Part shown: positions 1-64,000 of the stretch, piece after piece
Layout of the letters: every line of letters begins with the position of its first letter
How positions within the stretch are numbered: the stretch's first letter is position 1
NCBI GenBank assembly: GCA_021296265.1
Contig: JAGWAT010000001.1
Location: 12,675 to 76,674, forward strand
Source: Alphaproteobacteria bacterium
GTDB taxonomy: Bacteria; Pseudomonadota; Alphaproteobacteria; TMED109
Direction: 5' to 3'
DNA length: 64,000 bases
Position numbers and translations under genes: made by a program
The notes under the pieces: model-generated
What the model saw: only the letters and a program-made list of their open reading frames with translations
Databases searched by the model: none
Told to the model about the DNA's origin: nothing

Positions 1-629
1 GGCGCCACGCCCATGGCCACGACTTCGGCACCGAGTTCCCAGAGCACCTGTGGCGTGACGCGCCAGGCCGCGCCGTTGGCGCAGTCCACCACGACCTTGA
101 GACCGTCCAGCCTGAGGTTGGACGGCACAGTGGCCTTGACCCATTCGTTGTACCGGCCAACGGCATCGTCGATCCGCTTGGCGCGGCCGATGTGCGCCGC
201 CACCGCCAGCGAGTTCGACGCCGGCATTTTCTGCAAGCGCTCCTCGAGTGACCGCTCGACGTCTTCGGAAAGCTTGCGGCCGTCCTCCCCAAACAGCTTG
301 ATGCCATTGTCCTGCCACACGTTGTGTGACCCGGAGATCATGACGCCCAGGTCGCACCGCATGGAGCGGACCAGCATGGGAATTGCAGCCGTTGGGATGG
401 GGCCGACGAGGAACACGTTCATGCCGATGGACAGGAATCCACTGGTCAAGGCCGTTTCCATCATGTAGCCCGACAGCCGCGTGTCCTTCCCGATGACCAC
501 GTGGTGGCGATGGTCGCCGCGCGTGAATTCCGCACCGGCAGCAATACCGATGCGCTGGACGAAGTCGGGCGTCAGCGGTGGCTCGTTGGCACGGCCACGA
601 ATTCCATCGGTTCCGAAGATGCGTCCCAT
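1..629 (-). CDS. glmM: Phosphoglucosamine mutase (3' end beyond window)
   Basis: GlmM interconverts glucosamine-6-phosphate and glucosamine-1-phosphate, the step before UDP-GlcNAc synthesis for peptidoglycan and LPS. Only the N-terminal 209 residues lie in the window; the gene runs off the left edge. The protein begins [15 protein letters not shown], the usual family N-terminus, and has the substrate-phosphate RLSGYM region. The active-site serine loop reads [15 protein letters not shown], where most family members have ASHNP, so the phosphoserine is present with slightly changed flanks. The ATG at 629 has a good upstream GGAAAGGAC. It ends the pal-cpoB-tilS-ftsH-folP-glmM series, but the opposite-strand gene at 711-1928 separates it from folP, so it probably has its own promoter in the 81-base divergent gap. 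Confidence 0.93.
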
Positions 630-710
630 AGTCCTTTCCGAAACGCTACTGTGGCGCCTTTCTACAGACGGGATCGTTACCCGTAAACGGGAGCCTCGGG
701 GGCATCAGAA

Positions 711-1928
711 ATGAAAATTACTGCGATCGAGACCGTCTCGCATGCTCGTTTTCCCAACCTCCTGTGGGTACATGTGCACACTGACGAGGGGATCATAGGT
801 CTGGGTGAGACCTTCTACGGGACGGGGTCCTCGGAGGGGCACATCCACACGTACGCAGCCCAGCTCCTGTTGGGGGAAGATCCGCTCCAGATCGACCGGC
901 ACAGCAAGCGGCTGGTGACCTACATCGGACACTCCGGCTCCGGCGCCGAGGTCCGGGGCAATTCCGCATTGGATGTGGCGCTGTGGGACATCTGGGGGAA
1001 GGCGACGGGGCAGCCTATCTATCAGCTCTTGGGTGGACGAAGCCGGGATTCCATCCGCGTGTACAACACTTGTGCCGGCTATCAGTACGTCCGAAGCCAT
1101 GCCAAACAGGGAACCGACAGCTTCAACCTCCCAGGCGATCAGCCGGAAGGGCCGTACGAAGATCTCCAAGCGTTTCTGACGAATGCCGGCGCGCTGGCCA
1201 AGAGCCTGCAGGAGATGGGCATCACGGGGATGAAGATCTGGCCGTTCGACTATGCCGCGGAAGCTTCTGGCGGACATTACATCTCACCTGCCGACTTGGC
1301 CCGCGCGGTGGAGCCGTTCGAGAAGATCCGTGACGCCGTGGGCGACAGCATGGACATCATGGTCGAGCTTCACGCTATGTGGGACCTCCCGCAGGCCAAG
1401 CGAATCGCGGCAGCGCTGGAGCCGTGCAACCCGTTCTGGTTCGAGGACCCGATCCGCATGGACAGCCTGCGGAGCCTGAAGGATTTTCGCGATTCCACGC
1501 GAGTTCCCACCACGGCCAGCGAAACTCTTGGCAGCCGGGGCCAGTTCCGCGAGCTCCTGGAACTCGGCGCATGTGACTACGTGATGTACGACATCGGCTG
1601 GGTCGGCGGACTTTCCGAAGCCCGCAAGATTGCTGCAATGGCCGAGGCCTGGCATCGCCCGGTCGCGCCCCACGACTGCACGGGGCCGGTCATTTTCTCG
1701 GCCTCGGTGCACCATGTGATGAACGCGACCAATGCCCTGGTGCAGGAAGTGGTCCGCGCCTTTTACTACGGCTGGTTCCAAGAGGTCGTGAGCGACCTGC
1801 CGCCGCTCGAGAACGGATTCCTGCGGCCGCTGGAAGGGCCGGGTCTCGGGCTGCATCTCCGGCCCGAGTTTCTCGACGACCCGGATTGCAGGGTTCGGAG
1901 AACGGACGTTCGCGGCACCACCGGGTGA
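711..1928 (+). CDS. Mandelate racemase/muconate lactonizing-type enolase superfamily enzyme (sugar-acid dehydratase-like)
   Basis: A 405-residue enolase-superfamily protein, probably a dehydratase of a sugar acid. The N-terminal capping domain contains EGIIGLGETFYG and an ALWDIWGKATGQP segment. The barrel carries the three expected Mg2+ ligands in order: the Glu of MVELHAMWD, the Glu of WFEDPI and the Glu of TASETLGSR. A likely acid/base His lies in APHDCTGP. The segment GMKIWPFD holds one Lys, not the K-x-K pair of true racemases, which favours dehydratase chemistry. The substrate cannot be named from sequence. The ATG at 711 follows a G-rich stretch. It lies alone on the plus strand inside a conserved minus-strand gene series and converges on folP, so it looks like an insertion. 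Confidence 0.85.
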   Translation: MKITAIETVSHARFPNLLWVHVHTDEGIIGLGETFYGTGSSEGHIHTYAAQLLLGEDPLQIDRHSKRLVTYIGHSGSGAEVRGNSALDVALWDIWGKATGQPIYQLLGGRSRDSIRVYNTCAGYQYVRSHAKQGTDSFNLPGDQPEGPYEDLQAFLTNAGALAKSLQEMGITGMKIWPFDYAAEASGGHYISPADLARAVEPFEKIRDAVGDSMDIMVELHAMWDLPQAKRIAAALEPCNPFWFEDPIRMDSLRSLKDFRDSTRVPTTASETLGSRGQFRELLELGACDYVMYDIGWVGGLSEARKIAAMAEAWHRPVAPHDCTGPVIFSASVHHVMNATNALVQEVVRAFYYGWFQEVVSDLPPLENGFLRPLEGPGLGLHLRPEFLDDPDCRVRRTDVRGTTG

Positions 1929-2044
1929 CCGGTGCGGCAGGGCCGGTTGGCCCGCTGGCGGTCGAGTGTTTCGATGTTCGCCGGCGGTATCCGGTTCCCG
2001 GTTCAGTGCGGTTCCTCCGGTGGCCGGTTGGCTGGGGGCGTTCG

Positions 2045-3187
2045 CTAGGCCCGGCGAGGGCGGTCGTCGAGTCCTGGCGCCGCTTCGGCCATCGACCGGC
2101 CGAGGGCGTCCCAAACGCGCAGCGCCTGGCGGGTTTCCACGACATCGTGAACGCGAACCAGGTTTGCGCCCTGGCTGGCGGCATGAAGCGCAATCGCCAG
2201 TGAACCGCCGAGCCGGTCCGACACCGGTGCGTTACGGTCCAGACGCCCGATGATGGATTTGCGGGATGCCCCCACCATGAGACCATGACCGAGGCAGTGG
2301 AACATCGGTAGCCAGGTCAGGAGTGTCAGGTTGTGGGCCTGGTTCTTGCCGAACCCGAGACCCGGATCGACGACGATCCGATGGGGCGGGAGGCCGGCTG
2401 CGCGGGCCCGCTGTACCGCCCTGGAAAGATCGGCATAGACCTCGCACGGGGCGTGGTCGTAGCGGGGCCGGACCTGCATGGTTGGCGGCGTGCCGCGCAT
2501 GTGCATCAGCACCACGGCCAGCCCCGAGCGTGCGGCGGTTCGGGCGCTGTCTGGTGAATGCGATAAGGCTGTGACGTCGTTCACGATGGCGGCTCCCGCG
2601 GCTGCGGCTGCCAGCATGGTCTCGGGATTGCGCGTGTCGACGGAGATCACCGCACCATGTTGGTGCAGCGCCTCGATGACCGGCACCACGCGCCGAAGCT
2701 CGTCCGCCGCCGCCACCGGCACAGCTCCCGGTCGGGTGGATTCTCCGCCCACATCAAGGATGTCGGCGCCGGCTTCAAGCATGTCGCAGCCATGCGCGAT
2801 GGCCCGTTCAGGGGTCAAGTACCGGCCGCCGTCGGAGAAGCTGTCCGGAGTCACATTGACCACACCCACGATGCGGGTGCGGTCGAGCGCGACGCCCGCA
2901 AAGGGAGCGCGCGCGGCCGTGAGGGCGTGGCGGTTTGCCCGATGCCGGTCGTCGTCTAGCGCGGACAGTGGCAGCGGGCGCACCGACGGCGTGGGTTGGC
3001 CGGGGACCACTTCGTCGACGGCGGCAAACGCCATGGGGCCGCCAGCCAGGGGCAGCCGTTCCGTGGCGGGCCGGGCGAAGTGCGCGAGTTCTCGCGGTCG
3101 GAGCAGTACGGGATGCGTGCCTTCCGTTAGCCGTCGACCAGGTGCATCAAGCGTTCTCGGGTTGCGCTGTGCCTTCGCCCTGATCAT
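2045..3187 (-). CDS. folP: Dihydropteroate synthase
   Basis: FolP condenses p-aminobenzoate with dihydropterin pyrophosphate to make dihydropteroate in folate synthesis. The flexible pterin-binding loop [12 protein letters not shown] is at about residues 110-121, followed by [10 protein letters not shown], a VISVDTRNP strand, [24 protein letters not shown] and the terminal GASRKS and RVHDV motifs, all as in the family. An N-terminal extension of about 90 residues precedes the TIM barrel, as in other alphaproteobacterial FolP proteins. The start is uncertain: ATG at 3187 is chosen because it is the ATG nearest the ftsH stop that keeps the extension. It overlaps the ftsH 3' end by 41 bases and has only a weak ribosome site. 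Confidence 0.9.
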
Positions 3188-5063
3188 GGGATACGCCGCT
3201 TTGCGGCACCGAGGAACGTCGACCCGTTTCCGGTGCCGCATCGTCGTCGTCGTCGCGGAGGATTGAGCGCCCGGACAACACCGCTCGGACTTCCTCTGCT
3301 GTCAAGGTCTCGTATTCGAGGAGGCTTCCGGCCAAGACGTGCAGTTGGTCGACGCGGGCTTCCAGAATCGTCCGCGCGGTGGTTTCGCCGTCCTCAACGA
3401 TCCGACGAACTTCTTCGTCGATCATGCGGGCGGTCTGGTCGGACATGTTGCGCTGTTCTGCAACAGAGTGACCGAGGAACACCTCCTCCTGATTGCTTTG
3501 CAGGCGGATCGGACCCAGCCGCTCGCTGAACCCAAACTCCATCACCATCCGGCGCGCCAAATTCGTGGCCTGCTGGATATCGTTGCCGGCGCCGGTGGTG
3601 ATGTGGCGCTTGCCGTAGATGAGTTCTTCGGCAATGCGACCACCGAACAGGCCGGCAATTTGCGCCTCCAGCTCGATCTGGGTGTGCGCGTACTTGTCCC
3701 GTTCGGGCAACCACATGGTGACACCGAGCGCCCGCCCGCGCGGGATGATCGTGACCTTGTGGAGCGGCTCATGCCCTTCCACGTTCAGCATCACGATCGC
3801 ATGCCCCGATTCGTGATAGGCGGTCATCTTCCGCTCGTCTTCCGTCATCACCATCGAGCGCCGCTCGGCCCCCATCATGACCTTGTCCTTGGCCTGCTCG
3901 AATTCGGCCATGCCGACGGACCGGCGACCCTTGCGGGCCGCTAGGAGGGCGGCTTCATTGACCAGGTTCGCAAGATCCGCCCCCGAGAAACCGGGCGTTC
4001 CGCGGGCAATGGTCCGGATGTTGACGTCGTTGCCGACAGGCACCTTCCGCATGTGCACGCGAAGGATCTTCTCGCGTCCGACGATGTCCGGATTGGAGAC
4101 AACGACCTGACGGTCAAACCGGCCGGGGCGGAGCAGTGCCGGGTCGAGAACGTCGGGTCGGTTGGTCGCAGCGATCATGATGACGCCTTCGTTGGCCTCG
4201 AAACCGTCCATCTCGACCAGCAGCTGGTTGAGTGTTTGCTCGCGTTCGTCGTTGCCGCCGCCCAAGCCCGCACCACGTTGCCTGCCGACCGCATCGATTT
4301 CATCAACGAACACGATGCAGGGGGCGTTCTTCTTCGCCTGCCCGAACATGTCGCGGACCCTGCTCGCCCCGACGCCGACAAACATCTCGACGAAATCGGA
4401 GCCTGAGATCGTGAAGAACGGGACGTTCGCCTCACCGGCGACCGCTCGGGCGAGAAGGGTCTTTCCGGTCCCCGGCGGGCCCACTAGCAGGACGCCTTTG
4501 GGAATTGAGCCTCCCAGACGTTGGAACTTCTGCGGGCTCTTCAGGAATTCCACGATTTCCTGCAGTTCTTCTTTCGCCTCGTCGACGCCCGCGACGTTGT
4601 CGAACGTGACCCGCTGTTGATTCTCCGTGAGCAGGCGCGCACGCGATTTTCCGAACCCGAATGCCTTGCCATTGCCCGACTGCATCTGGCGCATGAAGAA
4701 GATCCAGATCCCGATGAACAGCAGCATTGGCAACCAGTTGAGCAACAGCCCCACCACCGGCGAGACGCTGCTTTCCTCCGGCGCCGCGCGCACGGTAACG
4801 TCGTGCTCGCGCAACAGGGGAAGCAGGCTGGCGTCCTCGAGACCGTACGTGGTGAACCGTTGGCCGTTCCGGTAGAGGCCGTCAATCACGCGGCCACTGA
4901 CAATGACCGACTTCACCTGACCGGTCTCCACGTTCTCGACGAACGTGGAGTAGTCGATTTCGGCGGAATTCTGCTGTGTACTGCTGTTGAACAGGTTGTA
5001 GGCGGTAACCACGACCAGCCCGATCACAATCCAAAGCGCGAGATTGCGGGCAAAACCGTTCAT
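3147..5063 (-). CDS. ftsH: ATP-dependent zinc metalloprotease FtsH
   Basis: FtsH is the membrane-anchored AAA+ protease that extracts and degrades membrane proteins and short-lived regulators. The 638-residue protein has two membrane segments (about residues 8-25 and 102-125) around a small periplasmic domain. It also has Walker A GPPGTGKT at 195-202, Walker B with VFVDEID near 251-257, the arginine-finger region RPGRFDR, and the zinc site HESGH at 416-420. The C-terminal tail contains a run of five aspartates (DDDDD). The start is ATG 5063, with GAGGA just upstream. It overlaps the end of tilS by four bases (ATGA), so the two genes are probably translationally coupled, and it is followed by folP. 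Confidence 0.97.
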
Positions 5064-6436
5064 GCTTGTCCTCGATGGCCGGTGATTCGACAGTCCCCGA
5101 TCGCCGATAGCGGCGACACGCCGGCCAGCAGCGTGGATCGGGGTTCGAAGGCGACCTGTATGCTCGAGCGGAGACGTTTGTCCCGCCACCAATTTAGGTG
5201 GGGCACGGCGACTAATCCGTCAAGATCACGGATTGCGGGCAGTGTAGCAAGATGCGTGCGGCAGACGCGTTGCCCGGGGGGCAGGACGGGCAGGCTGCCT
5301 AGATCTCGCGCTCCGAGGGCGCCGACTGTCAGACCCTCGGTGGAGACGTCGCTGGCAATCCGGAAGCGGTGGTCCCAGACTGACATGGGGAACCGGAGGG
5401 GCAGGGAGCCGGAGACCGCTCTCGGCTCCCGGGTGACGAGGAGCTGGCCCTCGCCCAACGTGAGGATGGTGCCCCCGAGCGTGAATCTGCCCCCGGTACC
5501 GCTGTGGATGCGCTCCACGATCCGTCGCAAGGACGTCGTGCGGGGCGGATAGCAGCGCCCCGCAACCGCCTGCACTGCCGCGGCGACGCACCGAAGCGCG
5601 AGCAGGTCGGGCAGGGCCGCGCACGCAGCTTGGTCGATGGCCAAGAATCCCAGCGGTGACACAAGCACGGCGCCGCGCAAGCGGACGGCGGCGGCGCGGT
5701 CAGCGACCGCATCCAAGTTCCGGAACGCTCGGGCCGCGTCCGCCAATTGGGCGGGTGCCGGAAGGGCCGAGGCGGGATCGCCTAGGAGTCGCCGCAGCCG
5801 AACCCGCGTGTACCGCTCATCCTGATTGGACGGATCCTCCAGGAAATCACCGCCATGGAGTTTCAGGGTAGCGCGTAGCCGGGACTTCGGTACGCCAAGG
5901 AGCGGGCGCACGAGTTCGACGGTCTCCGTCGGGGTGCGCACGCGCATGCATCCGAGCCCCCGGATACCACTACCCGCAGCGAGACGCATGAGGAATGTTT
6001 CAGCCTGGTCCTCGAGGTGATGCGCCAGCAGGAGGTTGGTCACGCCCGCCCGCAGGCACCACGAACCCAACAGCTGGTAGCGCGCTGTGCGGGCCCGCTC
6101 CTGGATCCGGTGCGTGACGTCGCCGTGGTACCAGGTCAGGGTTTCGTGCCGCAGTCCGATCGCACGGGCCCACTTGGAGACCGAGACGGCCTCGGCAGCG
6201 GATTCTCGGCGAAGACGGTGATCCACCGTCAACGCGGTGACGGTCCCCCGGCGGCTTCCAGCCCAGGCTGCAATCAAATGGGCGAGCGCCATGCTGTCGG
6301 CTCCGCCCGACACGGCGACGGCAAGGGGTTCGCCACGATGCGGGAAGAGTCCGGCCGCGGCCGCGAGGCGTCCGAATTCTGCCGGCGCAATCGGTCGACG
6401 CGCCGTCGGCGTATCAGGTACAGCCAGCGCGCTCAC
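5060..6436 (-). CDS. tilS: tRNA(Ile)-lysidine synthase
   Basis: TilS attaches lysine to C34 of the AUA-reading tRNA-Ile, changing both its codon and amino-acid identity. The N-type ATP pyrophosphatase P-loop [10 protein letters not shown] is near residue 42 from the chosen start. It is followed by [10 protein letters not shown], the [14 protein letters not shown] segment and GIRGLGCM, all family landmarks. The C-terminal part (GTILTLGEG to WWRDKR) resembles the substrate-binding domain. Start choice is weak: GTG 6436 overlaps cpoB by 23 bases, and an ATG at 6475 is an alternative with longer overlap. The stop overlaps the ftsH start by four bases. Confidence 0.9.
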
Positions 6437-7238
6437 GGCCGAGGACCGCCCGGTCACGCGTGCGCTTCGATGCATCGGGGAAGTCCAGTTCCAGGCGCTG
6501 AAAGGCTTGGCAGGCTTCGGTGTCCTTGCCAAGTGCAATCAGCGAGAGCCCCAGCTTGAGCAGGATGTCGGGGGCCTTCTGCTTGTCGGGTGCACTTTGA
6601 AATCCACGGGCGAATTCGGCGGCAGCTTGTGCATACTGTTCGCGCACGTAGTGGCTTTCGCCAAGCCAGTAGTAAGCGTTGTCAGTGAGGGTACTGTTCG
6701 GGTAGTTCCGGATGAACTCCCGGAACGCGGCCTCCGCGCCGGCATAGTCCGCCGTGCCGAGTAACTCATAGGCCCGCCGGTAGCTGGCTTCCTCGTCGTC
6801 AAACTGGGTAGTGGCCGCCGGCGGTACTTCTGCAGTGGGTCCGGACTGTACTTCCGACGGTACCGTGTCCCCGGTTCCAGGTCCGCCGCCTGCAATGGGT
6901 ATCGGAGATGCCGTGGCGGTCGTCGGACCAGGGACCTGTGGGGTCGGGGCTGCGCTGGTGGCCGCCTGTGCCTCCTCCAGCTCTCGAAGCTCTCCGCGAA
7001 TCTGTTCAAGCAGGTGACGGTTCTCCTGCATCGCGCCGGTCACGGTACGAAGGGAGTCTTCAAGTTCCTGCAGTCGCCGCTCCTGGCTTGCAATCGCCTC
7101 GGCCTGGCGCGAGAGGCTCTCGAGCCTGGTCTCCAATGCTTCGAGCCGCGCGTCGTCCGCCTCCTGCGCGGCGGCAGGACCGGCGACAACTGCGACCCAG
7201 AGGCCTGCCGCTACGATCGCTGCGACATGCCGGATCAC
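6414..7238 (-). CDS. cpoB: Cell division coordinator CpoB (Tol-Pal system protein YbgF)
   Basis: CpoB is a periplasmic TPR protein linking Tol-Pal outer-membrane constriction to peptidoglycan synthesis. The 274-residue protein has a signal peptide ending in GPAAAQ. A coiled coil follows (about residues 28-95, heptads such as LEALETRLESL), which mediates trimerisation in the family. After a Pro/Thr-rich linker come about three TPR units, including AYYWLGESHYVREQY and LLKLGLSLIALGK. The start is GTG 7238, which overlaps the pal TGA as GTGA. An ATG at 7277 would overlap pal by 43 bases and add a non-signal leader, so it was rejected. Confidence 0.93.
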   Translation of the reverse strand: MIRHVAAIVAAGLWVAVVAGPAAAQEADDARLEALETRLESLSRQAEAIASQERRLQELEDSLRTVTGAMQENRHLLEQIRGELRELEEAQAATSAAPTPQVPGPTTATASPIPIAGGGPGTGDTVPSEVQSGPTAEVPPAATTQFDDEEASYRRAYELLGTADYAGAEAAFREFIRNYPNSTLTDNAYYWLGESHYVREQYAQAAAEFARGFQSAPDKQKAPDILLKLGLSLIALGKDTEACQAFQRLELDFPDASKRTRDRAVLGRERAGCT

Positions 7239-7792
7239 GGGTTGATTACGGTGACCGCTACCCGGTTTTGGCGCCAAGCGTCTTCGTTGTGGCCCGCGAC
7301 TTCAGGGCGCTCCTTTCCATAGGAGAGCGTTGAAATCCGGTTGGCCTCTACCCCGAGCGACACGAGATAGGTCTTGACGGCCTCGGCGCGACGTTCGCCG
7401 AGTGCAATGTTGTATTCCCGGGTACCGCGTTCGTCGCAATGCCCCTCAATCGTGACCGTCAGCCCCGAAGCGCCCAGCAAGAGTTCGCCCTGTGCACGGA
7501 GCGTTGCTTCTCCCTCGACGCCGATGGCGCTCTTGTCATAGTCGAAATAGACCCGGTCACCAGCATCGATCAGATGGACCTCAGCCTGCTCTTCAGGAGT
7601 CAGCTGGGTGGTGCCGGCCGTCTCTTCGGTTTCGATATCGATGTACTGTTCAGTCTCGGTAATGTCGGTGAGATTTGTTCCGTCCACGACGTCCGCCGGG
7701 CCGGCGGTCGGTTCTTGCTCGGAAGGGCTGCCGCACGCGGCGAGCGCCAGCGCCACGCCGAGGGCCACAAGGATTTGGGTAGGCCGATGCAT
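7235..7792 (-). CDS. pal: Peptidoglycan-associated lipoprotein Pal
   Basis: Pal is an outer-membrane lipoprotein that binds meso-DAP peptidoglycan and TolB. The 185-residue protein opens with a lipoprotein signal ending LALAAC (Cys20 lipidated), then an acidic Thr/Glu-rich linker. The OmpA-like domain follows: VYFDYDKSAI, EGHCDERGTREYN, LGERRAEAVKTYL, ISTLSYGKERP and the final RQNRVAV. The Asp and Arg that bind diaminopimelate are in the CDERGT and QNR motifs. ATG 7792 has AGGATT upstream. The gene heads the pal-cpoB-tilS-ftsH-folP run. No tolQ, tolR, tolA or tolB precedes it; a divergent dioxygenase gene lies about 600 bases upstream. Confidence 0.95.
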   Translation of the reverse strand: MHRPTQILVALGVALALAACGSPSEQEPTAGPADVVDGTNLTDITETEQYIDIETEETAGTTQLTPEEQAEVHLIDAGDRVYFDYDKSAIGVEGEATLRAQGELLLGASGLTVTIEGHCDERGTREYNIALGERRAEAVKTYLVSLGVEANRISTLSYGKERPEVAGHNEDAWRQNRVAVTVINP

Positions 7793-8398
7793 TGCTGAAT
7801 CCTGCATAACGTGTGAGGCAGCCGCCGAGATAATGGACGGGCGAACGGAAGGACACGTCCGCCGCATCGAGAAATCCGTCGCGGCATTCGGGACGATAAA
7901 AGAAAACTAGGGTGGCGACAATGATCGAGACACCCCCGCACTGCCGTGTCCACATTCGCATCACTCCGCGCCACGGCCCATCACACCTGGGGTGCGGAGC
8001 TGGTTTGGCCTACGAATTCGTGCGGCGGACCGGCCGGGACACGAAACGAACTCTGTGTCGCCGTTCGCGCCGCACGGGATTTCCCGCTGGCCTGTTGAAG
8101 CGATGGAGACAATGCCTCGGATCGGGATCTACCATCCGATCGGCAGCAGATGACAAGCACACGCGGGACACCCGGGACCGGATCCCGGGCGCTTGACGGA
8201 ACGGGACGGGATCGGGGGGCGTCTTGGCAGATGATGCTCGGGACAATGTCAGGCCCGCTTTGCTGCGGGTCGAATGGGGGCGCGTGCATCCGTCGCAGTT
8301 GCGGCGCGTTGGTGAACGCCGCCGCCGGCGCTCATGATAGAACATAGGGAAGCGGCGCAGACGCTGACCCCCTGGCAGATTCCACCAAGGACGACGCG
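7793..8398. other. Divergent intergenic region, pal / dioxygenase
   Basis: This 606-base gap separates divergently transcribed genes and should hold both promoters. Short open frames exist here but show no recognisable protein, no convincing ribosome sites and mutually overlapping antisense frames, so none is called. I see no tRNA, hairpin with T-run, or long repeat. No sigma-70 pair was good enough to report. In many relatives tolB would end here. Confidence 0.6.
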
Positions 8399-9202
8399 AT
8401 GACCGCACTCACCGGACCCATGCGGCAGGACTTCGAAGATCGCGGCTTCCTTGTGCTGCCCGGCCTCTTCTCTGAGGATGAAATCGCGGCCGTACGGGCG
8501 GAGGTCGAGACCGTGGCGTCACAGACCGGCCCTGAAGTCGTATACGAGCTGGAGTCGGATGCTGTGCGGATGGTCTACGGTGCCCACCGCCACAACGAGG
8601 CGTTCCGCCGCCTCTCGCGCCATCCGCGATGGCTGGAACCGGTTCAGGCCTTGATGGGTGGGCCGGTCTACATCCACCAGTCGCGCCTCAACACGAAGGC
8701 CGCGTTCCACGGCGGAGCCTGGACATGGCATCAGGACTACGCCACCTGGTCTGACCGCGACGGGCTCCGGGAGCCCCGCGCCTTCATGGTCGCGGTCCTG
8801 CTGGATGAGGCCACCATGGTCAATGGGCCGCTCATGCTAGTGCCCGGATCCCACCGCCGCGGGCTGATCGCCGCTGCCGTCGACAATCACGAGTCCCCTA
8901 ACTACACGGTGTTCCAGATCAGCAAGGGTCATCTCGCGCAGGTTGTCGATGCGGGCGGCATTGAACCGGTCGTGGGTCCGGCCGGATCGGTGCTAATCAG
9001 CCATGCCAACATGGTTCACGGCTCCGCGGGCAACATCACACCCTGGCCGCGCCGCATCTTCTACCTCAACGTCGCGGCCGTCGATAACCCGCCCACCAAG
9101 TTCGATCGCGCCGAGCATCTTTGCACGCGCGACTGGTCGCCGATCGGGCCTCTGGCCGACGACTGCCTGCGCACGCTCGGTGATGGGTCGGCGCCGACTT
9201 GA
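8399..9202 (+). CDS. EctD-like Fe(II)/2-oxoglutarate dioxygenase (phytanoyl-CoA dioxygenase family)
   Basis: A 267-residue non-heme iron hydroxylase of the PhyH superfamily. The iron triad is visible as H111 and D113 (WHQDYATW) and H207 (MVHGSAGNITPWPRR). The stretches HQSRLNTKAAF, WHQDYATWSDRDG and GPLMLVPGSH match, position for position, the pattern I know from ectoine hydroxylase (WHSDFETW, NGPLMxxPGSH, MHGSNGNITPFPR). An EctD-like reaction on a compatible solute or small amino-acid-like molecule is therefore the best guess. No ectABC genes are present, so ectoine itself is unproven. ATG 8399 is preceded by AAGGAC. The gene is monocistronic and converges on pccA. Confidence 0.83.
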   Translation: MTALTGPMRQDFEDRGFLVLPGLFSEDEIAAVRAEVETVASQTGPEVVYELESDAVRMVYGAHRHNEAFRRLSRHPRWLEPVQALMGGPVYIHQSRLNTKAAFHGGAWTWHQDYATWSDRDGLREPRAFMVAVLLDEATMVNGPLMLVPGSHRRGLIAAAVDNHESPNYTVFQISKGHLAQVVDAGGIEPVVGPAGSVLISHANMVHGSAGNITPWPRRIFYLNVAAVDNPPTKFDRAEHLCTRDWSPIGPLADDCLRTLGDGSAPT

Positions 9203-9260
9203 GCGAAGGGGTCGATTAGGCGAATTACTGTCGGCGCCGGCTCTGCCGAAGATTAAGCCC

Positions 9261-11267
9261 CTAACCGGTGTCCGCTTCGGCAAACTCCACGATCACGTCG
9301 TCCGCTGCGATGTTGTCGCCTTCGAGCACTCCGACGCGGTGGATGATGCCGTCGCATTCGGCTCGCAACTGGTTCTCCGCCTTCATGGCCTCCACCACCG
9401 CTACCACTTGCCCGGCCTGCACCTGATCGCCCTCGGCAACGGTCACCGATAGCACCAGGCCAGGCATGGGGCTCCGCAGCTCATTCGAACCATCCGGCGG
9501 AAGCTTCTTCGGCATGTGAACTGCGAGCGCCGCCGTCTCCGGCGTACGGACCAGGGCCGACACGGTCACGCCAGCATGCGTGAAGGCCCATCCCTCCACA
9601 GCGGGATCGATCTGGACCACCACCGGTTTTGCGTTGACCTGGCCGCGAAACACGGTTTGCCCCGGGAGCCACGTGCTCCTGACCGCCAGTTGTTTGCTGT
9701 CGACGCTGACGTCGTATCCGCCTTCGGACGCCGACACCCGGCAAGGAATTGACTCCTGCTCCAGGGTGACGATGAGCGGCTTCAAGTCGGTCGGCGCAGC
9801 GGGTCCGGTCCTCGCCTCCACGGTCAGGTACACGCAGACGGCAACGGCAACGAACGCGTCCCTGGCGTTCCCCTGGGGAAGCGTTGGCCGGTAGCCGTCG
9901 GGGTATTCGGAGTCCAGAAAGCCGGTGTCAAGCTGGCCGCTCGCAAATCGCTCGGTCCGGGCTACGTTAGCTAGGAACGCGATGTTGGTGCGGAGGCCTC
10001 GAACGTAGAACCCGTCCAAGGCGGCCTGCATCGCCCGGACCGCATGCTGCCGGTCCCGGCCGTAGGTGATCACCTTAGCGATCATGGGGTCGTAGTGCGG
10101 CGTGATTTCGGAGCCTTCCACCACGCCGGTGTCGATTCGTAAACCCTTGGCTGCGGACGGCACGTTCATGCGTCGGATGCGCCCGATCGACGGGACGAAT
10201 CCCCGCTCCGCGTCCTCAGCGTAGACCCTTGCTTCTATGGCCCAGCCGGTGGCCGGGCGGACATCATCCTGTTGCAGCCGGAGCGGTTCGCCGGCAGCGA
10301 TCCAGAGCATTTCTTCGACCAAGTCGACGCCGGTTACGAACTCCGTCACCGGGTGTTCGACCTGCAGGCGGGTGTTCATCTCGAGGAAATGGAACCCCCC
10401 CTCCGGATCGACGATGAATTCGACGGTGCCGGCCGACCGGTATCCGACTGCCTGGGCCAGTGCTTCGGCTTGCCCCTCCATGCGCTTCCGAAGACCGGCG
10501 TCAAACCGCGGTGCCGGCGCCTCTTCAAAAACCTTCTGGTGGCGGCGCTGGATGGAGCACTCGCGCTCGCCAAGCGAAATGCATTGTCCATGCGCGTCGG
10601 CCAGGACTTGCACTTCGATGTGCCGGGGATTTGGGAAGTAGCGTTCGACGAAGACCCGGGCGTCGCCAAAACTTGACTGCGCCTCGCCCGACGCCAACGG
10701 AAACAGTTCGCGAACCTCGGCGTCGTTGCCGGCAATGCGCATGCCCTTGCCGCCGCCGCCGGCAGCGGCCTTCAACATCACGGGGTATCCGATGGCGTTG
10801 GCCATGGACGCGGCTTCGGCGTCGCTCGTCGCCGGTCTGGTGTTGCCGGGGACGACGTTGACGCCAGCCTTGGTCGCCAGTTCCTTGGCGGCCAGCTTGT
10901 CTCCCATGACTTCGATCGCCTCTGGGGGAGGGCCGACAAAGGCGATGTCCGCTTCTTCGACCGCCCGCGCGAAGGCCGCGTTTTCCGAGAGGAACCCGTA
11001 GCCCGGATGGATGGCCTCCGCCTTGGTCTTGCGCGCAGCAGCTAGGAGGGCCTCAACCTGAAGATAGCTTTGGCTCGCCGGGGCAGGACCGATTGCAACT
11101 GCTTCGTCGGCAGTTTCTACATGCAGCGAGCCCTGGTCAGCTTCGGAATAGACGGCGACCGTCTTGATGCGCATCCGCTGACAAGTGCGGATGATCCGGC
11201 AGGCGATTTCCCCCCGATTGGCGATCAGGACCTTCCGGAACGGCCGGGTCCGTCGGCGGGGCGTCAC
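9261..11267 (-). CDS. pccA: Propionyl/acyl-CoA carboxylase alpha subunit (biotin carboxylase + biotin carrier)
   Basis: This subunit carboxylates biotin with ATP and bicarbonate and carries it to the beta subunit. In the propionate pathway this yields methylmalonyl-CoA. The 668-residue order is: biotin carboxylase N-domain ([14 protein letters not shown]), ATP-grasp with the [12 protein letters not shown] glycine loop, catalytic [14 protein letters not shown], a middle BT-type domain, and a C-terminal biotinyl domain. The biotin attachment site reads EAMKAEN with the lysine at residue 629; the usual motif is AMKM, so the residue after the lysine is altered. ATG 11267 overlaps the end of pccB by four bases, which indicates coupled expression. 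Acyl specificity (propionyl or a branched acyl group) is inferred from overall similarity. Confidence 0.9.
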
Positions 11268-12796
11268 AGCGGGATGTTTCCGTGCTTCTTCGGCGGGTTC
11301 GTGAGGCGCTTGTTTCGCAGCATCTTCAATGAACGGGCAATCCGAGTTCGGGTCTCACGCGGGAGGATGATGTCGTCGATGTACCCCCGGCTGGCCGCCA
11401 CGAACGGATTGGCGAACTTGCTACGGTATTCCTCCGTGCGCTGCTGAATCTTCTCGGGATCACCCATATCGGCCCGGAAGATGATTTCCACGGCACCCTT
11501 CGGGCCCATGACGGCGATTTCCGCCGTGGGCCATGCCAGGTTGATGTCTCCCCGAAGGTGCTTCGACGCCATGACGTCGTACGCGCCTCCGTAAGCCTTG
11601 CGGGTAATCACCGTGATCTTGGGAGAAGTGGTCTCCGCATAGGCGAACAGGAGCTTGGCGCCATGCTTGATCAAGCCGCCAAACTCCTGGTCCGTGCCCG
11701 GCAAGAAGCCCGGGACGTCGACGAAGGTCACGATCGGAATGTTGAAGCAGTCGCAGAAGCGGACGAAGCGGGCAGCCTTGCGGCTGGAATCGATATCGAG
11801 ACAACCCGCGAGCTCCATCGGCTGATTGGCCACCACGCCGACCGTTCGCCCCTCAACGCGGCCGAAGCCGATCAGGATGTTGCCGGCGAAGTCGGGTTGG
11901 ATCTCGAAGAAGTCGCCCTCGTCCAGGACCTTCTCCAGTACCTCGCGCATGTCGTACGGCTTGTTGGGATGCGCTGGCACTAGAGAATCGAGGGATGGCT
12001 CAATTCGATTGGCGGGGTCCGCCGTCTCGCGGGTTGGCACCTGCTCGCGATTCGATAGCGGCAGGAAGTGGAACAGACGCCGCACTTGCGAGAGGGTTTC
12101 GAGATCGTTGTCGAACGCGAGGTCGGCGACCCCCGACTTGGCGGTGTGGGTTCGGGCTCCGCCAAGCTCTTCGTGCGAAACTTCCTCCTGAATAACGGTT
12201 TTGACGACGTCGGGCCCGGTCACGAACATGTAGCTGGTGTCGCGCACCATGCAGATGAAATCAGTCATCGCGGGCGAATAGACAGCGCCGCCGGCGCAAG
12301 GGCCCATGATCACCGAGATCTGCGGGATGACGCCGGAGGCGAGCACGTTTCGCTGAAACACCTCCGCGTACCCGCCGAGCGACGCAACGCCTTCCTGGAT
12401 GCGAGCGCCCCCGGAATCGTTCAGGCCGATTACGGGCGCGCCGACCTTCATGGCTTGATCCATGACCTTGCAGATCTTTTCCGCGTGCGCTTCCGACAGC
12501 GAGCCGCCGAACACGGTGAAGTCCTGACTGAACACGAATACCGGACGCCCGCCGATTTCACCCCACCCTGTGACGACTCCATCACCCGGGATGGTTTGCC
12601 GCTGCATCCCGAAATCGCCGCTTCGGTGCTCGACGAACATGTCAAATTCCTCGAACGAACCCGGATCCAGGAGCGCGGACAGTCGCTCCCGGGCCGTCAG
12701 CTTTCCCTTCGCGTGTTGTTTCTCGATGCGTGCGGTACCACCGCCGAGATGGGCATTGCGGCGCTTGCGCTGGAGGGTTCGAAGGACGTCTTGCAT
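11264..12796 (-). CDS. pccB: Propionyl/acyl-CoA carboxylase beta subunit (carboxyltransferase)
   Basis: PccB moves the carboxyl group from carboxybiotin to the acyl-CoA. The 510-residue protein has the two crotonase-like carboxyltransferase halves. The first contains [40 protein letters not shown] and [16 protein letters not shown]. The second contains [17 protein letters not shown], the [13 protein letters not shown] loop and [18 protein letters not shown]. These glycine-rich oxyanion sites are intact. ATG 12796 is the start of the conserved MQDVLRTL N-terminus. The gene precedes pccA in a two-gene unit; the 184 bases upstream, before the OmpA-like gene end, presumably carry the promoter. 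Confidence 0.93.
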
Positions 12797-12980
12797 GGCT
12801 GTCTAGCGCAGGATGAGACCAAGTCGGCGGCTGGCGGCGATCGGACGTTGTCAGGGACGGAGCGAATGCCCTTGCGTTCAATACTCGGGCGGCACGTATC
12901 GCGATGACGAAGGAAGCCGCCGGTTCGCCATTGTCGCCATGCTAACAGATGTTTGCCTTGGCCTTCGGCTGCGGCCGCGC

Positions 12981-15632
12981 TCACGGTTGCGTCAGCTTGA
13001 GCTCAATGCGTCGGTTGCGACGGAGTGCCGCGGGGTTAGTTTCGGGATCGATCGGCTGGAATTCCGCGAACCCGGCAACCGAAAGCCGCTCCGGCGGCAG
13101 GCCATTTTCGAGGAGAATGCGGGCTACCGCAGTTGCCCTTGCCACTGAAAGTTCCCAGTTGGATGGAAACTGTTCGGTGAAGATCGGGTCCGTGTCGGTG
13201 TGCCCCTCAATCTGCAGGATCCAGGGCACGTCCTCCGGGATCTCCCCCGCGAGGACCCGCAGGGCACCGGAGACCTCGGCGATTTCCCGGCGGCCGTTCG
13301 GACCTATCTCCGCCGAACCACTTGCGAACAGCACTTCGGACTGGAAGATGAAGCGATCGCCGACGATCCTCACGTCCGCTCGATTCCCGAGGATGTCGCG
13401 AAGTCGCCCGAAGAACTCGGACCGGTAGCGCGCCAGTTCGCTGACCCTCGTGGCTAGGGCGGCATTGAGTCGCTCGCCAAGCTCCACGATCTGGATTTCC
13501 TTTGCCTCCCGGTCGGCTTCGGCGGCGTCCAGGAGCCGTCCAAGTTCGTCGAGCCGCGCCCGTACGTCGGCGAGCTGGCGGTTCAGCACGGTGGCCTGCT
13601 CCCTTGCCGCCACTGAAAGCGCACGCTCCTGTTCGAGGTCCGCATCCGACTGCAGCAGATTGGTTCGGGCTGCCGCCGCGGCAGCCGCAAGTTCGGCCAG
13701 ACGTCGTTCCAGCTGTTCCTTGTCGAGTTCAAGATTCAGGGCTTGATCGGCTAGATCCTGCTCGGAAGACCGGAGACGGCTGAGGTTGTCGCGAAGTGAC
13801 TGCTCGCTGCTGCGCAATCGCTCGATTTCGTCCCGGAGCTCCGCTTCCTGCACCTGTGCGTCATCCAGTGAGCGCCGGAGCGTTCCGACTTCGGACGACA
13901 GGTCCCGGTTGCGGGCCTCCAGACCAACCTCCAGCGTCCCGGCTTCTTCGAGATCTTGAGAAAGTTCCTGTAGGTCTGTCGTCAATTGCTCATTCTGTGA
14001 CTGAAGTTCCAGCCCCAGTGCCTCGGCCGTCTGGAGTGAAAGGGCGAGTTTCTGAACATCAGCACTCAATGCCTCGTTTTCGGCCTTGAGTTCGCTGCTG
14101 CGGGTTTCTGCCGTTTCAAGCGCTTGCAGCAGTTCCCGCAGTTCGGCAGACAACGACGCGTTCTGTGTCTGGAGCTGGTCACCGCGATCGCGGGCATCGG
14201 CCAGTGCGCGCGTCAATCGCTGGACGTCGGCGTCGAGAGTTTGGTTTGCACCCTGCAGATCGTCACCGTGAGCTTCCGCTGCCGCCAGTGCCTGCGCCAG
14301 CCGTTGGATATTGGCGTAGAGGGTTTCATTCTCAGCCTGCAGGTCGTCGCCACGGGTTTCCGCGGCGGCGAGCGTCTCGCCAAGCTGCCGGATATCGGCA
14401 GTTAGCGTTTCGTTCTCGGCCTGAAGGTTACTGCCGCGGTTTTCTGCTGCCGCGAGTGCCTGCATCAGCCGCTGGATGTTGGCGTCGAGGGATTCGTTTT
14501 CGGACTGGAGGTCGTTGCCCCGTGTCCGGGCCACTTCAAGCGCTGCACTCAGCTGCTCCAGGTTGGCGCTGAGGGTCTCGTTCTCGTCCCGAAGGTTGTC
14601 GCCATGGGCCTCGGCCGTAGCGAGTGCCTGAGTCAGCTGCCCGACGTCAACCACCAGGGTCTCGTTTTGGGCCTGAAGATCTTCACCCCGGGCCTCGGCA
14701 GTAGTGAGCGCTTGGGTGAGTGCCAAGACGTTGGCCTCGAGGGATTCATTTTGTGCCTGCAGGTCGTCGCCGTGGCTACGAGCCGCCAGTAGCTCTTGCG
14801 TAAGCTGCTGGACGTTGGCGTCGAGGTTCTCGTTCCGGGCCTGAAGGTCATCGCCACGGGTCCGGGCCGTTGCCAGGTCCTGGGTCAGCTGCTGCACGCT
14901 GGCGTCGAGGTCCTGGTTCTCGCTCTCGAGATCGTCTCCTCGCTGCCGGGCCGACGCGAGGGCCTCCGAGAGGTCGCGCACCTCGGCACCCAGCGTCTCG
15001 TTCTGGCCCTGCAGCTTGTTGCCGCGGATACGGGCTGTTTCCAGTGCCTGAGTGAGTAGCTGGACGTCTTCGGACAAGGAATCGTTCTGGTCCTTCAGGT
15101 TGGTAGCGAGTGTCTCGGTTTCCTGAAGCAGTTGCGTGAGCCGTTGGACGTCCGCTGCCAGGGAGTCATTCTGGACCCGCCGATTCGCGGCAAGCGTTTC
15201 GGCTGCTTCCAGTGATTGCGTAAGCTCATGCACCCTGAGAGTTAGTTGTTCGTTTCTCGCCTCGAGATCCGCACCAAGGGCTTCGGCTGCGTGCAGGCTC
15301 TCGGTGAGAAGCTGCACGTCATCGTTCAGGCGTGTGTTCGCTGCCCGGAGGTTGTTGACCTGAGTCTTTGATTCACTGAGAGACTGGGTCAGTTCGTAGA
15401 CGTTTTGGGTCAGCGCAGCGTTCTGCGTTTCCTCTTCGGCGAGCTGCTGGGTCAGCGCGTTCATCTGGGACGTCAGAGACTGCAGTTCCTCGTCTCGGCC
15501 CTTCAGGAGCAATCCCAGCACGAACTCCGACAATACGAAGATCGTGAGGAGAAAAACCAGGACGAGCAGCAGTGTCGAGATGCCATCGACGAAGCCCGGC
15601 CAGATGTTGGGCGATTGGCGTCGCGAGGGCAC
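12981..15632 (-). CDS. MotB/OmpA-like envelope stator protein with giant coiled-coil stalk
   Basis: An 883-residue inner-membrane protein. Residues 10-42 are a MotB/TolR-type segment, WPGFVDGISTLLL onward, with Asp15 or 16 placed like the proton-carrying aspartate of stator B subunits. Residues 46 to about 735 are almost entirely coiled coil, including eighteen 28-residue repeats at 84-587. Residues 740-883 form an OmpA-like peptidoglycan-binding domain with LFASGSAEI, IEGHTDTDPI, LSVARATAVARIL and the final RRNRRIELK. One transmembrane helix near the N-terminus puts the stalk and OmpA domain in the periplasm. The gene lies nine bases downstream of its ExbB/MotA-like partner. Alphaproteobacterial relatives known to me are far shorter, roughly 300-400 residues. 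Cellular role unknown; force on peptidoglycan or envelope bridging is inferred. Confidence 0.85.
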   Translation of the reverse strand: MPSRRQSPNIWPGFVDGISTLLLVLVFLLTIFVLSEFVLGLLLKGRDEELQSLTSQMNALTQQLAEEETQNAALTQNVYELTQSLSESKTQVNNLRAANTRLNDDVQLLTESLHAAEALGADLEARNEQLTLRVHELTQSLEAAETLAANRRVQNDSLAADVQRLTQLLQETETLATNLKDQNDSLSEDVQLLTQALETARIRGNKLQGQNETLGAEVRDLSEALASARQRGDDLESENQDLDASVQQLTQDLATARTRGDDLQARNENLDANVQQLTQELLAARSHGDDLQAQNESLEANVLALTQALTTAEARGEDLQAQNETLVVDVGQLTQALATAEAHGDNLRDENETLSANLEQLSAALEVARTRGNDLQSENESLDANIQRLMQALAAAENRGSNLQAENETLTADIRQLGETLAAAETRGDDLQAENETLYANIQRLAQALAAAEAHGDDLQGANQTLDADVQRLTRALADARDRGDQLQTQNASLSAELRELLQALETAETRSSELKAENEALSADVQKLALSLQTAEALGLELQSQNEQLTTDLQELSQDLEEAGTLEVGLEARNRDLSSEVGTLRRSLDDAQVQEAELRDEIERLRSSEQSLRDNLSRLRSSEQDLADQALNLELDKEQLERRLAELAAAAAAARTNLLQSDADLEQERALSVAAREQATVLNRQLADVRARLDELGRLLDAAEADREAKEIQIVELGERLNAALATRVSELARYRSEFFGRLRDILGNRADVRIVGDRFIFQSEVLFASGSAEIGPNGRREIAEVSGALRVLAGEIPEDVPWILQIEGHTDTDPIFTEQFPSNWELSVARATAVARILLENGLPPERLSVAGFAEFQPIDPETNPAALRRNRRIELKLTQP
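13872..15383 (-). repeat. Eighteen tandem 84-bp repeats encoding 28-residue coiled-coil units
   Basis: Residues 84-587 of the OmpA-like protein divide exactly into 18 units of 28 residues with no insertions. A consensus is A-L-A-x-A-E-x-R-G-D-D-L-Q-A-x-N-E-x-L, then x-A-N-I-Q-x-L-T-Q. Hydrophobic or small core residues recur at strict 3-4 spacing, so 28 residues equal four heptads in register. One core Asn (in the ENET segment) and one core Gly or Ala (after R/H) recur in each unit. At the DNA level the copies are diverged, suggesting old duplications kept in frame. Confidence 0.9.
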
Positions 15633-15641
15633 GCCGTTTGC

Positions 15642-16856
15642 TCAGCGCTTGGGCCGGGTCTGGTAGGTGCTGCGCGGCTTCGCCTCGGATTTGGCTGCGG
15701 CCGTCGAGGCACGTCGCGTCGCCTTTGGTGCTGCCGGCGTGGATTCGTTTGCCGGAACCGAGGTACTCAGGGTGCGGGCAAGCAGTTTGATTTCGCTCCG
15801 CACTCCCTGCAAGAACGCCTCCTGTCCGGAAGCGCTCTCTTCGACCAGGCGCTTCAGGTTGGAATCGACGCTGCGCAGATGGGCCAGGGAGTTTTCGTCA
15901 AGACTGCCCCCGGTGTCGGCAATGCGTTCGATCTGCCGAATTAGGGAGGACTGCTCGCTGCGCAGCTGATCGCCGAGAGCGGAGAGCTGCGTGGCGATAG
16001 AAGACATCGACTCGCTGACATTGCGGCGTTCGTTCTCGCCCCGAACCAGAGCTTTCTGAAGCTCATCGATGCTTTCGGCGGTCTGCTCGAGCAAGGCCTG
16101 CACGTACACGGGAACCGGTGTATGTCCCGACTCAATCTCGCCGCTTCCCCCCGCAGAGACGTGTGCGCGACGGGCCAGCCATTCTTCGAGGTCGAGGTAG
16201 AAGCGGTTCTGCGCCTGGGCCACCTGCAGGTCGAGGAAGCCCAGCACGAGGGAGCCCGCGAGCCCGAACAGCGAGGAACTAAAGGCGGTGCCCATACCGG
16301 CGAGCGGCTCGGTCAGGCCGGCTTTCAACGATCCGAAGACCGACGCGACGTCACCGCCTTCACTGATCGTGAGATTGCCGATGACTGCGCCGAACGAACT
16401 TACCGTCTGGAGCAGGCCCCAGAACGTCCCCAACAACCCGAGGAAGATCAAGAGTCCGATCATGTAGCGGGAAATGTCGCGGGTCTCGTCGAGGCGGAAG
16501 TTCACGCCGTCGAGCAGGGAGCGCATGGAGAGAGCGGAGATCAGCGGGCGAGAAACTTTGTTCTGATCCGTGAATGTGCGAGCGATCGGGGCAAGCAAAT
16601 TTGGCGGCCGCGAATTGCCGATGCTCACACTCATGCCGGAGGCATAGCGTTCGAGCCACCGGATTTCGGGAACTAGCGCCATTACCTGACGAAACGAGTA
16701 GGCGATCCCGATCAGCAGCACGCCGGCGATGAGCCCGTTGAGCGCTGGATTGGCGTTGAAGGCTTCTTTGAGCGTCGACAGCAGCAGCGACGCAAGCCCG
16801 CCCGATACCACCACGAACGCAATCATGCGAAGCAGGAAACGATGAGGGCTATGCAC
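15642..16856 (-). CDS. ExbB/TolQ/MotA-like proton channel subunit
   Basis: A 404-residue membrane protein, partner of the downstream OmpA-like gene. Two N-terminal helices (near residues 11-28 and 37-55) are followed by a cytoplasmic loop. A third helix contains IGLLIFLGLLGTFWGLLQTV and a fourth contains GMGTAFSSSLFGLAGSLVLGF; these are the conserved pore pair of the MotA/TolQ/ExbB family. After the last helix the C-terminal about 170 residues are cytoplasmic, with a short coiled coil (ESIDELQKAL to RIADTGG) and a basic Ala/Lys tail. GTG 16856 is chosen because SPHRFLLRM matches the usual N-terminus; ATGs at 16925 and 16982 would add an unrelated leader. It is not TolQ proper, as no tolR or tolA is nearby. 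Confidence 0.82.
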   Translation of the reverse strand: MHSPHRFLLRMIAFVVVSGGLASLLLSTLKEAFNANPALNGLIAGVLLIGIAYSFRQVMALVPEIRWLERYASGMSVSIGNSRPPNLLAPIARTFTDQNKVSRPLISALSMRSLLDGVNFRLDETRDISRYMIGLLIFLGLLGTFWGLLQTVSSFGAVIGNLTISEGGDVASVFGSLKAGLTEPLAGMGTAFSSSLFGLAGSLVLGFLDLQVAQAQNRFYLDLEEWLARRAHVSAGGSGEIESGHTPVPVYVQALLEQTAESIDELQKALVRGENERRNVSESMSSIATQLSALGDQLRSEQSSLIRQIERIADTGGSLDENSLAHLRSVDSNLKRLVEESASGQEAFLQGVRSEIKLLARTLSTSVPANESTPAAPKATRRASTAAAKSEAKPRSTYQTRPKR

Positions 16857-17216
16857 TGTTGTTTCCCGCAAGCTGGGCGGCGGCCCAACCGCCAGCCGTC
16901 GACCCACGAGAGAAGCAGGACGCATCCGGCGGACTACAGTCTCGCTTCCAGATGGCAAGAACGGCCATGTTCGGCCCAGCATGTCCGACGCGACCAGATA
17001 CAGACGAAATGGCAGAAAAACATGGAAAAATCAAGCTGGGGAAGGCTAGTGGCCTGGGTGGTGCGATGGGGGGCAACTGGGCCTCCTCACGGCAGGGAGG
17101 CGGTTCCGTGCCATGTCGGTCCGGGTTGTTGTTCCATGCCCCGGCGGATGGTTCACACGCGTAGTGCTCAACATCAGGTGAACTGGTTCGGGACCCTGGC
17201 GCGACAGGTGTCATCG
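16857..17216. other. Intergenic region upstream of the ExbB-like gene
   Basis: These 360 bases lie between the suhB stop and the ExbB-like start, both on the minus strand. No recognisable protein is encoded; open frames on both strands lack family resemblance. I see no tRNA or intrinsic terminator. The promoter for the ExbB/OmpA-like pair should be here. An A/T-rich patch near 17010-17035 is the most promoter-like stretch. Confidence 0.5.
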
Positions 17217-18017
17217 TCAAGCGTGCGGATCAGCCTCCATCAGGCAGTCTTGCAGGGCTATCGCGACCTCGGGAGTGCCGGCAATCACTTCGCCCGTGAT
17301 CAGGGGACAGGTGTTCCTCCGGAGCCCGACGACGGAACCGCCTGCTTCGGTAACGCACAGCATACCGCCTGCGATGTCCCACGGGTTGAGCCCCGTCTCC
17401 CAATAGCCATCGACGCGGCCGGAGGCCACGTAGCACAGGTCGAGGGCGGCGGCGCCGAAGCGGCGGAGGCCGGCCACCTTGCGCATGATCCGGCGCTGGC
17501 GCGAGAGATGCAGGTCGTGGGCTCCGCGACTCCGGTGGGGCAGCCCGAGTGCCACTACGGCTCCCTCGAGGGTCGTGCGCGGCGTGATGCGGAGTCGACG
17601 GTCGTTGACGTAGGCACCGCGCCCTTTTTCCGCCCAGTAGGCTTCGTGCTTGATGGGGTCCAGGACAAACGCTCCGACGATCGTGCCAGCGCGCTCCAGG
17701 GCGATCGAAATGGCGAAATGAGGGATCCCTCGCAGGAAATTTAGGGTCCCGTCAACGGGATCGACGATCCAGCGGTGCTCACCGTCCCCGGCCTCTTCCA
17801 GTCCTTCCTCCATCAGAAAGCCGTAGCCCGGCCGGGCGCGGGCGAGCTCGCGGTGCAGGATCTCCTGCGTCCGCAGGTCCGCCGACGTGACGAAATTGTC
17901 AGGCCCCTTGAGCGAGACCTGGAGGTTCTCGATTTCTCCGAAATCCCGACGGAGCGGGCGCGCCGCTTTTTCGGCGGCCCCGGACATCACGTTGATGAGC
18001 GCGGTCGGATAGGGCAC
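17217..18017 (-). CDS. suhB: Inositol-1-monophosphatase family protein (SuhB)
   Basis: A 266-residue Mg2+-dependent phosphatase of the IMPase family; the bacterial members also act in rRNA transcription antitermination. Metal-site motifs are present: the acidic MEEG pair (residues 70-71), DPVDGTLNF (86-94) and the C-terminal NPWDIAGG. The fold markers KGPDNFVTSAD and HRWIVDPVDG match SuhB. GTG 18017 is chosen because the family N-terminus (ALINVMxxAAEKA) follows it directly. It lies 18 bases downstream of efp, the usual alphaproteobacterial pairing, and is probably cotranscribed with it. Confidence 0.9.
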   Translation of the reverse strand: MPYPTALINVMSGAAEKAARPLRRDFGEIENLQVSLKGPDNFVTSADLRTQEILHRELARARPGYGFLMEEGLEEAGDGEHRWIVDPVDGTLNFLRGIPHFAISIALERAGTIVGAFVLDPIKHEAYWAEKGRGAYVNDRRLRITPRTTLEGAVVALGLPHRSRGAHDLHLSRQRRIMRKVAGLRRFGAAALDLCYVASGRVDGYWETGLNPWDIAGGMLCVTEAGGSVVGLRRNTCPLITGEVIAGTPEVAIALQDCLMEADPHA

Positions 18018-18035
18018 GGTCGGTCGCCAAGTGCC

Positions 18036-18602
18036 CTAGGACTTGGCTCGTTCGACGTACGACCCGTCCAGTGTGTTGACCACGATGCGGGTGCCAGTTT
18101 CCACGTGTGGCGGCACCATCGTCCGTACGCCGTTGTCGAGCACGGCCGGCTTGAATGAACTTGAGGCGGTCTGACCCTTGACGACGGCTTCGGTCTCCGT
18201 GACGACTGCGACGGCGGTTTCCGGAAGCCGAATCGCAACTGGTTTCTCCCCCGCGTACTCGACGGTGACGTCCATGCCGTCCTGCAGGAACGGGAGGGCG
18301 TCACCGACAATGGCGGCAGCGAACTCGGTTTGGTCGTAGGTCGTCGTGTCCATCAGCGTTACCGTGTCCCCGTCGCCAAAGAGGTACTGAAAGGACCGGC
18401 CCTCAATGTACAGGCGCTCCAGGTTCTCCGCTGCCCGAAACCGCTCGTTCAGCTTGCTGCCGTTCTCGAGGTTGCGGAGTTCCAGCTGGGCGTAGGCTCC
18501 GCCCTTGCCGGTCCGCACTGCCTGCTTCCGTACCACGCGCCAGATACTCCCCTGATGCTCGATCACCATGCCGGGGCCGGCTTCATTTCCCTTGATGCGC
18601 AT
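18036..18602 (-). CDS. efp: Translation elongation factor P
   Basis: EF-P enters the ribosomal E site and speeds peptide-bond formation at proline runs. The 188-residue protein has the KOW-like domain I (MRIKGNEAGPGMVIEHQG), a domain I loop with RTGKGG, and OB domains II and III ending in DGSYVERAKS. The loop lysine that is modified in gammaproteobacteria is present at residue 33, but PGK is TGK here. No epmA or epmB lies in the window. ATG 18602 is preceded by GGAAGCAGG. The gene is divergent from the glyoxalase II-like gene and leads the efp-suhB unit. Confidence 0.95.
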   Translation of the reverse strand: MRIKGNEAGPGMVIEHQGSIWRVVRKQAVRTGKGGAYAQLELRNLENGSKLNERFRAAENLERLYIEGRSFQYLFGDGDTVTLMDTTTYDQTEFAAAIVGDALPFLQDGMDVTVEYAGEKPVAIRLPETAVAVVTETEAVVKGQTASSSFKPAVLDNGVRTMVPPHVETGTRIVVNTLDGSYVERAKS

Positions 18603-18719
18603 TACCTGCTTCCGCGTGGATCGGAGGGGGAACGTACCGGCCAAAGTCCGGGGCGGCAACCGCAAGAACGGGCGTCCAGTGGTGCGAGGTGTTCCCCAAC
18701 CGCGTGCGGCGGAGTGCCA

Positions 18720-18725
18720 TATAAT
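18720..18725 (+). promoter_or_regulatory. -10 element of the glyoxalase II-like gene
   Basis: A perfect TATAAT lies 36 bases before the ATG at 18762, in the gap between divergent efp and the hydrolase gene. No convincing -35 box is found 16-18 bases upstream, so the promoter may need an activator or an extended contact. Confidence 0.45.
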
Positions 18726-18761
18726 TTGGCTTGGTACCCGCGTCTGTCGTTCGGAGCTGAA

Positions 18762-19553
18762 ATGCAGGTTGCTCAAATCTACACCGACAATGATTACCGC
18801 AATTTCAACTACCTGATCGCCTGCCAGGAAACCGGCGAGGCGCTGGCAGTGGACCCGTTGGCGGCAGACCTTTGCCTGGCTGAGGCCAAACGTCGAGGGT
18901 GGACGATCACGAAGATCGTCAACACGCACGAGCACCTGGATCACACCGGCGGCAACGCGCGCATGCGCGAGGCCACCGGAGCTTCGCTCTACGCCCATGC
19001 AGGTGCCGGGGCTTCCATCGAGGGTATCGATGTGGCGCTCAAGGCAGGGGATTCGATACGGGTCGGGCGCAGCGTGGAGCTGGAGGCGCTGGATACACCC
19101 GGACACACGATGAGCCATGTTTGCCTGCTTGCCCACGGGGACCGGCCGTCGCTGTTTTCCGGCGACACGTTATTCAACGCCGGTGCCGGCAACTGTCACA
19201 ACGGCGGACATCCCAAGGAGCTGTACCAGACGTTCCGCACGATCATCGCGAAGCTCTCGGACGACGTAGCCCTGTTTCCGGGCCACGATTACCTGGAGCA
19301 CAATCTCGGCTTTACGCTCAACCGCGAGCCGGGCAACCTGCGGGCGCAATCCCTGCTCGAGGAAGTCCGGGGTCGCGATCCGCACCAAGCCGTTCCCACC
19401 ACGCTGGGACTCGAGCGGGAAATCAACGTGTTCCTGCGCCTCGACCGGCCAGAAGTGAAGGCCCGGCTGCTCGACGGCGAGGCGGTGCCGGCGGAGGGCC
19501 TTGACGAAGAGGCCGTGTTCCTCGCGCTACGCGACCTGCGGAACTCTTGGTAG
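18762..19553 (+). CDS. Metallo-beta-lactamase fold hydrolase, hydroxyacylglutathione hydrolase-like
   Basis: A 263-residue glyoxalase II-type thioester hydrolase. The metal motif THEHLDHTGG gives H56, H58, D60 and H61. Further ligands are in DTPGHTMSH, FSGDTLFNAGAGNCHNGG and FPGHDYLEHN. Its C-terminal helical region (EINVFLRLDRPEV onward) resembles the glutathione-contacting domain, so hydrolysis of S-lactoylglutathione or a related thioester is likely but not proven. The ATG at 18762 has GGAG six bases upstream; longer in-frame extensions overlap efp and are not protein-like. It converges with pntB, only nine bases away. Confidence 0.85.
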   Translation: MQVAQIYTDNDYRNFNYLIACQETGEALAVDPLAADLCLAEAKRRGWTITKIVNTHEHLDHTGGNARMREATGASLYAHAGAGASIEGIDVALKAGDSIRVGRSVELEALDTPGHTMSHVCLLAHGDRPSLFSGDTLFNAGAGNCHNGGHPKELYQTFRTIIAKLSDDVALFPGHDYLEHNLGFTLNREPGNLRAQSLLEEVRGRDPHQAVPTTLGLEREINVFLRLDRPEVKARLLDGEAVPAEGLDEEAVFLALRDLRNSW

Positions 19554-19562
19554 CCGCCTGAC

Positions 19563-20951
19563 CTAGCGAAGCGCCCGGACGATCTCCTCAACCATTTTCT
19601 TCGCATCCCCGAAGAGCATCAACGTGTTGTCCGCGTAGAAGACGGCGTTATCAATGCCGGCGTAACCGGGCGCCAGGCTCCGCTTCACGAACAGCACCGT
19701 CTTCGCCTGCTCGACATCCAGGATCGGCATGCCCGCAATTGGGCTGCTCGGATCGGTCCTGGCGGCCGGATTGGTGATGTCGTTGGCGCCGATCACGAAG
19801 GCGACGTCGGTCGCAGAGAAATCACTATTGATCTCCTCAAGTTCGAACACGTCTTCGTAGGGGACGTTCGCCTCAGCCAGCAGGACGTTCATGTGCCCTG
19901 GCATGCGGCCAGCAACCGGGTGGATGGCGTAACGGACACTCACGCCCTTGTCCTTCAGGAGATCCGCCATTTCCCGCAGTGCATGCTGCGCCTGCGCGAC
20001 GGCCATGCCGTACCCCGGTACGATGATCACGCCCGAGGCATTTCCCATGATGAAAGCGGCGTCGTCCGCGTTGCCTCCCTTCGCCGCGCGGTCGCCCTGG
20101 TCGGTCGCAACTGCATCGCCCTCCTGGCCGAACCCGCCCAGGATGACGGACAGAAACGGTCGGTTCATGGCTCGGCACATGATGTAGGACAGGATCGCGC
20201 CGGAACTTCCAACCAGTGCGCCCACGATGATCAGAGCGGTGTTCTGCAACGTGAAGCCGATGCCCGCCGCTGCCCAGCCCGAGTAGGAGTTGAGCATGGA
20301 GACCACGACGGGCATGTCCGCGCCGCCAATGGGAATGATCAGCAGGATTCCGATGGCCAGCGCAAGGCCCGTCATGGCGCCGAACCAGACGACGTTCTCA
20401 TCCCGGACGAACAGCACGATCAGGGCGATGATCACGATCCCGATGAGGAGGTTGAGCGGGTGCTGCAGCGGGAACACGGTGGGCGAGCCGCCAACCAGCC
20501 CCTGCAGCTTGAGGAACGCCACCACGGAACCCGTGAACGTGATGGCGCCGATGACGACTCCCAGCGCCATTTCCACCCGGCTCGCAAGGTGGATCGAGCC
20601 TGTAGTGCCGATCCCGTACGCGTCGGGTGCGAACAGGGCCGCCCAAGCAACCAGCACGGCGGCGATCCCGACGAGGCTATGGAACGCCGCGACCAGTTGC
20701 GGCATCGCCTTCATTTCGATCCGGAGCGCGATCACGGTACCGACCACCGCGCCGCAGCCCCCGGCAACTACCGTCCAGCCCAACTGGTTCATGCCGGGCT
20801 GCAGGAGCGTGGTGATGACGGCGACGGCCATGCCGGCCATGCCGAACATGTTTCCGCGGCGCGCGCTGTCAGGCGACGACAGACCCTTCAGCGCGAGGAT
20901 GAAACAGACGGCCGCGCCCAGGTAGAGCAGGGCGGCGAGGTTGGCGGTCAT
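19563..20951 (-). CDS. pntB: NAD(P) transhydrogenase subunit beta
   Basis: PntB is the membrane and NADP(H)-binding subunit of the proton-translocating transhydrogenase, which makes NADPH from NADH using the proton gradient. The 462-residue protein, the normal length, has about eight to nine hydrophobic helices and then the soluble dIII domain. The latter contains [47 protein letters not shown] and [13 protein letters not shown], all NADP-site hallmarks. ATG 20951 overlaps the stop of the preceding small subunit gene by four bases. Confidence 0.96.
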
Positions 20952-21274
20952 GACCGACCCCGCGGTTCCCTGCGCCTGAACATGCCGAGCATGCGCTGCG
21001 TGACGATGAATCCGCCAAAGATATTGACAGCCGCAAGCCCGGTGGCGGCGACCCCCAGCCACTGGGCGGTCGAGAGCGAACCAGTGGCCCCGTCCTGCTC
21101 GTGGGGCGCGATTCCCAGCGCGATGAGGGCCCCGACCACGATGATCCCGGAAATCGCGTTGGTCACCGACATCAGGGGGGTGTGCAGTGCCGGTGTCACG
21201 GACCACACCACGTAGTAACCCACGAACACGGCCAAGACGAAGATCGTGATGTTGATGATGGTAGGGTCAGCCAT
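20948..21274 (-). CDS. pntAB: NAD(P) transhydrogenase subunit alpha part 2 (membrane segment)
   Basis: A 108-residue membrane protein matching the dII portion of the alpha subunit: helices around [37 protein letters not shown] and [19 protein letters not shown]. In the split-alpha arrangement common in alphaproteobacteria this piece is a separate gene. Two in-frame ATGs, 21280 and 21274, follow a GGAGG; the second has the better spacing (nine bases) and is chosen. It overlaps pntAA by eight bases and pntB by four. Confidence 0.93.
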
Positions 21275-22418
21275 TCGCATGGTCCTCCAGTGCAGCGTGC
21301 ACGACGGCGCCCTCCCGCGTCACGACGCTGGCGGTGATGATCGGGTCGTCCCACGGGACGCTCAGCCCGCCGTCGTCCGCGATCAAGGGCTCCATGAACG
21401 CGTACAGATTTCGCGCGTACAGCGCGCTGGCATCGTGGCTCAGAGTGCCCGGAAGGTTGCGAGGCCCCACCACCTGGACGGCATTTCGCACGATCGTTTC
21501 CCCGGTCCGGGACAACGGGCAGTTCCCGCCTGCTTCCACCGCGAGATCGACAATCACGGAACCGGGTCGCATGGCGTCGACGGTGGCTTCCGGAACCAGC
21601 ACCGGCGCTGGACGGCCCGGGATCAGCGCCGTGGTGACCACGACGTCGCTGGCGCGAGCCGCGTCGTGGATGAGCTCCTGCTGGCGGCGGCGGTACTCCT
21701 CCCCCATTTCCCGGGCATAGCCGCCCTCGGTTTCTGCGTCCTCTCCGGCAGTATCTACCTCGATGAACCGCCCCCCGAGGCTTTCAACCTGCTCGCGTAC
21801 CGCTGGGCGGACGTCAAAGGCGGACACCACTGCCCCCAGCCGCTTGGCCGTCGCGATGGCTTGCAGGCCCGCTACGCCGGCACCCAGCACAAGCACCTTC
21901 GCCGGCGCCACAGTGCCGGCCGCGGTCATCATCATGGGCATGGCCTTAGGCAACATCGCGGCGGCGTCCACCACGGCCTTGTAGCCCGCCAAGTTGGACT
22001 GCGACGACAGGGCGTCCATCGACTGCGCCCGGCTGATACGGGGCAGAAATTCGACTGCAAATGCCGTGATCTTTTGGGCGGCGAGAGCCCGCACATTGTC
22101 GGGATTGCCGTGTGGGCTGAGGAACCCCACCAGCAGCGAATCGGCCGGTAGCCGCGCAATCTCGTCGGCACCTTCTGCTGCGATCATCGGGCAGCGGACC
22201 TTGAGAACGACGTCCGCACCCTCCAGCGTCCCCTCGGCAGATTGGCACAGTCTGGCGCCAGCAGCTTCGTAGGCACGGTCAGCAAACCCCGAAGACAGGC
22301 CGGCCTCCGCCTCGACGATCACCGTGGCGCCCTTGGCGCAGAAGCGTTTCACCGAGTCAGGTGTGGCGGCGACGCGGTTCTCGCCCGCTCGCAACTCTTT
22401 CAGGACGGCTATGCGCAT
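21267..22418 (-). CDS. pntAA: NAD(P) transhydrogenase subunit alpha part 1 (NAD-binding)
   Basis: The 383-residue soluble dI domain binds NAD(H) and passes hydride to the NADP domain of PntB. It has the alanine dehydrogenase/transhydrogenase N-terminal domain ([19 protein letters not shown]), the [16 protein letters not shown] segment and the nucleotide fold [22 protein letters not shown]. It also has the mobile loop and the [12 protein letters not shown] and [12 protein letters not shown] motifs. ATG 22418 has GGGAGGAG upstream at long spacing. It is the first of the three overlapping pnt genes, so the unit is pntAA-pntAB-pntB. Confidence 0.95.
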
Positions 22419-22494
22419 GCGATCAACTCAACTCCTCCCGCGCGAGGGCACCCTCAGTCGCCAGGAAACATGGACTTCGACCGGAACCGCTGGG

Positions 22495-23967
22495 TCAGTC
22501 GGGATTGACGACCCAGTCGGGAAACTCGCCGGGAACAACGCCAAGTGCTGGCCCGAGCAGGAACCAGGTGAGCGTGACGATGACGAGGGTGGCGAGTGGA
22601 TTGAGAATGAGCCCGGCTCGCAGCATCGCGGAACTGGGAACGTGACCTGAAGCGAAGACGACGGCGTTGGGTGCCGTGGCGATGGGCAGCATGAAGGCCG
22701 CCGACGCCGCGAACGTCGCCGGTATGCACAGTAGCAGCGGATTCTCGCCAATGCTGACGGCGACCGCTGCCAGGACGGGGATGAAGGTCGCCGTTGTCGC
22801 CGTGTTCGAATTGATCTCGGTCAGCAGCACGATCAGCAGCGTGACGAGGAACAGGAGCCCGATTACCGGCAGGACCGCGACCACGGCAGTACTGCCGCCG
22901 ATCCAGGCTGCGAGACCGGTGGCCTTGATGGCTGCCGCGAGGGAAAAGCCGCCTCCCAGCAAGAGAATGACTCCCCAGGGCAGCCGCATTGCGGTCGCCC
23001 AATCCAGCGCAAACTCCCGACGGCCTTCCGCATCGCGGCCGACCGGGAGGAGGAATAGCGCGAGCGCACCGCACACAGCAATGCTGGTGTCGTTGATCGC
23101 GAGGGTCGGAGTGAGCTCGTTCAGCGTGCGGCGGCTGAGCCAGAGCAAAGCCGTGACCAGCAGTGTCAGGAGGACCGTGATCTCGGCGCGCGAGAGAGGG
23201 CCCAGGGCACGGGTGTCGGCCGCGAGGCGCGCATGGTGGTGGGCGGCGCTGCCTCCGGGTACCGGAAAGCAAACCCGCGTCAGGACGACCCAGATCAGCG
23301 GCAGGAACACGACGGTCATCGGCAACCCGATCGCCATCCACTCTACGAAGCCAATCTGGTACCCGAACGTTTCCTGCAGCACCCCTGCGAGCACCGCGTT
23401 CGGAGGGGTGCCAATCAGCGTCGACATTCCGCCCACGTTGGCCGCGAAGGCAATTCCGAGCATGAGCGCACAGCCGAAAGCTGTCTTGCCTCGGTCGCTT
23501 ATGCCCGGGTCCTGCTGAAACAGGGCGAGCACGGAGAGTCCGATCGGCACCATCATCGTGGCGGCGGCCGTATTGCTGATCCACATGCTGAGAAAGGCGG
23601 CCGGCAGCATGAAGCCGGCCACCACACGCCGCGGCCCGCCTCCGACTCGTGACACGACGTTCAGCGCGATCCGACGGTGCAGGCCCCAACGTTGCATGGC
23701 GAGCGCAATCATGAAGCCGCCCATCAGCAGGAATACGACGCGGTGACCGTATGGTTCGCCGGCATCCCGGACAGACGCGATGTCGAGCAGGGGAAACAAG
23801 GCCAACGGCACCAGTGCCGTCGCCGGGATCGGGATCGCCTCCGTGATCCACCAGCAGGCCATCAGCACGGCGACGCCCACCAGCCGCCATGCCGGTACTT
23901 CAAGGCCTTTAGGTGGCTCGAGAATCAGCGTCAGCAGGACTGCCAGCACACCCAGCGCGAACCCCAC
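22495..23967 (-). CDS. SLC13/DASS family sodium:dicarboxylate-type permease
   Basis: A 490-residue inner-membrane transporter with roughly 11-12 hydrophobic helices. Both sodium-site motifs of the DASS family are present: SNTAAATMMVPIG with STLIGTPPNAV in the first half, and INSNTATTATFIPV with ATAPNAVVFASG in the second. The early segment ACWWITEAIPIPATALVPL is also typical. The likely substrate is a di- or tricarboxylate or sulfate; sequence does not settle it. No ATG lies between the mlaC stop and the first helix, so GTG 23967 is used although its ribosome site is poor. It is 62 bases downstream of mlaC on the same strand. Confidence 0.88.
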   Translation of the reverse strand: MGFALGVLAVLLTLILEPPKGLEVPAWRLVGVAVLMACWWITEAIPIPATALVPLALFPLLDIASVRDAGEPYGHRVVFLLMGGFMIALAMQRWGLHRRIALNVVSRVGGGPRRVVAGFMLPAAFLSMWISNTAAATMMVPIGLSVLALFQQDPGISDRGKTAFGCALMLGIAFAANVGGMSTLIGTPPNAVLAGVLQETFGYQIGFVEWMAIGLPMTVVFLPLIWVVLTRVCFPVPGGSAAHHHARLAADTRALGPLSRAEITVLLTLLVTALLWLSRRTLNELTPTLAINDTSIAVCGALALFLLPVGRDAEGRREFALDWATAMRLPWGVILLLGGGFSLAAAIKATGLAAWIGGSTAVVAVLPVIGLLFLVTLLIVLLTEINSNTATTATFIPVLAAVAVSIGENPLLLCIPATFAASAAFMLPIATAPNAVVFASGHVPSSAMLRAGLILNPLATLVIVTLTWFLLGPALGVVPGEFPDWVVNPD

Positions 23968-24029
23968 CTTGGCGAAACGCCCACGCTCGGGTCCGCTTCC
24001 GGCAGCGTGGGCGCGATGCGCCGGCGGAT

Positions 24030-24650
24030 TCAGAGCGATGCCTCGTTCATGGCCTGCAGCGCTTCGACCAGCCCGTCGATTCCTGCCGCTTCGACGATGG
24101 CGGCAAATTCCTGTCGCTTGGTCGCGAACAGGCTTACGCCCTCGACCGCCACGTCGACGATGCGGGGGGCGCCATCCTCCTTCCGGTTTCTGAAACGCCA
24201 CCGCACCTCCAGCGGCCCCTCGCCGTCGCGCTGGAAGCGCGTGTACACGAATGTCTCACGGTCGTTTCTGGAAACGGTCCGAAGAACCGCGAGAGAGCCG
24301 CCCGAGATTCGTTCCAGCTGGCCGTCAACCAATTGCACCGTGTGCTCCTCGAACGCGTGCTGGTAGGCGTCCTTCTGGGCATCGGTGATCGAGCGCCAGT
24401 GGCGACCGAGAACGGCCCGCCCGATCAGGGGCAGATTGAAGTATTCGTGGAGGATGCGGCGTACGGCCTCGGTACGGTCCGCCCGGCGTTCCTCCGGGAC
24501 AGCCGTCAGCGCTGTCACGTCCGCCACAAGGTTCGAGAGCGAAAGCGCCGCCGGATGCTCGGCCGCGGTACCCGCCACTGAGCAGGCAAGGACGAACGCG
24601 CCACTGACTAGCCCGATGAGGCCACGGCGCAACTTGGTGGAGCTCGTCAT
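24030..24650 (-). CDS. mlaC: MlaC-type phospholipid-binding periplasmic protein
   Basis: MlaC shuttles phospholipids between the outer-membrane MlaA complex and the inner-membrane MlaFEDB complex. The 206-residue protein begins with a signal peptide (KLRRGLIGLVSGAFVLACSVAGTAA). The family core follows: YFNLPLIGRAVLGRHWR, AYQHAFEEHTVQL, a basic strand region with VRWRFRNRKEDG, DVAVEGVSLFATKRQEF and a final helix. ATG 24650 is chosen because it precedes the signal peptide. In many alphaproteobacteria it sits beside mlaA; here two opposite-strand genes separate them. The mlaDEF genes are not in the window. Confidence 0.87.
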   Translation of the reverse strand: MTSSTKLRRGLIGLVSGAFVLACSVAGTAAEHPAALSLSNLVADVTALTAVPEERRADRTEAVRRILHEYFNLPLIGRAVLGRHWRSITDAQKDAYQHAFEEHTVQLVDGQLERISGGSLAVLRTVSRNDRETFVYTRFQRDGEGPLEVRWRFRNRKEDGAPRIVDVAVEGVSLFATKRQEFAAIVEAAGIDGLVEALQAMNEASL

Positions 24651-25028
24651 GATGATCGCGCCATGCGTGTCGGCGCCCCCGCCAGGTCTGTTCGCGCGGT
24701 GAAGTGTATTGCCGGACCGCCTTGCCCCAACTTTTCGGCGGCGTCGGTCGTGCCGATGGATGTCGGAAATGTATCGTTGCCTCCGGGCAGTTTCAATTGT
24801 CGTTGCCGTGTTGGCGACTGGATGCGGCGATAGCCGCCGGCCGCGCCTGCTACCGTGATCCGGGAGCCGGCCGTGAATCTTCGGCCGGTTTTCGCTTGGG
24901 CGCATCGCCACTCTCCGCGTTGGCCGCGGCGGTTTCGCTTAACCGCGCCGGCACGTTGGCGCGCGAATGCCGAAATCGGGCAGAATGTGCGCACACCGGA
25001 TGCGCCACAGCCAGAAGCAGAGCCCTCC
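24651..25028. other. Divergent intergenic region, mlaC / CoA-transferase
   Basis: This 378-base gap lies between mlaC (minus) and the CaiB-type gene (plus). In-frame extensions of both genes enter it but are rich in Arg and Pro and lack family similarity. No RNA gene or repeat is apparent. Both promoters should be here. Confidence 0.5.
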
Positions 25029-26216
25029 ATGCCGTTACGAGAAGGCCCACTGTCCCGATTCACCGTGCTCGACCTGACACGAGTGCGGGCGGGGCCTACC
25101 GCGGTTCGCCAGCTGGCGGATTGGGGCGCCGACGTGATCAAGATCGAGCCGCCGGAACATGCCGATACCTCGGTCGGCCTGAGCGGCAGGCGGGATGGCT
25201 CAGATTTCCAGAACCTGCAACGCAACAAGCGCGCTATCACCCTCAACCTGAAGGACGCGCGGGGTCTTGCGCTGCTTCACCAACTCGTCTCGCGGGCAGA
25301 TGTCCTGGTCGAGAACTATCGGCCGGATGTGAAGCGACGTCTCCGGATCGACTACCCGGAGCTTCGCAAGATCAACGCCGGCCTGATTTACGCGAGCATT
25401 TCGGGGTTCGGACAGGATGGCCCGTATGCCGGCCGGCCCGGCTTCGATCAGATCGCCCAGGGCATGGGGGGGTTGATGTCCGTCACCGGTCTTCCGGGTC
25501 AGGGACCCGTGAGAGCGGGCATTCCGGTCGCAGACCTGAGCGCCGGCGTCTTCTGCGCGTTCGGAATCGTGGTGGCGCTGCTCGAGCGCGAGCAAAGCGG
25601 CGAAGGCCAGTGGGTCGGCACGTCGCTGCTGCAGGCCCAAATCGCGATGCTCGACTTCCAGGCGGTTCGCTGGCTCATGGATGGCGAAGTGCCGCCGCAG
25701 GCGGGAAACAATCACCCCACCAGCATGCCGACCGGCGTCTTCCGGACCGCGGACGGCTACATCAATGTTGCGGCGTCAGGCGAAGTCATCTGGCGTCGCC
25801 TGTGCAAGGTCCTCGAGGCTGACGGTCTGCAGGCGGACACGCGATTTGCGACGGCAGATGCCCGCTCCGTGAATCGCGATGCCTTGCACCGGGAGCTCGA
25901 GGCCCGAATGGTCCACGCCAGCAGTACTCACTGGATCCAGGTCCTCAACGAAGCTGGCGTGCCGTGCGGCCCCATCAACCGCATCGACGAGACGTTCGCA
26001 GATCCGCAGGTGCAACACCTCGGGATGTCCCGAAAGGTGTCGCACCCGCGCCTCGGCGACCTCGCCCTGGTCAACCAGCCGATCCGGCTCAGTCGCGCGC
26101 CCGATCCTCCCTTTGCGCCGGCGCCGGAGCGGGGTCAGCACAACGCCGAAGTGTTTGGCCGGCTTGGGGTCGGGCAGGATGAGCTGTCCGCACTTCGGGA
26201 CCAGGGAATCATCTGA
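25029..26216 (+). CDS. CaiB/BaiF family (class III) CoA-transferase
   Basis: A 395-residue formyl-CoA transferase-like enzyme that moves CoA between carboxylic acids. Family motifs are the N-terminal VLDLTRVRAGPTAVRQLADWGADVIKIE, then LVENYRPDVKRRLRIDYP and ASISGFGQDGPYAGRPGFD. The catalytic Asp is D140, in GRPGFDQ. The C-terminal GVPCGPINRIDETFADPQVQH completes the fold. ATG 25029 is chosen because the conserved N-terminus follows directly; its ribosome site is weak. It is 92 bases upstream of the crotonase gene on the same strand, and the pair probably acts on one acyl-CoA pathway. The substrate acid is unknown. Confidence 0.9.
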   Translation: MPLREGPLSRFTVLDLTRVRAGPTAVRQLADWGADVIKIEPPEHADTSVGLSGRRDGSDFQNLQRNKRAITLNLKDARGLALLHQLVSRADVLVENYRPDVKRRLRIDYPELRKINAGLIYASISGFGQDGPYAGRPGFDQIAQGMGGLMSVTGLPGQGPVRAGIPVADLSAGVFCAFGIVVALLEREQSGEGQWVGTSLLQAQIAMLDFQAVRWLMDGEVPPQAGNNHPTSMPTGVFRTADGYINVAASGEVIWRRLCKVLEADGLQADTRFATADARSVNRDALHRELEARMVHASSTHWIQVLNEAGVPCGPINRIDETFADPQVQHLGMSRKVSHPRLGDLALVNQPIRLSRAPDPPFAPAPERGQHNAEVFGRLGVGQDELSALRDQGII

Positions 26217-26308
26217 GTACCGGTCCGTCTGCGGCGCCGGCGTCCGACCGGCCACTGCGCCGCGCAGGGTTTCACCATCCTCGACCATTTTCCGCAGGAA
26301 CCAGATCG

Positions 26309-27103
26309 ATGCCTATTGCACTGCCAGACTCCCTGATTGCGGACACCTCTGCCGGGACTGCTCGGCTCATCCTGAATCGGCCAGAGAAACACAACGTCAT
26401 CGATCACGACATGTGGTGTGGAATCGCCACTGCGATGCAGGCCTTCTCGGCCGACGAAGGCGTCCGTGTGGTCGTTGTGACCGGGGCGGGGGACAGGGCG
26501 TTTTCCGCCGGTGCCGACATCTCGGAGTTCGAGCGCAAGCGGGAAGGGGATACGGCGGACGCGTATAACCGCGCCACCGCCGATGCACACAGTGCGCTCC
26601 GTCATTGCCCAAAACCCACGATTGCCCAAATTGGCGGCTATTGCATCGGCGGAGGACTGGGAATTGCCCTGGCTTGTGACCTCCGCATAGCCGCCGATGA
26701 CGCCCGCTTTGGCATTCCGGCTGCGCGGCTTGGCCTCGGCTACGACTACGCCAGCCTGCAAGTTCTCGTCAGCGTCGTCGGCCCCGCCGCCGCCAAGGAC
26801 ATTATGTTCACGGCAAGACGGTTTGGCGCCGCCGAGGCCGCCGCGATCGGGCTCGTGAACCAGGTGGTGGCGCCAGGGGAACTGGCCACGACGGTCGCGG
26901 AGTACGCCCGCATGATCGCGGCCAACGCACCGCTCACCGTTCGCGCCTCGAAGCGGATTGTGACGGAGGTCCTGAAGGACGCCGATGCCCGCGACCGGGC
27001 GCTATGTGAACGTCTCGTCGCGGAATGCTTCGCCAGTGCCGACTACGTGGAGGGCCGGCGGGCGTTCATGGAAAAGCGGGCCCCTCGCTTCCAGGGGCAC
27101 TGA
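26309..27103 (+). CDS. Enoyl-CoA hydratase/isomerase (crotonase) family protein, atypical active site
   Basis: A 264-residue crotonase-fold protein. CoA and oxyanion elements are present: LILNRPEKHNVI, AFSAGADISEF and the glycine helix GGYCIGGGLGIALACD. The two glutamates that hydrate enoyl-CoA in the classical enzyme are missing. The position in GGGxE is G118, and the position in the later PE pair is A138 (GIPAARLG); they are exactly 20 residues apart, as in the classical enzyme. Hydratase activity is therefore unlikely; isomerase, decarboxylase, thioesterase or hydrolase chemistry is possible. It follows the CaiB-type gene and probably shares its transcript. Confidence 0.87.
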   Translation: MPIALPDSLIADTSAGTARLILNRPEKHNVIDHDMWCGIATAMQAFSADEGVRVVVVTGAGDRAFSAGADISEFERKREGDTADAYNRATADAHSALRHCPKPTIAQIGGYCIGGGLGIALACDLRIAADDARFGIPAARLGLGYDYASLQVLVSVVGPAAAKDIMFTARRFGAAEAAAIGLVNQVVAPGELATTVAEYARMIAANAPLTVRASKRIVTEVLKDADARDRALCERLVAECFASADYVEGRRAFMEKRAPRFQGH

Positions 27104-27616
27104 CGCGAGGGCTCACCGTGGCATCGCGGCGCCGACAAGGGGAACCGCCTTGCTTGGTTGCCGGCGCCCGCCCGCTTCGCGCGCTCGGGCCGTGGTGCCC
27201 CCGAAGGCCACCGCAACGCCTTCCGCGTACTCGTCGTGCGCGCGCCGGAAATCCTCCAGCTGGCGTCAGACTACGTCCGCCAGCACGCCCTGCATGGCTT
27301 CCGCGAGGTTGCCGCAGGGCGGTCAACGCTGCGCGATGTCGTGCTGCTTGAAGGGGCCCGGGGCTGCGCGTGCTCGTGGTCACCCTCGGTGTGGTCGTGG
27401 CGCCCCGCCTCGCCCGATATTGTCAGCGGCGGCTAGTGATATGTCGAATACCCAGCCGGGCCGCGCTTGAGGCACTCGCCGACGTTACTGCGCAATCGTG
27501 TCGGACGCAGTCGTGCCCGAGCGCCGATAGAGCCGGCCCCGGCGCTTGCATCGGGGCGTCTCCGGGGCGAATCGGAAGCCGCAGGGCGAAGGTGGTGGGG
27601 GCACCGACGGCCGCTG
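27104..27616. other. Non-coding or decayed region between crotonase gene and mlaA
   Basis: These 513 bases separate convergent genes. The plus-strand frame at about 27220-27350 encodes a segment (APEILQLASDYVRQHALHGF) that resembles the late part of PIN-domain toxins. The expected acidic residues and surrounding fold are absent, and the frame continues into low-complexity Trp/Pro/Ser sequence. It may be a decayed VapC-type gene or chance. No antitoxin, repeat or terminator is clear. Confidence 0.35.
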
Positions 27617-28381
27617 CTATTCCTCGAACGCGTCGAAATCCAGTTCGGTATCGTCGAACGGATCGTCCGGCGGGGCATGGCGCCCGCGAAGCAGCTGCCA
27701 GTAGACGCTCCGAGCCGAGGCGTAGGGGTCAAGCGAACCCGCAAGCCCTGCGTCGACCTGCTCGAAGTGCCGGTCACGGAACGTCATGGCCCGCAACCCG
27801 GTTTCGGCCGCCTGGAATGAGAAGTCGATTCCCGACCTCCGGATCAAGTAGTAGTGAGGTGTCGACAAGGCATCTATCCCAAGGCCTGCCAGTTCCCGCG
27901 CCGTTGACGGTCCCAGCACGGGCAGGACGAGATACGGACCCGGCGCGCTGCCCCAGCGGTCAAGGGTCTGACCGAAGCCTCGAGGATCGCGGTAGACCCC
28001 CGCCTGCGCGGCGACGTCGATGAAGCCGCCGAGACCGACGATGGTGTTGAGCAGGAATCGCGAGAGGGCGACCTCGAGACCGGCGGCGTCTCCCTGAAGG
28101 CCTGCATTGAGCGCGTGGACGGGCTCCAGCAGGTTGTCCAGGAACTGACCGACGCCCTGTCGGATCCGAACCGGGACCGCGAATCGATAGGTGACCGTGG
28201 TTGGCCGGAGCACGAAGCGGTCGAGTCCACGGTTGACCTCGAAGACCGCACGGTTGAGGGGCTCGAACGGGTCTGCTTCCGCCAGCGCCGGTACCGGCGT
28301 CGCGGTCCCGAACGCGACCCCGGTCACAATTCCGGCCACGATGCGGGCACATCGCGGCCGGCGCCAGCCTCCCTCAGGCAT
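27617..28381 (-). CDS. mlaA: MlaA (VacJ) outer-membrane lipid asymmetry protein
   Basis: MlaA removes phospholipids from the outer leaflet of the outer membrane and passes them to MlaC. The 254-residue protein carries the family core: [70 protein letters not shown] and [14 protein letters not shown] signal peptide ending PVPALA is visible but without a lipobox cysteine, so it may not be a lipoprotein, unlike the E. coli protein. ATG 28381 has GGGGG upstream and overlaps the 5-oxoprolinase stop by eight bases. The acidic tail is rich in Asp and Glu. Confidence 0.92.
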
Positions 28382-31300
28382 GACCAAAACCCCCGCCGCC
28401 CGGCGTCTCGATCACCAAGACGTCACCAGGCATGACCTGCCGCGAGGCACTGCCCGGTAGCCGCTCGACCGTGCCGTCGTGCCGTTCCAACGAATTGGCA
28501 CCGAGAGCCCCGTCACCACCGCCGGCGAGCCCGCGCGGCGGTATGCGCCGGCGATTGGACAGGATGCCAGCCGTCATCGGGGCCAGGAAGTGCAGGCGAC
28601 GGACGGTGCCGTCGCCGCCCCGGTGGCGCCCGCGCCCGCCGCTGCCACGCCGCACCGCGAACGAATCCAGTTGCACAGGGAAGCGGTTTTCGAGCACCTC
28701 GGGATCAGTCAGGCGGGTGTTGGTCATGTGGCAATGAACCGCATCTGCACCGGCGTGGTCAGGACCCGCGCCCCCGCCTCCGCAGATGGTCTCATAGTAG
28801 CCGAACGCGTCCGTGCCGAATGTGAGGTTGCTGACCGTGCCGTAGCTGTGCGCCTGCACGCCCAGAGCAGCAAAGAGTACGTCGACGATTGCCTGGCTGG
28901 TTTCGACGTTGCCGGCGGCGACGGCGGCCGGATGGCGCGGGGCGAGCAGCGACCGTTCCGGGATGCGGATCTCGACGGGGATCAGGCACCCGTGGTTGAG
29001 CGGAATCCGACGCTCGATCAGGACCCGCAGCACGTACAGCACGGCTGATCGGGCAACTGCGCTCGGTGCATTGAAATTGTTGGCGAGTTGTCGCGACGTG
29101 CCGGAAAAATCGACGACCGCCGAGCGCTGGGCGCGGTCCACGGTGATCTGGACCCGAATGACGGCGCCGTCATCGAGCTCGACCTCGGCCGATCCGGGCT
29201 GCAGCCGGGTTAGTAGGTGTCGGACCTGTTCCTCGGCATGCCGCTGGACGTGTTCCATGTAGGCATGCACCGTCCCCAGACCGAATTCCTCGATCATTGC
29301 GTGCAGTTCCTGGATCCCGCGTTCGCCGGCCGCGAGCTGGGCAGACACGTCGGCCAGGTTCTGATCGGGATTGCGGGCGGGCCAACGTCCGGACGCCAGG
29401 TGTCGGCGGAGCTCGTCCTCGAGAAGACGACCTTGGGACAAAATCGGGAGCGCATCGAACAGGATGCCCTCCTCATGGACGGACGTACTGGTGGCTGGCA
29501 TCGAGCCAGGGGTGATACCGCCGATGTCGGCGTGATGCGCCCGGCTGGCCACAAAGAACAGGATGCGATCGCCGGGTCGGTCGAAGACGGGCGTGACCAC
29601 CGTCAAGTCGGGCAGGTGCGTACCGCCGCGGTAGGGCGCGTTGTGAAGAAATGCGTCCCCCGGCCGCAAGGCGCCGGCGCGGGCCTCGCGCACCGCCAGC
29701 ACGGACTCGCCCATGGAACCGAGATGCACGGGGATATGGGGTGCGTTTGCGACCAGAGCGCCCGCCTGGTCGAAGACCGCGCACGAGAAATCGAGACGCT
29801 CTTTGATGTTGACGGAGTGCGCGGTGTTGCGCAGGACCGATCCCATCTGCTCGGCGGCGGACATGAACAGTCCGTTGAACACTTCGAGCAGTACCGGGTC
29901 GGCCTCGGTCCGTCCGACCCGGCGACGGGGTCGCCCCGTCCCGCGTTCGAGCAGAAGTTGCCCGTCGTCCAGCATCCGGGCCCGCCAGCCGGGATCGATC
30001 ACGGTGGTAGCCGTCGGTTCGACGAGGATCGCCGGGCCGGACAGCGTCACGCCCGCCCCCACATCGGACCGGCGGTACAGCGGGACGTGCAGACGGACGC
30101 CCCGGTCGTGCAAGGCCACATGTTCCAGCGGCTCAGGCGGCGCCCGGCCGACTGGAGGACGGGAGACCGGCAGGCGGCTGGTGCCGGTGGCAGCCTCGAC
30201 CTCGGCTGCCTCGATGTGGAGGGCTCGCCCCTCATGCAGGAAGCCGAAGAGCCGCCGATGCTGCGTTTCGAAGTCACGCCGTACGACGGCACCCGGGCCG
30301 GCTGGGACGAGGAGCGTCGTGTTGGTTCCGTCGTACCGGACCCGGATGCGCCGCGTAAACTCGACCTTCGCGGTCGGATCGTCCACTGATATCGTCGCCG
30401 CGGCGGCGCGCTCGGCGGTGTCCAGCTCGGCGGCCGCCGGGTCCGGATCGTCCGGATCGAGCTCGCGACCGACCGGCTGCTGGTGAATGGCTGAGAGGTT
30501 TGCCAGACCCATGCCGTAGGCCGACAGCACGCCGGCGAGCGGATGCAGGAGGATCGCCTCCATGTCCAGGTCTTCCGCCACGCGACAGGCGAGCTGGCCA
30601 GCGGCGGCGCCGAAACCCGCCAGGGCACACGTGGTGACATCGTACCCGCGCTGGACGGAGATCTTCTTGATGGCGGCTGACATGTTCGCCACTGCGACGT
30701 CGAGGAAACCCTCGGCCACGTCCTCGGCGGTCGTCCCGACTCTCGCGGCGAGCGCCTCGAATGCCCGGCGGGTGACCGCCGTGTCGAGCGGCTGGTCGGC
30801 GTCGGGCCCGAACACGTGCGGGAAGTGGGCAGCCCGGACACGCCCGAGCAGCAGGTTCGCGTCCGTAATCGTGAGCGGGCCGCCATTGTGGTAGCAGGCC
30901 GGACCGGGCACGGCGCCGGCGCTGTCGGGTCCCACCGTGAAGCGTTCGCCGTCGAAATGGAGGATCGAGCCGCCGCCGGCGGCGACCGTCTGGATCCGCA
31001 GCGACGGTGTGGCGAGGTGCAGGCCGGCGACTTCCGCCTCTTCGACTCGTTCGAAGGTGCCGCCGTAGTAGCTGACGTCGGTGGACGTACCCCCCATGTC
31101 GAAGCCGATAATTCGCGTGAAGCCCGCAGCCTGGGCAGTTCGCGCCGCGCCGACCACACCGCCCGCGGGGCCCGACAGGACGGCGTCCTTCCCCCGGAAA
31201 CGGGCTGCCGAGGCCAACCCGCCGTTGGACTGCATGAAGGACAGCGGAATCCCCTCGAGCTCGCGCTGGAGGTCCCGGATGTAGCGATTGAGGACCGGCG

Positions 31301-31952
31301 AGAGATAGGCGTCGGCCACTGTTGTGCCGCCCCGGCTCACAAGCTTCAGGAGCGGGACGGTTTCATGGGACACCGACACGTGCGCAAAACCGACTCGGCG
31401 AGCGATGTCGGCGAGCGCACGTTCGTGATCAGTGTAGCGATAGCCGTGCATCAGCACGATGGCGACCGACTGCAAGCCGCCCGCGGCCGCCATCCGGAGC
31501 TCGCGTTCAGACGCGGCCACATCGATCGGCACCAGAACCTCGCCGCCCGCGCTGACGCGTTCGTCGATTTCGATCACCTTCACGTAGGGGAGGGCTGGCC
31601 GCTCGATGCGCCGGGCGAAGATGTCGGGGCGCGCCTGGGTACCGATCTGCAGGGCGTCAGCGAAGCCGCGCGTGACACACAGCAGGACGGGTTCTCCCTT
31701 GCGTTCAAGGAGTGCATTCGTCGCCACGGTCGTGCCCATACGGATCGAAGCGACGGCGCTGGCGGGGATCGGCTCCGCAGTCGCGAGTCCAAGCACGGCG
31801 CGGATGCCGGCCACAGCGGCATCTCGATATTGCCCAGAACTGTTCGAAAGCAGCTTGCGCGCCGTCAGCGTGCCGTCCGGGGCGCGCGCCACCACGTCGG
31901 TGAAGGTACCGCCACGGTCAATCCAGAACTGCCAGCCGTGGGAAACAACCAT
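28374..31952 (-). CDS. 5-oxoprolinase/hydantoinase family protein, fused A and B domains
   Basis: A 1192-residue ATP-dependent lactam or hydantoin hydrolase with HyuA and HyuB halves in one chain, the order of eukaryotic-type 5-oxoprolinase. The A half (about 1-690) shows [60 protein letters not shown] and [11 protein letters not shown]. The B half (about 700-1190) shows [50 protein letters not shown] and the terminal glycine-rich ETPGGGGFG. The likely reaction is ATP-driven opening of 5-oxoproline to glutamate, though hydantoins are possible. ATG 31952 directly precedes the conserved N-terminus. It overlaps mlaA, so the two may be cotranscribed. Confidence 0.9.
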
Positions 31953-32264
31953 GGTCCGCAATCCGCCTAGTGCGGGCGCGCCCCGCGAACGAGGGTGCAC
32001 GATATCTGAAAGCGCGGGCGCCCTTCGTGGCCGGACCTGGCCTGAGAACCGTATGATCGGCCGGCGGCGCCTCTGGCCCGTGACCATGATCGCGGCAACG
32101 CGCGGACCCCGTCGGCCCGCCGACCGGAGCAACCTGCGCAAGACCTCCGGGGGGAGTCAACGGCATGTCGACACAAGCGCTGAGAATACGATCCGTGCGC
32201 GCGCAGAGCGGCCCATCCTGTACCCGAGGGTTCCGCTGCCCGCAGACTTCGGCGGGCTGAATCG
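31953..32264. other. Divergent intergenic region, 5-oxoprolinase / DjlA-like gene
   Basis: These 312 bases separate divergent genes and should carry both promoters. No protein family, RNA or repeat is recognised. Reading the 5-oxoprolinase frame upstream gives only an Arg-rich extension. Confidence 0.5.
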
Positions 32265-33035
32265 ATGGCATTTCTCGGTACATTGCTCGGCGGCACCCTG
32301 GGCTTCGCCATCGGCGGGCCGATCGGCGCCCTCATCGGCGCAGGCGGCGGGCACCTGCTGGACCGTTTCCGCGACAGCGAACGTCGGACTCTGGCCGGTC
32401 CAGGCGCTGCAGGCGACCGCGCGGAGGCCCAGGTCGCCTTCTCGGTTGGATTGATTGGGCTGTCGGCGAAGGTCGCCAAGGCCGACGGGCGCGTGACGCC
32501 AGAGGAAATCCAGGCCTTCCGGCGCGTCTATCACTTTCCGCGGCATGACGAGGCGCGGGTCGCGGCGATCTACAACGAGGCCCGGCGCTCGTCCGAGGGG
32601 TTCGAGACGTACGCCCAGCAGCTGGCGTCGATCCTCGGAGCGCGGGACGAGCGGTGCGCACAGATCCTGGACTGTCTCTACGCGATCGCGGCGGCGGACG
32701 GCGAGTTTCATCCCAATGAGGACCGCATCATCCGAGAAATCGGCCGCCTCTTCGGGTTCAGCGACGCGGAAGTGGGGTCGGTCCGGTCCCGGCACCAGGC
32801 AGCTGGTGACGGCACGCAGGGCGACGGCAGTTCGCACTACGACGTGCTGGGGGTGCCCCCGAGCGCATCCGATGACGAGGTCCGCTCAGCCCACCGCAGC
32901 CTGGTGCGCAAGTTTCACCCTGACCACCTGGTGTCCAAGGGGTTACCGGATGAGCTGATCAAGCACGCGACCGAACGGCTCGCGGCCATCAACGCCGCCT
33001 ACGAGGCAATCATGAAAGGGCGCGCGCGGAAATGA
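32265..33035 (+). CDS. djlA: DjlA-like TerB/J-domain co-chaperone
   Basis: A 256-residue protein with three parts. A glycine-rich hydrophobic N-terminus (LLGGTLGFAIGGPIGALIGAGGGHLLD) probably anchors it in the membrane. A TerB-like helical domain contains LSAKVAKADGRVTPEEIQAFRR and AIAAADGEFHPNED. A C-terminal J domain starts at YDVLGVPPSASDDEVRSAH and has the HPD tripeptide in KFHPDHL, so it should stimulate DnaK ATPase. Its stop overlaps the amidase start by four bases (ATGA). This djlA-amidase-rnpB-mraZ order recurs in alphaproteobacteria. Confidence 0.9.
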   Translation: MAFLGTLLGGTLGFAIGGPIGALIGAGGGHLLDRFRDSERRTLAGPGAAGDRAEAQVAFSVGLIGLSAKVAKADGRVTPEEIQAFRRVYHFPRHDEARVAAIYNEARRSSEGFETYAQQLASILGARDERCAQILDCLYAIAAADGEFHPNEDRIIREIGRLFGFSDAEVGSVRSRHQAAGDGTQGDGSSHYDVLGVPPSASDDEVRSAHRSLVRKFHPDHLVSKGLPDELIKHATERLAAINAAYEAIMKGRARK

Positions 33036-33829
33036 AGCGTTTGGTCCGGGAGGCCCTGTCCCCCAATCACAACGCCCGCCCGCCCGGCGCCGACATCGAG
33101 CTCGTGGTGGTCCATTTCACGGGCATGGAAACCGCCGCCGCCGCCCTGCGCGAGCTCACCCAGTTAGGCAGCGGCGTCAGCGCGCACTGGATGATCGACG
33201 AGGACGGGACGATTTACCGCTTGGTACCGGAGGACCGGCGGGCCTGGCACGCCGGTCTCGGGTCCTGGCACGACTGGCACGATGTCAACGCCGTCTCGGT
33301 CGGGATCGAGTTGGTAAACCCTGGCCATGACCACGGCTACCGATCGTTTCCCGATGACCAGATCGACGCCCTTGAGGATCTGCTGGCCGACACCTTCAAG
33401 TTCCACGGCTTGCGGCCCCGTGATCTCATTGGCCATTCGGACGTCGCGCCGGAACGCAAGCAGGATCCGGGCGAACTGTTTCCGTGGGAACGGCTAGCGC
33501 GCACTGGCTTCAGCATCTGGCCGGAAGAGGTTGTGGAGTATCCGGACGGTGGCCTTGGCGTGATGGACGACGCCGAGGATTTCATCAGGGATGAGGAAAG
33601 CCGTTCCGAGTTTGGTCTGGATTCCATCAGCCTGCGCGAGAGTGTGCTCGAGCTACAGGAAAACCTGCGGACCATCGGGTACGGAATCGAGATCAACGGA
33701 ATTTTCGGCTCCCAGACCGAAGCTGTGGTGGCCGCCTTCCAGCGGCGGTTCCGGCCCGGCGCCGTGAACGGCTATGCCGATTCCGAAACCCGGGCGCTCA
33801 TTCAGGCGGTCGCGCAAATTTCGCAATAG
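33032..33829 (+). CDS. amiD: N-acetylmuramoyl-L-alanine amidase, AmiD-like, with peptidoglycan-binding domain
   Basis: A 265-residue zinc amidase that cleaves the lactyl-amide bond of muropeptides. Zinc ligands predicted from the amidase_2 fold are H28 (VVVHFT), H135 (GHSDVAP) and D145 (KQDPG); the last two are ten residues apart as in AmiD. Catalytic Glu is likely E93 in VGIELVN. Residues from about 205 form a PG_binding_1 domain (LQENLRTIGYGIEINGIFGSQTEAVVAAFQRRF). No signal peptide is seen, so it may be a cytoplasmic recycling enzyme like AmpD or use another export route. It is coupled to the preceding co-chaperone gene. Confidence 0.9.
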   Translation: MKRLVREALSPNHNARPPGADIELVVVHFTGMETAAAALRELTQLGSGVSAHWMIDEDGTIYRLVPEDRRAWHAGLGSWHDWHDVNAVSVGIELVNPGHDHGYRSFPDDQIDALEDLLADTFKFHGLRPRDLIGHSDVAPERKQDPGELFPWERLARTGFSIWPEEVVEYPDGGLGVMDDAEDFIRDEESRSEFGLDSISLRESVLELQENLRTIGYGIEINGIFGSQTEAVVAAFQRRFRPGAVNGYADSETRALIQAVAQISQ

Positions 33830-33888
33830 CGAGCCGGGTCGTCGAGCGCACTCGGTGCGACCGTCGGCGTTCGCTGGGACGGGCGACC

Positions 33889-33917
33889 TTGACCCGGGCC
33901 GGCTGATCCCGTTGAAT
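33889..33917 (+). promoter_or_regulatory. Promoter of RNase P RNA
   Basis: TTGACC, a 17-base spacer and TTGAAT match sigma-70 boxes at 5/6 and 4/6 positions. The predicted start, about seven bases further, coincides with the beginning of the RNase P helix P1. Confidence 0.65.
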
Positions 33918-33923
33918 CCCATT

Positions 33924-34288
33924 GCCAGACGGCCGGATGGCCGCTCCCGGGGCTTCCCGGGGGAGGAAAGTCCGGGCTCCACGGAAACACGGTGCCGGGT
34001 AACACCCGGCGGAGGTGACTCCAGGGACAGTGCCGCAGAAAACAGACCGCCGGCTCGCTTGCGTGCCGGCAAGGGTGAAACGGTGCGGTAAGAGCGCACC
34101 GCGTTTCCGGCAACGGAGATGGCACGGTAAACCCCACCGGGAGCAAGACCGAATAGGGACGGCGTGGCCTGGCGACAGGTCGATGGTGTTTCCGCCTCCG
34201 TCCGGGCCGGTCGCACGAGGTGCGTGGCGACGCGCGCCCGAGATGAATGGCCATCCTCGACAGAACCCGGCTTACAGGCCGTCTGGCC
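33924..34288 (+). ncRNA. rnpB: RNase P RNA, bacterial class A
   Basis: The catalytic RNA that trims tRNA 5' ends. The 5' arm CCAGACGGCC pairs with the 3' GGCCGTCTGG to form P1. The conserved core is present: GGAGGAAAGTCCGGGCTCC near the 5' end, GGTAAACCCC in the CCA-binding region, AGCAAGACCGAATAGGGA, and the 3' ACAGAACCCGGCTTACAGGCC region (CR V). Length of about 365 nt is normal for the A type. Ends are set by P1 pairing and may be off by a few bases. It lies between the amidase gene and mraZ. Confidence 0.95.
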
Positions 34289-34389
34289 CGCATCTCCTCC
34301 GGCAGGACCGGCTGGTGATTCCGCGCCCCCAGGAGGTAATGGAGAACAAATTGGGATCATATAAGCACTTGTAGAACAGTCGGTTATCA

Positions 34390-34418
34390 TTGACCCGACC
34401 CATGAATAGGCGTAAAAT
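34390..34418 (+). promoter_or_regulatory. Sigma-70-type promoter of mraZ and the dcw cluster
   Basis: TTGACC (34390-34395), exactly 17 bases, and TAAAAT (34413-34418) form one of the best promoter matches in the window. Transcription would start near 34425, giving a leader of about 54 bases before the mraZ ATG. Confidence 0.75.
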
Positions 34419-34433
34419 CCCATGTTCACCCAT
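34399..34433 (-). promoter_or_regulatory. Putative MraZ operator (three ATGGG repeats on a 10-base register)
   Basis: On the minus strand ATGGG occurs at 34403-34399, 34423-34419 and 34433-34429, that is at spacings of 20 and 10 bases. MraZ of E. coli binds TGGGN direct repeats separated by five bases just upstream of its own gene. These repeats straddle the spacer, the base after the -10 box and the start site, so binding should repress the dcw promoter. Confidence 0.55.
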
Positions 34434-34478
34434 CTGAGGTGAACCACAGAACTGGGATGTCGTGTGGAGGGTCGAGCG

Positions 34479-35009
34479 ATGCAGGAGGTGGGAAACCGCG
34501 CCTTCTTCGCCGGCACGTTTACGCACCGGATCGACAAGAAGGGACGGATCAGCATTCCAGCGCGCTGGCGCTCGGAGTTCCGCGCGGAAGAGTCGCCCCA
34601 TCTGTACGTCGCGGCGCTGGCCACCGGCAATCCAGCCCACGCGATCGAGTGCGTGACGCAGTCGGACCTGCGTCGGCGCAACTTCGAGCAGGCCGACCGC
34701 ACGGAACTGTCCCAGCGCCAGCGTGGTCTGCTCGGTCTTCACCACTTCCACGCCTATTCCGCCCTGCTGATCGACCCGGAAGGCCGCGTCCAGCTGCCCG
34801 CCGATGCACTCATCGCGGCCGCCCTGGCGGCGGGCAAGGACGAGGGAACTCCCAAGACCCGCAGCTACACCATGCGGTCGCCGACTGCTGAACTCCTCGG
34901 CGCCGGCGACCGCTTCTACATCCTCCATCCGGACCACGTCGACGACTTCCTGGCAGAGGCCACAGCCGAAGCCGAGGCGGTCGATCGCCGACCGGGGTCC
35001 GGGCACTAG
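34479..35009 (+). CDS. mraZ: Transcriptional regulator MraZ
   Basis: MraZ is a ring-forming DNA-binding repressor of the dcw operon. The 176-residue protein has two swapped-hairpin AbrB-like repeats. The first is FFAGTFTHRIDKKGRISIPARWR and the second is FHAYSALLIDPEGRVQLPADAL, each with the conserved D-x-(K/E)-G-R-(I/V). ATG 34479 is preferred because GGAGG ends eight bases upstream; a GTG at 34464 lies on top of that ribosome site. It is the first gene of the cluster and is followed by rsmH after 54 bases. Confidence 0.93.
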   Translation: MQEVGNRAFFAGTFTHRIDKKGRISIPARWRSEFRAEESPHLYVAALATGNPAHAIECVTQSDLRRRNFEQADRTELSQRQRGLLGLHHFHAYSALLIDPEGRVQLPADALIAAALAAGKDEGTPKTRSYTMRSPTAELLGAGDRFYILHPDHVDDFLAEATAEAEAVDRRPGSGH

Positions 35010-35063
35010 AAACGCCGGCACGTGGGCGCTCGCCTTTCCTCCCTCCAACATGGCGGTCAAACT

Positions 35064-36002
35064 ATGGCCCACGTGCCGGTTCTCCTCGCCGAAATCGTGA
35101 CCCAGCTGCAGCCGGTGGATGACGCGCTCTACGTAGACGCCACGTTTGGCCGTGGCGGCATCACGCACGCGCTGCTGGAAGCCGCGGACTGCCGCGTGGT
35201 CGGCATCGACTGCGATCCGGACGCAGGGCGCGCCGCCACGTCGCTTGCCCGGCAGTACGCGGGTCGCTTCCGCTTCCTGCAGGCGCGGTTCGGCGGATTG
35301 GTTCGCGCCCTGGCCCCGCTCGACGTGCGGCAAGTCGACGGCGGAATCATTTTCGACCTAGGGGTCTCGTCGCCGCAACTCGACGATCCGGAGCGGGGGT
35401 TCTCGTTCCGCTGGGACGGGCCGCTCGACATGCGGATGGGGCGCTCCGGGCAGACCGCGGCCGACGTTGTCAACGCTTCGGACGAGGCCGCGCTCACGGA
35501 CATCCTTCGCTCTTTTGGCGAGGAACGCCGTGCGCGCCGGATCGTGCGGGCGATCATGGCGGCCCGGCCCCTGACGCGCACGCTGGAGCTGGCGGACGTC
35601 GTGCGTTCGGCCGTCCCGGGCGGACACCATGCGATTGACCCCGCCACGCGCACCTTTCAGGCGCTCCGGATCGCCGTAAACGATGAGCTCGGCGAACTGC
35701 GGGCGGCCCTTCACGACGCGGAGCGGTTGTTGGCCGAAGGTGCAGTGCTGGCCGTCGTGTCGTTCCATTCGCTCGAGGACCGGCTGGTCAAGCGGTTCCT
35801 GGTGGAACGGACGGCCCGCGCGCCCCGCGCCCACCGTCACATCCCCGACCCGGGCCCGCCTGCTGCGCCCACGTTCCGGATGACGCGGGCTCGCGCCATC
35901 CGGCCCGGGCCGGCCGAACTTCGCCGCAATCCGCGCGCCCGCTCGGCGCGCCTCCGCACCGCGGTCCGGACCGGCGCGGCCCTCGTCACGGCGGTCGCGT
36001 GA
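35064..36002 (+). CDS. rsmH: 16S rRNA (cytosine-1402 N4) methyltransferase
   Basis: RsmH methylates C1402 of 16S rRNA using SAM. The 312-residue protein starts MAHVPVLLAEIV, the typical N-terminus. It has the SAM motif VDATFGRGGITHALLE, then FDLGVSSPQLDDPERGFSF, PLDMRMG, TRTFQALRIAVNDEL and VSFHSLEDRLVKRF. A basic C-terminal tail follows. The ATG at 35064 is chosen over GTG 35022 because the family begins here. Its stop overlaps the ftsL start by one base. Confidence 0.95.
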   Translation: MAHVPVLLAEIVTQLQPVDDALYVDATFGRGGITHALLEAADCRVVGIDCDPDAGRAATSLARQYAGRFRFLQARFGGLVRALAPLDVRQVDGGIIFDLGVSSPQLDDPERGFSFRWDGPLDMRMGRSGQTAADVVNASDEAALTDILRSFGEERRARRIVRAIMAARPLTRTLELADVVRSAVPGGHHAIDPATRTFQALRIAVNDELGELRAALHDAERLLAEGAVLAVVSFHSLEDRLVKRFLVERTARAPRAHRHIPDPGPPAAPTFRMTRARAIRPGPAELRRNPRARSARLRTAVRTGAALVTAVA

Positions 36003-36334
36003 TGTTCGCGTGGATGTTCCGTCTCGGCCGCCTGATGGGCTTCTGGCTGTGCCTGTCGATGGTGTTGGTCATGGTGCTGGGCGGCAGCACCATCTGGCTC
36101 CGCCACCAGCTCCGTTCCGGAGAAGCCCGGCTCGAGGTGCTCCAGGCCAAGGAAGAAGTGCTGCGCGCCGGCATGGACCGGCTGGCCATGGAATGGTCAC
36201 GCCTGAATCAGCCGGCGCAGCTGGCTGACCTGGCCCGCCGTCACCTTGATTTGCGCCCGGTTCCAATCAGCCCGCCGGCCGAATTCGTCGAGGTGCTGGC
36301 ACCGGCTCCGCTGCCCGGAGGCGCAGAGCGATGA
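36002..36334 (+). CDS. ftsL: Cell division protein FtsL
   Basis: A 110-residue bitopic divisome protein that forms a complex with FtsB and FtsQ and helps activate FtsWI. One membrane helix (GFWLCLSMVLVMVLGGSTIWL) is followed by a periplasmic coiled coil (SGEARLEVLQAKEEVLRAGMDRL) and the LNQPAQLADLARRHLDL segment typical of alphaproteobacterial FtsL. ATG 36002 shares its A with the rsmH stop (TGATG); a GTG at 35999 is also possible. Its own stop overlaps ftsI by four bases. Identification rests on position and topology as much as on sequence. Confidence 0.88.
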   Translation: MFAWMFRLGRLMGFWLCLSMVLVMVLGGSTIWLRHQLRSGEARLEVLQAKEEVLRAGMDRLAMEWSRLNQPAQLADLARRHLDLRPVPISPPAEFVEVLAPAPLPGGAER

Positions 36335-38007
36335 GGCGCCGCTGGCGGAAGTATCGCCGCGAGCCGGTGGTCAGCCTCTGGCAGAGCGGGCGTAGCCGTT
36401 CGGAACGCACGGGTGAACGGCTGCGGGTTGGCATGACGATCCTTGCGATCGCCTTCGTTGTCGTGGGGCTTCGCCTGGGCGAGGTGGCCTGGCCCGGCGA
36501 CACGGATGCCCGCCCGGTGCACGCCGCCAAGGAGGTGCCGGTCCGGGGCGAGATCTTCGACCGGCACGGGACGATGCTGGCGACCACGGTCCTGGTCCCG
36601 TCGGTCTGGGTCAATCCGGCCGACGTCAGGGATCCCGCGAAGCTCGCGGCGCAGTTGAGCGCGGTGTTTCCCGAGCTCTCCCAGGCCAGGCTCGAGCGGC
36701 GAATCGTCGCCGGCAAGCAACGCGGTCGGCAGTTCCTGTGGGTCCGGCGCCATGCGCGCCCGACGCGGGCCGAGGCGGCCATGCACATCGGCTCGCCGGG
36801 CCTTTACATCCAGGACGAGAGGCGCCGCGTGTATCCCCAGGGCCGGCTGACCTCGCACGCCGTCGGCTACGTCAACATCGACGGCCGCCCGCAGGCCGGG
36901 GTTGAGCGCGTCAGCGACCGCACGATCCGGAAGCGTCCGGTCCATCTGACACTCGACCTGCGGGTCCAGTACGCCCTGCGCGATCGCCTGCAGGCCGCCA
37001 TGGAGCGGTTCCAAGCGGTTGCGGCGGCGGGGGTCGTACTCGAGATCGGCACCGGCGACGTGCTCGCACAGGTGTCGTTGCCCGATTTCGATCCGAACGA
37101 CGTACAGGACGCCGACGATCCCGGCATGCTGGATCTCGGGACGCAAGGCGTCTTCGAGATGGGCTCGACCTTCAAGACGTTCACCGTCGCCGCTGCGCTG
37201 GACGCCGGCCAGGTCCAGGTGGACTCGCACTTCGACGCCACCGAGCCGGTCAAGATCGGCCGCCATACCATCAACGACTATCACCCGGAGGGGCGTTGGC
37301 TCCGGCTGTCCGAGGTCTTCGTGCACTCGTCCAACATCGGGACTGTGCGCGTGGCCGAAGCGCTCGGCAAGGAGAACCAATGGGACTACCTGGGCCGCCT
37401 GGGGCTCCTCGGCGCGATCGAGACGCCCGGCCTGCGGACCGCCCATCCGCGCCTGCCTGGTGCCTGGGGCGAGATCGAGCGCGCCACCGTGTCGTTCGGG
37501 CACGGAATTGCCGTATCGCCGATGCATTTGGCCGCGGCAGTGGCAGCAGTCGTTGGCGACGGCCGCTACCGCCCCCCGCGCCTGTTGCGGTCGGAACCGT
37601 CGGCGCCGGCGACCGGAGCGCTCCGCCCGTCGACGGTACGCCAAATGCGCACGCTGCTGCGCCAGGTCGTGCAACACGGGACCGCGGGACTGGCCGACAT
37701 CGGCAACTACGAAATCGGCGGCAAGACGGGCACCGCGCAGAAGGTGGTGAACGGCCGCTACCGGCAGGGCGCCCGGACCAATTCGTTCGTGGCGGCATTT
37801 CCCATGAGTGCGCCGCGCTACGTCGTGGTCGTGCTGCTGGACGAACCCAAGGCCGCGCCGGGGACCCATGGCTTCGCCACCGCCGGCTGGAATACCGCGC
37901 CGCTCGCAGGTTCTGTGGTGGCCGGCGTGGCGCCGATTCTGGGGGTGCCGCCGGTGCCGGCGGCGTCGCCGGACTCCGATGCGCTGACGCAGGTGGCATT
38001 GCGATAG
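36331..38007 (+). CDS. ftsI: Peptidoglycan D,D-transpeptidase FtsI (PBP3)
   Basis: The septal cross-linking transpeptidase, partner of FtsW. The 558-residue protein has a basic cytoplasmic N-terminus and one membrane helix (MTILAIAFVVVGLRLGEV). A PBP dimerisation region follows with RGEIFDRHGTMLATT. The transpeptidase domain contains the active-site triads S279-T-F-K, S333-S-N and K465-T-G. All catalytic residues are present. ATG 36331 overlaps the ftsL stop by four bases, and murE follows after six bases. Confidence 0.96.
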   Translation: MRRRWRKYRREPVVSLWQSGRSRSERTGERLRVGMTILAIAFVVVGLRLGEVAWPGDTDARPVHAAKEVPVRGEIFDRHGTMLATTVLVPSVWVNPADVRDPAKLAAQLSAVFPELSQARLERRIVAGKQRGRQFLWVRRHARPTRAEAAMHIGSPGLYIQDERRRVYPQGRLTSHAVGYVNIDGRPQAGVERVSDRTIRKRPVHLTLDLRVQYALRDRLQAAMERFQAVAAAGVVLEIGTGDVLAQVSLPDFDPNDVQDADDPGMLDLGTQGVFEMGSTFKTFTVAAALDAGQVQVDSHFDATEPVKIGRHTINDYHPEGRWLRLSEVFVHSSNIGTVRVAEALGKENQWDYLGRLGLLGAIETPGLRTAHPRLPGAWGEIERATVSFGHGIAVSPMHLAAAVAAVVGDGRYRPPRLLRSEPSAPATGALRPSTVRQMRTLLRQVVQHGTAGLADIGNYEIGGKTGTAQKVVNGRYRQGARTNSFVAAFPMSAPRYVVVVLLDEPKAAPGTHGFATAGWNTAPLAGSVVAGVAPILGVPPVPAASPDSDALTQVALR

Positions 38008-38013
38008 GAGACG

Positions 38014-39492
38014 GTGCGCGTGCGGCTTGCCGAACTTGCAGCTCGAACGGGGCGGCCGCTGCCGGATGGCATGCCAGACCCTGATATCCGCGGGCTGAGC
38101 GCGGATTCGCGGTCACTCCATGCGGGTTACCTGTTCGCCGCCCTGCCGGGTGGCAGGATCGACGGCGTCGAGTTTCTCGAGGACGCCGTGCACCGCGGCG
38201 CAGCGGCGGCACTGGTGCCGCCGGCGGCAGCGTCGCGGGCGAAGGCGCTCGGGATCACCGCCGTGGCCGACGTGGTGCCGCGCCGGCGGTTGGCCCGGAT
38301 GGCCGCCGCCTTCTACGGTGCGCAGCCCGAGACGGTCGTCGCGGTCACGGGCACCAACGGGAAGACCTCGACCGCGCATTTCCTGGCGGGGCTCTGGCGT
38401 GCGAGCGGGCTGCGGGCTGCCGCGATCGGCACGCTGGGCGTCCGCACCGGTCGTGACGGTGACCTAGCGCCGGCGGGGCCCAATCTGACCACGCCGGATC
38501 CGGTCGCCCTGCACGCCGAACTCGCGTCGCTCGCGGAGGCCGGGCTCGACCATGCGGTGGTCGAGGCCTCGTCGCACGGCCTCGACCAGCACCGCCTCGA
38601 CGGCGTGCGCATCGCCGTGGCGATCCTGACGACCATTGGGCGTGACCACCTCGACTACCACGGTAGCGAACACGCGTACCGGGCGGCCAAGCGGCGGCTC
38701 TTTTCCGAGCTGGTCGCGGCGGACGGTACGGCGATCTTTAATGCCGACTGTGCCGACCCGGATACCGTCGCCGTGGCGGAGCAGCGTGGTCTCGGGGTGG
38801 TCACCTACGGCCGGACGGCCGACGCTGACTGGCGGCTCGCGAGCGTGGTGCCAGGCGAGGAAGGCCAGATCCTGCGGCTGTCGACCCCGTGCGGGGAACG
38901 GACGGTCCCCTTCGGTCCGTTGGGCCGGTTCCAGGCCGAGAACGCGCTGGCGGCCGTCGCCGCCGCAGTTGTCTCCGGTGTTCCCGCGGAGGTCGCGATC
39001 GCCGGTCTGCCAGGGCTCACGGCACCCGCCGGACGACTTGAGCGGGTCGGGGTCATGGGCAGGGCCGCGGTGTTCGTCGACTATGCCCACACCCCCGATG
39101 CATTGGCCGCGGCCCTCGGTGCTCTCCGGCCCCACGTGACCGGAACGCTTCACGTCGTGTTCGGCTGTGGCGGGGACCGTGATCCGGGCAAGCGCATCCT
39201 GATGGGAGAGGTCGCCGCCCACCACGCTGACCGGGTGACGGTGACGGACGATAACCCACGGTCCGAGGATCCAGCGGCGATCCGGGCACAGGTGCTCGGG
39301 GGAGCGCCTGATGCAGACGAGACCGGCGATCGGTTCGAGGCCATCGACGCCGCGCTCGCCGCACTTGCCGAAGGCGACGCACTCCTGATTGCCGGCAAGG
39401 GCCATGAGACGACGCAGACCGCAGGCGGCACCGTGACGCCGTTCGATGATCGCGCGGTGGTGCGCCGACTGATCGGGCGGGGTGGCGCGTGA
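38014..39492 (+). CDS. murE: UDP-MurNAc-L-Ala-D-Glu:meso-diaminopimelate ligase MurE
   Basis: MurE adds the third stem-peptide residue. The 492-residue protein has N-terminal UDP-binding LSADSRSLHAGYLFAALPG, the ATP loop VTGTNGKTSTAHFL and the carbamylated-lysine region (SEHAYRAAKRRLF). The C-terminal specificity motif DNPRSEDP is near 413-420. DNPR is the signature for meso-diaminopimelate, which fits a Gram-negative wall. The GTG start at 38014 has TAGGAG upstream. Its stop overlaps the murF GTG by four bases. Confidence 0.96.
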   Translation: MRVRLAELAARTGRPLPDGMPDPDIRGLSADSRSLHAGYLFAALPGGRIDGVEFLEDAVHRGAAAALVPPAAASRAKALGITAVADVVPRRRLARMAAAFYGAQPETVVAVTGTNGKTSTAHFLAGLWRASGLRAAAIGTLGVRTGRDGDLAPAGPNLTTPDPVALHAELASLAEAGLDHAVVEASSHGLDQHRLDGVRIAVAILTTIGRDHLDYHGSEHAYRAAKRRLFSELVAADGTAIFNADCADPDTVAVAEQRGLGVVTYGRTADADWRLASVVPGEEGQILRLSTPCGERTVPFGPLGRFQAENALAAVAAAVVSGVPAEVAIAGLPGLTAPAGRLERVGVMGRAAVFVDYAHTPDALAAALGALRPHVTGTLHVVFGCGGDRDPGKRILMGEVAAHHADRVTVTDDNPRSEDPAAIRAQVLGGAPDADETGDRFEAIDAALAALAEGDALLIAGKGHETTQTAGGTVTPFDDRAVVRRLIGRGGA

Positions 39493-40865
39493 GCCCGCTA
39501 TGGACCGCCCGCGCGGCCGCCGCCGCCACGGGCGGCCGGATCGGCGGCGCGTGGCACGCCGACGGGGTGTCGATCGACACGCGCCAGCTGGCGCCCGGCG
39601 ATCTCTTCGTCGCCCTGCCGGGACGCTTCACGGACGGGCATGCCTTCCTGGACGCCGCGTTTGCCGGCGGCGCGGCCGCAGCGCTGGTCCGTCCCCAGGA
39701 TCGGGACGACGATCGCTACCTCGTGGTCGACGACCCCCTGGAGGCATTGCAGGCGCTCGGCGGTACCGCTCGCCGCCGCACAAAGGCCAAGATCGTGGCC
39801 GTTACCGGGAGCGTCGGCAAGACGGGGACGAAGGAGTTGCTGCGGGCGGCGTTGACCCCGCTGGGCGACGTCCATGCCAGCGCGGCGAGCCACAACAACG
39901 CCATCGGGGTGCCGCTGAGCCTGGCGCGCATGCCGGCCGCGAGTGCCGCGGCGGTGTTCGAACTCGGCATGAACCACGCCGGTGAAATCAGATCGTTGGT
40001 CGACCTGGTGCGTCCCGACGTGGCGATGGTTACGCGCATTGCCCCTGCCCACCTTGAGCAATTCGGGAGCTTGGGCCGGATTGCGGAGGCGAAGGCCGAA
40101 ATCTTCGCGGGCCTGAAGCCGGGCGGTACAGCTGTGCTTCCCATCAACACACCGGGTGCGGCCGTCCTGCGTCGGGCGGCGGCGGACAGCGGGGCCGCTC
40201 GCATTGTCACGTTCGGAACGGGCGACGACGCCGATGCACGCCTCCTCCAGGTGAATCCGACGGATACGGGTCTGACGTTCCGGTGGAGCTTCGCCGGGAA
40301 CGTCAACTGTTGGCGGCTCCGGCTGTCCGGGGCCCACTGGGCGCTGAACGCGGTCGCCGCCGGCTGCGTGGCCGAACTCCTGGGGGTGGCCCCGCCGGTG
40401 GCGGGTGCCCGAATGGAGGTGGTCGAACCACTGGCCGGCCGCGGCCGCCGGCATGCCGTGCACCTGGCGGACGGTGACGCTTGGGTGATCGACGACAGCT
40501 ACAACGCCAATCCCGCATCCATGTGCGCGGCGCTCGTCGCACTGCGGAACATGCCGGCCACGGGCCGCCGGCTGGCAGTGCTCGGTGAGATGAAGGAGCT
40601 TGGCCGCGCCTCCGCCGAGCTGCACGCCGGCCTCGCCGCCGCCCTCGAGGGGGTGGACCGGGTGTGGTGCGTCGGCCCCGAGATGGCGGCACTCCATCGG
40701 GAGCTCCCGGACGCCACTGCGGGTGACTTGCTGGCCGATGCCGCCGCTGCTGCCGAGCGGGCCGCATCGGAACTGCGCCCCGGCGACATCCTGTTGGTCA
40801 AGGGCAGCCGTTCCAATGCGCTCGAGACCGTGGTGGCGCGGGTGACCGGATCGAAGGCGCGCTGA
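39489..40865 (+). CDS. murF: UDP-MurNAc-tripeptide:D-Ala-D-Ala ligase MurF
   Basis: MurF completes the pentapeptide precursor. The 458-residue protein has SIDTRQLAPGDLFVALPG, the ATP loop VTGSVGKTGTKELL and the adenine/metal region SHNNAIGVPLSLARM. It also has FELGMNHAGEI, a DDSYNANPASMCAAL loop and VLVKGSR-like GDILLVKGSRSN. GTG 39489 overlaps the murE stop as GTGA and the stop overlaps the mraY ATG by one base. Confidence 0.95.
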   Translation: MSPLWTARAAAAATGGRIGGAWHADGVSIDTRQLAPGDLFVALPGRFTDGHAFLDAAFAGGAAAALVRPQDRDDDRYLVVDDPLEALQALGGTARRRTKAKIVAVTGSVGKTGTKELLRAALTPLGDVHASAASHNNAIGVPLSLARMPAASAAAVFELGMNHAGEIRSLVDLVRPDVAMVTRIAPAHLEQFGSLGRIAEAKAEIFAGLKPGGTAVLPINTPGAAVLRRAAADSGAARIVTFGTGDDADARLLQVNPTDTGLTFRWSFAGNVNCWRLRLSGAHWALNAVAAGCVAELLGVAPPVAGARMEVVEPLAGRGRRHAVHLADGDAWVIDDSYNANPASMCAALVALRNMPATGRRLAVLGEMKELGRASAELHAGLAAALEGVDRVWCVGPEMAALHRELPDATAGDLLADAAAAAERAASELRPGDILLVKGSRSNALETVVARVTGSKAR

Positions 40866-41953
40866 TGCTGTTCCATTTCCTAGTGCCGCTCGCCGAGTCC
40901 TTTGGCCCGTTCAACCTGTTCCGGTACCTCACGTTCCGGACAGGCGGCGCCATGGTGACCGCGATGTTGATCGCGTTCTGCATCGGCCCGGTGCTGATCC
41001 GGCGACTGGGCGCCATGCAGGGCGGAGGCCAGCCCATCCGCGAGGACGGCCCTGACCGACACTGGCTGACCAAGCAGGGAACGCCCACCATGGGCGGTCT
41101 GCTCATCCTGATTGCGGGACTCGGCGCGACGATCATCTGGGCCGACCCCACGAATCCGTATCTCTGGACGGTGATTCTGTCCGGCCTGGGCTTCGGCCTG
41201 ATCGGGCTGTTCGACGACATCAGGAAGGTGCGTCGCCGCCTGGCGGGCGGCATGTCGTCCTCGGTCAAATTCCTGTTGCAGGTTGCGGTTGCCCTGCCGA
41301 CGGCGCTAGCCATCTACTGGCTGGCGCCGGACTGGCTGGCAGGGCGCCTGGCCGTGCCGTTCGCCAAGGAATTCCTCCCCAATCTCGGCCTGATGTGGAT
41401 TGCGCTCGCCGTCTTCGTCTCGGTCGGGACCTCCAACGCGGTCAACCTGACCGACGGTCTGGACGGTTTGGCCATTGTGCCGATCATGATCGCGGCAGGT
41501 GCCTTCGGCCTCATCGCGTGGCTGATCGGCAACGCGTTCTTCGCGGACTACCTGCAGGTGCACTACGTCCCCGGCGCCGGCGAGCTGTCGGTCCTCTGCG
41601 GTGCGCTGATCGGCTCCGGCCTGGGGTTCCTCTGGTACAACGCGCACCCGGCCCGCATCTTCATGGGCGACACCGGCTCGCTGGCCACCGGCGGCATGCT
41701 TGCCGCGATCGCGCTGATCACCCGCCATGAGATCGTCCTTGCGGTGATCGGCGGACTGTTCGTGGTCGAGACGGTGTCAGTCATTCTCCAGGTGCTGTCA
41801 TACCGCCTGACCGGGCGGCGCATCTTCAGGATGGCCCCGCTGCACCACCACTACGAGCAGAAGGGCTGGCCCGAGGCCACCGTGGTGGTTCGGTTCTGGA
41901 TCATTGCGGCCGTATGCGCCCTGGCCGGGCTGGCCACTCTGAAGCTGCGGTGA
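40865..41953 (+). CDS. mraY: Phospho-MurNAc-pentapeptide transferase MraY
   Basis: MraY moves phospho-MurNAc-pentapeptide to undecaprenyl phosphate, making lipid I. The 362-residue protein has about ten membrane helices. Cytoplasmic loops bear the catalytic and Mg2+ residues: KQGTPTMGGLL, GLFDDIRK, NAVNLTDGLDGLA, ARIFMGDTGSLATGG and the histidine motif PLHHHYEQKGWPE. ATG 40865 overlaps the murF TGA (TGATG), and the stop overlaps the murD ATG in the same way. Confidence 0.96.
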   Translation: MLFHFLVPLAESFGPFNLFRYLTFRTGGAMVTAMLIAFCIGPVLIRRLGAMQGGGQPIREDGPDRHWLTKQGTPTMGGLLILIAGLGATIIWADPTNPYLWTVILSGLGFGLIGLFDDIRKVRRRLAGGMSSSVKFLLQVAVALPTALAIYWLAPDWLAGRLAVPFAKEFLPNLGLMWIALAVFVSVGTSNAVNLTDGLDGLAIVPIMIAAGAFGLIAWLIGNAFFADYLQVHYVPGAGELSVLCGALIGSGLGFLWYNAHPARIFMGDTGSLATGGMLAAIALITRHEIVLAVIGGLFVVETVSVILQVLSYRLTGRRIFRMAPLHHHYEQKGWPEATVVVRFWIIAAVCALAGLATLKLR

Positions 41954-43314
41954 TGGCGATGGCTCACCACCCCACAGGAGTGCTGGGCTTTGGCCGGACC
42001 GGGGCCAGTGCCGCGCGTGCGCTGGCGGCCGCGGGTGACGCTGTGGTCGTCTGGGACGACGCCGCCGCCGGCCGGCGGGCGGCCGCTGAATCGGGCTTCG
42101 CAGTGCGGGAACTGGCGCCACCACTCGCCCGGATCGTGGCCAGCCCTGGCGTCGCCCCTGCCCATCCGCAACTGCAGGCGGCGGCGCTCGCGGGGATTCC
42201 GGTGTGGGGCGACATCGACGAATTCTCACGTCGCCTGGCACAGGATCCGGCCGCCTCGTCGACCGTCATCGGCGTGACCGGCACCAACGGCAAGTCAAGT
42301 GCGGTGGCGATGATCGAGCACCTGCTCCGCTCCTGCGGCCAGTCCTGTGCTGCTGGCGGCAATCTTGGAACCCCGGCGCTCGATCTGCCGTATCCGCTCG
42401 ACGGGGTGTATGTCCTTGAGCTTTCCTCATTCCAGCTGGCCCGCTGCCGGGGTTTTCGGCCTGACGTCGCGCTGCTCCTGAACATCGGAACCGATCACCT
42501 GGACTGGCACGGGACGCGCAGCGCCTATGTCGCGGCCAAGGAAAAGATCTTTCGGACGCAACGGCCCGGGGACGCTGCCGTTATTTGCATCGATGATGTC
42601 GCCGGCGAGCAGGTTCGCGAGCGGCTGGCGGCCCGGCCCGACGGACCGCGGGTCATAGCGGTTTCGGCCCGCCGGCCCTGTCCGGGCGGAGTCTGGGTCG
42701 CGGACGGCATCCTGTGCGATGACCTCGACGGCGGTCGCGGCACGATTGGATCGATCGAGTCGCTGCTGCAGGTCCCCGGCCGTCACAACTGGCAGAACGC
42801 GGTGGCGGCCTGGGCGGCCGTGCGGCTGGTTGGGGCGCCGCCGGATGACCTGGCCGCGGCGCTCGCCGGGTTCCGGGGCCTGCCGCACCGCTTGGAGGCG
42901 CTGGAACCGGTCTCCGGCGTTGCCTTCATCAACGACAGCAAGGCTACCAACGTGGCCGCGGCGGCGGCCGCGCTGGCGTGTTTCGACCGCGTCTGCTGGG
43001 TGGCCGGCGGCCGCGGGAAGGACGAGGACCTGAGCCCGCTCGTGGAGCTTGCGCACCGGGTCGATTCCGGATTCTTCTTCGGCGAGGACGGTCCGGTCCT
43101 GGAGGCTGCCTTTGCCACCCGGGCCCCGGTTGCGCGCTTCGAGCGGATGGATGCGGCCGTGACATCCGCCTTCGCCCAGGCGCGCCGCGGATCGCCGCCC
43201 CCGCCGGTGCTGCTGTCACCGGCTTGTGCGAGCTACGACCAGTTTGCTGATTTCGAGGCGCGCGGCGCGGCCTTTAGGGCGGTGGTCGAGGCGATCGCGA
43301 GGACTGAGGCATGA
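41953..43314 (+). CDS. murD: UDP-MurNAc-L-alanine:D-glutamate ligase MurD
   Basis: MurD adds D-glutamate to the precursor. The 453-residue protein has the N-terminal VLGFGRTGASAARAL Rossmann motif, the ATP loop VTGTNGKSSAVAMIEHLL, VLELSSFQLA, NIGTDHLDWHGTRSAYVAAKEKIF, and C-terminal FINDSKATN and WVAGGRGKDEDL. ATG 41953 overlaps the mraY stop by one base; a second ATG six bases later is also possible. It overlaps ftsW by four bases. Confidence 0.95.
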   Translation: MAMAHHPTGVLGFGRTGASAARALAAAGDAVVVWDDAAAGRRAAAESGFAVRELAPPLARIVASPGVAPAHPQLQAAALAGIPVWGDIDEFSRRLAQDPAASSTVIGVTGTNGKSSAVAMIEHLLRSCGQSCAAGGNLGTPALDLPYPLDGVYVLELSSFQLARCRGFRPDVALLLNIGTDHLDWHGTRSAYVAAKEKIFRTQRPGDAAVICIDDVAGEQVRERLAARPDGPRVIAVSARRPCPGGVWVADGILCDDLDGGRGTIGSIESLLQVPGRHNWQNAVAAWAAVRLVGAPPDDLAAALAGFRGLPHRLEALEPVSGVAFINDSKATNVAAAAAALACFDRVCWVAGGRGKDEDLSPLVELAHRVDSGFFFGEDGPVLEAAFATRAPVARFERMDAAVTSAFAQARRGSPPPPVLLSPACASYDQFADFEARGAAFRAVVEAIARTEA

Positions 43315-44459
43315 CGTCCGGGGTCGAGGCAATGCGCGGCTGGTTCGTGCGCTGGGCCGGGAGCGTGGACCGCATCAATCTCGCGCTCCTCATGGGACTT
43401 GCCTGCGTCGGGGTCTTGGCGGTGATGACGGCGACCCATCTTGTTGCCATTCACCGGGGTTTCGACGAACTCTATTTCTTCGGCTGGCACGTGCGCGTGC
43501 TCGTTCCAACCCTTGCGGTCATGGTGGCGCTGTCGTTCCTGTCGCCCCTCGGGGTCTTCCGCCTGTCCGCCGGCGGCCTCGCCATCGTCATGGTGCTGAT
43601 GGTGCTGACGCTCGCGACAGCAGAGCCCGTGAACGGCGCCAGGCGCTGGCTCAATGTCGGCGGGTTGTCGTTGCAGGCCTCCGAGCTGGCGAAGCCCTTC
43701 TTCGCCGTGGTGACGGGCTGGCTGCTCGCGCGCGGGCGCAACACTTCTTTCGGGGTGCTCGTGCGGTCGCGACCGTCCTACCTGCTGATGCCGCTCGGGC
43801 TACTGTTTGCCCTGTGGGCGCTGCTGGTGGCCCAGCCTGACTTCGGCATGACAATGATTGTCGGGATCGCCTGGTGCGGCCAGCTGTTCCTGGCGGGTCT
43901 GCGCCTGCGGCTGATGCTGCTGGCCGCCCTGGTGGGGGCCGGCCTGATCGGCATTGCCTACAAGACGCTGTCGCACGTTGAGGACCGCATCAACCAGTTC
44001 CTGTATCCGGACGGGGAAGCCGGATACCAGGTGGGGAAGGGGCTGGAAGCCTACGGCCGCGGCGGCTTCCTGGGGCAGGGACCGGGCGAAGGTACGATCA
44101 AGGCGAGCATCCCGGACGCGCATACCGATTTTATCTTCCCGGTCATTGCCGAGGAATTCGGCGTGGCCGCCTGCATTGCTGTCCTGGCACTGGTCGCCGG
44201 GATCACGTTTCGGGGGCTGAGCCGGCTGCGCGGCAGCCAGGACCTGTTCGTGATGCTGGCAGCCGGCGGCCTGCTGCTGCAGTTCGTGCTGCAGGCGCTG
44301 GTTCATGTGGCGGTGACCCTGAACCTGGCACCCACGACGGGTGTGACGATGCCGTTTATCTCCACCGGGGGATCGTCGCTGCTCGCGGTCGGCATCGCGA
44401 TGGGGCTGATGCTGGCGCTGACGCGACGGCGGGTCGTTCCGGCAGGGTGGAACCGATGA
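43311..44459 (+). CDS. ftsW: Septal peptidoglycan glycosyltransferase FtsW (SEDS family)
   Basis: FtsW polymerises lipid II glycan at the septum together with FtsI. The 382-residue protein has about ten membrane helices. The motifs NGARRWLNVGGLSLQASELAKPF, AQPDFGMTM, GGFLGQGPGEGTIKASIPDAHTDFIF and a late GVTMPFISTGGSSLL are the SEDS signature. D273, in HTDFIF, matches the essential catalytic Asp. ATG 43311 overlaps the murD stop, and the stop overlaps murG, both by four bases. Confidence 0.95.
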   Translation: MTSGVEAMRGWFVRWAGSVDRINLALLMGLACVGVLAVMTATHLVAIHRGFDELYFFGWHVRVLVPTLAVMVALSFLSPLGVFRLSAGGLAIVMVLMVLTLATAEPVNGARRWLNVGGLSLQASELAKPFFAVVTGWLLARGRNTSFGVLVRSRPSYLLMPLGLLFALWALLVAQPDFGMTMIVGIAWCGQLFLAGLRLRLMLLAALVGAGLIGIAYKTLSHVEDRINQFLYPDGEAGYQVGKGLEAYGRGGFLGQGPGEGTIKASIPDAHTDFIFPVIAEEFGVAACIAVLALVAGITFRGLSRLRGSQDLFVMLAAGGLLLQFVLQALVHVAVTLNLAPTTGVTMPFISTGGSSLLAVGIAMGLMLALTRRRVVPAGWNR

Positions 44460-45550
44460 GTCGCGTGGCCCTTCTCGCGGCCGGTGGCACGGGCGGCCAC
44501 CTGTTCCCGGCCACGGCTCTGGCCGAAGTGCTCCGGGAGCGGGGATGGTTGGCCCACCTAGTCACTGACCGCCGCGGGGCGCGTCATGTCGATCCCACGG
44601 ACGGTCTCCCGTGCACGGTTCTGCCGGCCGCTGGAATCGCCGGCCGGGGTCTCTGGTTGCGCGTGGCCGCCCTGCCGATCCTCGGGGTGGGGGCGGTCCG
44701 CGCCGTCAGCCTAATGCGGCGCCGTCGCCCGGCCGTTGTCGTCGGCTTCGGTGGCTACGCGTCGGTCCCGGCCGGCCTCGCGGCCCGGGTCCGGCAGGTG
44801 CCGCTGATCCTCCATGAAGCGAACGCTGTCCTGGGTCGGGCCAACCGGCTGCTCGCGTCGAAGGCGCACCTTCTCGCGACGACCTTTCGCAGCGTCGCGC
44901 GCATTCCCGCCGAGCTGCGGCCGCACCAGGTCGGCCTGCCAGTCCGCGCGGAATTCGAGGAGCTCGCGACGACTGACTACGAACCGCCGGGTCCGGGCGC
45001 CGCCGTCCGGCTCGTTGTGACGGGCGGAAGCCAGGGCGCTCGGGCGCTCGGCATCATCGTGCCAGCCGCCCTGGCGGCCACGGACCCCGCGACGCGGCGC
45101 CGTATCGAGGTTCTGCAGCAGGCTCGCCGGGAGATGGTCGATGCGGTGCGCGCCGCATACCGCGACGCCGGTATTCGGGCGACGGTGGTGCCGTTTATCG
45201 ACGATATGGCAGGTGCCCTGCGGCGGGCGCACCTGGTGGTCGGACGTGCCGGAGCAGCCACGGTGACCGAGAACTCGGTAGCCGGCCGGCCCGCCATCTA
45301 CATCCCTCTGCCGTCGTCCATCGATGGCCACCAGGCAGCCAACGCCCGGGCAGCGGTCGCCGCCGGGGCCGCTTGGGTCGTAGAGGAAGCAGCCGGCGCC
45401 GAGGCCACGGCGCAGCTGATGGCGCGTCTGCTGGTCGCCCCGGGGTGCCTGGCGGGGGCCGCTGCCAACGCGCGAAGCGTGGTGCCGGCCGGCGCCGCCC
45501 GGAGGCTGGCGGACCTTGTCGAGGGCGCCGCCGAGGGAGGGGCCCGGTGA
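44456..45550 (+). CDS. murG: UDP-GlcNAc:lipid I N-acetylglucosaminyltransferase MurG
   Basis: MurG makes lipid II on the cytoplasmic membrane face. The 364-residue GT-B protein has the first G-loop AAGGTGGHLFPATALAE, VVGFGGYASVPAG, LHEANAVLGRANRLLA, VTGGSQGARALG and the donor site RAGAATVTENSVAGRPAIYIPLPSSIDGHQ (here IDGHQ where many have ADDHQ). ATG 44456 overlaps the ftsW stop by four bases; an ATG nine bases earlier is less likely. Confidence 0.95.
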   Translation: MSRVALLAAGGTGGHLFPATALAEVLRERGWLAHLVTDRRGARHVDPTDGLPCTVLPAAGIAGRGLWLRVAALPILGVGAVRAVSLMRRRRPAVVVGFGGYASVPAGLAARVRQVPLILHEANAVLGRANRLLASKAHLLATTFRSVARIPAELRPHQVGLPVRAEFEELATTDYEPPGPGAAVRLVVTGGSQGARALGIIVPAALAATDPATRRRIEVLQQARREMVDAVRAAYRDAGIRATVVPFIDDMAGALRRAHLVVGRAGAATVTENSVAGRPAIYIPLPSSIDGHQAANARAAVAAGAAWVVEEAAGAEATAQLMARLLVAPGCLAGAAANARSVVPAGAARRLADLVEGAAEGGAR

Positions 45551-46989
45551 TGGATTTTCCGCTGCCTCTCGGAGCCGTGCACTTCGTCGGGATCGGCGGC
45601 ATCGGGATGAGCGGAATCGCGGAGGTTATGCACAACCTCGGGCACCAGGTGCGCGGCAGCGACCTTGTCGAGAACAGCAATGTTCGCCGGTTGCGGAAAC
45701 TGGGCATCGAAGTCTGTGTGGGGCACGATGCCCGCAATCTGGGCGACGCGTCGGTGGTGGTGGTGTCGTCGGCGCTCCCGGCCGACAACCCGGAAGTGCA
45801 GGCCGCCAAGACGGCCCGCATCCCGGTTGTGGCTCGGGCTGAGATGCTGGCCGAGCTCATGCGCTTCCGGCCCTCGGTCGCGATCGGCGGGACCCACGGC
45901 AAGACCACGACCACGTCCCTGGTGGCGGCGGTCCTCCATGAGGCCGGACTGGACCCGACCTTTGTGAACGGGGGCGTCATCAACGCGCACGGGACCAATG
46001 CCCGGCTGGGCACGGGCGCATGGACCGTCGTGGAGGCCGATGAGTCGGATGGCTCCATCGCTCGCCTGCCGGCAACCGTGGCCGTCGTGACCAACATCGA
46101 TCCCGAGCATCTCGACCACTACGGCACGTTCGACGCGCTGCTCGACACCTTTCGGAGTTTCGTCAAGCAGGTGCCGTTCTATGGGGTGGCGGTGCTGTGC
46201 GTGGACCACCTGGAGGTTCGCCGCCTCGCGGCCGCCGTCACCGACCGGCGGGTCGTCACCTACGGTTTCGCCGAACATGCCGATGTGCGGGCCGTCAACG
46301 TCCGTGCAGACACCCGCGGAATGCATTTTGACGTGCTGCTGCGACCGGAGGCGTTCGGGGACTGCAGCAACGGATTCGGCCGCATCGACGGAATGTCGCT
46401 TGCGATGCCGGGTCGCCACAGCGTCCAGAACGCGTTGGGGGCAGTGGCCGCCGGGCGGGCGATCGGCGTTGCGCCGGCCAGCATCCGGAAGGGAATCCGC
46501 GATTTCGGCGGGGTCCGGCGCCGGTTCACCCGGGTAGGGGAAGCTCACGGGGTCGCCGTCGTCGATGACTACGGCCATCACCCTGTGGAGATCCGGGCCG
46601 TCCTCGCCGCGGCCCGGGGGATTACCCAGGGAAAGGTGGTCGCGGTCGTGCAGCCGCACCGGTATTCGCGGCTGCAGGCGCTTTTTGACGATTTCTGCCA
46701 AGCCTTCGACGACGCCAGCGTGGTGATTGTTGCCGACGTGTATGCGGCCGGTGAAACTCCCATCGAGGATGTCGACCGGGATGCGTTGGTAGGCGGCATC
46801 CGGGCACACGGCCACCCGTGCGTGCAGGCGCTGTCCGCGCCCGCCGCGCTCCCGGCACTATTAGCCCCCTTGGTGGCGGCCGGTGACACCGTGCTGTGTC
46901 TTGGTGCGGGCGATATCACACAGTGGGCGGCTGATCTGCCTACGGCACTGGACGACCTCCTCGTCGGTGCCGAATGGGTCGCTTCATGA
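45550..46989 (+). CDS. murC: UDP-N-acetylmuramate:L-alanine ligase MurC
   Basis: MurC adds the first stem amino acid, L-alanine. The 479-residue protein has VHFVGIGGIGMSGIAEVMH, SDLVENSNVRRL, the ATP loop GGTHGKTTTTSLVAAVL, VEADESDGSIARLPATVAVVTNIDPEHLDHY and the C-terminal DDYGHHPVEIRAVL and VVAVVQPHRYSR. ATG 45550 shares a base with the murG stop; the GTG directly before it is an alternative. The next gene begins inside its last codons. Confidence 0.95.
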   Translation: MDFPLPLGAVHFVGIGGIGMSGIAEVMHNLGHQVRGSDLVENSNVRRLRKLGIEVCVGHDARNLGDASVVVVSSALPADNPEVQAAKTARIPVVARAEMLAELMRFRPSVAIGGTHGKTTTTSLVAAVLHEAGLDPTFVNGGVINAHGTNARLGTGAWTVVEADESDGSIARLPATVAVVTNIDPEHLDHYGTFDALLDTFRSFVKQVPFYGVAVLCVDHLEVRRLAAAVTDRRVVTYGFAEHADVRAVNVRADTRGMHFDVLLRPEAFGDCSNGFGRIDGMSLAMPGRHSVQNALGAVAAGRAIGVAPASIRKGIRDFGGVRRRFTRVGEAHGVAVVDDYGHHPVEIRAVLAAARGITQGKVVAVVQPHRYSRLQALFDDFCQAFDDASVVIVADVYAAGETPIEDVDRDALVGGIRAHGHPCVQALSAPAALPALLAPLVAAGDTVLCLGAGDITQWAADLPTALDDLLVGAEWVAS

Positions 46990-47903
46990 CGGTGCCGCTG
47001 GTGCAGCGCCTGCCGACGGCGCGCGGCCGCCTCCGCTCGGATGCGGTGCTGGCCAAGACCAGCTGGTTCCGGGTGGGCGGGCCTGCGGAAGTCCTGTTCA
47101 GTCCCGCGGATCTTGACGATCTGACAGAGTTTTTGGCGGCGCTCGATCCCGATATCCCCGTGACCGTCGTGGGCCGCGCGTCCAACGTACTCATCCGCGA
47201 CGGGGGCGTGCCCGGGGTCGTCATTCGGCTGGGCCGGGCCTTCGCCGGTGCCCGCGTGAATGGAGCGGTGGTGGAGGCGGGCGCTGCTACGGCGAGTGCC
47301 GACGTGGCGCGTGCGGCCCAGGCCGCCGGCATCGCCGGCTTCGGCTTCCTGGAAGGTATTCCCGGCAGCGTGGGCGGTGCGCTGCGCATGAACGCCGGAT
47401 GCCACGGAAAGGAGGTCCGCCACATCGTGGTTGCCGCCCGGGCCGTTGACCGCGCCGGCTGCGTGCACAACCTCCGCGCCACCGATCTGGGCCTCGACTA
47501 CCGCCAATGCACGGTGCCGGCTGACTGGATCTTCGTGTCCGCGCAGTTTGCCGGTGCGGCGGGGGATCCGGCCGTCATCGCCGCCTGCATGCGGCAGTTC
47601 CGTGACCAGCGTGAGCGCACACAGCCCAGCCGGGTGGCGACCGGCGGCAGTACGTTTCGCAATCCCCCGGACCAGAAGGCGTGGGTCTTGATCGAGCGGG
47701 CGGGGTGCCGGGGCCTGCGCCGGAACGGAGCGAGCGTGTCCGAGAAGCACGCCAACTTTCTGGTCAACGACGGGTCCGCCAGCGCCGCTGATCTCGAGGC
47801 GCTCGGCGAGGACGTCCGCCACCGGGTACAGATGGAAACCGGAATCCTGCTCGAGTGGGAGATCCATCGGATCGGCCGCCCGCTCGGAGGCCCGCTCCCA
47901 TGA
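46986..47903 (+). CDS. murB: UDP-N-acetylenolpyruvoylglucosamine reductase MurB
   Basis: MurB is the FAD enzyme that makes UDP-MurNAc. The 305-residue protein has TSWFRVGGPAEVLFSP, the FAD-binding VVGRASNVLIRDGG, FLEGIPGSVGGALRMNAG, the proton-donor serine in GGSTFRNP, and GASVSEKHANFLVN. The late Glu is within LEWEIHRIG. This is the shorter type IIa-like form. ATG 46986 overlaps the murC stop by four bases; an ATG at 46974 would overlap further. Confidence 0.94.
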   Translation: MTVPLVQRLPTARGRLRSDAVLAKTSWFRVGGPAEVLFSPADLDDLTEFLAALDPDIPVTVVGRASNVLIRDGGVPGVVIRLGRAFAGARVNGAVVEAGAATASADVARAAQAAGIAGFGFLEGIPGSVGGALRMNAGCHGKEVRHIVVAARAVDRAGCVHNLRATDLGLDYRQCTVPADWIFVSAQFAGAAGDPAVIAACMRQFRDQRERTQPSRVATGGSTFRNPPDQKAWVLIERAGCRGLRRNGASVSEKHANFLVNDGSASAADLEALGEDVRHRVQMETGILLEWEIHRIGRPLGGPLP

Positions 47904-48817
47904 TGGTCGACAAGCGCGTGGTGGTCCTCCATGGCGGCACGTCAGATGAGCGTGAGGTCTCGTTGCGAAGCGGGGCAGCCGTCGTGGATGCGCTGGATGC
48001 CAGCGGGCTGCAGGTCGATGCATTCGATCCGCGTTTCGGCGTCCAGGCGCTCGCCCGCGCGCTCGCGCCACCCGGGACCGTCGTCTTCAACGCCTTGCAC
48101 GGCGGGACGGGCGAGAACGGCTCGGTTCAGGGCCTGCTGGAGGTGATGGGCGTGCCCTACACGCATTCCGGGGTGCGGGCATCGGCGCTGGCGATGGACA
48201 AGTCTGTGTCGCGCGACATCTTTGCGGCCCACGGACTGGAGGTGGCCCGAGGTCTCGTCGTGTGCCGCGACGAGTTGGCCGCGTGCGATCCGCTGCCGCG
48301 ACCCTATGTCGTCAAGCCGTTGGCGGGTGGATCCAGCATCGGGGTGGTGATCCTCCAAGCCGGCGCCGCTCGACCGGTGCCGGCGCCGGGCGCCGGGCGG
48401 GAGCCGGTGCTGGTGGAGGAGTACGTTCCCGGCCGGGAGCTCACGGCGGCGGTGCGCGACCAGGAACCCCTGTCCCTGCTCGAGATCCGGCCGCATGGCG
48501 GCTTCTACAGCTACGACAGCAAGTACAACTCGGACCGCACACGGTACGTGGAGCCGGACGATCTCCCGGATGACGTTCGGACGGCGGTACTGCAGGCCGC
48601 GGTGCGCGCGCACGCGTTGCTGGGCTGCCGCGGGGTCACGCGCGCCGATTTTCGCCTCGACGACACGACCGGGGGCCACCGCCTGGTTCTGCTCGAGGTC
48701 AACACCCAACCCGGCCTGACCCGGACGTCGCTTGTGCCCAAACTGGCCCGGCAGTCCGGGGTCAGCTTCGAGGAACTTTGCCTGTGGCTGCTGGAGGACG
48801 CGTCGTGTCCTCGGTGA
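47900..48817 (+). CDS. ddl: D-alanine:D-alanine ligase
   Basis: Ddl makes the D-Ala-D-Ala dipeptide used by MurF. The 305-residue ATP-grasp protein begins with VVVLHGGTSDEREVSLRSG. It has NALHGGTGENGSVQGLLE, PYTHSGVRASALAMDKS, VVKPLAGGSSIGV, the omega-loop region YSYDSKYN, RADFRLDD and EVNTQPGLTRTSLVPKLA. Two adjacent ATGs (47900 and 47903) overlap the murB stop; the first is used. The ftsQ start lies inside its last codons. Confidence 0.94.
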   Translation: MMVDKRVVVLHGGTSDEREVSLRSGAAVVDALDASGLQVDAFDPRFGVQALARALAPPGTVVFNALHGGTGENGSVQGLLEVMGVPYTHSGVRASALAMDKSVSRDIFAAHGLEVARGLVVCRDELAACDPLPRPYVVKPLAGGSSIGVVILQAGAARPVPAPGAGREPVLVEEYVPGRELTAAVRDQEPLSLLEIRPHGGFYSYDSKYNSDRTRYVEPDDLPDDVRTAVLQAAVRAHALLGCRGVTRADFRLDDTTGGHRLVLLEVNTQPGLTRTSLVPKLARQSGVSFEELCLWLLEDASCPR

Positions 48818-49569
48818 AGTGGCGTTGTCGCCGGGTGCTGGTGGTACCGGCGCTAGTCGGCGCGGCGGTGGCTGCGTGGGTGTGGAGCGACGCGTTCGAC
48901 CGTCTGGCCGCAGCGGCCAGGGCAGTGAGCATCCATGCCGGACTGACGGTCAACGAGGTGTGGGTCGAGGGTCATAGCCGGACCGATCGATCCGCGCTGA
49001 TCCGCGTCCTGGCGGTGCCCGTCGGAGAACCCAGCTTGTTCGTCGACCTCCATGTGGTGCTCGCCAAGGTACGGGAACTGGGCTGGGTCGCGGACGCCCA
49101 AGCGCGCATCCGTCTCCCCGGGCGACTGCAGGTGTCCTTGCAGGAACGCACCCCGGCCGCCCTCTGGCAGACCGGCGGCATGCTGTACGCCATCGAATCA
49201 TCGGGACATGTCATCGAGCCGGTGGCATTCCGCGACTTCCCGGACTTGCTGCTGGTGGTCGGGGACGGCGCCAACGCGAAGCTTGAGGACCTTGCTCAGT
49301 TGTTCGCGGCGCAGCCCCGGGTTGCCGAGCACGTGGACGCCGCGATCCGCGTGTCCGGGCGGCGCTGGACGCTGCGGACGGACACGGGGTTGATCGTGCA
49401 CCTGCCGGAAGCCGACCCGGCGGCCACACTGGCCAAGCTGGAAGGACACGTTGGCGGGCTGGCGGCGCTTGGCCCGAGCATCGAGGCCGTCGACCTGCGG
49501 GTACCGGGACGCATCGTCGTGCGCAAGCGCGCCGCCCCCGAGGCGCCGAGGTTGCGGGACGGAGTCTAA
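48805..49569 (+). CDS. ftsQ: Cell division protein FtsQ
   Basis: FtsQ links early cytoplasmic and late periplasmic divisome proteins. The 254-residue protein has a basic N-terminus, one membrane helix (VLVVPALVGAAVAAWVWS) and a POTRA domain (LTVNEVWVEGHSRTDRSALIRVL). A beta domain follows with LGWVADAQARIRLPGRLQVSLQERTPAALWQ. GTG 48805 is chosen because GGAGG lies exactly seven bases before it; GTG 48814, which overlaps the ddl stop as GTGA, has poor spacing. Confidence 0.93.
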   Translation: MSSVKWRCRRVLVVPALVGAAVAAWVWSDAFDRLAAAARAVSIHAGLTVNEVWVEGHSRTDRSALIRVLAVPVGEPSLFVDLHVVLAKVRELGWVADAQARIRLPGRLQVSLQERTPAALWQTGGMLYAIESSGHVIEPVAFRDFPDLLLVVGDGANAKLEDLAQLFAAQPRVAEHVDAAIRVSGRRWTLRTDTGLIVHLPEADPAATLAKLEGHVGGLAALGPSIEAVDLRVPGRIVVRKRAAPEAPRLRDGV

Positions 49570-49571
49570 GC

Positions 49572-50789
49572 GTGACGGACGTGTACTCGGTGCTGGATGT
49601 CGGGGCAGAGAAGATCTGCTGCCTGATCGCTGCCCGCGAGCCCGGCCGGGCGCTGACTGTGATCGGCAGTGGCCAAACGCGTTCCGAAGGGTTCGACAAT
49701 GGGGTGGTGACCGACATGTACGCCCTGCCCACGGCCATTCGGAAAGCTGTCCGCCGGGCCGAGGAGATGGCCGACGGCCAGATCACGCAGGTCATCGCGA
49801 CGCTGCCCTGCGCGCAGCCGACGTCGACGCACCAGGAACTCCCGCCGTTCCAGATCAATGGGGGGCGGATCACGGAGCAGAGTTTCAGCGAAATGCGGCT
49901 CGATGACCCGAGCGACGACGATACGGGGACAAGCAGGATCGCCCACGCACTGCCCGTCAGATATGAGCTGGACGGAAGCCGGGTGGACGATCCGGTCGAC
50001 ATGGTGGGCAATCTTCTGCGGATCAACGTGCACCTCGTGCATGCCGAACGCTCTGTCGGGTGGAATCTCGAGACGTGTCTGGCGGACGCCCAGATCGAGG
50101 TCAAGGCCCTGGTGTTCCCGGCACTGGCGGCCGGCCTCGCCGTCATGACCGAGGAAGAGCGGCGCATCGGATCCGTGGTGATCGATGTTGGCGCGAGTCG
50201 GATATCGCTCGGGATCTTTCACGAGGACGCACTCGTCTATACGTGGGCCTGCGCCGGCGGGGGTGACTACTTCACCCGCGATCTGGCGCGAGGTCTCGGG
50301 GTGTCGCTGCGGGAAGCGACGCGCATCAAGAAGTTTCACGCATCGACGGTGATCGGCGAGGGCCTCGGGCCGGTATTGGTCCAGCCGCACGAAGCGGAAA
50401 CCGAGGACGAGCGGATCGAGATCCCGGCCAAGGCCGTGAACCAGATTGTGGCGTCGCGCGCCAAGGCCATGTTCGAGGAGCTTGCGGAGGTGCTCGCCAG
50501 CAGCGGCTTCCCGCAGGAAATGGGCGGCGTCGTCGTGCTGACCGGCGGCGGCAGCCAGATCCGCGGGTTCGCCGACGCCGCCAGCAAGGTGCTGGCCCGG
50601 CGCGTGCGCCTGGGGCGTCCGGAGGGCGTGCAAGGGCTCCCGGAAGCGCTTCGCAAACCCGAATTCGCTGTGCTCGTGGGCCTTCTCCGGTACGCCGAGG
50701 ATCCCCCCCGCGAGTTTCTTTCCCGAGCGTTGCCATCCAGGGCCGGCGGTCTTCGCGCCGCGTTCCGTTGGCTCCGAGAGAATTTCTAA
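49572..50789 (+). CDS. ftsA: Cell division protein FtsA
   Basis: FtsA is the actin-like anchor that tethers FtsZ to the membrane. The 405-residue protein has VYSVLDVGAEKICCLIA (phosphate 1), the 1C domain, IGSVVIDVGASRISLGIF (phosphate 2), VVVLTGGGSQIRGF (adenosine motif) and a C-terminal amphipathic helix LRAAFRWLRENF for membrane binding. GTG 49572 has GGAG upstream and lies two bases after the ftsQ stop. ftsZ follows 41 bases after its stop. Confidence 0.94.
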   Translation: MTDVYSVLDVGAEKICCLIAAREPGRALTVIGSGQTRSEGFDNGVVTDMYALPTAIRKAVRRAEEMADGQITQVIATLPCAQPTSTHQELPPFQINGGRITEQSFSEMRLDDPSDDDTGTSRIAHALPVRYELDGSRVDDPVDMVGNLLRINVHLVHAERSVGWNLETCLADAQIEVKALVFPALAAGLAVMTEEERRIGSVVIDVGASRISLGIFHEDALVYTWACAGGGDYFTRDLARGLGVSLREATRIKKFHASTVIGEGLGPVLVQPHEAETEDERIEIPAKAVNQIVASRAKAMFEELAEVLASSGFPQEMGGVVVLTGGGSQIRGFADAASKVLARRVRLGRPEGVQGLPEALRKPEFAVLVGLLRYAEDPPREFLSRALPSRAGGLRAAFRWLRENF

Positions 50790-50830
50790 CCAAGCGCGGA
50801 CGAGGTGTCCGAGCTCACATGGAGATCACC

Positions 50831-52858
50831 ATGCCAATCAGCATCAGTGTCCCTGAAGACCTCGATTTCAAGCCGAGGATCACGGTCGTCGGTGTAGGTG
50901 GCGGCGGATGCAACGCCGTCGACCACATGATCGAAAGCAAGCTCGAAGGCGTGTCATTCGTGGCCTGCAACACCGACCTCCAGGCGCTCCGACGTTCCAC
51001 CTGCCCGGTCCGGGTTCGGCTGGGCCTAGACAGCACGCAGGGCCTCGGCGCCGGTTCCAATCCCACCGTCGGCCGGGAGGCTGCGGAGGAGTCGATCGAC
51101 GAGGTGATGGACGCCATCGGCGACACGCACATGCTGTTCATCGTGACCGGTTTCGGCGGCGGCACGGGGACCGGGGCCGTCCCGGTCATCGCCCGTGCGG
51201 CCCATGAACGGGGGATCCTGACGGTCGCCGTGGTGACGACGCCGTTCACGTTCGAGGCGGTCAATCGGACGGAGGTGGCCCAGGCGGGCCTGCAGGAACT
51301 GCGCAAGGCCGTCGACACGTTCGTCGTGATTGCGAACCAGAAGCTGTTCGATGTGCAGACCGACGGGATGAGCCTGCTCGACTCGTTCCGGCTGGTTGAC
51401 AACGTCCTCTACGACGGGGTCAGGGGGATTACCGACCTCCTCATGTGCCCCGGCCTGATCAACCTGGACTTCGCCGACGTCCGCTCGGCGATGAAGGACG
51501 CCGGAGCGGCCCTTATGGGTACCGGCGAGGCCACCGGCGAGAACCGGATTGAGGAGGCGACCAACGCGGCCATCAGCAATCCGCTCCTCAGCTACCAGGG
51601 ACTGGAGATGGACCAGGCAACGAGCCTGCTGGTCAACATCACGAGCAGCGCCAACGTCAGCCTCACGCAAACCGAACGGATCATGGAGATCATCCGCAAT
51701 CGCACCCACGAACGCGTCAACCTCAAGGTGGGCGTGGCCATCGACGACGACATGGGCGACACAATCCGGGTATCCGTCGTCATGGCCGGGCTTGACCGGG
51801 AGCACGCGTCTGGTCTCGATACGGCCCCACCCAGGGTCTCGGGCCATCCCTCGAATTCGCCGAAGGCCTCGCGTCCGGAGCCGCTTTCCGGCCAGGAGGC
51901 TCCCGACCGACAGGGGCATCTCGAGGTTCCTGGCGTGTTTGGTCGACCGACGTTGCACCGCGAGGGCGTCGATGCCTGCCAAGTGCCTGACGCCGACACC
52001 GGAGCGGAGACGGACCTGAACGCCTTGGACCCCGTGGGGTCTTCGGTAGCGTCGCGCACGGAACCGGTCGTCGGTCGAGCCGGTGAAGAGGCCGCGGCCG
52101 AGCTGCGGTCGCCGGAACTCGCTGACGAGATCACTCCGACTGCGGATGGTGGGCGGGTCCGCCCGCGGGCGGAACACCTCTCCGGCCAAAGCACTGGCGC
52201 GCCGCGCACGGTTGCTCCCCGGGGGAGCGGAGCGGACCGCGGCGCCGTGGAGGCGGTACCAACCGGAGCGGAGCGCCGCATGTCTGACGACCGCGTCCCG
52301 GGCGCGGAAGACGAGCCCAACGGCGTGCTGGAGGAGTTGCGAGCCGACCGCGGCAGGCCCGTGCTCCGGGCCGGCGATTCGGCTGGGCTCGCTCGGAATT
52401 CGCGGTCCGGAGCAGAGGAGAGGGAAACCGATACACGTGGGCGGAGCGGTACTGTCCGAAGCCCGGTGAAGCGCGAGCCCCGCCTCGGCAGCATGCCGGC
52501 TTCCGGCCGGATGGCGGGTGCCACTGTCGCGCGAGACACCGCGAGCACGTTGCACCTGCGCCCGGCAGTCGACGTCGGTTCCAGGAGCGGTGGGGGGGCA
52601 TCGTCCTGGACGAAACTGCTCGCTTTTCTCCCGGTTCGCCGGAAGTCCGGCAAGGACCGCCGCGAACCCTCCCTCCAGCTCCATGGATCCGGGGTGAACG
52701 CGACGGAATCCGGCAGCGGCCGCCGGTCCGCGTCCGGCCTCGCCGCCGGGCGCGATCAGGACGTGGACGCCGGGCCGACATGGGCTGGCGGCGAAGCCGT
52801 CAGCGCTCGCGCCGTGCTGGGGATCGATCCTCGGCAGATTCCCAGCTTCCGGAAGTGA
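50831..52858 (+). CDS. ftsZ: Cell division GTPase FtsZ with very long C-terminal linker
   Basis: FtsZ polymerises into the Z-ring. The 675-residue protein has the GTPase core: VGVGGGGCNAVDHM, CNTDLQAL, the tubulin signature GFGGGTGTGAVP, and the catalytic T7 loop NLDFADVRSAM. The core ends near residue 322. About 340 residues rich in Gly, Arg, Glu, Ser and Pro follow, apparently disordered, ending DPRQIPSFRK. The last residues resemble a short conserved C-terminal peptide that binds FtsA. Alphaproteobacterial linkers are long but usually under about 200 residues. ATG 50831 has GGAG six bases upstream; ATG 50819 is possible. The next gene is not lpxC but a convergent hugZ-like gene. Confidence 0.95.
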   Translation: MPISISVPEDLDFKPRITVVGVGGGGCNAVDHMIESKLEGVSFVACNTDLQALRRSTCPVRVRLGLDSTQGLGAGSNPTVGREAAEESIDEVMDAIGDTHMLFIVTGFGGGTGTGAVPVIARAAHERGILTVAVVTTPFTFEAVNRTEVAQAGLQELRKAVDTFVVIANQKLFDVQTDGMSLLDSFRLVDNVLYDGVRGITDLLMCPGLINLDFADVRSAMKDAGAALMGTGEATGENRIEEATNAAISNPLLSYQGLEMDQATSLLVNITSSANVSLTQTERIMEIIRNRTHERVNLKVGVAIDDDMGDTIRVSVVMAGLDREHASGLDTAPPRVSGHPSNSPKASRPEPLSGQEAPDRQGHLEVPGVFGRPTLHREGVDACQVPDADTGAETDLNALDPVGSSVASRTEPVVGRAGEEAAAELRSPELADEITPTADGGRVRPRAEHLSGQSTGAPRTVAPRGSGADRGAVEAVPTGAERRMSDDRVPGAEDEPNGVLEELRADRGRPVLRAGDSAGLARNSRSGAEERETDTRGRSGTVRSPVKREPRLGSMPASGRMAGATVARDTASTLHLRPAVDVGSRSGGGASSWTKLLAFLPVRRKSGKDRREPSLQLHGSGVNATESGSGRRSASGLAAGRDQDVDAGPTWAGGEAVSARAVLGIDPRQIPSFRK

Positions 52859-52894
52859 GGTCCTTGGGCGACTGAGCTAAGGTGCTTTCGGGTC

Positions 52895-52929
52895 CCGGCG
52901 GCGGCGCTTGGTGATCGTGCCGCCGCCGG
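52895..52929. terminator. GC-rich hairpin between convergent ftsZ and HugZ-like genes
   Basis: An 11-base perfect stem, CCGGCGGCGGC with GCCGCCGCCGG, closes a 13-base loop. It lies in the 81-base gap between two stops and could end transcripts from both directions. No T-run follows on either strand. Confidence 0.5.
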
Positions 52930-52939
52930 CCCCTAGTGG

Positions 52940-53647
52940 TTACTGGCGTCCAAGCCCACGGAGATAGGTGTCGGCCCGCTGCAGATTCTCCAGCGGGTTC
53001 GTGAACGCGAACCGATCGATCCCGGTTTCGCTTCGGAAATCCGCACCCTCGGCATCTAGGCCAATCAGATTCCACTCGGGCTGCGGATCGGGGTACCCGG
53101 GGAGGATCCAGGGCCGACACTCGGCATGCAGGGATTCGAGCAGTTGCGGTTCTGCCTCGGCAAGCCCGGTGTGGTCCGGGACCACCAGGTCCGTCGCACT
53201 CAGCCAGTGGATTGCGCCGAACCCTGCCACCAGATGCGCCGCTTCGATCACGACGCGGTACATCTTGAAATCCCCCAGCCCTGCGTACCGGCGTGCATGC
53301 GGGTATCGCCGGAGAAACCGTTCGCCGACGGCGCACCGCGGTTCCGGGATCGCGGTCCCAATCACGCTTACCCGATTTCCCGCGAGCGGTTCAGGGCCAC
53401 CGTCGTCCGCGTCGTACAGCAACGAGATTCTTGGGTCGGCGACAAGGTTCCGAGTGTGTACCGCGAGATCCGACAACAGCAGCAGCGGTTCGCCCTCCAT
53501 CGAGGTCGCGGCAAGGGCCAGCGAACCGTGCGGCCGGCTCTGATCCTGTGCCAGGGCGGTCGAGAGTGCGACCTTCGAACCCGATCGCACCAGGCGTCGG
53601 GCGAGGCGGGCATGGACGTCGGGTTCGGGCGCGGGCGGTGGCGGCAT
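52940..53647 (-). CDS. HugZ-like heme utilization/pyridoxamine 5'-phosphate oxidase-fold protein
   Basis: A 235-residue split-barrel protein. The first part (LVRSGSKVALSTALAQDQSRPHGSLALAA, LLLLSDLAVHTRNLVADPRISLLYD) is the flavin-reductase-like barrel. The second (RRYPHARRYAGLGDFKMYRVVIEAAHLVAGFGAIHWLS) matches the HugZ/DUF2470-type C-terminal region, where the His of GFGAIHW-like sequences contacts heme in characterised members. A role in heme breakdown or heme-dependent redox is inferred. ATG 53647 precedes the conserved core; upstream in-frame sequence is Arg/Pro-rich. It converges on ftsZ. Confidence 0.8.
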   Translation of the reverse strand: MPPPPAPEPDVHARLARRLVRSGSKVALSTALAQDQSRPHGSLALAATSMEGEPLLLLSDLAVHTRNLVADPRISLLYDADDGGPEPLAGNRVSVIGTAIPEPRCAVGERFLRRYPHARRYAGLGDFKMYRVVIEAAHLVAGFGAIHWLSATDLVVPDHTGLAEAEPQLLESLHAECRPWILPGYPDPQPEWNLIGLDAEGADFRSETGIDRFAFTNPLENLQRADTYLRGLGRQ

Positions 53648-53847
53648 GGCAAGCGCTAGGTGGCACGGTCGTGGCGGAGGCGCGATGCCGTCGGCATCTG
53701 CGCGGGCGCGACAGTGCACGATACCAGCAGCCGGCCCGCGACCCGAACGGGAGACCGGTCGGCTTGATCGGCTTGTGTTTCCCCTGAGTTTGTCCAATGT
53801 GGGCCGCGCCGGTTCGTAGTTTGCCGCGCAGTGCCGGGGAGGTTGCC

Positions 53848-54546
53848 GTGATCTTCAGACCTGAGTTGGTGAAAGCATGCGTATTCGACATGTTCGGAAC
53901 GCTCTTCAACGTGCACTCGAGCGTGGCGGCGTGTCAGGCAGCTCTCGGGGAGGAGGCGAGTGAGTTCAGCCGCCAGTGGCGCCGCCGGCAGCTGGAGTAC
54001 TCGTGGCTGCGGGCGGCGATGAAGCGGTACGTGCCGTTCTGGCAGCTCACCCGGGATTCACTTGATGTCACGCTCCGGGAGTTCGGCCGCGCGGCGGATC
54101 TGGAGCTCCGGGACCGGCTCCTGGAAGCGTACTTGCGGATCGAGCCCTACCCGGACGCGGGCCCGACGCTGACGGCGTTGCGAGACCGGGGCGTGCAGGC
54201 GGCGATCCTCACCAACGGCAGTCGCGAAATGACCGAGAGTGCGCTCGATTCATCGGGCCTGCACGACCGGGTTGAAGTGGTGATGAGTGCCGATGATGTG
54301 CGGACGTTCAAACCGGATCCGGCCATGTACGCGATGGCGCCGGATGTTCTCGGAGTCGAGCCGCACGAGATCGTCTTCATCTCGAGTCATCCGTGGGACC
54401 TCGCGGGCGCCACCCTCGCCCGGTTCCAGACGCTTTGGGTGAACCGTACGGATGCGGCGCACCCGGAGCTGCTCGGGTTCGGGCCCCATCTCGCGATTTC
54501 CGGGCTGGTGGAGCTGCCCGGCAAGTTTGCGGTGCGGGAACCGTGA
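53848..54546 (+). CDS. Haloacid dehalogenase, type II (L-2-haloacid dehalogenase-like)
   Basis: A 232-residue HAD-superfamily hydrolase. Motif I is VFDMFGTLFNV with nucleophile D14, motif II AAILTNGSREM, motif III FKPDPAMY, and motif IV is ISSHPWDLAGA. These match the type II haloacid dehalogenase pattern (FDAYGTL, LSNG, YKP, SSNAWD). It probably displaces halide from L-2-haloalkanoates, but other HAD substrates are possible. GTG 53848 is preceded by GGGGAGG at ideal spacing, which settles the start over an upstream ATG. Confidence 0.85.
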   Translation: MIFRPELVKACVFDMFGTLFNVHSSVAACQAALGEEASEFSRQWRRRQLEYSWLRAAMKRYVPFWQLTRDSLDVTLREFGRAADLELRDRLLEAYLRIEPYPDAGPTLTALRDRGVQAAILTNGSREMTESALDSSGLHDRVEVVMSADDVRTFKPDPAMYAMAPDVLGVEPHEIVFISSHPWDLAGATLARFQTLWVNRTDAAHPELLGFGPHLAISGLVELPGKFAVREP

Positions 54547-54687
54547 CATGGAGCGCTTGGTCCGCTCGCGTCATGGGTTTCGCGTTACAATGCGGTGCTG
54601 ACACGCGAACGTCGCATCAGTCGGTGACCGAGCGGCGCAGTGCCGTCTCTCTCGAAGTCTGTTTCGCAACCCTGTGGGAGAGCTGTA

Positions 54688-55807
54688 ATGCGTGCTGAGT
54701 TAGAGGATCTCGCGCGCGAAATTCATGCTTCCCTGGCGTTGCTAGGGAGGCATCTTTGACAAGGATGAGGCTGAGGCCCGTCTGGCCGAACTGAACGCTG
54801 CCGCCGGGGCGGGAACGCTGTGGGATGACCCTGACCGCGCCCGCCGGGTCATGCAGCAGCGGGCCAGCCTGGAGGCCCAGCTGAAGGCGCTCACCGGCCT
54901 CGAGCAGGAACTGTCCGACACCATCGAATTGCTCGCGCTCGCCGAGGCCGAGGAAGACGAGACGGCAACGTCGGAAGCTGAAGCGGATCTCCGAAAGCTG
55001 GCAGCGGAGGCGCAGCGCCGGGCCACCGAGGCGCTCCTGTCCGGCGAGGCTGACGGGAACGATTGTTTTCTGGAGATCCACGCAGGGGCCGGCGGCACCG
55101 AAAGCCAGGACTGGGCGGAGATGATGCTCCGGATGTACCTGCGGTGGGCCACGCAGCACGATTGCGGAACCGAGGAGTTGTCCAGGACCGACGGGGAAGA
55201 GGCCGGACTGAAGTCGGTGACCGTCCGGGTCAGCGGGGCCGATGCCTATGGATGGCTGAAGACGGAGAGCGGGGTCCATCGACTGGTCAGGATTTCGCCG
55301 TTTGACGCGCAGGGGCGTCGCCACACCAGCTTTGCGAGCGTTTGGATCTATCCCGTGGTCGACGACGACATCGAAGTTGAGGTAGAGGACAAGGATCTGA
55401 AGGTGGACACCTACCGGGCGTCGGGCGCCGGGGGACAACATGTCAACAAGTCCGACTCCGCGGTACGGATCACCCATAAGCCCACGGGAATCGTGGTGCA
55501 GTGCCAGAGCCAGCGGTCCCAGCACCAGAACCGTGCGACGGCGCTGCGGATGCTCAAGGCGCGCCTGTTCGAAGTGGAGTTGCAGAAGCGCGAGGAACAG
55601 CGGCAGGCGATGGAGGCGGGGAAGACCGAGATCGGCTGGGGTCACCAGATCCGTTCCTATGTCCTGCAGCCGCACCAGATGGTCAAGGACCTCCGGACCG
55701 GGGTCCAGACCAGCGATCCGCAGGCGGTGCTGGACGGCGACCTGGATGCGTTTCTGGCCGCGACCCTGGCGGCCAGACTGGGTGGGCAGGGCGCCACGGG
55801 GGCGTGA
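54688..55807 (+). CDS. prfB: Peptide chain release factor 2 (programmed +1 frameshift)
   Basis: RF2 ends translation at UGA and UAA. The reading frame is joined: 54688-54756 (23 codons), then a skipped T at 54757, then 54758-55807, giving 372 residues. The protein has the coiled-coil domain 1, the SPF stop-codon-reading tripeptide in RISPFDAQGRRH and the catalytic GGQ at residues 248-250 (SGAGGQHVNK). The C-terminal IRSYVLQPHQMVKDLRTG is also typical. ATG 54688 has GGGAG upstream. The stop overlaps the GTG of the Fic remnant by three bases. Confidence 0.96.
54744..54760 (+). promoter_or_regulatory. prfB autoregulatory frameshift site
   Basis: AGGGAGG, a three-base spacer, CTT and an in-frame TGA followed by C reproduce the known RF2 frameshift signal. 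The Shine-Dalgarno-like element is at the exact three-base distance that promotes slipping from CTT to TTT. When RF2 is scarce, TGA is read slowly, and the ribosome shifts into the GAC frame to make more RF2. Confidence 0.95.
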
Positions 55808-56424
55808 CGCGAGACGCCTGCCATTCCATTCGGGGGCGGCTGGCCGAGCAGGATCCCCCAAGTCTCTCCCGACCGGAATTGCGACCGGCGTGTTCGCGTG
55901 CTGGCCTGGCACATCTCTGGTTCGTGACCATTCACCCGTTCGAGGACGGTAACGGCCGTGTCGCGCGCGCGATCGCCGATCAGGCGCTGGCGCAGTCGGA
56001 GGACTCAGGACAGCGCTTCGACAGTATGTCGAGTCAGAACCGGAAGGAACGGTCCAACAATTACGACGCACTCGAAAGTGCGCAGAAAGGCGCCCGCGAC
56101 GTCACTGACTGGCTGATTTGGTTCCTCGACTGTTTGTCGCGTGCGATTGATGGCGCCGAATCGGCTTGCGCCGATGTTCTGCGCAAGGCCGGTTTCTGGC
56201 AACGCTACGCCCGGGAGCCTTTCACCAAACGCCAAAAGGTGGTGCTCAACAGGTTTCTCGACGGATTCGAGGGCAAGCTGGTGGCAAGGAAATGGGTAGC
56301 GATCGGCAAGTGCTCAATACCGACGGCGCATCGCGACATCAATGCACTGGTCGAGCGCGAAGTCCTTCACCGCAATCCGGGAGGCAGCAAGAACACAAGC
56401 TATGACCTGGTGCTGGCGGCATGA
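55804..56424 (+). pseudogene. 5'-truncated Fic-domain AMP-transferase remnant
   Basis: The frame encodes the second half of a DUF4172-Fic type protein. It has LAHLWFVTIHPFEDGNGRVARAIAD, with an intact HPFEDGNGR catalytic motif, then FDSMSSQNRKER, an LEW-like DWLIWFLDCLSRAI helix, KAGFWQRY and the C-terminal winged-helix-like GKLVARKWVAIGKCSIPTAHRDI region. The N-terminal half, about 170 residues with the expected DUF4172 domain, is absent. Sequence before LAHLWF does not match the family. A GTG at 55804 overlaps the prfB stop as GTGA and could still drive translation of 206 residues. Either a remnant or a cut-down active protein; remnant is preferred. Confidence 0.7.
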
Positions 56425-56544
56425 GCTTGATTGCCAACTGCAGCTCGTTGCACGCTGCGGTGCGATGCCGGGTGACGTGGTCTCGCCTCGTCCAGCAAGG
56501 TCGAGCGCAAGACGTCAACGGAAGGTGCCGGGGCGGGTATCGGC

Positions 56545-57042
56545 TCAAGATCCCGCTGTGCCCAGCCGCTCGCGGGCGGCGGCTAGAACGGCTTCGGCAT
56601 GCCCCGTAACCTTGACCTTGCGCCAACTCTCCACGATTCGGCCGGCGGGATCGACCAGAAACGTCGCCCGCTCAATCCCCATGTACTTGCGGCCATACAT
56701 GCTTTTCTCGACCCAGACCCCGAACGCCTCGCAGGCGGCACCATCCTCGTCGGAGGCCAGAACGACGCCTAGCTCGTGCTTGTCACGAAACTGCTCATGC
56801 TTGGCGAGCGAATCCTTTGAAATTCCGACGACTGTCACGTCGATCGCGTCGAACGCAGACCCAAGTTCGGTGAACGCGATGGCTTCCTTCGTGCATCCGG
56901 GCGTGTCGTCCTTTGGATAGAAGTAGACAACGTACGCCCGGCCCGCGAGGGTGGCGTTCGATACGCGGTCGCTCAGCGTGGGAAGGTCGAAGGCAGGGAC
57001 CGGATCCCCGGCTCCGGGCGAACGGTTGGGCATGTCGGCCAT
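56545..57042 (-). CDS. bcp: Thioredoxin-dependent peroxiredoxin (BCP/PrxQ)
   Basis: A 165-residue peroxidase that reduces hydrogen peroxide and organic peroxides. The peroxidatic Cys is C50 in KDDTPGCTKEAIAF. The usual resolving Cys five residues later is Ile55. The only other cysteine is C104 (DGAACEAFGVW), so it is either a 1-Cys enzyme or uses C104. Further BCP motifs are VVGISKDSLAKHEQF, GVVLASDEDG and ERATFLVDPAGRI. ATG 57042 follows AAGAAG; ATG 57033 is possible. It is downstream of glnE on the same strand, 165 bases away. Confidence 0.92.
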   Translation of the reverse strand: MADMPNRSPGAGDPVPAFDLPTLSDRVSNATLAGRAYVVYFYPKDDTPGCTKEAIAFTELGSAFDAIDVTVVGISKDSLAKHEQFRDKHELGVVLASDEDGAACEAFGVWVEKSMYGRKYMGIERATFLVDPAGRIVESWRKVKVTGHAEAVLAAARERLGTAGS

Positions 57043-57207
57043 GGTCACCACTTCTTGCAGGTTGGCGGAACGGGCACTGGAAGGGCATTGCCCGCAGAAA
57101 AAGTATATCGGCGGCGCGGTCCTGAGAGCAGGTCTGCGACATCGGACCGGGCGCGAGGTGCGGGATTGGTTCCGGCCGGCGAAGGGTCGGCGGCAGGCGC
57201 GTCTGGC

Positions 57208-60108
57208 TCAGGCGGAAGCGCTGGCGATGTGGGCCTCTGTCATGGCGCGGACGCTGGCCCGGGCTCCGAGGAGCGCCTCTTCCAGATCGTCAGCACGATC
57301 AAATCCGGTCGCCTGACCGATTCGCTCGATCATGGCGGGTTGCAGCAGGGCCGGATCGGTGCGGCCGCCGACCGTGATCCGGAGCATGGCCTGTACCGAC
57401 TGGTAGAGGTGGCTGGCTTCGGCCAGCCGGCTCTCGTCCTCTGCGGAGAGCACGTCGATGGTCCCGAGGAGCCGGAGCACGTCTCCGGTGGACCCGCGAA
57501 GGGGCCGGCCGAGCCGCTGCGCCGACGTCACCGCGAGGAACTGCACGAGCAGTTCGAGGTCGAGCAGCCCACCCGGCGAGTGCTTGACATCGAACGGTCC
57601 GGACGGCCGATGCGTATCCTTGATCTTGGCCCGGAGGTCCAGCAGGTCGCCGGCCAGCGCGTCGTGCTCGCCGGTGGCCACGAGCGCTCGGTCAATGATG
57701 GCGTTGAGCGTGTCCACGGTTTCAGGCGCACCGGCAATGACGCGACTGCGTACGAGCGCCAGCTTCTCGACTGGCCATGCGTCTCTTGCCAGGTAGGTTT
57801 CGTAGCCGCTGAGCGCCGAGGCCAGGGGACCGGCCCGGCCGTGGGGTCGCAGCAGGAGATCGAACTCCCAGAGCTGGCCGACCGCGGTATGCGCGGTGAA
57901 TCCCGTGATGAGTCGCGTAGCGAAGCGCGAGAAGTACACCGAGGCCGCCAACGGCACGCGCCCGTCGGATTCGGCACCCACGGCGGGAGCGTCGTAGAAG
58001 AAGACTCCGTCGAGGTCGGACCCCGGCAACAAGGTTCGCCCGCCCAGCTTCCCTAGGCCCAGGAACGCAGCGCCCCCGCCCGGCAGCCGCCCGTGTCTCG
58101 GTTCAAACTCCTGGGCCACGAGGGCCATCAGCCGCCGGATCGCGATGTCAGCGACGTGGGTAAGGGCAACCGCGGCGTCCCCCGATTTCTCGACGCCGCA
58201 GAGGAGTTTCAGAGCCACACTGAAGCGTAGTTCACCGGCCCAGCGACGGAACGCGTCAAGGTCGTCCTGGTAGTCGCCGAGGCCGAGGCCAAGCTCCGCG
58301 TCGAGCGCCGCTTCAATCGCATCCGGTCCCGGCAAGGGTGCCTCGAGCGGGGTTTCCAGCAGCTGATCCAGCAGCCGCGGATTCGCGGCGAGCGACTGTC
58401 CAAGTTCGGGTGCAGTGCCCATGATTTCCACGACGACCGCCATCAGCGAAGGGTAGTTTGCGAACATGGACAGCAGTTCCACGCCGGCATTGAGACCTTC
58501 AAAAAACCGGGCGAACCCGGCAAACGCGGTCTCGGGATCTGGCGCTTCGCCGATCGCGTCGAGCATCCTTGGCGTGATCTCGGTCAGGAGTGTGCGGCCG
58601 CGTTCCGAGCGCGTTGCGGGAATCCGGCCGCGATGCCAGTTGGCGATCTGCGCAATCACGCCTGTTGGCTTCCGGAAGCCTAGGCGGGTGAGGGTCGCTA
58701 CGGTCGCAGGGTCCGGATCGACACCTGTGAAGACGAGGCTTCCAAAAGGATGGCCGAGGCTCTCGTCGGCGGCATCACTCGCGGCGGTGAGCGACTGAAC
58801 CGCCGCGACGTGCTCCGCGAGCTCGGCATCGAAGTCGGCGAGGCTCGCGTGGCCGAGGAACGACGCGAGCCGGGAGCGTTCGACGTTTTTCTCGGGCACG
58901 ACATGGGTCTGCTCGTCCCGGATCATCTGTACGCGGTTTTCGACCCGGCGCAGGTAGCGGTAGTGGACGATCAGTCGTTCCGCGACGTCTGTTGGCATCC
59001 GGCCCGCGGCGGCGAGCGCCCGGAGGCCCTCTGCGGTTCCCCTGTGGCGAAGCGCGCGGTTGCGACCGCCCCAGACGAGTTGCTCGGTCTGCAGATGGAA
59101 CTCGATGGCGCGGATGCCACCGCTGCCGAACTTGAGGTGGAATCCGGCGGGATCAAAATCGCCGCCGCCGCGACTTGTCTGGCGCAGCATTGCCTGGATG
59201 TCCCGAACCGCGTTGAAGTCGAGATTTCGTCGCCAGACGAACGGCGCGATCCGTTGCAGGAATCGCTCGCCGGCGGCCAGATCGCCGGCGATAGGCCGAG
59301 CCCGGATGAATACCGCCCGCTCCCAGTTCTGGGCGAGGCCCGAGTAATAGAGCTCGGCCGCCTCGACCGAAACTGCAAGGGGGGTCGAACCCGGATCGGG
59401 TCGGAGCCGCAGGTCCATGCGGAAGAGGTAACCATCGGCGGTGCGCTCCTGGAAGAGGTTGACGAAGCGCTGCGTCAGTCGCGTGAAATGGCGCGACGCG
59501 CGACCTTCGCGCGCTGCTTCCGGGAAGGCTGGGCTCGACTGGTCGTAGAAGATCGCAAGGTCGATATCGCTCGAGTAGTTCAGCTCTCCGGCGCCGAGCT
59601 TTCCGAGCGCGATGACCGCGAACCCGGACCGGTCGGCTTCGGGTCCCAACAGATGGAATGCCGCAGCCTGGAGCAAGTCGCCTGCGAACGCGCTCCATTC
59701 CTCGAGCACACGGGCGACGGACCACGCCCCGCTGATGTCGACCAGGGCCACCGCCAAGGCGACGCGGCGGCGCACGATCCGCAAGTGCCGGGTGATGTCC
59801 GGACTCGCCATCGCAGCGGCGGCGGCAGAATCGGGTAGATCGCGACGTGCGAGCGTGAGGGCGGCGTCGGCGCCTTCGGCTACGAAAGCCCGGACGATCG
59901 CCGGTTCGGCAATGGCGCTGTCGCCCAGGAACGGACTGTGACCGAATACCCGGTTCAGCAGGTCGGTCCCGTGGGAGCCCAACTCCGCCTGCGTCGGGTT
60001 GGCAGCGCCGGACCAATGTTCCCAGTATCGATCCCGCTGCTGCAGATCCCCGCCCAAAGAGACCGGCGCTCCCGGTGCCCGGTGCTGCTCTAGACTAGCC
60101 ACGGGCAT
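57208..60108 (-). CDS. glnE: Bifunctional glutamine synthetase adenylyltransferase/deadenylase
   Basis: GlnE adds AMP to, and removes it from, glutamine synthetase in response to PII signals. The 966-residue protein has two nucleotidyltransferase domains. The first, near 168-186, has ALGKLGAGELNYSSDIDL, with D181 and D183; this is the deadenylylase-type domain. The second, near residue 690-699, has GLGKLGG and GSDLDG with the metal aspartates; the usual Glu after KLGGR is Thr here. A regulatory helical middle and DVKHSPGGLLDLELLVQF follow. ATG 60108 gives the normal length but has a weak ribosome site. It is divergent from the AsmA-like gene. Confidence 0.93.
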   Translation of the reverse strand: MPVASLEQHRAPGAPVSLGGDLQQRDRYWEHWSGAANPTQAELGSHGTDLLNRVFGHSPFLGDSAIAEPAIVRAFVAEGADAALTLARRDLPDSAAAAAMASPDITRHLRIVRRRVALAVALVDISGAWSVARVLEEWSAFAGDLLQAAAFHLLGPEADRSGFAVIALGKLGAGELNYSSDIDLAIFYDQSSPAFPEAAREGRASRHFTRLTQRFVNLFQERTADGYLFRMDLRLRPDPGSTPLAVSVEAAELYYSGLAQNWERAVFIRARPIAGDLAAGERFLQRIAPFVWRRNLDFNAVRDIQAMLRQTSRGGGDFDPAGFHLKFGSGGIRAIEFHLQTEQLVWGGRNRALRHRGTAEGLRALAAAGRMPTDVAERLIVHYRYLRRVENRVQMIRDEQTHVVPEKNVERSRLASFLGHASLADFDAELAEHVAAVQSLTAASDAADESLGHPFGSLVFTGVDPDPATVATLTRLGFRKPTGVIAQIANWHRGRIPATRSERGRTLLTEITPRMLDAIGEAPDPETAFAGFARFFEGLNAGVELLSMFANYPSLMAVVVEIMGTAPELGQSLAANPRLLDQLLETPLEAPLPGPDAIEAALDAELGLGLGDYQDDLDAFRRWAGELRFSVALKLLCGVEKSGDAAVALTHVADIAIRRLMALVAQEFEPRHGRLPGGGAAFLGLGKLGGRTLLPGSDLDGVFFYDAPAVGAESDGRVPLAASVYFSRFATRLITGFTAHTAVGQLWEFDLLLRPHGRAGPLASALSGYETYLARDAWPVEKLALVRSRVIAGAPETVDTLNAIIDRALVATGEHDALAGDLLDLRAKIKDTHRPSGPFDVKHSPGGLLDLELLVQFLAVTSAQRLGRPLRGSTGDVLRLLGTIDVLSAEDESRLAEASHLYQSVQAMLRITVGGRTDPALLQPAMIERIGQATGFDRADDLEEALLGARASVRAMTEAHIASASA

Positions 60109-60253
60109 GACGCCCGGTGCGCAGTCCGCGGACCGACGCAGGCATCGGCCGTGGGACGGCGGTCATAGTGGGTGCCACCGAGACGTTCAGGGCAGGAACT
60201 TGCGTGGCGGGCTCCGGTGGTGCGTGGATGGTCATGGACCGGAGAACTCTAGT

Positions 60254-63200
60254 GTGACGGCTGGCATTCCCGGGGCCCACGACGGTCGACGGGAGGAGCA
60301 CAGGCCGGTCCGCCTGCGTCGATGGGCGGCCGGGATCGGGATTGTAATGGTCTGCCTGCTGACTGCAGGAGTCTGGCGGTTGACCTACGGGCCCGTGGCG
60401 GTGCCCTTTCTGTCCGCGTACCTCGCGGCCCAGCTGGACCAATTCGATCTGCCGCTCGATGCGCAGTGGGAAGACGCCGCGATCCACTGGCCGTTCATGG
60501 CGCCCTGGCTCGACGTCCGCTTCACGGACTTCCGTGCCAGCGACGCCCTCCTCGCGGCCGAGGGGGTCGGCGTCCGCCTCCCCTTGGCCGACCTGTTCCG
60601 CGGTCGCGCATCCGTATCGGGTGTCGTGGTCCACGCGCCGACGCTGGTGCTGGTGCAGGGGGAGGATCACGGATTCCGCCTCGGCGACGGTGTCGCGCTC
60701 GGGTCCGAATCACCACTGGCTGCTCTCGCGTCCGGTGCCAGGATCGCGGTGCTTGACGGAACGGTCACGCTGGATCTCCTCCATGCCGCCGCGCCGATTC
60801 GGATCGTCGACGTCGAGCTCAGCGTGACGGGAGTCGACGGGCGGATCACGCTCCAGGGGTCCGGTGTCGCTTCCCTGCCGGGACACCGTGCGGTGCCGTT
60901 GGAACTCGCGGCGCGGTTGCTGCCGGAGGGGGGAGCGTTTACGGCCGAGCTTACCTTTGCAGAGATCGAACCCGGGGTGCTGGCGGGGCTGACGGACGTC
61001 GATGCCCCCTTCGACCTGTTGCAGGTGCCGTTGAGCGGCACCATCGCCGTAACCGGTCCGCTTGAGTCGGCGGTGGTGACCGTGAGCGGCACGGGAGGCT
61101 CCGGACACCTGCAGGTGCCCGGTGGGCCAACCGATGCGGGACCACCGGCATGGCCGGTCAACGCGCTGAACGTGCAACTCCGGTATGCCGTGGACAGTCG
61201 TGTCCTTGAGCTTGAGGAACTCACCGTGACCGGCCCAGGGGGCGATCTCCACATGGCAGGAAGATTCCGGGATCTGCCAACTGGGCCGGCGGACATCCGC
61301 GGTAGCTTTGCCGGGGCCGTGCCGGTGCACCATGCAGCGGGTTGGGTCGGCGCGACGCTCGACCGTCCGGCCGACGCCTGGGTCCGCGACCGCGTCGAGG
61401 TCGGCACCCTGACGGAGGTGAAGGTGGCGGCCGCCTTTCCCGATGGTCTTTCTGGCGCGAGCCGCGTGGACGCCAACTGCGTGGTCCACGAAGCGGTCGT
61501 GTTATGGGAGGAGGGCGAGCCGCCGCTTCGCCTGGCGGTCGTTGAACTGGCGCTGGCCGGGCCCGAGCTCACCGTAACGGCCCCGGCGGCCAGTGCCGGG
61601 GCGGCGACCCTCGAGGATTTCAGGTTGCACAGTGCTGATTTGTTTGCCGAGGCCGGCGAGGCGACCCTGACGGCAAGACTGTCGGGCGAGTCCGGCGCAC
61701 TCCTGCAGCAGACTGGGTTCGATCGCGGCTCGTCGCCGACACCTTTCCTGCAGGGCCCGCTCCGCGACGCCGACTTGCGGGTGCTAATCCCATTCACGCA
61801 CGACCGTGAGGAGGAGATCGCCTTGGACGCCGAGTTTCGGGACATCGGGGTCGATCCGAACGCGCTGCCGGCCGGCTATGCCGGGTTCGACCTGCGCGCC
61901 ATCGCCGGTACCCTGGCCTACGGTCCCGGTGGCATTGACGTGCGTTTCGCCGGCGAACTCGGCGAATCCATCCGGGTCGATGCGGCCGTCCTCCATGCCC
62001 CGGAGCTCGACGCGCCGTCGTACCAGCTGACGGCGACGCTGAGCGGTCCCGTCGCCGACCTCGCCGGGCTGATGGCAGGGGCAACCGGGGGGGGCGACCT
62101 GCCGCCGGGCATCACCGCGCTCGTTGGCACGGCTCGGGTCCGCGCAGTGACGGGGATTCCGCGTGATGCGGACGCCGGCCTCGCCGTCCGGCGACTGGAC
62201 GGCGAGTTCGAAGTGCCGTCGTTCGCTGCCGCGGAGTTCGGGCCCGGACCGTGGGCGGGACACGTGTTCCGGGATGTCACGGGAACGCTGGTGTTTGACG
62301 GCGAGACCTTCTCTGCGTCGGGGCAGGCGGAGCTGGCAGATTCGGCGATCTGGTTTACGTGGCAGGCGTCGCTTCCTGAGATTCCGGGCGAGCAAGTGCT
62401 GAGCGTTCGAGGTGCCCTAGGCCCCGAGGCCCGAACGGCGCTCGGGATTCAATTTGTTGGCGTGGAGGGACTGGTCGATCTTGCCGCCAATGCGCATCGT
62501 CGCCCCAAAACGGAAGACTGGTTGCTGGATGTCGAGGCCGGGCTGACCACCGCGGAGGTGGCGATAGCCGAACTCGACTGGATCAAGCCGCGGCGGGCGC
62601 CGCTGCACGCCTGGGTCCACGGCGTGCTCGCCGACGGCGAGCCGCTGGAGTTCCGCCTCGAGGGAAGCGGGGTGAATGTGCACGGCCAACTGTGGGTCGT
62701 GGACGGAGAGCTGGACCGGGCGGCATTCACGCGGCTCGGTATCGGCGAGCACCATCTTGCCGGCACGGTTGCCCACACGTCCGCCGGGTACTTGGGAGCG
62801 GCGCTGAACGGCGAGCAGGTGGATCTTCGCCCGTTCTTGTCGAACGACACCGGGGCGTCGACCCCGTCGGCACCGCTCCGGCTCCGCGTGGACGCCCGGC
62901 ACGCTCGGACGATGGCGCCGGCGGTTGCCGGCCCGCTGGCGCTGACGCTCGAGACCGACATGGACGGCCTGAAAGAGCTGCAGCTCGCGCTCGGGCTCCC
63001 GGACGGGGAAAGCATGGAGTTGCAGGGAGCCCGCAACGAAGACGGGCTCGAACTGGAGCTGACCGGCACGGATGCGCGGTCCGTGGCCGACGCCTTCGGT
63101 CTCGGTGTCGGCGCGGACGGCGGCAAAGTGCGGATCGAGGCCGTCCGGCAGGATGGGCGGATCACCGGCTCGGTCCGCGTCGGTGAATTTCAGATGGTGG

Positions 63201-63658
63201 ACGCGCCGGTGTTCCTGCACCTGCTGCAGACTGTGACGGTCCTCGGCCTGCTGGAGCAGATCGCCGGCGGCGGAGGCGTGGCCTTCTCCCGCTTCGATGC
63301 CGACTTCACGCTGGTGGACGGCGTGCTCGATATCCGCAACGGCATCGCCCAGGGCCTGACGCTCGGCGTGACGGTCGAAGGTGCCATTGACACCCGCAAC
63401 CAGGTGCTCCACCTCCGGGGCGCGCTGCTGCCGGCCTACGCCCTCAACCAGTTGCTGTCACGGGTGCCCCTCATCGACCGGATCGTTACGGGTGCAGATT
63501 CGACCGGCGTCCTCGCCGCTGACTACGCGGTGACGGGCTCGGCTGCGGACCCCGAGATCGCCGTGAGCCCGTTGCAGTTCCTCATGCCGGGCATCCTGCG
63601 CGACGTGCTGCGGGGCCTGGGGGGCCCCGGCGCGTCTCCGGAGTCGCCGGGCGAGTAA
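60254..63658 (+). CDS. AsmA/YhdP-like (DUF3971/AsmA_2) envelope protein
   Basis: A 1134-residue protein with one N-terminal membrane helix (WAAGIGIVMVCLLTAGVWRLTYG) and a very long beta-rich periplasmic body. The C-terminal part, from GKVRIEAVRQDG through FQMVDAPVFLHLL, LVDGVLDIRNG, LRGALLPAYALNQLLSRVPLI and EIAVSPLQFLMPGILR, is the AsmA_2 region. Related YhdP and TamB proteins form grooves that carry phospholipids to the outer membrane; that role is inferred here. GTG 60254 follows GGAG; no ATG lies near. It lies directly before convergent tyrS, as in related genomes. Confidence 0.87.
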   Translation: MTAGIPGAHDGRREEHRPVRLRRWAAGIGIVMVCLLTAGVWRLTYGPVAVPFLSAYLAAQLDQFDLPLDAQWEDAAIHWPFMAPWLDVRFTDFRASDALLAAEGVGVRLPLADLFRGRASVSGVVVHAPTLVLVQGEDHGFRLGDGVALGSESPLAALASGARIAVLDGTVTLDLLHAAAPIRIVDVELSVTGVDGRITLQGSGVASLPGHRAVPLELAARLLPEGGAFTAELTFAEIEPGVLAGLTDVDAPFDLLQVPLSGTIAVTGPLESAVVTVSGTGGSGHLQVPGGPTDAGPPAWPVNALNVQLRYAVDSRVLELEELTVTGPGGDLHMAGRFRDLPTGPADIRGSFAGAVPVHHAAGWVGATLDRPADAWVRDRVEVGTLTEVKVAAAFPDGLSGASRVDANCVVHEAVVLWEEGEPPLRLAVVELALAGPELTVTAPAASAGAATLEDFRLHSADLFAEAGEATLTARLSGESGALLQQTGFDRGSSPTPFLQGPLRDADLRVLIPFTHDREEEIALDAEFRDIGVDPNALPAGYAGFDLRAIAGTLAYGPGGIDVRFAGELGESIRVDAAVLHAPELDAPSYQLTATLSGPVADLAGLMAGATGGGDLPPGITALVGTARVRAVTGIPRDADAGLAVRRLDGEFEVPSFAAAEFGPGPWAGHVFRDVTGTLVFDGETFSASGQAELADSAIWFTWQASLPEIPGEQVLSVRGALGPEARTALGIQFVGVEGLVDLAANAHRRPKTEDWLLDVEAGLTTAEVAIAELDWIKPRRAPLHAWVHGVLADGEPLEFRLEGSGVNVHGQLWVVDGELDRAAFTRLGIGEHHLAGTVAHTSAGYLGAALNGEQVDLRPFLSNDTGASTPSAPLRLRVDARHARTMAPAVAGPLALTLETDMDGLKELQLALGLPDGESMELQGARNEDGLELELTGTDARSVADAFGLGVGADGGKVRIEAVRQDGRITGSVRVGEFQMVDAPVFLHLLQTVTVLGLLEQIAGGGGVAFSRFDADFTLVDGVLDIRNGIAQGLTLGVTVEGAIDTRNQVLHLRGALLPAYALNQLLSRVPLIDRIVTGADSTGVLAADYAVTGSAADPEIAVSPLQFLMPGILRDVLRGLGGPGASPESPGE

Positions 63659-63694
63659 GGAATCATGGCGTCGCTGTCCGCGCCGGCCCGGCGC

Positions 63695-64000
63695 TCAGTC
63701 CGTCCCCTGGGCCTCGACGAGCCGGAGGACGGCGTGTCGTTTGCGCCCGGCCGACAGGCGCACTTCGCCGTTGATCAGGTCCGACGGGCCCAGAGTCACG
63801 TGTTCGTCCGTGACCCTGACGTCGTTGACGCGGGCGCCGCCGCCCCGGATGAGTCGGCGCGCTTCGCCGTTCGTCGCCACGAGGATCGAATCGCGCGCGA
63901 ATGCCTTGACCACCGGCAGGCCGGCGTCAAGCTCCGCTGCAGGGACCAGGATCGTCGGCAGCGCTTCGCCCGTCCCGCCCCGCTCGAACGTCGCCTGGGC
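63695..64000 (-). CDS. tyrS: Tyrosyl-tRNA synthetase (N-terminal part beyond window)
   Basis: Only the last 101 codons are in the window; the gene continues past the right edge. The visible part is the C-terminal S4-like RNA-binding domain that contacts the tRNA-Tyr long arm: ATFERGG, LPTILVPAAEL, SILVATNGEARRLIRGGGARVND and LSAGRKRHAVLRL. The catalytic domain is not visible. It converges with the AsmA-like gene, leaving 36 bases between the stops. Confidence 0.9.
   Translation of the reverse strand, partial: AQATFERGGTGEALPTILVPAAELDAGLPVVKAFARDSILVATNGEARRLIRGGGARVNDVRVTDEHVTLGPSDLINGEVRLSAGRKRHAVLRLVEAQGTD

Follow-up and report, generated by a model that had tools for sequence, protein, structure and literature searches.

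Heptad-stepped stalk lengths in a putative wall-anchored proton-motor pair common among Alphaproteobacteria

Several described envelope systems share parts of their architecture with the gene pair considered here. Flagellar MotAB has a transmembrane (TM) aspartate, an OmpA-type wall anchor and a parallel coiled-coil TM dimer (PMC10659934). TolQRA-Pal and ExbBD-TonB are proton-driven motors with the ExbB/TolQ fold, and domain II of TolA often exceeds the width of the periplasm (PMC12204202), a likeness to the long stalk described below. The 5:2 motor ZorAB of Zorya (PMC11890865) combines the same type of A fold and a cytoplasmic A tail with a single-TM B subunit that has an OmpA-like wall-binding domain. 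PRK09039 proteins (NCBIfam NF006542–NF006546, ‘peptidoglycan -binding protein’) share the TM motif, the OmpA domain, the neighboring A gene and the efp-suhB locus, and the NCBI models for PRK09039 and NF006543 assign them no function. The non-flagellate Komagataeibacter hansenii encodes MotA (348 aa) and MotB (321 aa), an adjoining pair in the Acetobacteraceae with a four-TM A subunit and a one-TM, OmpA-domain B subunit. C-terminal GFP fusions of these proteins are polar, and their overexpression lengthens host cells and has no effect in E. coli (PMC6570709).

The window (the whole 64,000-nucleotide stretch analyzed, from contig JAGWAT010000001.1 of an alphaproteobacterium of the TMED109 lineage) carries two adjoining minus-strand genes at 12981–16856 that form an A/B pair of the membrane proton-motor type (Table 1). 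We lean towards reading the pair as a housekeeping, wall-anchored, proton-driven 5:2 envelope motor whose parallel coiled-coil stalk is constrained in heptad register; the stoichiometry, stalk path and role are putative. On sequence grounds, this long-stalk pair is a variant within a widespread alphaproteobacterial system and not an isolated new one. What is new here is that stalk length changes about six-fold across the class, nearly always by whole or half heptads. An earlier, sequence-only reading of the locus gave the correct gene coordinates, the two genes, and the N-terminal TM segment, long coiled coil and C-terminal OmpA domain of B.

Table 1. Features of the A/B locus (window coordinates)
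Feature	Coordinates	Strand	Basis and remarks
B subunit, PRK09039-type OmpA-domain protein	12981..15632	-	883 aa, GTG start; translation, NF006543, PF00691
OmpA-type peptidoglycan-binding domain of B, residues 768–874	13011..13331	-	PF00691; D813 (HTD), R832 (LSxxRA)
RSEFFGRL landmark at base of OmpA domain, residues 737–744	13401..13424	-	F740 and F741 invariant
B periplasmic coiled-coil stalk, residues 37–735	13428..15524	-	Heptad analysis, AF2 model; heptads in phase to ~709
19 tandem 28-residue units, consensus DLQAQNETLSADVQQLTQALAAAETRGD, residues 66–597	13842..15437	-	Lag-28 identity
B TM helix, residues 13–36, D16 in WPGFVD motif	15525..15596	-	Alignment; helix from residue 13 in model
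A subunit	15642..16856	-	404 aa, GTG start; AF2 model, Foldseek
A cytoplasmic helical tail, residues 250–365, ending in conserved RSEIKLLART	15762..16109	-	AF2 model, A alignment
suhB-like inositol monophosphatase, upstream neighbor	17217..18017	-	PF00459; in 72/97 loci, a count that includes many cut contigs
efp (elongation factor P), upstream neighbor	18036..18602	-	PF01132, PF09285, PF08207; in 71/97 loci, a count that includes many cut contigs

The A subunit has the MotA/ExbB-type fold of 5:2 motors. Its AF2 model (pLDDT 69) shows a four-TM-type arrangement of helices, and Foldseek relates the fold to ExbB, TolQ and ZorA (probability 0.9–1.0, E 3e-4 to 1e-2). Residue T144 is invariant in the A alignment. 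PF01618 reaches 18.3 bits on A, under its cut-off of 22.9, no NCBIfam model scores above cut-off, and PDB sequence searches with A or its profile as query returned nothing or generic coiled coils only. The open frame of A reaches upstream to an ATG at 16982; the GTG start at 16856 suits the genus, since the open frame in four relatives (G002–G005) starts only four codons further upstream. The helical cytoplasmic C-terminal tail of A did not figure in the sequence-only description.

A stator-type TM helix is predicted in B, as that description had it. W11, P12, G13 and D16 are invariant in 35 of 35 aligned homologues, and D16 supplies the acidic residue found in the single B helix of 5:2 motors; it is the predicted proton-carrier position. 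At the other end of the protein, PF00691 matches with 59 bits (cut-off 27.2, E 6e-16), and D813 and R832, the diaminopimelate (DAP)-binding Asp and Arg of the OmpA domain, are invariant in the homologue alignment. The Arg equivalent to R832 is required for mDAP binding in PapS and in A. baumannii OmpA (PMC11369160). Pal and B are the only PF00691 carriers in the source genome, and no further stator besides B was found there. The Tol and Ton systems are encoded separately (loci L140 and L141), and unlike B their B-type subunits are ~150 aa long and lack an OmpA domain. B also differs from flagellar MotB in that a long coiled coil replaces the plug and linker; of the MotB-type NCBIfam models none passed, the best being MotD (99 bits, cut-off 283).

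B scores 382.3 bits against NF006543 (PRK09039.1-2; curated cut-off 305, E 3.4e-114) in two stretches. The model spans 350 positions versus the 883 aa of B; length lies outside the curated cut-off, and homologues of 500–997 aa pass too. The sequence-only reading had proposed tabulating the gene pair and B lengths in alphaproteobacteria. The B-type family was matched in 257 of 386 alphaproteobacterial genomes, and the system is thus not an isolated one; in the 107 homologues measured, the two landmarks used below lie 136–804 residues apart. The matching genomes include at least nine of 0.7–0.9 Mb and all seven members of the source genus. The pair is not required everywhere, since about a third of the sampled genomes yielded no match. 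A adjoins B in nearly all loci able to show it, and the typical locus reads efp-suhB-(C)-A-B, with a stalk far shorter than in the source genus: the landmark distance is mostly 150–350 in relatives versus 720–804 in the genus. C, a secreted OmpA-domain protein, is encoded in most relatives and had no match in the source genus. Loss of C was considered as the origin of long stalks and rejected, as sister genera g2, g4 and g5 likewise lack a convincing C match and have stalks of 123–131 residues. PapS of Rhodospirillum rubrum was considered as a homologue of C and dropped; the main text describing it mentions neither ExbB, TolQ nor an operon (PMC11369160).

The K. hansenii MotA/MotB pair is probably a short-stalk homologue of the A/B pair, judging by the protein lengths, the host group and the BLAST hits quoted in PMC6570709. 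The orthologues in Acetobacter fallax are 351 and 324 aa long, and its B passes NF006543. K. hansenii MotB differs from B in being short and can thus hold a short stalk at most. The claim that the locus represents an undescribed kind of system therefore falls: B lies above the NF006543 cut-off, the pair is widespread with shorter stalks, and a probable homologue has been studied. The accompanying statement that no function is described was nearly right: no function is attached to the NCBI models, and A has no NCBIfam match above cut-off. The K. hansenii work was the only source on function in the literature searched for PRK09039, for non-flagellar Mot pairs and for the A/B genes of Brucella, Rhizobium and Rhodobacter, and a literature search for a published characterization of the long-stalk form found none.

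The resemblance to ZorAB could also mean that the pair is a Zorya-like anti-phage system in which the long element has shifted from A to B. PADLOC gives partial matches to ZorA1 (E 1.2e-12) and ZorB3 (E 8.6e-21), the A fold matches ZorA, and A bears a cytoplasmic helical tail. Set against these, B matches NF006543 at E 3.4e-114, and the NCBIfam ZorA model reaches 16.9 bits at best versus a cut-off of 250. The long element of Zorya is the cytoplasmic tail of A whereas here it is the periplasmic stalk of B, a difference that the sequence-only reading had recognized. No ZorC-, ZorD- or ZorE-like gene was found among the flanking genes examined, the neighbors being suhB, efp and a pair of carboxylase genes; PF15611 (ZorC) had no match across the source genome, in a search whose control was silent as well. 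Unlike a mobile defense island, the pair behaves as a core gene set, with synteny across the class and B matches throughout the genus as well as in genomes smaller than 1 Mb. We consider a defense role very improbable.

The stalk of B contains a tandem array and has a continuous heptad pattern. The sequence-only reading counted 18 repeats; the array stands, and the count is 19. Identity at lag 28 is 0.396 versus 0.103 in shuffled sequence (z = 25.7), and hydrophobic power is 68 at period 3.5 versus at most 2 at nearby periods. The heptad phase runs unbroken from residue 37 to ~709, with 69–81% hydrophobic a/d positions in every 56-residue window. All 19 units share an invariant Asn at one a position and invariant Leu at three core positions; in most of them Gly occupies one a position. 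Unbroken heptads and dimer-type core residues, as in a parallel dimeric coiled coil, are both present. Given the invariant Asn at a, V/L/I at a and L at d, the stalk would be an in-register, parallel, two-stranded coiled coil; the structure prediction is of a single chain. The sequence analysis thus agrees with the earlier view of a very long periplasmic coiled coil between a stator-type TM helix and an OmpA domain, ~100 nm long if straight. Neither structural result named beforehand as counting against that view, a missing TM helix or a stalk other than a coiled coil, turned up.

In the AF2 monomer of B the helix extends to residue 748 with three low-pLDDT breaks (255–262, 422–431 and 563–574), giving four helices of ~130–240 residues (~20–35 nm each). 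These breaks, and the Gly at an a position, would suit a stalk that folds back on itself as three to five antiparallel segments, forming a compact bundle that spans the periplasm and has no 100-nm reach. However, pLDDT in the breaks is in the 40s, two of the three lie in units like those predicted to be helical elsewhere, the heptad phase crosses them without shift, and the Asn in every unit suits parallel in-register pairing. A dimer, moreover, cannot appear in a single-chain model, and homologue lengths do not group at odd multiples of one periplasm width. We regard folding back as unlikely.

The lengths themselves were compared in 107 homologues, as the distance from D16 to the RSEFF landmark (a 1276-aa open frame in G039 was excluded, its N-terminus being apparently unrelated and its TM landmark not found). 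Distances range from 136 to 804 residues in a continuous spread, with many stalks between 150 and 330 residues. The distance is 6 mod 7 in 75 of the 107 homologues and half a heptad off (2 or 3 mod 7) in another 29; of 51 distinct distances, 33 fall in the 6 mod 7 class (chi-square p 2.4e-22). Moduli 5, 6, 8, 9, 10 and 11 gave no signal. The homologous stalks contain just two Pro and no Cys among 22,942 residues. Because six-fold length differences fall almost only on whole or half heptads, heptad register appears to outweigh length, and such stepping is a clean, testable sign of a stalk that functions as one continuous coiled coil.

Within the source genus, B open frames of 886, 886, 914, 914, 914 and 970 differ by multiples of 28. 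This variation in unit number could reflect neutral expansion, in which 28-residue units slip freely, the resulting length has no function, and changes are tolerated because the heptad phase is left intact. Inner units match several partners, indicating turnover, and 28- or 14-residue periods also occur in some other long-stalk lineages. The proteins of all six complete genus members nevertheless stay within 883–967 residues, and the outer units remain orthologous between species. The repeats are under purifying selection (dN/dS ~0.19, 0.154/0.826, window versus the genus relative G006), although sequence selection alone is no proof for length. A functionless stalk length seems improbable to us. 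A different use of the length, as a ~100 nm drive shaft or lever along the wall through which the 5:2 motor acts on peptidoglycan far off, with register and not length under selection, is possible though rather doubtful.

For the motor that we favor, A and B would assemble as a member of the MotA/ExbB/TolQ/ZorA class, probably with five A subunits around two B. Protons would move between the pore of A and D16, the invariant aspartate in the TM helix of B. The conserved binding residues suggest that the B dimer holds peptidoglycan via its OmpA domains; with B gripping the wall, A and the membrane would move relative to it. The stalk may serve as a continuous mechanical link in which heptad register matters above length. 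In the source genus, the 28-residue units would have multiplied to give a ~100 nm stalk, which, since it exceeds ordinary periplasm width, is most likely bent and would probably follow the wall as a tether of long reach. A wide periplasm as the explanation is weakly disfavored, as the tolA of the source genome looks ordinary in length (open frame 333 aa). Speculatively, the A tail would relay motion or state to a partner in the cytoplasm.

The A/B pair is common to most alphaproteobacteria yet almost unstudied, and the curated libraries searched attach no function to it. Its distribution, its synteny and one overexpression study make envelope housekeeping, at the poles or in division and beside Tol-Pal, the most likely role. 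Alongside Tol-Pal and Ton, the pair would make up a third proton-motor system, and its conserved locus occurs in about two-thirds of the sampled alphaproteobacteria, including genomes below 1 Mb. The long-stalk genus is its extreme case and constrains models of the arrangement of wall-anchored motors within a narrow periplasm.

Gene A (MotA/ExbB-like) precedes B on the minus strand by a gap of nine bases. B opens with a transmembrane helix (motif WPGFVDGIS), continues as a long coiled coil and ends in an OmpA domain (PF00691, residues 768–874, E 6e-16 with the Pfam profile). The sequence-only reading had assigned these three elements to B, and the profile and model bear it out; the architecture is extreme. 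Its further claim, an undescribed kind of system, does not hold. B reaches 382 bits against the NF006543 model (cut-off 305) and has matches at E 1e-30 or better in 257 of 386 genomes from an even draw of Alphaproteobacteria, including at least nine of 0.7–0.9 Mb. B therefore belongs, as a long-stalk form, to a family that is already named, widespread and functionally almost blank. No NCBIfam model matches A over its cut-off.

Locations of the features discussed
Feature	Location	Strand	Length
A	window 15642-16856	minus	404 aa
A, cytoplasmic tail	window 15762-16109		
B	window 12981-15632	minus	883 aa
Carboxylase alpha and beta genes	window 9261-12796	minus	
pal and CpoB-like TPR protein gene	window 6414-7867	minus	
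C (compared genome, locus L026)	L026:4582-5508		
B homologue, Falsiroseomonas stagni (locus L135)	L135:6984-10124		~990 aa

Where a locus extends far enough, A almost always immediately precedes B. The pair is preceded on the same strand by efp in 71 of 97 loci and by suhB in 72 of 97; many of the remaining loci are on contigs that end too early to judge. Most of the class has a third gene, C, between suhB and A, whose product is secreted, rich in proline and equipped with a C-terminal OmpA domain, and is over the cut-off of no NCBIfam family. In the window genus, all seven genomes (92–97% complete) lack a C match. Biotin-dependent carboxylase genes directly follow B; this adjacency is kept in window-genus loci and was not found in the other loci examined.

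The AF2 models are of single chains, with dimers and complexes beyond their reach. That of A (pLDDT 69) has the MotA/ExbB-type helix arrangement plus a cytoplasmic helical tail at 250–365, and matches ExbB, TolQ and ZorA in Foldseek. The tail's tip motif, RSEIKLLART, is kept across most of the class while the remainder varies; the tip may be where a cytoplasmic partner docks. In the B model, a helix spanning residues 13–748, interrupted by three low-confidence breaks, leads into an OmpA-like fold.

A single heptad phase runs through the B coiled coil from residue 37 to about 709, or about 100 nm at the textbook rise of 0.1485 nm per residue. Residues 66–597 consist of 28-residue units, 19 in all (identity at lag 28 is 0.396 versus 0.103 in shuffles, z 25.7). 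Every unit has asparagine at one a position and leucine at three other core positions; a further a position holds V, L or I, and a further d position is alanine in 17 of 19. Such cores favour parallel, in-register dimers, so the stalk is probably dimeric.

Six complete B open frames from the window genus (886, 886, 914, 914, 914 and 970 codons) differ by multiples of 28. The outer units can be paired as orthologues from species to species, and the inner ones have turned over; dN/dS is about 0.19 in the repeats versus 0.09 in the wall-binding end. Long stalks with periods of 28 or 14 residues also occur in F. stagni, an Acetobacteraceae MAG (L128) and Pseudoroseomonas aestuarii (L099). Their repeats look different from those in the window genus, a sign that the expansions may have arisen separately. 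The F. stagni homologue also extends roughly 200 aa past its OmpA domain.

Across the class, stalk length follows the heptad. In 107 parsed homologues, the distance from the transmembrane aspartate to the RSEFF landmark, at the base of the OmpA domain, spans 136 to 804 residues; it is 6 mod 7 in 75, half a heptad off (2 or 3 mod 7) in 29 and otherwise in only three. Because related sequences are not independent, each distinct distance was also counted once: of the 51, 33 fall at 6 mod 7 (chi-square p 2.4e-22, still no more than a guide), and moduli 5, 6, 8, 9, 10 and 11 give no pattern. Between RSEFF and the end motif, length hardly varies (137 residues in 106 of 119 proteins), and 22,942 stalk residues include two prolines and no cysteine. 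Since the supercoil also turns, the rule concerns heptad register and not absolute angle. We found no description of it in a literature search that lacked most subscription journals, which is no proof of novelty.

The conserved transmembrane aspartate, the fold of A and the wall-binding residues of B point to a proton-driven, wall-anchored motor, which by analogy would be a 5:2 assembly. An ordinary periplasm measures a few tens of nm, so a two-stranded 100 nm coil cannot stand upright in it; most simply, the stalk would bend and lie along the wall. TolA offers a precedent for excess reach (PMC12204202).

The genome that holds the window has its own tolQRA (L140) and exbBD (L141), named from their sequences, and its only PF00691 proteins are Pal and B; A–B is therefore an additional motor rather than a flagellar stator. 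The pal and CpoB-like genes lie ~5 kb downstream of B, and tolQRA is on a separate contig from pal and B.

An envelope role for A–B seems probable, and the one functional lead comes from Komagataeibacter hansenii. The non-flagellar pair there, MotA of 348 aa and MotB of 321 aa, gives polar GFP fusions, and overexpression makes the cells longer (PMC6570709). Acetobacter fallax orthologues of A and B are of similar size (351 and 324 aa), so the K. hansenii proteins are likely members of this family.
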